Virus record (IMG/VR): IMGVR_UViG_3300007734_000493
Location: 1-23,455 of that record
Length of the DNA stretch: 23,455 nucleotides
Source of the DNA: a virus
Direction: 5' to 3' (one strand)
Below, in pieces: positions 1 to 23,455 of the stretch. The stretch's first letter is position 1; the number at the start of each line of letters is the position of its first letter. The notes under the pieces are model-generated. The model worked only from the letters and a program-made list of their open reading frames with translations. It ran no database searches and had not been told where the DNA came from. The position numbers were made by a program, and so were the translations under genes.

Positions 1-212
1 GCCTTATCGGCTAGTTTGTCGAATAGGCCTTTCAGCATCACCTTGATGTCACTGATGTCGCGGTGGTAGTCGTCTTTCCTGACGTATCTATCGGGTAACT
101 GCTTTATGTCGTCATCCAACTTGTCCAGCGTCTTCATAATCCTGTTAAGCACCCAACCGCCGAAAAATCCGATCAGTGCAATACCTACGTTTATCAGCGA
201 TTGGGCTTCCAT
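1..212 (-). CDS. Small membrane-anchored phage protein, C-terminus cut by window edge
   Basis: The visible 70 residues begin with an ATG placed directly after the stop of the 44-residue gene (TAAATG). Residues about 6-24 form one hydrophobic segment (INVGIALIGFFGGWV), followed by a charged, probably coiled-coil stretch with many Lys and Asp (LDKLDDDIKQL, then YVRKDDYHRDISDIKVML). This layout, an N-terminal membrane helix plus a short charged helix, is common in small phage proteins found after tail fibre genes and near lysis genes. A holin-associated or XhlA-like role is possible but is only inference. The frame is open to the left edge, so the end and any downstream endolysin lie outside the window. 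Confidence 0.72.
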   Translation of the reverse strand, partial: MEAQSLINVGIALIGFFGGWVLNRIMKTLDKLDDDIKQLPDRYVRKDDYHRDISDIKVMLKGLFDKLADK

Positions 213-347
213 TTATTTTGCTTCCAGTTGCGGTTGTGCCTGTGCCTGAATCTTGGCAATCAGGTCTTTGACTTGAATGAATGGCATATTCCCCAGCGCG
301 TTGAGGATGCCGTTGACTTCGTTCAGGTCAAGTTTCAGTTCGATCAT
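213..347 (-). CDS. 44-residue conserved-type phage protein
   Basis: The ATG overlaps the TGA of the tail fibre gene as ATGA, and the stop abuts the ATG of the next gene, so this is a tightly packed operon member. The product starts MIELKLDLNEVNGILNALGN and ends LEAK. The pattern (hydrophobic strand, then a helix, then a Gln/Ala-rich tail) matches short proteins I recall from many phages in this position; none has a known function to my knowledge. Its last codons and stop region share a 14-base identical stretch with the end of the preceding tail fibre gene. Confidence in the gene comes from the coupling on both sides, not from a recognised domain. Confidence 0.72.
   Translation of the reverse strand: MIELKLDLNEVNGILNALGNMPFIQVKDLIAKIQAQAQPQLEAK
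215..228. repeat. 14-base direct repeat, copy 1
   Basis: The bases ATTTTGCTTCCAGT occur here and again at 346-359. On the coding strand both copies encode the terminal Leu-Glu-Ala-Lys and run into the stop codon of two consecutive genes. Confidence 0.7.
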
Positions 348-1465
348 TTTGCTTCCAGTACGGCGAGTCTTGCTTCAAGTGCAGATATCTTGGCTTCGTG
401 GCTCTGCCATCCGGCAACGAGGTGGAATTGGTATGCGGTTTTGTCTACTGACCAAGGATGGTATTTAGTAGTCGGGTTCCCACCCTCGTCCGTACTTGCA
501 AGATCACCACCAACCGATACGGCACCGGGGAACACCTCGACCAACTCTTGCGCGATAACTCCGATGTGCGGTTTGTTGGTTTCATCAAACTTCCAGCTAT
601 ATTCACGCAGACGCGTCTGGCTGAGAATCTCTAGTGACCGTGTTTGCGGGGCATCACCAATCAGATTTTTCATTGTTGCATCTGAAGTAGTGTTGTAGCG
701 GGTTGCATTCCCCGTACGGTTAAAGTCAATAGAACCCTTTAAATCTCCAGCAGAATTAGCATAGAAGTATTGAAACGTATTATCGCCAGCATCCGCTGCG
801 TTCCACCCTGCAAGGACTGGATATCCAACATCTACTGTTTTAGCAACAATGGCACCAGCAGCGGACGTTGCAAGAACCGACATTGCTTTTGCAAATCCAA
901 TATTTATGTCAGCCGTTCCAACATCCAGCAATCCATAGCACTGCCCTATTTGGGTTTTGAAGTCACCCCAACGAAGAGCATTGGTTCCCAATCCGTAGGC
1001 GTTATTAGCTTCAGGGGTCGTGTCACGAAGACTCGTTGTTCTAAGCGTAGATGTTCCAGTCACGCCAAGCGTAGAGGAAAGCGTAGCCGCGCCAGTAGCA
1101 CTCAACGTCCCAGTGACAGCAAGACCAGTTGATGCAATATCCAGAACCTTGGCTCCACTAACCGCAAATCCGTCATTGTTTGCGCCAATTCGATACAGAC
1201 CCGTCCCCGTATCGGTGGACAAATAAAGCCCCGGAGCAGCCACCGTCCCTGCCGCAAAGTTAGACGCAGCCGCAGCACTCAAGCCAAACGCAAACGGTAT
1301 CTTGGCGGTTGTAGTGGTCTGCCCGTCCTTGGTGATGGTGGTGGATAAGCCCGTCCCAAGGTCAGCCGTTAGCGAGTTGAACGCGGTCGAACTGATGACC
1401 GTGCCGGTTACAACTGGCTGGCCTGACGAGTTGATGACAAATGTTCCGCTGCCGTTGAAAGACAC
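344..1465 (-). CDS. Tail fibre with C-terminal S74 intramolecular chaperone
   Basis: A 373-residue receptor-binding type protein. The start is GTG (1463-1465) with a strong AAGGAAGG site just upstream. The N-terminal 60 residues (SGTFVINSSGQPVVTGTVIS and following) resemble a virion-attachment segment I recall from several podophage fibres. The middle is low-complexity beta-structure type, rich in Gly, Thr, Ala and Ser. The last 113 residues are a peptidase S74/endosialidase chaperone domain: Ser261-Asp-x-x-x-Lys266 forms the self-cleavage dyad, followed by GVIAQELVEVFP and a C-terminal coiled coil (SALEARLAVLEAK). In this family the domain drives trimer folding and then cuts itself off before the Ser. 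It is the last large virion gene of the module and overlaps the following small gene by four bases. Confidence 0.88.
   Translation of the reverse strand: MSFNGSGTFVINSSGQPVVTGTVISSTAFNSLTADLGTGLSTTITKDGQTTTTAKIPFAFGLSAAAASNFAAGTVAAPGLYLSTDTGTGLYRIGANNDGFAVSGAKVLDIASTGLAVTGTLSATGAATLSSTLGVTGTSTLRTTSLRDTTPEANNAYGLGTNALRWGDFKTQIGQCYGLLDVGTADINIGFAKAMSVLATSAAGAIVAKTVDVGYPVLAGWNAADAGDNTFQYFYANSAGDLKGSIDFNRTGNATRYNTTSDATMKNLIGDAPQTRSLEILSQTRLREYSWKFDETNKPHIGVIAQELVEVFPGAVSVGGDLASTDEGGNPTTKYHPWSVDKTAYQFHLVAGWQSHEAKISALEARLAVLEAK
346..359. repeat. 14-base direct repeat, copy 2
   Basis: Second copy of ATTTTGCTTCCAGT, at the 3' end of the tail fibre gene, 131 bases from copy 1. The spacing equals the length of one small gene, so recombination between copies could remove or duplicate that gene (inference). 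Confidence 0.7.
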
Positions 1466-1480
1466 GATAAACCTTCCTTT

Positions 1481-3556
1481 CTATCTAAGTTGCTGAATTG
1501 TATTAGGAGCGGTTGCCCCAATATTTGGTCTTCTTGCAACAGAAACAATCCGGTTTCTTAATGCAGCTTGTGCTTGATCTCTAGCAATGTTTGACGCATT
1601 TTCACCAGACAAAGCAGCAGCAAGGCGTTTTTGTGCCGCTCCGGTAACAACGTCTTCTGCAATAGGTTTGACCATTAAATTAACGCCAGGAATGCGCTGC
1701 CCAATACTTAACAACTCGGCCATGATTTGTGGCGTTGTATTTGATCTGCTTGGTGCTGAAAAAGGAGGCTCAGAAGTCATTGCCAAGGAACCGCGCTCTA
1801 GTGTCCGTATTTGCGCCAATTCGTCGGGGCTGAATAAAGTCCGTAGTCTGTCTTCGCCAAGTTCATTTAATGCGCTTTTTAAACGCATTCCGTTAAAGGC
1901 TTTTTCACCATTAGATGTAGCTTTATTGACCGCCCAATTAAATGCCTCAGTCCTCAAATTGTGCCAAGGCGCAGCACCTTCTGTCGTTTTAGACAAAGAT
2001 TCCTTCAAGGCTTGAATGTCTCTTACATTGCCTTTAAGAATGTTTTGTTCAAAGAACCGATCAGGAGCAACATCGTTTATTGCTGCGGTGACGCTTTTGC
2101 CCGTTTCTTGCTCTGCAAATCGTTCTGCTGCCGCTTTCCTTGCGGCAAGCAATGCTTTAGACGCTCCCGCCTCTGGAATGTCTAATAGTGATTCGTTCAG
2201 GGTTTGTTTAATAGGTTGCAGTGCTTTTGCTATCGGACCAAACCCCGGATTGTTGTTATTGATTAAACGGTTTAATTTGTCGGCCTCATTGATAGTTAAA
2301 ACTTTTGTTTGTTTGCCACTAAACAATCCAAACTCTTTAAGCCTGCTCAAAACAGCGGGAGGAATATTTTCAGTCCCAAATTCATCGGCAATTTTTCCTG
2401 CTATGTCTGCCAGTTTTTGAGTTGGCAATGACGTTGTATCGCCAACACCGTGCGCTCTGTATGCGTTATAAAGATCGGTAACTGCCTCTCCTGCTTTAGC
2501 GTCTTTTTCCTGAAGAGTTTTAATGACTTTTTCAGATGCTTGCAATGTCGTTGCTGGTTGTGCTGCTTTTGGGTTAGTGCCAAAAATAACATCAGGGATG
2601 GATTTCATTTGTTCAGCCAACCGTTGCGCGTATGACTTTTGGGCAACATCTTGCTGTTGGAGTCTTTCGGTTATTGTCCCAGTTTCACCTCTTTGCACAG
2701 ATGGCAGATTAACTTCAACTTTTTGAAGATTTTGTTCTGCTGTCCATTGCGCGGGGTTTCTTGATATTTGTGCGCTAGTACCCATTCCCGGCCCTGCAAC
2801 CGATTCAATATCCAGTTTTCTAGCCAACATTTCAGGGTCTAGTTTCCCACCACTAGCTACTTGCCTTTTAGCATCCGATAAAAGTGAATCTTTAACTCCT
2901 TGCGACAAAGCATCGTAATCAACGCCGTTAGTTTTTAATGCCACTTTTACGTTATTTATAATAGTTGTGTCGGGGATTAAAGATCGCAAACCCTCTGCAA
3001 GTTTGTTTTTTGCAAACTGATAACCACTAACGATGCCTTCAACAATACGAGGAGCGGCAGCATTTAAAACACCGCCAGCAGCAGCACCAACACCCGCATT
3101 AATCATATTGGATGTTGATGTATTGTCAGGGTTGAAACCAGAATAACCGCCAGCAGCACCTGTTGCAGCACCAGACAAGAATCTTGGAACCAACCCCATG
3201 CCGCCGCCAGGAACTAGCGCAACCGGAGCCGCCATCCCAACATTACCGGCAAGCCTTGCAAAATCATATCCAGCACCAGACGGCGCGCCTTGTTTCCTGC
3301 CTTTTTCGTAATTAGAAACGTCTTGATTTACTTCTTGCGTGTATTGTTGCGCGGCTTCTGGGTCTGTCCAGTTTAGATATTTTTGTTTAAGTCCTTGCGT
3401 AATATCAGCGGCACCTCTGCCAACCCTAACAAGTGTTGAAGGGACTTCTGGCGTTGACGCAGCAACATCAAGAGCATCCGGCGAAGCAGGTAACGCTTTC
3501 CCTGCAATGATTGCAGACAATTGATCTAATGTAAGTTTAGAAAGATCAGGAGGCAT
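1481..3556 (-). CDS. Large internal virion / DNA ejection-type protein (691 aa)
   Basis: Starts with an ATG that overlaps the previous stop by one base (TAATG), with GGAGAAG upstream. Residues about 103-139 and 152-176 are Gly/Ala-rich and hydrophobic (for example MAAPVALVPGGGMGLVPRF), while the rest is mainly helical and charged with many Lys, Gln and Glu. Such a hydrophobic patch in an otherwise helical, soluble-looking protein of 600-700 residues, located between the tail genes and the fibre, is typical of podovirus ejection proteins that leave the capsid and form a channel through the host envelope. I see no lytic transglycosylase motif. The gene is clearly more AT-rich than the packaging genes. 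The role is inferred from position and composition; no specific family is recognised. Confidence 0.75.
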   Translation of the reverse strand: MPPDLSKLTLDQLSAIIAGKALPASPDALDVAASTPEVPSTLVRVGRGAADITQGLKQKYLNWTDPEAAQQYTQEVNQDVSNYEKGRKQGAPSGAGYDFARLAGNVGMAAPVALVPGGGMGLVPRFLSGAATGAAGGYSGFNPDNTSTSNMINAGVGAAAGGVLNAAAPRIVEGIVSGYQFAKNKLAEGLRSLIPDTTIINNVKVALKTNGVDYDALSQGVKDSLLSDAKRQVASGGKLDPEMLARKLDIESVAGPGMGTSAQISRNPAQWTAEQNLQKVEVNLPSVQRGETGTITERLQQQDVAQKSYAQRLAEQMKSIPDVIFGTNPKAAQPATTLQASEKVIKTLQEKDAKAGEAVTDLYNAYRAHGVGDTTSLPTQKLADIAGKIADEFGTENIPPAVLSRLKEFGLFSGKQTKVLTINEADKLNRLINNNNPGFGPIAKALQPIKQTLNESLLDIPEAGASKALLAARKAAAERFAEQETGKSVTAAINDVAPDRFFEQNILKGNVRDIQALKESLSKTTEGAAPWHNLRTEAFNWAVNKATSNGEKAFNGMRLKSALNELGEDRLRTLFSPDELAQIRTLERGSLAMTSEPPFSAPSRSNTTPQIMAELLSIGQRIPGVNLMVKPIAEDVVTGAAQKRLAAALSGENASNIARDQAQAALRNRIVSVARRPNIGATAPNTIQQLR

Positions 3557-5316
3557 TATTTCTTCTCCGATAATATTTTAAGACTCGCTCTTATTGCTTG
3601 CATTTGATTTTCTGAAAACATTGGATTAGCTTTTGCAAACGCTCTAACTTCTTTTTCAAAGTTATAATCCAATTTTCCATTCCGATCATAATAATCCGTT
3701 GCAAGCTCTGATATTTTTTGATCCCTAAGTGCTTTTTGTCTAAACACTTGAATTAACAAGTTTCGACCTTCCCGACTCTGTGCAAGTTGAGGAGTCATTG
3801 ACTGAAGCATCTGTGTTTCAGCAACCGCCATAGCTCCCGGCATCAAATTAGTGCCGCCTTGATTTTTAGCCTTCAATGCCATTTCAACAGAAATTGCACG
3901 AATTGCTTCTTCTGCTGGCAATCCTTCTGTTCTAATTCCCAATGATTGCCCAATGCTCTTTAATCCGCTGATTTGGTCTGCTAATTTTCCTTGAGCAACA
4001 TTCGGATCAGACGCAAGCGATTGCATCAAATCCAAATTGTTTATCATGGATTGGGCTTCTTGATAGCCGGTTCTTAGTAATTGTTCTTCTCTAGCAACCT
4101 CATTTGTTGCTCTTTTTTCTGATCTTGTTTTGTCTGCGGATTGTGTTGCTTGGTCTGCTGTAAATCCAATTCCTCTATTTGCAGGAGTGTTTACAGGAAT
4201 ACCCGCTGCTCTAGCTTGACCTATTTCCTGCACCGGAATCCCAGTAATTTCTCCTTGTGAATTTGTAGTGGGTTGCGCTGGTTTTTGTATCAAATATTGA
4301 ATTGCATCTGCTTTAGTCATTTTTTGAATACCACCACCGGGCATAGGAACATCTACAAGTTCAAACGCTGATTTTGCTTGTTCAGTATTTTTCGTAATAT
4401 CAGACGAAGAACCCAAAAACCCCGGAGCAGTTGAAACCGTGCGAGTGTCAAAATTAAATGTTTGTCCTGGGTCTAGTTTTGGAGAAGGAGCAAAAATAAC
4501 TTCTGGTTTTCCTTGTGCGTTCATTCTAAGAATTGGCGCACCTTCTCTGCCAACGATAGGTTCTTGAGACTTTTGAAAAGCCGTTTGCAACCAACCTGCC
4601 AGCGTACCCATTGCAGGATTCCCAGAACCTTGCGTCAACAACATGGCTGCGCGTGGGTCAATTGGCAAACCAGCATTAGGAGCGGAAACTCTTGCCGCTG
4701 CTGAATTTGTCGGGCCAGCAGCACCACCAGAAACTTGTTCTGCCGACAATGCTTGCGGGGCAGTTGCGGATGCAGAACCCGCCCCCATTCCTTTTAGGAC
4801 ATTAACCATTTCTTGCTGATTTCTATTCCTCTGCATCTCAGCCATGCCCATTGCTTGCGTGGCAGGATGCTTGAAATACTCTAGAGCGGCAGCTTGCGGA
4901 TTAGGAGCAACCGCAGGAATGGCAGGGATTACGCCCATTCCATCTTTCAATGCAAGGTTTGGGTTATCTTGGAAATCGGCAGTCTCAGGCTTGAATGAAC
5001 CTTCAGGTACTGCTGGCTTGCCCATTGCCAGTTCATTTGCCCGTGTCATCGTTGCCATCAGATCAGATTGCGACTTCTCTCCAACTGCTTTCCTTTCCTC
5101 GGCAATGTCTCGCTGCGCTTTCCCGCCCATATAGCCCTGTAAAGCCTTGGTTAGCCCTGCAAGCGGAGATATAGGAGCTTCGATGCCCTGATAGCTAAAT
5201 CTTTCTGTAGGCTGGAAAGCCTGTTGTTGCATGATCTCGGCCATCTTCTGCCGACGAGCTAATTCGTCAAGTTGCGTCTGGTACGGATTTGCAAGGTTGA
5301 AATTGACATCAGCCAT
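3556..5316 (-). CDS. Internal virion / ejection-type structural protein (586 aa)
   Basis: One-base TAATG overlaps link it to the genes on both sides; GGAG lies about 11 bases before the ATG. The protein is helical and rich in Gln, Ala and Met. The N-terminus (NPYQTQLDELARRQKMAEI) looks like a helical assembly segment, the centre is Pro/Ala-rich and probably disordered, and the C-terminal 180 residues are helical with regular charged heptads (KTRSEKRATNEVAREEQLL). No enzymatic motif is seen. In phages with this gene order, the protein at this place is usually reported as a virion structural or DNA-transfer protein. Translational coupling with the 429- and 691-residue genes suggests the three products act together, possibly as the P22 gp7/gp16/gp20-like trio, which is an analogy of position only. 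Confidence 0.72.
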   Translation of the reverse strand: MADVNFNLANPYQTQLDELARRQKMAEIMQQQAFQPTERFSYQGIEAPISPLAGLTKALQGYMGGKAQRDIAEERKAVGEKSQSDLMATMTRANELAMGKPAVPEGSFKPETADFQDNPNLALKDGMGVIPAIPAVAPNPQAAALEYFKHPATQAMGMAEMQRNRNQQEMVNVLKGMGAGSASATAPQALSAEQVSGGAAGPTNSAAARVSAPNAGLPIDPRAAMLLTQGSGNPAMGTLAGWLQTAFQKSQEPIVGREGAPILRMNAQGKPEVIFAPSPKLDPGQTFNFDTRTVSTAPGFLGSSSDITKNTEQAKSAFELVDVPMPGGGIQKMTKADAIQYLIQKPAQPTTNSQGEITGIPVQEIGQARAAGIPVNTPANRGIGFTADQATQSADKTRSEKRATNEVAREEQLLRTGYQEAQSMINNLDLMQSLASDPNVAQGKLADQISGLKSIGQSLGIRTEGLPAEEAIRAISVEMALKAKNQGGTNLMPGAMAVAETQMLQSMTPQLAQSREGRNLLIQVFRQKALRDQKISELATDYYDRNGKLDYNFEKEVRAFAKANPMFSENQMQAIRASLKILSEKK

Positions 5317-6605
5317 TATTGCAACGCTCCATAATTAACCATCTTGAACCCGCTAGGATGCTCAATAACGGCTTCCGGCATGACTCGTTCAACTTCATCA
5401 GCCATTACGCCGCGTTGACGTTCTCCAAATATGTCATATTCGTATATGCCGATTCCAATCGGATGCGTTCCAACTCGTTCAATGTTGGACTTCAGTCTGC
5501 GGTCTGAAAAATACATTCCTGCCGCTTGAGCACCCGCACCAAGCAACCCATAAAGGCCAGCGTTTTGAGCGTTTACGTTAGCCGATTGAATACCATAGTT
5601 TTGCGTATTGGCTTGTCCTTGGGCTTGCGTCCCCGCCATCACCGGAGCAGGTGCTACGTTCTGTCCCGTGTAACCTTGAAATTGCGGCATCTGCAATTGA
5701 CTTCCAGACATTAGCCCTGAAATCTCGTTCAGCGGTTGATTTCTTAACGCCAACTGTTGCTGTAGTGATTGCTGCTGCGCGGTATTGCCAAACTGCCCAC
5801 CTTGCAACGCTTGGTTGTAACCTTGAGCGTTTGCGGCAGTATCAAGATTAATTCCTTGCAATGCAGCTTGTGAAAGTAGGTCATTTTTCTGCTGGTTCAC
5901 ATCAATCATCGCATTCGTGTAAGCCTCGCCGCCAGGGGTCAAGCCTTGGTTTGCAAGTCTCGTCCTTGTAGCGGCTTCCTGACGATCTAGTTGCGGCTGA
6001 AGTCGAGCCATGATTGCTTCTTGGCCTGTCGTGCCGGCATTGACAGGCATTCTCGCAATGCCGCTGGTATCTAAGGACGTTTGGATGCCGGGAAGGTTGG
6101 GATTAAACCGCGTTCCAAGGACATTCCTTGCCGTTCCAATTCCTTGTTCGCCAAGGTTTGCAAGGCTCGTCTGCACCCGTTGTTGAGCCTCTAGCGTTTG
6201 CTGCGCTTGCGGGTTAAGCGTTTGCGTAACGGTAGGCTGATCGTTTGGCGTTGAAGTGGTGTACTGCTCACGGGTTGGCGCGATCGGAGCTACACCACCA
6301 CCTTGCCCGTACATCGGCGTGGTTCCGTCCTCACCGCCATAACCAATAATCCCGCCTTTACCGCCCGTCGCGTTGTACTGCTGCAACTGCTGGTTATAGG
6401 CTTGATTCGCCTGATCGTAGGCCGATTGATTGAACTTAGGAGTAGCGTCCCCGTAGGTTACGACTTGCGAACCCAAAGGTCCGTAAATATTGGGATTAGA
6501 CATCCTGCCGCTAATCCTCGCTGCATCGGCATTAGCCGCTCCTTGCGCGGTTGCAGCTGCCGCGTAATCAGGTGCGGCTGGTGCGGACGGTGAACTTTTT
6601 CCCAT
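5316..6605 (-). CDS. Ejection-region virion protein with short C-terminal S74-like domain (429 aa)
   Basis: ATG preceded by AGGAGA. The first 30 residues are Ala/Ser/Pro-rich (SAPAAPDYAAAATAQGAANA), followed by a Gln/Asn/Gly-rich helical region with many alternating Ala and Gln up to about residue 360. The last 63 residues match the start of an S74 chaperone domain: Ser367-Asp-Arg-Arg-Leu-Lys372, then IGIGIYEYDIF and GVMADEVERVMPEAV. The domain is much shorter than the usual 110 or so residues and lacks the C-terminal coiled coil present in the tail fibre of this window. The Ser/Lys dyad is intact, so self-cleavage near residue 366 is possible but unproven. It is most likely a virion component of the ejection group, given its coupled downstream neighbours. 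Confidence 0.78.
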   Translation of the reverse strand: MGKSSPSAPAAPDYAAAATAQGAANADAARISGRMSNPNIYGPLGSQVVTYGDATPKFNQSAYDQANQAYNQQLQQYNATGGKGGIIGYGGEDGTTPMYGQGGGVAPIAPTREQYTTSTPNDQPTVTQTLNPQAQQTLEAQQRVQTSLANLGEQGIGTARNVLGTRFNPNLPGIQTSLDTSGIARMPVNAGTTGQEAIMARLQPQLDRQEAATRTRLANQGLTPGGEAYTNAMIDVNQQKNDLLSQAALQGINLDTAANAQGYNQALQGGQFGNTAQQQSLQQQLALRNQPLNEISGLMSGSQLQMPQFQGYTGQNVAPAPVMAGTQAQGQANTQNYGIQSANVNAQNAGLYGLLGAGAQAAGMYFSDRRLKSNIERVGTHPIGIGIYEYDIFGERQRGVMADEVERVMPEAVIEHPSGFKMVNYGALQ

Positions 6606-7011
6606 GTTTCTCTCCTAAAAATCTGCAATCATCTTTATGCAAGGTCAGGAAGACTATATCTCCCTCCGGCCTTCCATCCTTGATTCTGCCTTCCTCGGCA
6701 AAACCCATGTTTTTAACCATCTTCATAGATTTCTCGTTATCACTTCCTACCGGCACGATGATCTTGTCCACCATCGCTACGTTAAACGGATAGTCAAATA
6801 TCGCTGCTAAGTAAGCAGGGGTCATCCGGCCTTCTATCGCTATGTGGCACCAAATGCTCTTGTGGTTCCAGTTCTCGTAAATCACGCCAGCAACAATTTC
6901 ATCATCCCGCTTCAGCCCGATAGCCTGTGACCGCTCTTCAAAATACCCACCTTGGACGCGTCGAGCGACCCAATGGCCGATCTCCGCGCCAGTCGTTATA
7001 TTCCAGCCCAT
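6568..7011 (-). CDS. GNAT-family acetyltransferase
   Basis: I choose the ATG at 7009-7011 (147 aa): it has AGG five bases upstream, whereas the longer GTG reading from 7044 has no good ribosome site. The fold pattern fits GNAT: hydrophobic strand IVAGVIYENW, then SIWCHIAIEG, then the acetyl-CoA region VDKIIVPVGSDNEKSMKMVK followed by NMGFAEEG, the usual 'N...A.. . GF...G' ending. It transfers an acetyl group from acetyl-CoA to an unknown acceptor. The gene overlaps the 3' end of the upstream tail gene by 16 bases and runs 38 bases into the start of the next gene, so it is embedded in the virion operon. A role in modifying a virion or host protein is inference; similar GNAT genes often occur at this site in podophages as I recall. 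Confidence 0.85.
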   Translation of the reverse strand: MGWNITTGAEIGHWVARRVQGGYFEERSQAIGLKRDDEIVAGVIYENWNHKSIWCHIAIEGRMTPAYLAAIFDYPFNVAMVDKIIVPVGSDNEKSMKMVKNMGFAEEGRIKDGRPEGDIVFLTLHKDDCRFLGEKHGKKFTVRTSRT

Positions 7012-8552
7012 CCGACCTGATAAACCACATCGGTAGATGCCCACTCAATTTCTAGCCCAGCACTAGCACTCGTCAGAAGAACCGCACCGCAGTAGCCCAA
7101 TCCCGTAACCCCCTGCCAGTTGTTTGTAATCTGCAACCCAGAACCCCAGTAAGATACATCCCAAGTTCCAACGTCCCACTTACCAACCGAACTAGGCGAA
7201 AACGATAATGGCGTTGCGTTGTTCTGAACGTCAAAATCTACGTTTATGCCGACGGAAATAGCAGGGGTTCCGTTGGTGAAAATACTTGGTCGCGCACGGG
7301 TAAAATACTTCTTCACGCCACGCGAACCGAGATAATTAAACGCTTGCAGGGCGTTGGCAGAGATGCTCGTGCCATTGTCCGAATAACTCGTATCCCACGC
7401 CTCACCGACAAAGCCATTCCCGCCAAAGAAAGGATCATCGCCAAAGTTCTCCCAGACGTTAGCTTCCCATCCGGTGAACTGGCACCATGACTTCGTAATT
7501 GTATTCATGGCGTATTGTTGTTGGAGCGAACCGTCAGAAACGGGAATGTTAATCCAAACCGCGTTACGCTTGGCGTTGTAGAAGACCTGCCACCCAACGG
7601 AAGAATGTGTCCCACCGTAGTCCGTAGTGGCTTGTGTAATCGCTCCCTGAATCTTGTTCGACAGCGCAACCCTGGGATCAAGCCTTGATGATTGAAGACT
7701 TGATGCCATCGGCATCAGACCGTCATAAGTCAGGATTAGCAGATCGCCGCCCCATTTGAGCATGGCTCGTTTAGAAATAGGGCTACCGAGCTTCCAGACC
7801 CCCGCTAATGCCCATGTAGCCTCGCTTGATGGGTCAGTACCTCGATAAACGATGACCTCGCCATTGCTCGTTATAAAAGCTAGGTTGTCATCCATGCCAT
7901 AGCCCGCGTCAAGCGTCCAAGTATCCAGATCAACCAGATGCCCCCCGGCTTTAGCGATGGAACTGAGATCGAGAACTTGAGCTGCTCCTCCTACGGCAGA
8001 AGTCGGTAGATACCATGCTTTCAGCGTGTTTTTTTGGATAAACCAGACGCGGTTTTTGAATAGGGTGACGTTATCAAGAGTTGTCGTGGTTACGCCGGTA
8101 ATCGCCGGGGTCGAGGCGTTATCTATAGATACCCAAGTCGTGCCATCGTAGAGCAAGGGCTTATCAACGCCATTAACCGCGTAGATGTACGATCCACCAG
8201 CAGTAGTTACGTTCGTATATTCCCAGATAGCGTTAGTCAATCCGGTGACGACAGCGGCTCCTACAGCCCCTCCAGCAGTCGCATCGTATATAGAAAACGA
8301 TGGAGTCCCGACCACCGCAAAGAGCTTTTCAGTCGCCCCGCCGGAATACGCGAAAAGGCTCTGAACCTGACCATTCATTCCCGTAGCGTAACGGTTATAC
8401 CCGCCGCGCAAGACGCAACTGCTCACGGTCGGGAAATAATTGACTAGCGTTACCGCGTCCATCGGCTCCATATTGGCGATTGAATCACGCGCATTCCACC
8501 CGCCGACAGGGGCAGGGATAGACTGCACATTGGCAGCGGTTCGTTGAACCAT
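6996..8552 (-). CDS. Tail/connector beta-propeller-like structural protein (518 aa)
   Basis: The best start is the ATG at 8550-8552, preceded by GAGAAG at the right distance and 16 bases after the upstream stop; the frame is open to 8636 but this would overlap the upstream gene without a ribosome site. The protein is beta-rich with repeated short strands and Gly/Thr/Trp turns (SLFAYSGGATEKLFAVVGTP, LLYDGTTWVSIDNAS, GEVIVYRGTDPSSEATW, LLILTYDGLMPMASSLQ), a look shared with beta-propeller tail proteins such as P22 gp10, although I cannot confirm that family. Near the end (residues about 459-469) is WDVGTWDVSYW, a motif partly shared with a small head protein at 15230-15832. It is probably a head-to-tail stabilising or tail hub component. 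Neighbours support a virion role. Confidence 0.76.
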   Translation of the reverse strand: MVQRTAANVQSIPAPVGGWNARDSIANMEPMDAVTLVNYFPTVSSCVLRGGYNRYATGMNGQVQSLFAYSGGATEKLFAVVGTPSFSIYDATAGGAVGAAVVTGLTNAIWEYTNVTTAGGSYIYAVNGVDKPLLYDGTTWVSIDNASTPAITGVTTTTLDNVTLFKNRVWFIQKNTLKAWYLPTSAVGGAAQVLDLSSIAKAGGHLVDLDTWTLDAGYGMDDNLAFITSNGEVIVYRGTDPSSEATWALAGVWKLGSPISKRAMLKWGGDLLILTYDGLMPMASSLQSSRLDPRVALSNKIQGAITQATTDYGGTHSSVGWQVFYNAKRNAVWINIPVSDGSLQQQYAMNTITKSWCQFTGWEANVWENFGDDPFFGGNGFVGEAWDTSYSDNGTSISANALQAFNYLGSRGVKKYFTRARPSIFTNGTPAISVGINVDFDVQNNATPLSFSPSSVGKWDVGTWDVSYWGSGLQITNNWQGVTGLGYCGAVLLTSASAGLEIEWASTDVVYQVGWAGI

Positions 8553-8568
8553 TCTTCTCGTTGCCAAG

Positions 8569-9477
8569 TTATGCTCCGTACCCAGAATCCGGGATGTTAT
8601 CGTAGCCCACCAACACAGTACCAGGACGAGGCGCAAAGCTCAGATTGGCACTTGACATATCCAACGCTAGAGCGGCTTCGTATTCCTCCAAGTAATTGCG
8701 ATACATGGCGGTTGTATCAAAGCCCTTTGCCTCAAAATACTTGAGTTTGGTATTGAGTACGATTAGACGGGATGGATAGATCGTCGTGTCCGTGTCAACC
8801 GTAAAGGATAGCTTTACAGTCCCATCAGCAGCATTCGCCCATCCGTTGCTGCGATATTCAAATCCGAGATATTCGGCGTTTGAAAACCCCGGCCAGATTT
8901 GGAAGTAATCTCCTAGCAAACGCCAGCGGACGCGAGGGCCGGTCGAGATGTAGCCCGACAACAACCATTCCCACTGCTGAGCGGTTTCGGGGCCTAGCAT
9001 CTCCCAGTGCTTGCTCTTGTCCCACATCGTCCTAGGAACTAGAGCCTCGTAATCCACGGGCAGGGAATACTTCATTTTCTGGAAATAGACCGTAGCCGCA
9101 GACCCGCCAGCAGCACTAAAGTCGGCGTTCATTGTTACTTGAGTTGCCGAGTCTACGGACGCGATAAAGCAGTTTTGATTAATGCCGGTGCCGATAGCTT
9201 GATAGGTGGTATCAAGTCCCGTAGTGCTAGGAATGCCGGTAATCACTCGGCTGGCAGTAGTCCAGTTACCCGTAGTGGTCAAATACTCGGTATAAAACTG
9301 GTTCTGCTTGGTCATCGCGCGCCACGGATGCTTCCGCAGCAACTCGTACCCTGAAGCGTTCATCAGAGCGAGAATCTGCACCACATCCTGATTCGTGTTC
9401 GTGGCTACAAATGTCGGTGTAGAAACGCCCAGCTCGTTAGTGACTTGCTGGACGAGTTGCAGCATCGTGTAAGACAT
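8569..9477 (-). CDS. Head-tail adaptor-like protein (302 aa)
   Basis: The ATG directly follows the previous stop (TAAATG) with GAGGTC as ribosome site. The N-terminus is helical (MLQLVQQVTNELGV) and leads into NQDVVQILALMNASGYELLRKHPW, a helix pair typical of phage head-completion and tail adaptor proteins (T7 gp11 and P22 gp4 types have similar openings). The middle contains beta strands and the sequence LPVDYEALVPRTMWDKSKHW, then GPETAQQWEWLLSG, and the C-terminal part is helical (YRNYLEEYEAALALDMSSAN). I recognise the general pattern from podophage genes located just upstream of the beta-propeller-like tail protein. No enzyme motif is present. Adaptor function is inferred from pattern and gene order. 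Confidence 0.72.
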   Translation of the reverse strand: MSYTMLQLVQQVTNELGVSTPTFVATNTNQDVVQILALMNASGYELLRKHPWRAMTKQNQFYTEYLTTTGNWTTASRVITGIPSTTGLDTTYQAIGTGINQNCFIASVDSATQVTMNADFSAAGGSAATVYFQKMKYSLPVDYEALVPRTMWDKSKHWEMLGPETAQQWEWLLSGYISTGPRVRWRLLGDYFQIWPGFSNAEYLGFEYRSNGWANAADGTVKLSFTVDTDTTIYPSRLIVLNTKLKYFEAKGFDTTAMYRNYLEEYEAALALDMSSANLSFAPRPGTVLVGYDNIPDSGYGA

Positions 9478-10005
9478 TTAGACCTCTTTTTTAGGACGCC
9501 CCGGCTTACGTTGCTCCATGAGCATGGACATCTGTTCTTTCAATTCTTGCAATTCGCGCCGCGTCTGATCGAGTTCTGAGCTATTGCTGACTTGATTCTT
9601 CCGAGCCAGAAACGCCCTAGCACGTTCACGCAAACCAGCGGCACCCATGCCAACCTTCTGCACTTGCGAGTCAGATGCCGTGGCGACTTGCTCAACGGTC
9701 TGAAACTTGAGAATCTGCAACTCTGCCATTTGCCGGTCGTTAAACTCGTCCGGTGCATCCTTGTGCCATTCAACCAACGGAGTGCCAATCAATGCGCCTT
9801 CAGTGTTATTCATCTGGAAATACAACCATTGCCGAGGAAAACGCTCTTTATGGTCTTCGCGCACCGGCTGATCGATTTCCGTAGTCTTATCGCCAGGAAT
9901 CATAATGCGTACAAACGGGACGCCTTTATATGGTTCACGCTCATGCTCGTAAAACTCAACGTGCAATTGAGAATCCGAGTTATTAATATCGCTGTCCAAT
10001 GCCAT
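9478..10005 (-). CDS. Phage structural-region protein with C-terminal coiled coil and AT-hook-like tail (175 aa)
   Basis: Start chosen at the ATG 10003-10005 because AGGAGA lies just upstream; the frame is open further but without a ribosome site. Residues 10-90 look like a compact alpha/beta domain (LHVEFYEHEREPYKGVPFVR, then FPRQWLYFQMNN and PLVEWHKDAPDEF). Residues about 90-165 are helical and charged, ending in a coiled coil (QTRRELQELKEQMSMLMEQ). The last ten residues, RKPGRPKKEV, match the AT-hook core Gly-Arg-Pro flanked by Lys/Arg. The arrangement is found in small proteins of several phages that I recall as hypothetical. DNA or RNA contact by the tail is inference. The gene sits between two small paralogs and the adaptor-like gene. 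Confidence 0.75.
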   Translation of the reverse strand: MALDSDINNSDSQLHVEFYEHEREPYKGVPFVRIMIPGDKTTEIDQPVREDHKERFPRQWLYFQMNNTEGALIGTPLVEWHKDAPDEFNDRQMAELQILKFQTVEQVATASDSQVQKVGMGAAGLRERARAFLARKNQVSNSSELDQTRRELQELKEQMSMLMEQRKPGRPKKEV

Positions 10006-10024
10006 TTCGCTTCTCCTGTGGGGA

Positions 10025-10390
10025 TTAGGTTTTCGTACCGTTGATGCTGTACCACATTGCGTTCGTGACCGCGAAAAGGATGCTTGTGTGATCCTTTGCA
10101 ATAGAACCTGATGTGGTTTGATTTATCGTTGTCGCGGCTTCATACGGATAAACTTTAATCGTACTGTTGCCGGAATTGGCTATGTAGATCGTTGATCCCA
10201 TTTGTGTCGGTGGTAACAAAACACCAGTTCCGGCGGTTGAAGTATCAATCGAGTTGTAAACGTGCGTCAGTTGTAATGCGTCTGTTCTGGTCGATCCTGT
10301 CGCGGTCAGTCCGTCAACGCCATCACCACAGATGGCAACGGTCATTAACTGAGGTGCGCCAGCACCAAGAACCCGCGATGGGATCGTCAT
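10025..10390 (-). CDS. Small virion-region protein, tandem paralog A (121 aa)
   Basis: ATG at 10388-10390 overlaps the stop of the preceding paralog by one base (TAATG). The product begins MTIPSRVLGAGA and is beta-rich with Gly, Thr and Ser. By eye it is about 40% identical to the 119-residue neighbour: shared blocks are IPSRVL, ICGDG, DALQL, LPPT, YP and TIN. Small beta proteins in pairs close to a capsid gene are often head decoration, spike or fibre-base proteins, but I recognise no named family. Function is therefore unknown; a virion surface role is a guess from context. Confidence 0.75.
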   Translation of the reverse strand: MTIPSRVLGAGAPQLMTVAICGDGVDGLTATGSTRTDALQLTHVYNSIDTSTAGTGVLLPPTQMGSTIYIANSGNSTIKVYPYEAATTINQTTSGSIAKDHTSILFAVTNAMWYSINGTKT

Positions 10391-10749
10391 TATGCTGTCA
10401 GAACAGATGCCCAAGTCGTTGCGCTAGTCGCAAACAGGATGACGGTCTTCGCATTTGCAACCGACAAGCTAGATGCGGCTGCGTTAATCGTTGAACCCGC
10501 TTTTGGATAAATAATAATTGTTGAGCCGGAATCATTGCGAACGCCAACCATCGCGCCCACTTCAGTCGGAGGAAGAATCAGCCCGGTAGAAGCGGAGCTA
10601 GTCGTCACCGCATTCCAAACCGCCGACAGTTGCAGGGCGTCTGCAATAGTGCTACCAACAGCCACCAAAGCGGTAGCACCATCTCCGCAAATGCTAGTGG
10701 TTGCAAGACCCGAATTGCCGGACGCCAAAACTCTTGAGGGAATCGCCAT
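10390..10749 (-). CDS. Small virion-region protein, tandem paralog B (119 aa)
   Basis: ATG preceded by AAGGAG, which lies inside the last codons of the DUF115-methyltransferase gene. The product (MAIPSRVLASGNSG...) aligns along its whole length with the next gene, from the shared IPSRVL start through ICGDG, DALQL, LPPT and TIN, indicating a tandem duplication followed by divergence. It ends with a hydrophobic strand (AKTVILFATSATTWASVL), the usual final strand of a small beta sandwich. No catalytic motif is visible. Function unknown; see paralog A. Confidence 0.75.
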   Translation of the reverse strand: MAIPSRVLASGNSGLATTSICGDGATALVAVGSTIADALQLSAVWNAVTTSSASTGLILPPTEVGAMVGVRNDSGSTIIIYPKAGSTINAAASSLSVANAKTVILFATSATTWASVLTA

Positions 10750-10751
10750 TT

Positions 10752-12053
10752 TTACAACTCCTTATTGATGTAGAAAAATGCTGCATACGAATTGTGGTCA
10801 GACCAGATCAATTTATAGTCTGCCAACTTGTCCAACCACCAGTGATACGGAAACACCGATAAATGCAAGGGTTGCCCGATTAATTTGCCCATATTATCAG
10901 GCACAAGACTTATCTGGAAAAAACATGAATCCACGCATTCCATGACGTTTCTAATCACGGAATCCACGTTTTCAGGAGCAATATGCTCCATAACGTCCGT
11001 GCAATAACCAATATCGCCCTTGACCCCGATCCTCTTGGTCAAATCGGCAATGGTCAGCGGGAAATTAATGCCCTTATCCAAGCAATTGCTGGAAAAGTCC
11101 ACCAGTTTAAGACTCGCGCCGGTCAGTTCGTGAATGCGTTTTGCGCCCCGTCCCGTCCCGCAGCCAAAGTCTACAACCAACGAATCCTTGGTGATTTCGG
11201 CTACTTTCACGAACGCATCGGCTATGAGTTCGCCAGGAGCCGTGTCCCGGTAGGCAGGGATAGCCCACATCTGGCGGTATTTCTCGTCCTCTTCCATCGG
11301 AGCTGCGTGTTCCCGCATGGATTTGACCACCTCCATAATGAGACCATCACCGTCAACCGTGATAATGCAGCCAAGATCAATCAGGTTATTGCAGACCTCG
11401 GGGAAGATTTCGGCCTGTCGCGCCATCGTCAGCGAACTAGTGAAAACACGCCCATTCATGGTGACTTTGCACAGCGGGTCGCGGTTATTCATGGCTTGCA
11501 GATAAGCATGACCCATCGCTTGCCGGTGGCTTGAATCGTAGCCAAATAGGTGAATCTTGCGGTAGCCCATCGTGTACGCTAGGCACATGGTGGACATTCC
11601 CACGGTCGTGCCGCCGCCGATTAGCGCGTATTCGTCTTTGTATTCTGGGAGATGAGTCTCTATGCCTTCCATAGCAGGATGCCATGTAGTGACGTTCCCA
11701 ACCGCTTCAAATAGCGTCGGATGGCACTGGGAGGAAATCAGGTATTCCTCTGCCTTGCCGATCAGATCAATGTTTTCAGGTCGAGCGTCTAGGATGACCT
11801 GATATTCCGGCACTATGCCGTGACGGTTCAAAAACTTGGCTGCGCCGTTTAGCGCAAAGATGGTTTGCCCGAATGATCGCCGTTTTTCGATCATAGGGAG
11901 GAATTCGGCCAAAGAAGGACCACCGCCGACAATGATGGCATGACCATCATGCGGGGGTACTTGAGCAATCCAACGATTACAGGATCGTGCATTCAGACTG
12001 ACATTGCCAAACAACTCGGCATCGTCCGTGTTGCAAATGATCTCAATATCCAT
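10752..12053 (-). CDS. DUF115 (MptE/Maf-like) domain fused to SAM-dependent methyltransferase (433 aa)
   Basis: Two domains can be read. Residues about 35-240 resemble DUF115, the family containing 6-hydroxymethylpterin diphosphokinase MptE-like and flagellin glycosylation Maf-type proteins: GGGPSL at 43-48, IFALNGAAKFLNRHGIVPEY, VILDARPENI, IGGGTTVGMSTMCLAY and HLFGYDSSH. Residues about 265-430 form a Rossmann methyltransferase: VVDFGCGTGRG at 293-303 is the SAM loop, LVDFS at about 317 the acidic strand-2 end, and YCTDVMEHIAPENV the motif before the post-I strand. A role in modifying a glycan or nucleotide sugar on the virion or host surface is inference. The gene sits between the head genes and the small paralogs. 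The only strong ribosome-site-like sequence (AAAGGAG, 12089-12095) lies 35 bases before the ATG, with a small hairpin in between. Confidence 0.83.
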   Translation of the reverse strand: MDIEIICNTDDAELFGNVSLNARSCNRWIAQVPPHDGHAIIVGGGPSLAEFLPMIEKRRSFGQTIFALNGAAKFLNRHGIVPEYQVILDARPENIDLIGKAEEYLISSQCHPTLFEAVGNVTTWHPAMEGIETHLPEYKDEYALIGGGTTVGMSTMCLAYTMGYRKIHLFGYDSSHRQAMGHAYLQAMNNRDPLCKVTMNGRVFTSSLTMARQAEIFPEVCNNLIDLGCIITVDGDGLIMEVVKSMREHAAPMEEDEKYRQMWAIPAYRDTAPGELIADAFVKVAEITKDSLVVDFGCGTGRGAKRIHELTGASLKLVDFSSNCLDKGINFPLTIADLTKRIGVKGDIGYCTDVMEHIAPENVDSVIRNVMECVDSCFFQISLVPDNMGKLIGQPLHLSVFPYHWWLDKLADYKLIWSDHNSYAAFFYINKEL

Positions 12054-12065
12054 CCGAGATTGCGA

Positions 12066-12095
12066 GTCTGAGCGTCCCCAGACCCGCGCTCCTTT
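12066..12095 (-). promoter_or_regulatory. Distant ribosome-site-like AAAGGAG plus small hairpin before the DUF115-methyltransferase gene
   Basis: The coding strand has AAAGGAG at 12095-12089 overlapping the region just after the previous stop. A 5-bp stem (GTCTG 12083-12079 with CAGAC 12070-12066, 8-base loop) lies between it and the ATG at 12053. If folded, the effective spacing falls to about 17 bases. No in-frame start codon exists between site and ATG. Whether this limits translation is inference. Confidence 0.35.
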
Positions 12096-12096
12096 C

Positions 12097-12630
12097 TTAG
12101 GTGATACGACCTTGCAGATGCGGACGGTTCATCACCACCGTTACCGTAGTGGTAGCCGAGGCAACCGTAGCGGCATTGGCTGTACGAGCACCGAGAATCT
12201 CCTTGCCCGAACCCGTGGCACCAACTTTACCGACAGACTTCACGCCAACGGCAACCGTAGCCGCAAAGTTAGACGAGGTTGATTTAGCGCAAACCGCAGT
12301 ACCTTCGATCTGATACCAACCGAACAGACCGGCAGTACAAGCGGACATTGCCACGGCAACAGGACGAGCCTGGTTAGCCGTTACAGCGGCCAGCGTGGTC
12401 TGATAGGTCGTGCCGTCATACGTGACCAGCGACCCTACAGCGGTGCTTGCTACGCCAACGAGCAGGATGAATTCACCCGCCCCGTAGGTCGGATCGAAAG
12501 CGCGTTCGATCTGACCCAAGACCGCCGGAGGAGTCGGGATTGCACTCGTTCCGTTAGCCATCGTTACACCAGCATCGGTATTTGCAATTTGCAGCAATCC
12601 CGACTTATTGTCGTCAAAAGTGTATGCCAT
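12097..12630 (-). CDS. Putative head decoration-type protein (177 aa)
   Basis: ATG preceded by AAAGGAG, 12 bases after the capsid stop codon. The product is beta-rich and dominated by Ala, Thr, Val and Gly (FILLVGVASTAVGSLVTYDG, ARPVAVAMSACTAGLFGWYQ, ATVASATTTVTVVMNRPHLQ). This composition and the location directly after the major capsid gene fit a capsid decoration or cement protein, a common arrangement in phages. There is no enzymatic motif. I cannot name a family; the role rests on position. Confidence 0.7.
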   Translation of the reverse strand: MAYTFDDNKSGLLQIANTDAGVTMANGTSAIPTPPAVLGQIERAFDPTYGAGEFILLVGVASTAVGSLVTYDGTTYQTTLAAVTANQARPVAVAMSACTAGLFGWYQIEGTAVCAKSTSSNFAATVAVGVKSVGKVGATGSGKEILGARTANAATVASATTTVTVVMNRPHLQGRIT

Positions 12631-12642
12631 TTTAATTCTCCT

Positions 12643-13892
12643 TTAGGCAATCAGGACGCCGCAAAACTGCGGGCCGCTGGATGTCAAATTGCCTGCCCAA
12701 CCAATGAGCTTAACAACCATTCTGTTACTTTCAGCCTTTCGGCTTACTGACCTTTTCAGGCGGGGAAACTTCTTCGAGTCTCCCTCACTCGCTTTTTTTG
12801 TTATACGAGTGTTCAGACTATCGCATCCGGAAATTCCGGTCTTCTCACTTAGTCGTTCACGCTGCACACTTACGCTGCTTGCGCCCTGTTGCCCACTTCT
12901 GGGTTTCCAAGTCAATAAGAGAAGATTTATAGACGCCATTTGCAAGCTCAATGCAAAGTTTGTTTAGCGTCTTGGTTGATCGCTTGACGTTCGCCGCCGA
13001 TCGGGACAAAATTTCGATCCGCGTGTGGCCTGAACATCATGTATTTGGTGTTCAAGAACCACATATGGTTAGCAGTCGCGGCAGAGCCGATACCACCGTC
13101 CAGAACTACATCGGATGCCATACCCGCGCCGTAGTATTTCAGCGAAGCAAAACCAGCACCGGCCATGCTGCTGCCGGAATCGGAAATGCGCTGAATCGAC
13201 TGAAGCGATTGCAGATACAAACGATAGTAGTTATTGTCAGCCACGATCAGGTCGGGCTTATCCGTACCGCGAATCAACTGCACAGCAATCGCATCCATGT
13301 ATTGCTGGATGTTGCTTGCCGTAACAGCCGAGCCGCCATCGGTTACGCCCGAATACTTCGTAGAACGCCAGAACGTCCAAGTGGCACGGTTAATACCACC
13401 GTAGGTTCCGGTACTAGGCGCATCAGGAGAAAGAGCACCGAGTCCGGTGATGTTCTTGCCCGAATTACCAGTTCCGTCCAAATATATATCCGAACCGATA
13501 CGGTTAGCCAGTTGCGCCTCGGCTACGTTCATACGACCGTCAAGCAGGTCAATGATCGCTTCCTTGCCGCTGTTCTGGATCATCTCCAGACCGCTGATAG
13601 AAACCGCAGCAGCGTACTGAGTGATCGAAAACTGAGCGGCCGAAATCGGGCTATTCTGACTGACGTTCAGCACTTCATAGCCGCTATAGCTATTCGTGTT
13701 GTTGGTCGTCGAATCGTTGTACATGATTTCTTGCAGGATGACGTTACCGCCGGAGAATGTTTTCACATTTCCGCGTTCTTTCAACCTGCGCAGAAGCGCA
13801 TTATTATTTGTTACGTTATCGGCCAGTTCACCGCTGCGACTTTGGATGTTGGTCGCAATGATGTCACTGATCGAGCTATTGGCGAAAGCCAT
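12643..13892 (-). CDS. Major capsid protein, interrupted by a group I intron (exons 13892-12966 and 12717-12643)
   Basis: HK97-type coat protein, spliced length 333 residues. ATG at 13890-13892 has AAGGAG upstream. Exon 1 codes residues 1-309: opening MAFANSSISDIIATNIQSRS, a helix with LLRRLKERGNV, strands such as VNAEAQLANRIGSD-like pattern (seen as MNVAEAQLANRIGSDIYLDG), and the end HMWFLNTKYMMFRPHADRNF then ERQAINQDA. Without splicing the frame adds only KQTLH and stops (TGA 12948-12950). The conserved terminal segment VVKLIGWAGNLTSSGPQFCG VLIA lies at 12717-12643 in frame after excision; coat proteins of this type, as I recall them, continue from NQDA straight into such a segment. The scaffold gene lies just upstream and a decoration-type gene just downstream. 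A sequencing error is unlikely because 248 bases separate the two parts. Confidence 0.88.
12718..12965 (-). ncRNA. Self-splicing group I intron in the major capsid gene (248 nt, no ORF)
   Basis: Pairings read directly on the coding strand. P1: exon GACGCU (12971-12966) with guide GGCGUC (12937-12932), giving a U.G pair at the 5' splice site; P1 is extended by UUUGCA/UGCAAA. P3: UCUUCUC (12925-12919) with GAGAAG (12846-12841). P4: CUUG (12911-12908) with CAGG (12888-12885), flanked by GAAA and CAA. P5: CCC (12903-12901)/GGG (12894-12892). P6: GCGC (12884-12881)/GCGU (12862-12859). P7: GACUA (12854-12850) with UAGUC (12820-12816). P8: CCGGA/UCCGG (12839-12827). P9: CACUCG (12811-12806)/CGAGUG (12791-12786). 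Two further hairpins carry GAAA loops (near 12752-12761 and 12734-12745). The last base is G (12718). Only three bases separate the 5' P7 strand from the 3' P3 strand, so no P7.1 is present; this argues against subgroup IA. No convincing P10. No endonuclease ORF. Confidence 0.93.
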
Positions 13893-13913
13893 TTTTAAGC
13901 TCCTTGAAAAGTT

Positions 13914-14885
13914 TTAAAGTCGTTCACTCATTGAGTCAAATTGTTCTGCCAAGAGAGAACGTCTGTCTTGTGCTTTGGTCGCTGTTATGGTTCCGGGTGC
14001 GGAACCCCTCACGCTGACCGCTGCCGCCCTTGCCGACTTAGCAGCCTTATTCGCTGCTGCTCTTTTCTGCGCGTCAACCTCGGCTTGTTTGCTTTGTTGA
14101 ATCGTCTCGAAAAGGTTCGGGTCTAGACGTACTGCTTTATCGTACGCATCCTGAAGATCGGTTGCCACCCCACTCTGTAGGAGTTGGATCATCACCGGCC
14201 TAGCTTCTTCAAAATGTTCTGCCTTCTGGGAAAACTGGTTAATTTCCCCAAGTAAAGCCGAATTCTGTGCTTGCTCTTGCTGCTGTTTCCAGTTATTCAC
14301 CTCGCCACGAACGTTATTTAGTTCGTTTTGAAGCGCATAAACCGTTGGATCAACAGGCGTTTGTTGTGGCAAACCCTGCCCTAGATTTACACCATATTGT
14401 TGTGCAAGTCTACCAAATAGTTGCAATTTCTGTTCAGGTGTGCTGTATCGCAGCGCATGATCGGCTTCCAAAAGAGCCTTAACTGCTTTTGGCGCGTCAA
14501 TTCCCAGACCCTGAATAGTCTGCATATACGGCTGCACGACTTCGTTTATCTCGTCCGCGAACTGCGCTTTGGCCTTCAGCGGTTCAATTCCCGCCTTCAT
14601 CTGCTCTTCGCGTTGATAGGCGTATTCCTTTAGCTTATCGTCAGCGGTCGCCCAGGCTTCGTGATAATCCTTTTTCCAAGAGGCAGGAGGACGCTTCCAA
14701 ACGGGTTCCTCAACCGCTTCTGGTTCGGTTTGGGCAAACTTCCCCGCATTATCGCGTGGCTTTTCTGCCTTTGCCGGTTCTGCTTTTGCTGGTTCTTGTT
14801 CGGCAGCATCAAACTGCTGTTCAAGCAATTCGCGCCGAGCATCAGCGTTTTCAACGGGTACGATGGAATTCAGATCATCAGACAT
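13914..14885 (-). CDS. Putative capsid scaffolding protein (323 aa)
   Basis: Located just before the major capsid gene, 21 bases away, the classic place for a scaffold. The protein is highly charged and Gln/Glu/Ala/Lys-rich, with a disordered N-terminal part (EPAKAEPAKAEKPRDNAGKF), a helical centre (about 75-260) and a basic, Ala/Lys-rich C-terminal zone (QKRAAANKAAKSARAAA). Scaffolding proteins bind coat protein through short helical ends. Here both ends carry a related motif: RRELLEQQFDAAEQ at residues 17-30 and RRSLLAEQFDSMSE at 308-321. The ribosome site is AGGGAA, about 11 bases before the ATG. No protease signature is seen, so maturation, if any, would need another gene. Confidence 0.82.
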   Translation of the reverse strand: MSDDLNSIVPVENADARRELLEQQFDAAEQEPAKAEPAKAEKPRDNAGKFAQTEPEAVEEPVWKRPPASWKKDYHEAWATADDKLKEYAYQREEQMKAGIEPLKAKAQFADEINEVVQPYMQTIQGLGIDAPKAVKALLEADHALRYSTPEQKLQLFGRLAQQYGVNLGQGLPQQTPVDPTVYALQNELNNVRGEVNNWKQQQEQAQNSALLGEINQFSQKAEHFEEARPVMIQLLQSGVATDLQDAYDKAVRLDPNLFETIQQSKQAEVDAQKRAAANKAAKSARAAAVSVRGSAPGTITATKAQDRRSLLAEQFDSMSERL

Positions 14886-14906
14886 TTGTAATTTTCCCTG
14901 TGGGGG

Positions 14907-15233
14907 TTAACGGCGGGTAAAACGGATTTCTTCTCTCATTTTATGCAGAATCTTGTCGGCTTCTCGGTTGGTCATGTTAGCCAGTTGCGCTCTCAAGACT
15001 TCGCGCCGGTTATCGGACGGAGGAGCTTTCTTCGTTTCCATCACCTCGTTGCCGATTTCTATGCAATTGTGCTGGCGCAAATGCTCACGGTGCTGCCTAC
15101 GCCCCGTAATCATTGAGCCATCTGCCATAGATTGATACGGCTGAATGTCCGGCATGATGTAAGTGCGCGCTTCTGGCTCGTATTTCTCGATCTCAATTGC
15201 CTCGCCGTCTTTGTATATCCATCGTTGTCTCAT
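14907..15233 (-). CDS. Conserved-type phage head-region protein (108 aa)
   Basis: The ATG overlaps the stop of the 200-residue gene as ATGA. The product contains a pattern I recall from many phages and gene-transfer-agent-like elements: RWIYKDGEAIEI at the start, then YIMPDIQPYQSMADGSMITG followed by RRQHREHLRQHNCIEIGNE, then a basic helical C-terminus. Function is unknown; it is always reported as a hypothetical protein as far as I know. The His-rich REHLRQHNC segment could bind a metal, but this is speculation. It lies between the small beta-rich protein and the scaffold. Confidence 0.8.
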   Translation of the reverse strand: MRQRWIYKDGEAIEIEKYEPEARTYIMPDIQPYQSMADGSMITGRRQHREHLRQHNCIEIGNEVMETKKAPPSDNRREVLRAQLANMTNREADKILHKMREEIRFTRR

Positions 15234-15832
15234 AGCAGTGCTAGAACCTCCTCATCGTCCATTTCAATATGCTCGGCATAAAGTGCCTCAACCTTGTCAA
15301 TGTCCCGCATCAGTTTGTCAAAATCCACCTGTTTAACCAACGGTGCGGATTCTTGCCCTCTAGCCTTCGTTTTTACATACGGCTCTACAATCTGAGCCGC
15401 TATCTCTGGTCTGCCGTCTACAACCCGTTCGTATAGGTCAATCAGATCACGCTTGCGCTTTTCCTTCTTGTCGCGCTCTTCTGCAAACTTCTTGCCCTTG
15501 TAATCTCCGTCATGCGTGTCATCAATAATGATGATTGGCGGGACAACGGCAATGACCGTCCCTGCGCTGCCGATAGCTTCCGTCCCAGTAAGTGCAGGAC
15601 TAACAGACAGGCTGACGTTTCCTGCGGCTCCTGTTGCTCCATTCCCAGACAGAGCGAGGGTAATGATTTCGTTTTCGCTGCCGACAGATCCTGTGGCTTG
15701 TACGCCGGAAATGGCAATAGTAACGCTGGGAGTGCCTGTTCCTGGCAATCCCGTTCCAGAAACGCTTGTGACGGGCAAACTATCCCATAGGGCATCGTCC
15801 CATGTGCCGGTGTCCCATGCGCCTTGTGCCAT
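15230..15832 (-). CDS. Small structural-region protein with WDxGTWD start and beta repeats (200 aa)
   Basis: The ATG lies three bases after the upstream stop (TGATAAATG), with no clear ribosome site, so reinitiation or coupling is likely. Residues 6-16 read WDTGTWDDALW. Residues about 20-100 contain three imperfect Gly/Thr/Val repeats of about 24 residues (ISGVQATGSVGSENEIITLA, LSGNGATGAAGNVSLSVSPA, LTGTEAIGSAGTVIAVVPPI). Residues 100-200 are charged and helical (EERDKKEKRKRDLIDLYERV ...). The two-part build, a beta-repeat head and a helical tail, is seen in poorly characterised phage proteins. Role unknown; a virion protein is likely from context. Confidence 0.75.
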   Translation of the reverse strand: MAQGAWDTGTWDDALWDSLPVTSVSGTGLPGTGTPSVTIAISGVQATGSVGSENEIITLALSGNGATGAAGNVSLSVSPALTGTEAIGSAGTVIAVVPPIIIIDDTHDGDYKGKKFAEERDKKEKRKRDLIDLYERVVDGRPEIAAQIVEPYVKTKARGQESAPLVKQVDFDKLMRDIDKVEALYAEHIEMDDEEVLALL

Positions 15833-15835
15833 TTA

Positions 15836-16291
15836 TCAGGCAATTCGGATCAGCGCGTTCGTTGCGTCGCTGGTTGGCATCGTCAAAGTAAAAGTACCCG
15901 CCGTAATGGTCTGACTGCCAAACGTGTGAACGCTGATCGCTTTGTTTGATTGCGTTGAGTTATAGACAAGAACAGCGTCAAAAGCAGTTGTTAATGTCAC
16001 GCTGGTATAAGTAAAACTCGCGCTTGGCGTCCAGTATCCCGTTGTGCCGCTTGTTGTCGGCGCGGTAGCGTTTGTGACTGTTATGCCGCCTGCGCTATAG
16101 CCAGAACCCGAAACCTCGCCTGTCACGCTATATGCTGTCGTTGCGGCATCAACTGTTGCGCTTGCTAGATACAAAGCCGCTTTCAACGTATCGGCTCCGG
16201 TTCCAGCTCTAATGACAGTGGTTCCAAGCGCATGAATTCCCGACAGAATTTCACCTTTAAAACTGGTACACATTGCTTGGGTATTAGCCAT
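15836..16291 (-). CDS. Small beta-rich phage protein (151 aa)
   Basis: Start at ATG 16289-16291, preceded by GGAGG five bases upstream; it overlaps the previous gene by eight bases. The product begins MANTQAMCTSFKGEILSGIH, a pattern recalled from phage proteins near the portal, and continues with beta-rich Thr/Ala/Val sequence (TTVIRAGTGADTLKAALYLA, SASFTYTSVTLTTAFDAVLV). It has no catalytic motif. A minor head or decoration role is possible; function is unknown. Confidence 0.75.
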   Translation of the reverse strand: MANTQAMCTSFKGEILSGIHALGTTVIRAGTGADTLKAALYLASATVDAATTAYSVTGEVSGSGYSAGGITVTNATAPTTSGTTGYWTPSASFTYTSVTLTTAFDAVLVYNSTQSNKAISVHTFGSQTITAGTFTLTMPTSDATNALIRIA

Positions 16292-16478
16292 CGAATCCTC
16301 CAACCTCAGAAATTGAAACTAACGGTCTTTTCAGGCTGACATGAGCCGACCTATGCACAAGCTCTCCGTCTAGGTAATACTCAACCCAAGTCGTATTCTC
16401 GTTGTCGTTGTCAACGCTTCCCTCTTTCTTGTTTAGCAGGGAATCGTCCATCTCGCCTTGCGTGGTGGTTACAATCAT
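16284..16478 (-). CDS. 64-residue conserved-type phage protein
   Basis: The ATG overlaps the portal TGA as ATGA. The product (TTTQGEMDDSLLNKKEGSVD, then TTWVEYYLDGELVHRSAHV) matches a short protein pattern I recall directly downstream of portal genes in related phages. Acidic N-terminus, then a beta hairpin. Function unknown. Coupling to the portal supports that it is translated. Confidence 0.78.
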   Translation of the reverse strand: MIVTTTQGEMDDSLLNKKEGSVDNDNENTTWVEYYLDGELVHRSAHVSLKRPLVSISEVGGFDG

Positions 16479-18757
16479 TGTGTTAGTACTTCAACGCCAG
16501 CGGCTCGACCGTCAGGACCGCGAATGATTCGTTTAGGCGCGGCCAACATCTGCATCATCCCTCCCATTTGGTTCATTGTTTCGTCATGCCGACCCATCAT
16601 GGATTCGTGCATATCGGCCATCCTGCTCATAGCCAGAGAAACTCGATCTCCAAGCTCTGCCGTGATCTTTTCGGATGCTGCTTGCTGCGCTTCCATCGCC
16701 GGAATATCAAGCCCCGGATTAGCACCGATTCGGGCAACCATGATCTTGGTCGCCGCCTCAAGCTCGGTTTTCCAGCGGTTGAATTGTTCCTCGGACTGCA
16801 ACTTCTGCTGCGCCATTGCCGCCTCGTACTGCTGGCGTTGCGCTTCGGTCTGAGCTGCCGCTTGAATCTTCATCTGCTCAATCTGCGTTTCGGCCTGTAT
16901 CTTCGCTTGCTGGATTTGCCCGTCAAACTGAGCCTTGGCTTGTGCGGCCTGAATATCTGCTTGCGCTCTGGCCTGATCTGCCTGTTGCTGCGCTTGCATT
17001 TTCATCATTTCTGGGTCAGGGCGCGGTTGTTGCGGTTGCGCTTGTTTCTCTTTCATCTGATCCAGAGCAGCGTCTAACGCACCTTCAATCGGTTTAGATT
17101 GCTTAAACGCGCCAATCCCAAACTTCATCACCTCGATCAGCATCGGCGTGATTTCCGGTGAGGCTTGGGCAACCGGCAGGGCTTCGCGCAGGAATCCACC
17201 GAAAGCCTGTATGAACTCCATGCGATCCCGCTTCGTCTGCTGCTCATCCAGTTGCACTAGCGAGTCGGCAGCAACTTCAATCCGAAAGCTCCGCAGCGGG
17301 TTATCGCTAATCAATTGCAGGGCTTCTGGAATCATTTGTTGGTCAACCGGCGGCATCTGCTGCGCTGCGGCATACATCAGAATCGTCTGCGGCTGGAACT
17401 TTGTGCAGATGATCTGAGCTTTCAAGCGCAAAAGCTCCGTGGCGAACAGGGCTACGTCTTCCTGCATGGATCGGAGACGGATGGAGGCGTATTGACCTTT
17501 GATCTGCTGCGCTGTCGCGGTTTCGGACGCCATCGAACTGCCTCGGATAATGTCCGAGAGTCCGGTGATCTCGTAAATCTGGTTCTTAATCTCGGTTCTA
17601 GCGCGGTAGCACTGCATCAGAGCGTCCGCTAGGGTATCCAGCGGTAGAAGGTCAATGCTGCCCTTCAGACCACCTTTCTCGCTAAACCCCATCCACTTAT
17701 CTACGGGGATCAGCGTGTTGTTGTCTCCTTCGGTCAGCAGACGCTGCAACGCGGGTTGGCTTGCGTCATATACTCCTCGCACCCGCAAAGCCTTTACAAG
17801 CCCATCTATGCGGTCAGAGAGTATATCTAGCTCTACGGCCTGATCTTGATAAAGCACGAAATCCGGCACCGGCACCAAGGTATCGCTGGTCATCGTCGCG
17901 TATAAAGGTCTGGAACAAGGGAAAAACTGGTCTAGCTCTAGCGGATCGTCCCTCTCGTCGATGATCTCCGGCATATTCTTGCTAAACCAATAAACCTTGC
18001 CCGACTCTTTATCCCACAACTCGCAAATCTTGGCGCGGGTATGCTCTTTCGTGGATTGGCCGTAGGTTTTCAGCGTATCGGGGCCAGCGTCAAACGGGAT
18101 TTTGTTGCCCATCTCATCGCCAAAACGCTCCACAAGGGCTTCGCGGGTCATGTAAACCCACCGCCATACGCAGGTAACTTCCTCCCACGTTCGGGCCACA
18201 GAATGTCCGAAATCCTTCCAATGGACGTAATCCACAGGGGCGCATTCGTATTCAATCTCTTCCTGTGGTTCGGCTTCGCCGGCGGTCAGATCAGTCTCAT
18301 CTTCCGGCTTGTCTACGTCTTCGGTGATCTGCGTCCCGTCCTCTGGTACGTCTTGCGTCTTAACGTGCGGCTCGTATCGTACCCAAGCAGACCCACGCCC
18401 ACCGAGGAATCTGTCCTCGACGCAATGCTTCATGGTTGACCGGAAATCGGGGTAATGCTCGACCTCAAAGTCCAAGGCGCGTTCAATGAGCTGCGAGGCT
18501 ACCCGTCCTACGGGGTCGTTATCACCGAACCTGCGCGAAACATCGGCTTTCGGCAGACGAGCGTAAACGGCAGGTGTAAGAGTCTGGACGTTAGACCATA
18601 GGATGTTGAACTTTGCGGTTTCGTTCGTCGATTGGCTGCGGTTATCGTCCCGATAACGCTTGATAATCTTTTGGGTACGGGCTTCCCACTTCTTGAAATC
18701 ACCGTCATAGGTAGCGACCATGTTCAGCCACTTATCCACGCCTTTGGATGTTTCCAT
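16475..18757 (-). CDS. Portal protein, P22-like (760 aa)
   Basis: The start is the ATG at 18755-18757, which overlaps the previous stop by one base (TAATG). The length and build fit a P22-type portal: N-terminal helices (WEARTQKIIKRYRDDNRSQS; FNILWSNVQTLTPAVYARLP), a central wing/stem part (GLSDIIRGSSMASETATAQQ followed by IKGQYASIRLRSMQEDVALF) and a long C-terminal helical barrel-like region from about residue 567, very rich in Gln, Ala and Met, including a coiled coil through residue about 735. The dodecameric portal is the DNA channel of the capsid and docks the terminase. It follows the terminase genes and precedes the scaffold and capsid genes, the standard order. The very last residues (RIIRGPDGRAAGVEV) are also common in such portals. 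Confidence 0.92.
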   Translation of the reverse strand: METSKGVDKWLNMVATYDGDFKKWEARTQKIIKRYRDDNRSQSTNETAKFNILWSNVQTLTPAVYARLPKADVSRRFGDNDPVGRVASQLIERALDFEVEHYPDFRSTMKHCVEDRFLGGRGSAWVRYEPHVKTQDVPEDGTQITEDVDKPEDETDLTAGEAEPQEEIEYECAPVDYVHWKDFGHSVARTWEEVTCVWRWVYMTREALVERFGDEMGNKIPFDAGPDTLKTYGQSTKEHTRAKICELWDKESGKVYWFSKNMPEIIDERDDPLELDQFFPCSRPLYATMTSDTLVPVPDFVLYQDQAVELDILSDRIDGLVKALRVRGVYDASQPALQRLLTEGDNNTLIPVDKWMGFSEKGGLKGSIDLLPLDTLADALMQCYRARTEIKNQIYEITGLSDIIRGSSMASETATAQQIKGQYASIRLRSMQEDVALFATELLRLKAQIICTKFQPQTILMYAAAQQMPPVDQQMIPEALQLISDNPLRSFRIEVAADSLVQLDEQQTKRDRMEFIQAFGGFLREALPVAQASPEITPMLIEVMKFGIGAFKQSKPIEGALDAALDQMKEKQAQPQQPRPDPEMMKMQAQQQADQARAQADIQAAQAKAQFDGQIQQAKIQAETQIEQMKIQAAAQTEAQRQQYEAAMAQQKLQSEEQFNRWKTELEAATKIMVARIGANPGLDIPAMEAQQAASEKITAELGDRVSLAMSRMADMHESMMGRHDETMNQMGGMMQMLAAPKRIIRGPDGRAAGVEVLTQ

Positions 18758-19044
18758 TATTTGTTCCGTTCTGATATGGCGCGAGCCTTGGCTTGCGCGT
18801 CTTCTTTGCTTGATGCGCCCCACGCCCTCAACGCCAACGCCAAGCGGGTAGGCTTCCCGTCTTTCTCCATCGGACCCGGCATATTGCCCATGCGAGCGAG
18901 GAACGAGGCGCGTCTGGGATTGTCGCCAGCCTTCACGGGAGGTTTGAGTTCACCGCCGGTTTCGGCTTTGTAGGAGGCTCGGCCCTTGGCGTTCAACCCG
19001 CCTTCAGGGTTCTTGCCTTCCTTGCGCGTCCAAGCGGCTGTCAT
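18757..19044 (-). CDS. DUF6321-like small phage protein (95 aa)
   Basis: Start at ATG 19042-19044, overlapping the previous stop by one base. The product reads TRKEGKNPEGGLNAKGRASY, then LKPPVKAGDNPRRASFLARM and GNMPGPMEKDGKPTRLALAL, ending in a Lys/Ala helix. I recall this pattern, with Gly-Gly-Leu-Asn-Ala-Lys-Gly-Arg and Arg-Arg-Ala-Ser-Phe-Leu-Ala-Arg-Met-Gly, from many phages between terminase and portal; I believe the family is DUF6321. It is basic and may bind nucleic acid. Function is not known to me. Confidence 0.85.
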   Translation of the reverse strand: MTAAWTRKEGKNPEGGLNAKGRASYKAETGGELKPPVKAGDNPRRASFLARMGNMPGPMEKDGKPTRLALALRAWGASSKEDAQAKARAISERNK

Positions 19045-19355
19045 TATGCGGAGAATATCCCAACGGCAACGACAGTCGCACCAGCACCCGTGGTGATCTT
19101 CCACGCGCCCGAGGCCGAAACCGCGTTAATCTCGACCGAGTACACGCCAGGGACGTTAGTCGCAGCACCCGTCAGCAGCACGATAGACGTAGACCCATCG
19201 ATCAGGGTTACGCCGGAAGTCGCAACGGTTACAACAGAGATAATCAGCCGGTGGATGTAATCACCGACTGCGCCCGTACCTCCCAAGACTTGCGCGGTTT
19301 GCGAGGCTGCAACGGTTTCATATTGGTAACGATAGGGGTTTGCAACTCCACTCAT
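19044..19355 (-). CDS. Small beta-rich phage protein (103 aa)
   Basis: ATG at 19353-19355 overlaps the TerL stop as ATGA. The product starts MSGVANPYRYQYETVAASQ and is beta-rich (YIHRLIISVVTVATSGVTLI, SVEINAVSASGAWKITTGAG), looking like a compact beta sandwich. Such small proteins near terminase or capsid genes are sometimes decoration or fibre-base proteins. No named family is recognised. Coupled translation with TerL and the DUF6321-like gene supports that it is real. Confidence 0.78.
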   Translation of the reverse strand: MSGVANPYRYQYETVAASQTAQVLGGTGAVGDYIHRLIISVVTVATSGVTLIDGSTSIVLLTGAATNVPGVYSVEINAVSASGAWKITTGAGATVVAVGIFSA

Positions 19356-20689
19356 AATCTTTGACTCCGGTTGGTTTTGTGGGTAGCCCACATATCATTA
19401 AGGGTTGCTGTGTTCTCAGGGCCGACAATCAACGGCTTCATCGTGTCGGGGGCTTTGACTCTTGGTTCAATACGCCATGAAACGGCTAACATCCGCATGG
19501 CATCGGCAGGGTGGCTCGTCCAATCGTGACGCGGAGTCTGCCGAAACGCCTTCTTATCCTCGTCATACTCTCTCTGGTATTGCCTCAAAGCCTCTACGCC
19601 ATCGAAGCAGCGTTCAGCGTCAAACCATGTCTGCTGCAGCATTTGGCGAACCGCTTGAATACCGTCCTGAACGCCCAGATCCGGCACGATTGCCATGTTA
19701 TTGATGCCAAGGTGTTCAGCCATCTGCTCTATAACCGACTTGCCGCCAGACGCTAGGGTCTTGGCACGGGCATCGTGGGGTAGGTAGTGTTTCCCGTACT
19801 TGTAGGGTTTGGACTTCACAACTTCACAAATCTCCGAGACATTAGCCCCGCTGACCGCGTAGTAATCCAGCACATGAATCTCGTTGCGGATCACTTGGTA
19901 GAACCAGATTGCCGTATCGTCTCGATAACCAAGGTCAAATGCCGTGTGGACGGGAACCTCTGGCTGGTAATCAACCTGCGTGATCCGACCTTCTTCCGTA
20001 GCTTCGCGGAGTTCTGACCCGTAGAACGCTCCGAGAATCGCCGCTTCAAACGAGCATTCATACTCCTGCTCGTACTGGTCTTTTGATAGCTGCGCTCTAG
20101 CTGCGGATAGCTCTCCGGCAGGCAGCAATCCCGATTTGCTGGCTGGTAGCTCCAGCAGGAACCATTCGTCCTTGAGCCTGCTGGCAGTCGTGCGAATGTC
20201 CCAGAACTGGTTTTTGCCCTTGGGTGTACCACCAAACACCGCCCATCCCTGCCTGTCTGATAGCGCGGGACGGATCACGTTACCCCAAACGGAAGGTTTA
20301 AAGTCTCCAAATTCGTCCATATAGATGCCGGAAAAGCCAAGTCCACGGATCGCGTCTGCGTTATCCGCGCCAAATAGCCTTATCTTTGCGCCGTTTATGA
20401 GCGTCACGGTTAGATCGGCTTCGTTGGAATCCGCTGCAATAGGTAGGGAATAGTGCTTGAGGTATTCCCAGACGACTGATTTGGCTTGCGATCTGAATGG
20501 GGCAACAAACCCAAATAAGGGCATAGGGTCTTTGGACGTAATGGCTGCACGGATGATGTCGTTGATTGCCGCAACCGTCTTACCAGCTCGCCTATGCGCG
20601 ACAAGACACGCCCACCGCTCGGTGCGGTTGTGGAACGGCATGAACGCTTTCCGGGGAGCATAAGGTATGGTTATTTCTCGGACTGCCAT
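19352..20689 (-). CDS. terL: Terminase large subunit
   Basis: A 445-residue packaging motor ATPase and headful or cos nuclease. Walker A-like HRRAGKT at 32-38, Walker B IYMDEF at 122-127 (Asp125-Glu126), coupling motif GGTPKG at 153-158. The nuclease domain of RNase H fold has its acidic residues in FDLGYRDDTA (Asp252, with Asp256/257), HYLPHDAR (Asp306) and HPADAMRM (Asp396). Length is normal for this family. Start at ATG 20687-20689 with AGGAAC upstream; it overlaps the TerS gene by 19 bases. It cuts concatemeric DNA and pumps it through the portal encoded downstream. No frameshift or insertion is visible. Confidence 0.96.
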   Translation of the reverse strand: MAVREITIPYAPRKAFMPFHNRTERWACLVAHRRAGKTVAAINDIIRAAITSKDPMPLFGFVAPFRSQAKSVVWEYLKHYSLPIAADSNEADLTVTLINGAKIRLFGADNADAIRGLGFSGIYMDEFGDFKPSVWGNVIRPALSDRQGWAVFGGTPKGKNQFWDIRTTASRLKDEWFLLELPASKSGLLPAGELSAARAQLSKDQYEQEYECSFEAAILGAFYGSELREATEEGRITQVDYQPEVPVHTAFDLGYRDDTAIWFYQVIRNEIHVLDYYAVSGANVSEICEVVKSKPYKYGKHYLPHDARAKTLASGGKSVIEQMAEHLGINNMAIVPDLGVQDGIQAVRQMLQQTWFDAERCFDGVEALRQYQREYDEDKKAFRQTPRHDWTSHPADAMRMLAVSWRIEPRVKAPDTMKPLIVGPENTATLNDMWATHKTNRSQRL

Positions 20690-21009
20690 GTGATCTTGAG
20701 TTCCTGGGGGCCACCATCCGGGCCGGATTGCTCATGTCTCTGGGTTTCAGCCCACCGCATTTGCGCTTTAGTCCACCAGATCATTGCCGTGGTATCTCCG
20801 CCTTGGACCGCCTTGTTGAAAAGCGTCTTGGCTATCTGCGCCGATGCTTTAGCCTTGCCCATACCCAGTTCCGGCCCGTAATACTTGCGGAGCGTCTCGT
20901 CACTGATGCTGATGAGAGCGCAAATCTGGTCATGCGGCAGTCCCAGGCCAGATGCCTGCTCGACTTGCCGCCTCAGATCATCGGTTGGTTTATGGGGTTT
21001 TTGAGCCAT
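20671..21009 (-). CDS. terS: Terminase small subunit, putative
   Basis: A 112-residue protein directly upstream of and overlapping terL. Residues about 17-42 form a helix-turn-helix type segment (QASGLGLPHDQICALISISD followed by ETLRKYYGPEL), as found in phage TerS and in IS-type DNA-binding domains. Residues 50-90 form a helical hairpin suited to ring assembly (KASAQIAKTLFNKAVQGGDT, then AMIWWTKAQMRWAET). The C-terminus is polar. It would recognise the packaging site. The ribosome site is weak (AAAAGAAA). Naming rests on the HTH, size and place. Confidence 0.85.
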   Translation of the reverse strand: MAQKPHKPTDDLRRQVEQASGLGLPHDQICALISISDETLRKYYGPELGMGKAKASAQIAKTLFNKAVQGGDTTAMIWWTKAQMRWAETQRHEQSGPDGGPQELKITWQSEK

Positions 21010-21027
21010 TTTCTTTTATTAAGCCAA

Positions 21028-22284
21028 TCATGCAGCGAGTTTGACCGGAATGAATGCTTCTCCGTTTGATTCCAGCGTTGCTGTCTGTCCTGTGAATTCC
21101 TGCCAGCGTTGGACGATGACATCGCAGTATTTTGGGTCGAGTTCCATGCTGCGGTTGATGCGGCCTGTTTTCTCGCAAGCGATTAATGTGGAACCAGAGC
21201 CTCCAAACAGGTCAAGCACAGCATTTCCTGCTTTTGTGCTGTTTCCTATTGCTTTTTCCATTAAACCGATAGGCTTCATGGTTGGATGCAATGCTGATTT
21301 AAGGGGTTTATTCACTTCCCATGTAGACATTTGGCTGTGATCTCCGTACCAATTGTGCGATTCGCCATCCTTCCAACCATACATAATCGGTTCGTGCTTG
21401 TAGTGGTAATCCATTCGACCAAGCACATGATTATTCTTAACCCAAATTATCGTGTGCTTTAACTGCCAACCCGCCTTAAGAATCATCATCATCATCATCA
21501 TCATCAATTCTCCCCTTTGGGGGCCACAAATGTAATAAACCGCTTTATCGGTTGTCACTAAATGCGCGTTTGAAAATGATTGAAACCATAATTCGCCAGT
21601 TTCATCGACCGCCATGTGGTCGTTGAGTATTGGAGTTTGAATGCAATTTCCTTTGCCAACCGCATTCAAACTCTTGTTTTTTTCAGCGTAGGACACCCCG
21701 TAAGGCGGGTCAGAAAAGAAAATTTCGGCTTTGCTGCCATCCATCAGCTTCTCAACCGCATCAATGCTGGTCGAATCGCCGCACATAACCCGATGCTTGC
21801 CCAGAATCCATACGTCTCCAAGTTTGGTTACGGGTTCCGGTGGCAACTCCGGCACAGCATCTTCGTCGGTTAATCCCTCAACGATGGTAGGGGTTAACAG
21901 GGTATCAATTTCCTCTGCGCTGAATCCGGTCAGATCAAGGTTGAAATCCATATCCTTCAGGTCGGTCAACTCCACCGCCAGCATCTCGTCATCCCAACCC
22001 GCATTCAGGGCCAGCTTGTTATCCGCGATGACGTAGGCTTTTTTTTGAGCCTCGGTCAAATGGGTTAGACGGATACTGGGAATGTCAGTAATCGCTAACT
22101 TCCTTGCCGCCATGACCCGTCCGTGGCCTGCAATGATGCTGCCCGTCTCGTCAATAAGCACAGGATTGGTAAAGCCAAATTCCTTAATGCTGGCAGCAAT
22201 CTGGGCTACTTGAGCATCGGAATGGGTGCGGCTATTCCTAGCGTAAGGAATCAGCGCATCCAGCTTTACCTGTTCAATTTTCAC
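21028..22284 (-). CDS. ParB-like domain fused to DNA methyltransferase (orphan)
   Basis: A 418-residue fusion. Residues 4-95 form a ParB/Srx-type domain (LIPYARNSRTHSDAQVAQIA, then NPVLIDETGSIIAGHGRVMA with the GHGR motif at 53-56). Residues 155-400 form an N6_N4-type methyltransferase with order IV then I: DPPY at 192-195, WVKNNHVLGR, HPTMKP at 333-338 and DLFGGSGST at 358-366. DPPY suggests adenine-N6 methylation; the target sequence is not predictable. The start is GTG, overlapping the previous stop as GTGA. No restriction enzyme is adjacent, so it is likely an orphan enzyme for anti-restriction or packaging/replication control (inference). Residues 261-267 are seven consecutive Met from an ATG repeat. 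Confidence 0.93.
   Translation of the reverse strand: MKIEQVKLDALIPYARNSRTHSDAQVAQIAASIKEFGFTNPVLIDETGSIIAGHGRVMAARKLAITDIPSIRLTHLTEAQKKAYVIADNKLALNAGWDDEMLAVELTDLKDMDFNLDLTGFSAEEIDTLLTPTIVEGLTDEDAVPELPPEPVTKLGDVWILGKHRVMCGDSTSIDAVEKLMDGSKAEIFFSDPPYGVSYAEKNKSLNAVGKGNCIQTPILNDHMAVDETGELWFQSFSNAHLVTTDKAVYYICGPQRGELMMMMMMMILKAGWQLKHTIIWVKNNHVLGRMDYHYKHEPIMYGWKDGESHNWYGDHSQMSTWEVNKPLKSALHPTMKPIGLMEKAIGNSTKAGNAVLDLFGGSGSTLIACEKTGRINRSMELDPKYCDVIVQRWQEFTGQTATLESNGEAFIPVKLAA
21484..21504. repeat. (CAT)7 trinucleotide repeat inside the methyltransferase gene
   Basis: Seven perfect CAT units on the + strand encode seven Met on the coding strand. Unit changes keep the frame, so they would alter the length of a Met run rather than switch the gene off. 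Confidence 0.9.
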
Positions 22285-22646
22285 TTGAGAAACCGCAGCT
22301 TATAAAGAGTCGAGTCGATTAGCGCGGCTATCTCATCAATCAGGTTCTGCAACTGGCTCTCTTGCGGCAGATGCACGCGGAAGTCCCTAACGAAATCGCT
22401 GATTTTAGTCAGGTAACGAACCGGATCAGTCTCGCTGTGAAAGGTATTCGGGTAGTCCGTGATGACCTTGTAGCACCCCTGATACGCCTCGGCAAACGCA
22501 TCGGTTAGATCAACGATTTCGTGATAATACGTCTCAAGCGCGGAGTGAACCGAAAAACTATCCGTCTGCAAGTGCATGAAATGAGCGTTAGTTCCCGAAT
22601 GGAATAGTACGGAAACAAAGCTCGCAGCATCGGCGTTTGCAGCCAT
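22281..22646 (-). CDS. DUF5856-like helical protein (121 aa)
   Basis: Start at ATG 22644-22646, with GAGGG at a suitable distance; the frame is open slightly further. It overlaps the methyltransferase start by four bases. The pattern SVLFHSGTNAHFMHLQTDSF, then HSALETYYHEIVDLTDAFAE and AYQGCYK resembles a small helical family I recall from T4-like and other phages as DUF5856, with a four-helix, ferritin/Dps-like look: two helices with His/Glu/Asp positions that could bind metal. Whether it binds metal is unknown. The remaining part is helical (LTKISDFVRDFRVHLPQESQ). Confidence 0.72.
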   Translation of the reverse strand: MAANADAASFVSVLFHSGTNAHFMHLQTDSFSVHSALETYYHEIVDLTDAFAEAYQGCYKVITDYPNTFHSETDPVRYLTKISDFVRDFRVHLPQESQLQNLIDEIAALIDSTLYKLRFLK

Positions 22647-22676
22647 AATTACCCTCATTTCAGCAATATTTATAGA

Positions 22677-22997
22677 TTATTCCGAAAATTTAGCCATGTC
22701 AAGCGCATTACAAGCTTTAGATTGCGCCGCCATGATTCTGAAAACCGTGGCAACTCCGGCCACATCTCGGACGATTGCGCGGCATCCCTGCCAAGTTGCT
22801 GCGAATTCAACCTGATCTGGCGTTTCCTTGCCTTTTGGCATTTTGACTTCGACCAGCCATGTGATACCTTTCATCGACACCAGCAAGTCAGGCACTCCTT
22901 TGCCTACTGCTGCCAGAGACAGGACGGAACATCCCAACGTGCGGAATGCTTTGACCAGTTCTAAATGATTTGAATCTGTGCGAGCGGCTCGGCGCAT
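22677..22997 (-). CDS. VRR-NUC / PD-(D/E)XK-like nuclease (106 aa)
   Basis: ATG at 22995-22997 with GAGGG upstream; it overlaps the HNH gene by 37 bases. The catalytic pattern of VRR-NUC-type nucleases is visible: a helix (HLELVKAFRTLGCSVLSLAA), then GKGVPDLLVS with Asp37, WLVEVKMPKGKE with Glu50 and Lys52, then a Gln/Glu helix (TPDQVEFAATWQ). Size is normal for the stand-alone phage form. It probably cuts branched or flap DNA during replication or recombination. The last 20 residues are polar. The neighbouring NinB-like and Ref-like genes make a recombination cluster. Confidence 0.87.
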   Translation of the reverse strand: MRRAARTDSNHLELVKAFRTLGCSVLSLAAVGKGVPDLLVSMKGITWLVEVKMPKGKETPDQVEFAATWQGCRAIVRDVAGVATVFRIMAAQSKACNALDMAKFSE

Positions 22998-23317
22998 AAT
23001 TCCCTCGTTTTCTCCAGCAGTTCCGCTTCCGTGCCATATCTGGCCTCAAACTCCCGCCGCCAGGGATGCCGACTGACCATTTCTGCCGTGTTTATCTGAC
23101 CCCGGTGGTGAATCTGGCACAACCCAAGCACAGAATCCTCGCCAATGCGCCTAGAACCGCTCAGGATGTGATGAATCTCGGCGGGGCTATCTACCCCCTC
23201 ACCGTGGCAGACGATGCAACCCAAGGCCCGTACAGCGTCCTGAAAGCGTTTTTGATCTTTAGTCACACATACTCGCGGGTGCTGGGATTTTGATGCCGGC
23301 ATGGTGCGATGCAGCAT
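22961..23317 (-). CDS. Ref-family HNH nuclease (recombination enhancement type)
   Basis: A 118-residue protein similar in pattern to phage P1 Ref and relatives. Cys34-x-x-Cys37 (CIVCHGEG), the HNH-like AEIHHILSGSRRIG with His49-His50, Cys67 with QIHHRGQ (His70-His71), then RREFEARYGTEAELLEKTRE, the C-terminal signature of the family. P1 Ref needs RecA filaments and cuts DNA at displacement loops; the same activity here is inference. Two starts are possible: the ATG at 23315-23317 (GAG upstream, used here) and the ATG at 23300-23302 (no ribosome site). It overlaps the end of the NinB-like gene. Confidence 0.87.
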   Translation of the reverse strand: MLHRTMPASKSQHPRVCVTKDQKRFQDAVRALGCIVCHGEGVDSPAEIHHILSGSRRIGEDSVLGLCQIHHRGQINTAEMVSRHPWRREFEARYGTEAELLEKTRELCAEPLAQIQII

Positions 23318-23455
23318 TCAACCACTCTAGCCATTCAGAAAAGCGTTTTTTACCGTATCGGCTGGTTCTTCTGCCTAGCATGACCATCCCTCCCTCAAGT
23401 CCTGGCGCGATGCGGGGAGCGGTTTCGCCTTCAAATGCCGCCGTCAGAACATCTT
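23259..23455 (-). CDS. NinB-like recombination protein, C-terminal part
   Basis: Only the last 64 residues are in the window; the start lies beyond the right edge. The fragment (LTAAFEGETAPRIAPGLEGG, then MVMLGRRTSRYGKKRFSEWL) aligns by eye with the end of lambda NinB, which I recall as FTAALKQQDVVPNLAGNGF, then VVIGQSTSRMRVGEFAELLE: shared Thr-Ala-Ala, the Thr-Ser-Arg turn, and the final helix Leu-Glu. NinB is a single-strand DNA-binding, recombination-mediator protein in lambda. The stop is TAA at 23259-23261, and the gene overlaps the Ref-like gene start by 59 bases, so the two are translationally linked. Confidence 0.7.
   Translation of the reverse strand, partial: DVLTAAFEGETAPRIAPGLEGGMVMLGRRTSRYGKKRFSEWLEWLNAASHHAGIKIPAPASMCD

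Follow-up and report, generated by a model that had tools for sequence, protein, structure and literature searches.

The gene at positions 10752..12053 on the (-) strand of the viral DNA analysed here, a stretch of 23,455 nucleotides (hereafter the window), is probably the core of a phage glycosylation cassette aimed at the virion, in which a Maf-like DUF115 domain would put a sugar on the neighboring head protein, here called deco, and a fused methyltransferase (MT) would cap it. The encoded protein contains both domains, each conserved among relatives; the gene is inherited together with that of deco, and its place in the head gene block (the slot) is shared in relatives with glycan-tailoring genes. 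Public records label phage DUF115 proteins as 'pterin diphosphokinase MptE-like', and the literature that we searched contained nothing relevant on DUF115 or 'MptE-like' proteins in phage virion modification.

The 433-residue reading frame has the place, strand and length given in the original prediction, and the four motifs named there, GGGPSL, IGGGTT (residues 145-150), GYDSSH and VVDFGCGTGRG, are all present. Its identification draws on the list of ORFs, matches to PF01973 and phrog_24759, relatives in IMG/VR and an alignment of fusions; with relatives encoded in 245 candidate IMG/VR stretches, the ORF is not a product of chance. Sixty-six positions are invariant in an alignment of 28 fusions, including D295-x-G297-x-G299-x-G301-x-G303, D319, D353, M355-E356-H357 and H397/W405/W406. 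The gene is under purifying selection, with a whole-gene dN/dS of ~0.04-0.06 against its two nearest relatives at synonymous sites close to saturation, and AlphaFold modeled the whole protein with a mean pLDDT of 87 and a pTM of 0.62. Full-fusion relatives, sought to assign a host to the window lineage, came from metagenome-assembled bins only, and when 50,697 phage records were searched at the protein level, a single relative emerged, which matched just the methyltransferase half.

The window is an Mx8-like podovirus, with its genes arranged, the fusion aside, as in Myxococcus phage Mx8 and its kin (TerS - TerL - portal - scaffold-like - MCP - deco - DUF115-MT - g119 - g129 - g207 - tail - head closure - GNAT - S74 protein), and the fusion gene lies inside the virion block as predicted, preceded by the MCP and deco genes and followed by two ~120-aa genes and the adaptor/tail genes. 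The major capsid protein (MCP; 12948..13892, (-) strand; phrog_9953, 1.9e-96) is 49-53% identical to the MCPs of Mx8, Mx9, Stenotrophomonas phage BUCT555 and a Bradyrhizobium phage (49-51% for Mx8/Mx9). Deco (12097..12630, (-) strand), the proposed acceptor, is a 177-aa head protein that matches phrog_29386, a virion structural protein family (1.7e-19), and is a probable surface decoration protein, judging from gene position and the annotation of Mx8-type relatives; a profile search of the PDB for the deco fold gave no credible match. The Ser/Thr content of deco (mean 0.209 versus 0.12-0.17 in the deco of Mx8/Mx9/MW202489) was considered as a sign of O-glycosylation and set aside as uninformative, the short proteins found without DUF115 (see below) reaching even 0.240. 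The two genes downstream of the cassette, g119 and g129 (10025..10749, (-) strand), occur whether or not the cassette is there; they look like tandem paralogues whose products both start with x-I-P-S-R-V-L, and in relatives the second gene of this type is lengthened to 273-283 aa by an extra C-terminal part (L142:9239-10090, L154:7996-8823).

Three further genes of the window deserve mention. A GNAT acetyltransferase (6568-7044; phrog_4470, 2e-32) lies between the head closure and S74 genes, a position kept in Mx8, Mx9 and most relatives, and is possibly another virion-modifying enzyme. The product of 6996-8636 matches phrog_5107 'amidase' (1e-130), yet annotations of its relatives point to head closure or stabilization proteins, which makes 'amidase' look like a mislabel. 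The third gene, 21028-22284 (phrog_498, 4e-160), lies upstream of the terminase genes and joins a ParB-like domain to an N6/N4 DNA methyltransferase.

Deco and the DUF115 gene move as one unit, as seen in their class pattern, in tree switches and in distance correlations. Loci were collected by searching with the MCP, which kept DUF115 from biasing the selection; among the dereplicated loci spanning the slot, 31 carried deco (177-183 aa, or a related 159-aa form) with a DUF115 gene and 15 carried a ~98-aa protein without DUF115, and there were no mixed combinations. All 130 dereplicated loci, a set biased by the inclusion of DUF115-baited loci, comprised 106 with deco and DUF115, 17 with the short protein and seven distant phage records lacking DUF115; the IMG/VR loci are pieces of the genomes of uncultured viruses. 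In a tree built from MCP, g207 and tail protein (57 loci), the deco and short-protein classes interleave, with at least five class switches forced by the starred branches of what is a quick tree with some long branches. Pairwise distances over 89 loci gave r values of 0.72 for deco-DUF115, 0.37 for DUF115-g119 and 0.27 for MCP-deco, and the partial correlation given MCP, g207 and tail was 0.67 (p <= 0.0005) for deco-DUF115 and 0.11 for DUF115-g119. Joint recombination of the adjacent deco and DUF115 genes could account for part of the correlation, but g119, the other immediate neighbor of the DUF115 gene (usually 2-16 bp off), is equally close and does not share it. DUF115 was confined to the head slot in 23 of 25 long contigs, one of which, G008, shows it at either end of the contig, and was missing from the two short-protein contigs. 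A DUF115 gene was missing from the slot in every related phage record that we inspected; three of the seven distant ones (Mx8, Mx9 and MW202489) carry a deco homologue there nonetheless, and deco therefore does not need DUF115 everywhere.

The same linkage might arise if the enzyme glycosylated some other virion protein (a tail protein, the MCP or the products of g119/g129), with deco simply carried along, a reading that we regard as unlikely. These proteins come from the same late operon, and other lineages have the DUF115/MT pair directly behind the MCP or between two phrog_644 proteins, as such a role would allow. However, phages lacking the cassette share MCP (~90-96% identity), g119 and g207 with those that have it, and the distances of these three hardly follow those of DUF115.

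Slot variants in relatives include DUF115 alone and DUF115-MT, and the partners of the two domains are predicted enzymes of glycan building and tailoring. A glycosyltransferase (phrog_1962), DUF115 and Methyltransf_24 are joined in one 655-659 aa protein at L177 and L199. The slot of L140 holds DUF115, GT4-like, methyltransferase and GT8-like genes, the GT4-like call being a weak Pfam match made on the L148 homologue and the GT8-like match falling just below the Pfam cut-off, and that of L310 holds DUF115-MT, a polysaccharide pyruvyltransferase (above cut-off) and a second DUF115. A second, DUF115-only gene was also seen right after the fusion at L079:9284-10063, where the longest reading frame slightly overlaps.

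A scan for the pair in other phages, with the MW202621 methyltransferase as query/profile (row L284:7994-8540 of alignment A4, in the wrong frame, was excluded), returned 21 ORFs in the order DUF115-MT, 40 in the order MT-DUF115 and also split genes. The 40 reverse-order ORFs imply that the pairing arose more than once, and that the domains were joined repeatedly, either way round, suggests a single product to which both activities contribute. A phrog_644-family protein is encoded next downstream of 33 of the 40 MT-DUF115 fusions. In MW202621 and a Lysobacter dokdonensis locus (L284, in an apparent prophage of strain DS-58), a Gp13-like MCP is followed directly by the MT and then by a DUF115-like gene, the L284 capsid being judged by eye and the DUF115 assignment of both partners being weak (hhalign 65%). 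Downstream of a phrog_1005 MCP, L299 has sialyltransferase-like, MT and sulfotransferase genes in that order. Several loci offered observations of their own: at L338 and similar loci, the MT-DUF115 fusion is flanked by two phrog_644 proteins, to one of which the 155-aa protein of the window (15836-16303) is related (phmmer 4e-22); at L322:3518-5488, a dual-specificity phosphatase domain, a methyltransferase and DUF115 form a triple fusion; and at L296, L298, L299 and L302 an MT gene lies directly before a sulfotransferase-like gene, called above the Pfam cut-off in L299 and by P-loop sequence only in the other three, pairs that suggest sulfated virion glycans.

Glycan-modifying enzymes are common among phage morons, and the slot varies among Mx8-like phages, BUCT555 having other genes there; both would fit an enzyme that alters a host surface glycan (lipopolysaccharide or capsule) against superinfecting phages and reached the head operon by chance insertion. 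We consider this quite improbable, since neither strict co-segregation with the type of head protein nor recurrence next to unrelated capsid genes would be expected of it, and since lipid-carrier or membrane glycan enzymes were not seen adjoining the gene. Modification of a virion surface glycan, a role already raised in the original prediction, is favored by the co-segregation with deco and by the presence of other glycan enzymes in the slot of related phages.

The N-terminal half (residues 1-250; 11304..12053, (-) strand) bore out its assignment to DUF115, as PF01973 (MptE-like, formerly DUF115/MAF_flag10) matched residues 36-176 (11526-11948) with an E value of 1.7e-19 and 70.6 bits against a gathering cut-off of 34.6, within superfamily range. 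Across 24 diverse DUF115 domains, G43 and S47 of GGGPSL (residues 43-48; 11910..11927, (-) strand), a nucleotide-binding-type loop, are invariant and G45 and P46 nearly so; D89 is likewise invariant and R91 nearly so, and G171, D173 and S174 are invariant in GYDSSH (residues 171-176; 11526..11543, (-) strand). Searched against the PDB, a profile from 24 diverse phage DUF115 domains (A2) matched Magnetospirillum Maf (5mu5) best (1.3e-11), archaeal HPPK second (1.4e-5) and Cst-II-type sialyltransferases third (~0.01). Structure prediction, a check proposed at the outset, agreed: AlphaFold modeled this half with a mean pLDDT of 88 and a pTM of 0.88, and Foldseek with the model ranked Maf 5mu5 first (2e-9, TM 0.69 on query, a match limited to the central domain with an rmsd of 9.2 over 274 columns) and archaeal HPPK (8sd5) second (3e-7), with human sialyltransferases found too (~1e-3). 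On this order of profile and fold matches, the DUF115 half belongs to the Maf/sialyltransferase/HPPK superfamily and leans to Maf. The central Maf_flag10 domain of Maf/PseD is recognized by profile (1.3e-11) and Foldseek (2e-9) alike; full Maf membership, as judged from the sequence, fails on architecture and on the NCBIfam PseD model (full three-domain Maf), which scored 22.8 bits against a cut-off of 670, over residues 38-90 only.

Were the DUF115 half instead a nucleotide or pterin diphosphokinase like MptE, the fusion would yield a modified pterin, nucleotide or DNA base precursor, and both the naming of the Pfam family after MptE and the second rank of archaeal HPPK among the structural matches would follow. 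We rejected this as the main explanation and find it very improbable. The DLDGD acidic cluster of the solved archaeal HPPK aligns to ILDAR in the phage protein (D89-A90-R91; 11781..11789, (-) strand); Maf is closer by profile and fold; the partners are glycan enzymes, not pterin or DNA-modification enzymes; and DUF115 was missing from the cassette-free contigs tested, two short-protein relatives of ~33-34 kb. Of the two kinships originally drawn for DUF115, the Maf-like one therefore stands and the pterin kinase-like one is weakened, as is the suggestion of a methylated nucleotide product.

The C-terminal half (residues 255-433; 10755..11291, (-) strand) matches phrog_24759 'methyltransferase' (1.3e-11) and, weakly and below all cut-offs, several Pfam methyltransferase models. 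The SAM methyltransferase appears complete, as first proposed: the SAM-binding loop VVDFGCGTGRG (residues 293-303; 11145..11177, (-) strand) is intact, the class I pattern of a glycine-rich loop (D295xGxGxGxG) followed by acidic D319 is invariant in the 28 fusions, and CTDVMEH in the motif IV region (10983..11003, (-) strand) is invariant or nearly so. Foldseek matched this half to O- and N-methyltransferases alike, including structures with bound SAM/SAH, which would suit an MT that methylates deco itself while DUF115 only binds or positions the substrate, but this is hardly credible given that in many phages the DUF115 ORF has no methyltransferase part (forms of 255-264 aa, and L171:7553-8395, which is nearly identical to the DUF115 gene L169:7553-8902 minus its methyltransferase domain, a natural in-frame deletion) and that methyltransferases from different families join DUF115. 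This retention of DUF115 without the MT marks DUF115 as the core of the proposed cassette.

In the glycosylation mechanism that we favor, the Maf-like DUF115 domain would move an activated sugar, drawn from the host pool, to Ser/Thr of deco, encoded just upstream, and the C-terminal methyltransferase would O-methylate the deco-bound sugar as a cap, giving a capsid with a methylated glycan coat that plausibly tunes adsorption, stability or recognition. The linkage of a putative glycosyltransferase to virion genes is seen in the gene content itself; its glycosyltransferase activity, the catalytic steps and their order, the sugar donor, the residue modified and any advantage gained are inferred. 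The host is the suggested source of the sugar donor because CMP-sugar synthetase and epimerase genes, the two families sought, were absent from 25 long contigs, some possibly incomplete. The original statement that the substrate cannot be read from sequence still holds for the sugar donor; for the acceptor, comparison points to deco.

A bolder generalization, plausible and stopping a little short of probable, is that aquatic phages have recruited the Maf fold for a glycosyltransferase dedicated to capsid decoration, and that the enzyme, its tailoring domains (methyl, pyruvyl, sulfo and further sugars) and the acceptor are exchanged as one coat module on a conserved head, akin to capsid serotype switching. 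If so, the 'MptE-like' label would hide a widespread family of capsid-glycosylating enzymes, each DUF115 enzyme would gain a testable acceptor gene, and phages would swap head surface chemistry as a module while keeping the shell, with a bearing on particle stability, adsorption and recognition. Such pairs would also offer compact two-gene (acceptor plus enzyme) systems for protein glycosylation, and if ordinary tailed phages do cap their capsid sugars with methyl groups, the benefit of capping could be put to the test.

Comparison with known systems places the fusion between several precedents. Its head module has the order of Mx8/Mx9 (TerL - portal - MCP - deco - p50 - tail - GNAT), which lack a DUF115 gene between deco and p50. 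With archaeal MptE (6-hydroxymethylpterin diphosphokinase, 8sd5) it shares a superfamily fold (E 3e-7), but the phage protein lacks the DLDGD cluster, and the solved MptE chain has no fused methyltransferase. Maf O-glycosylates Ser/Thr of flagellin, and its Maf_flag10 domain (pfam01973) resembles Cst-II (PMC11339370). Like Maf (PseD, 5mu5), the phage protein has a Maf_flag10/PF01973 domain and, as we propose, a surface-assembly protein as acceptor; unlike Maf, it lacks the N-terminal Rossmann-like and C-terminal helical domains and carries a methyltransferase instead, and its gene adjoins a head gene rather than that of flagellin, the protein to which Maf/PseD transfers a nonulosonic acid, with head and tail genes as neighbors in the window. 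Virion glycosylation has been described in mycobacteriophages (Freeman et al. 2023, Cell Host Microbe, as cited in PMC13313380), and phage glycosyltransferases, together with methyltransferases in some actinobacteriophages, are held there to act on virion proteins; the host groups met here are not mycobacteria. A parallel in architecture is A064R of chlorovirus PBCV-1, which combines two glycosyltransferases with a SAM methyltransferase responsible for capping the glycan of the capsid (PMC9614988) and, like the phage fusion with its predicted activities, joins a glycosyltransferase-type domain to a SAM methyltransferase. PBCV-1 is an unrelated virus, however, domain 1 of A064R has a GT-A fold, and the PBCV-1 capsid carries N-glycans; a DUF115 domain is not described there (PMC9614988). 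Virus-encoded capsid glycosylation with terminal methylation is established in PBCV-1, and what appears new here is the Maf-type enzyme, its modular swapping together with a head protein, and the repeated pairing of DUF115 with a methyltransferase.
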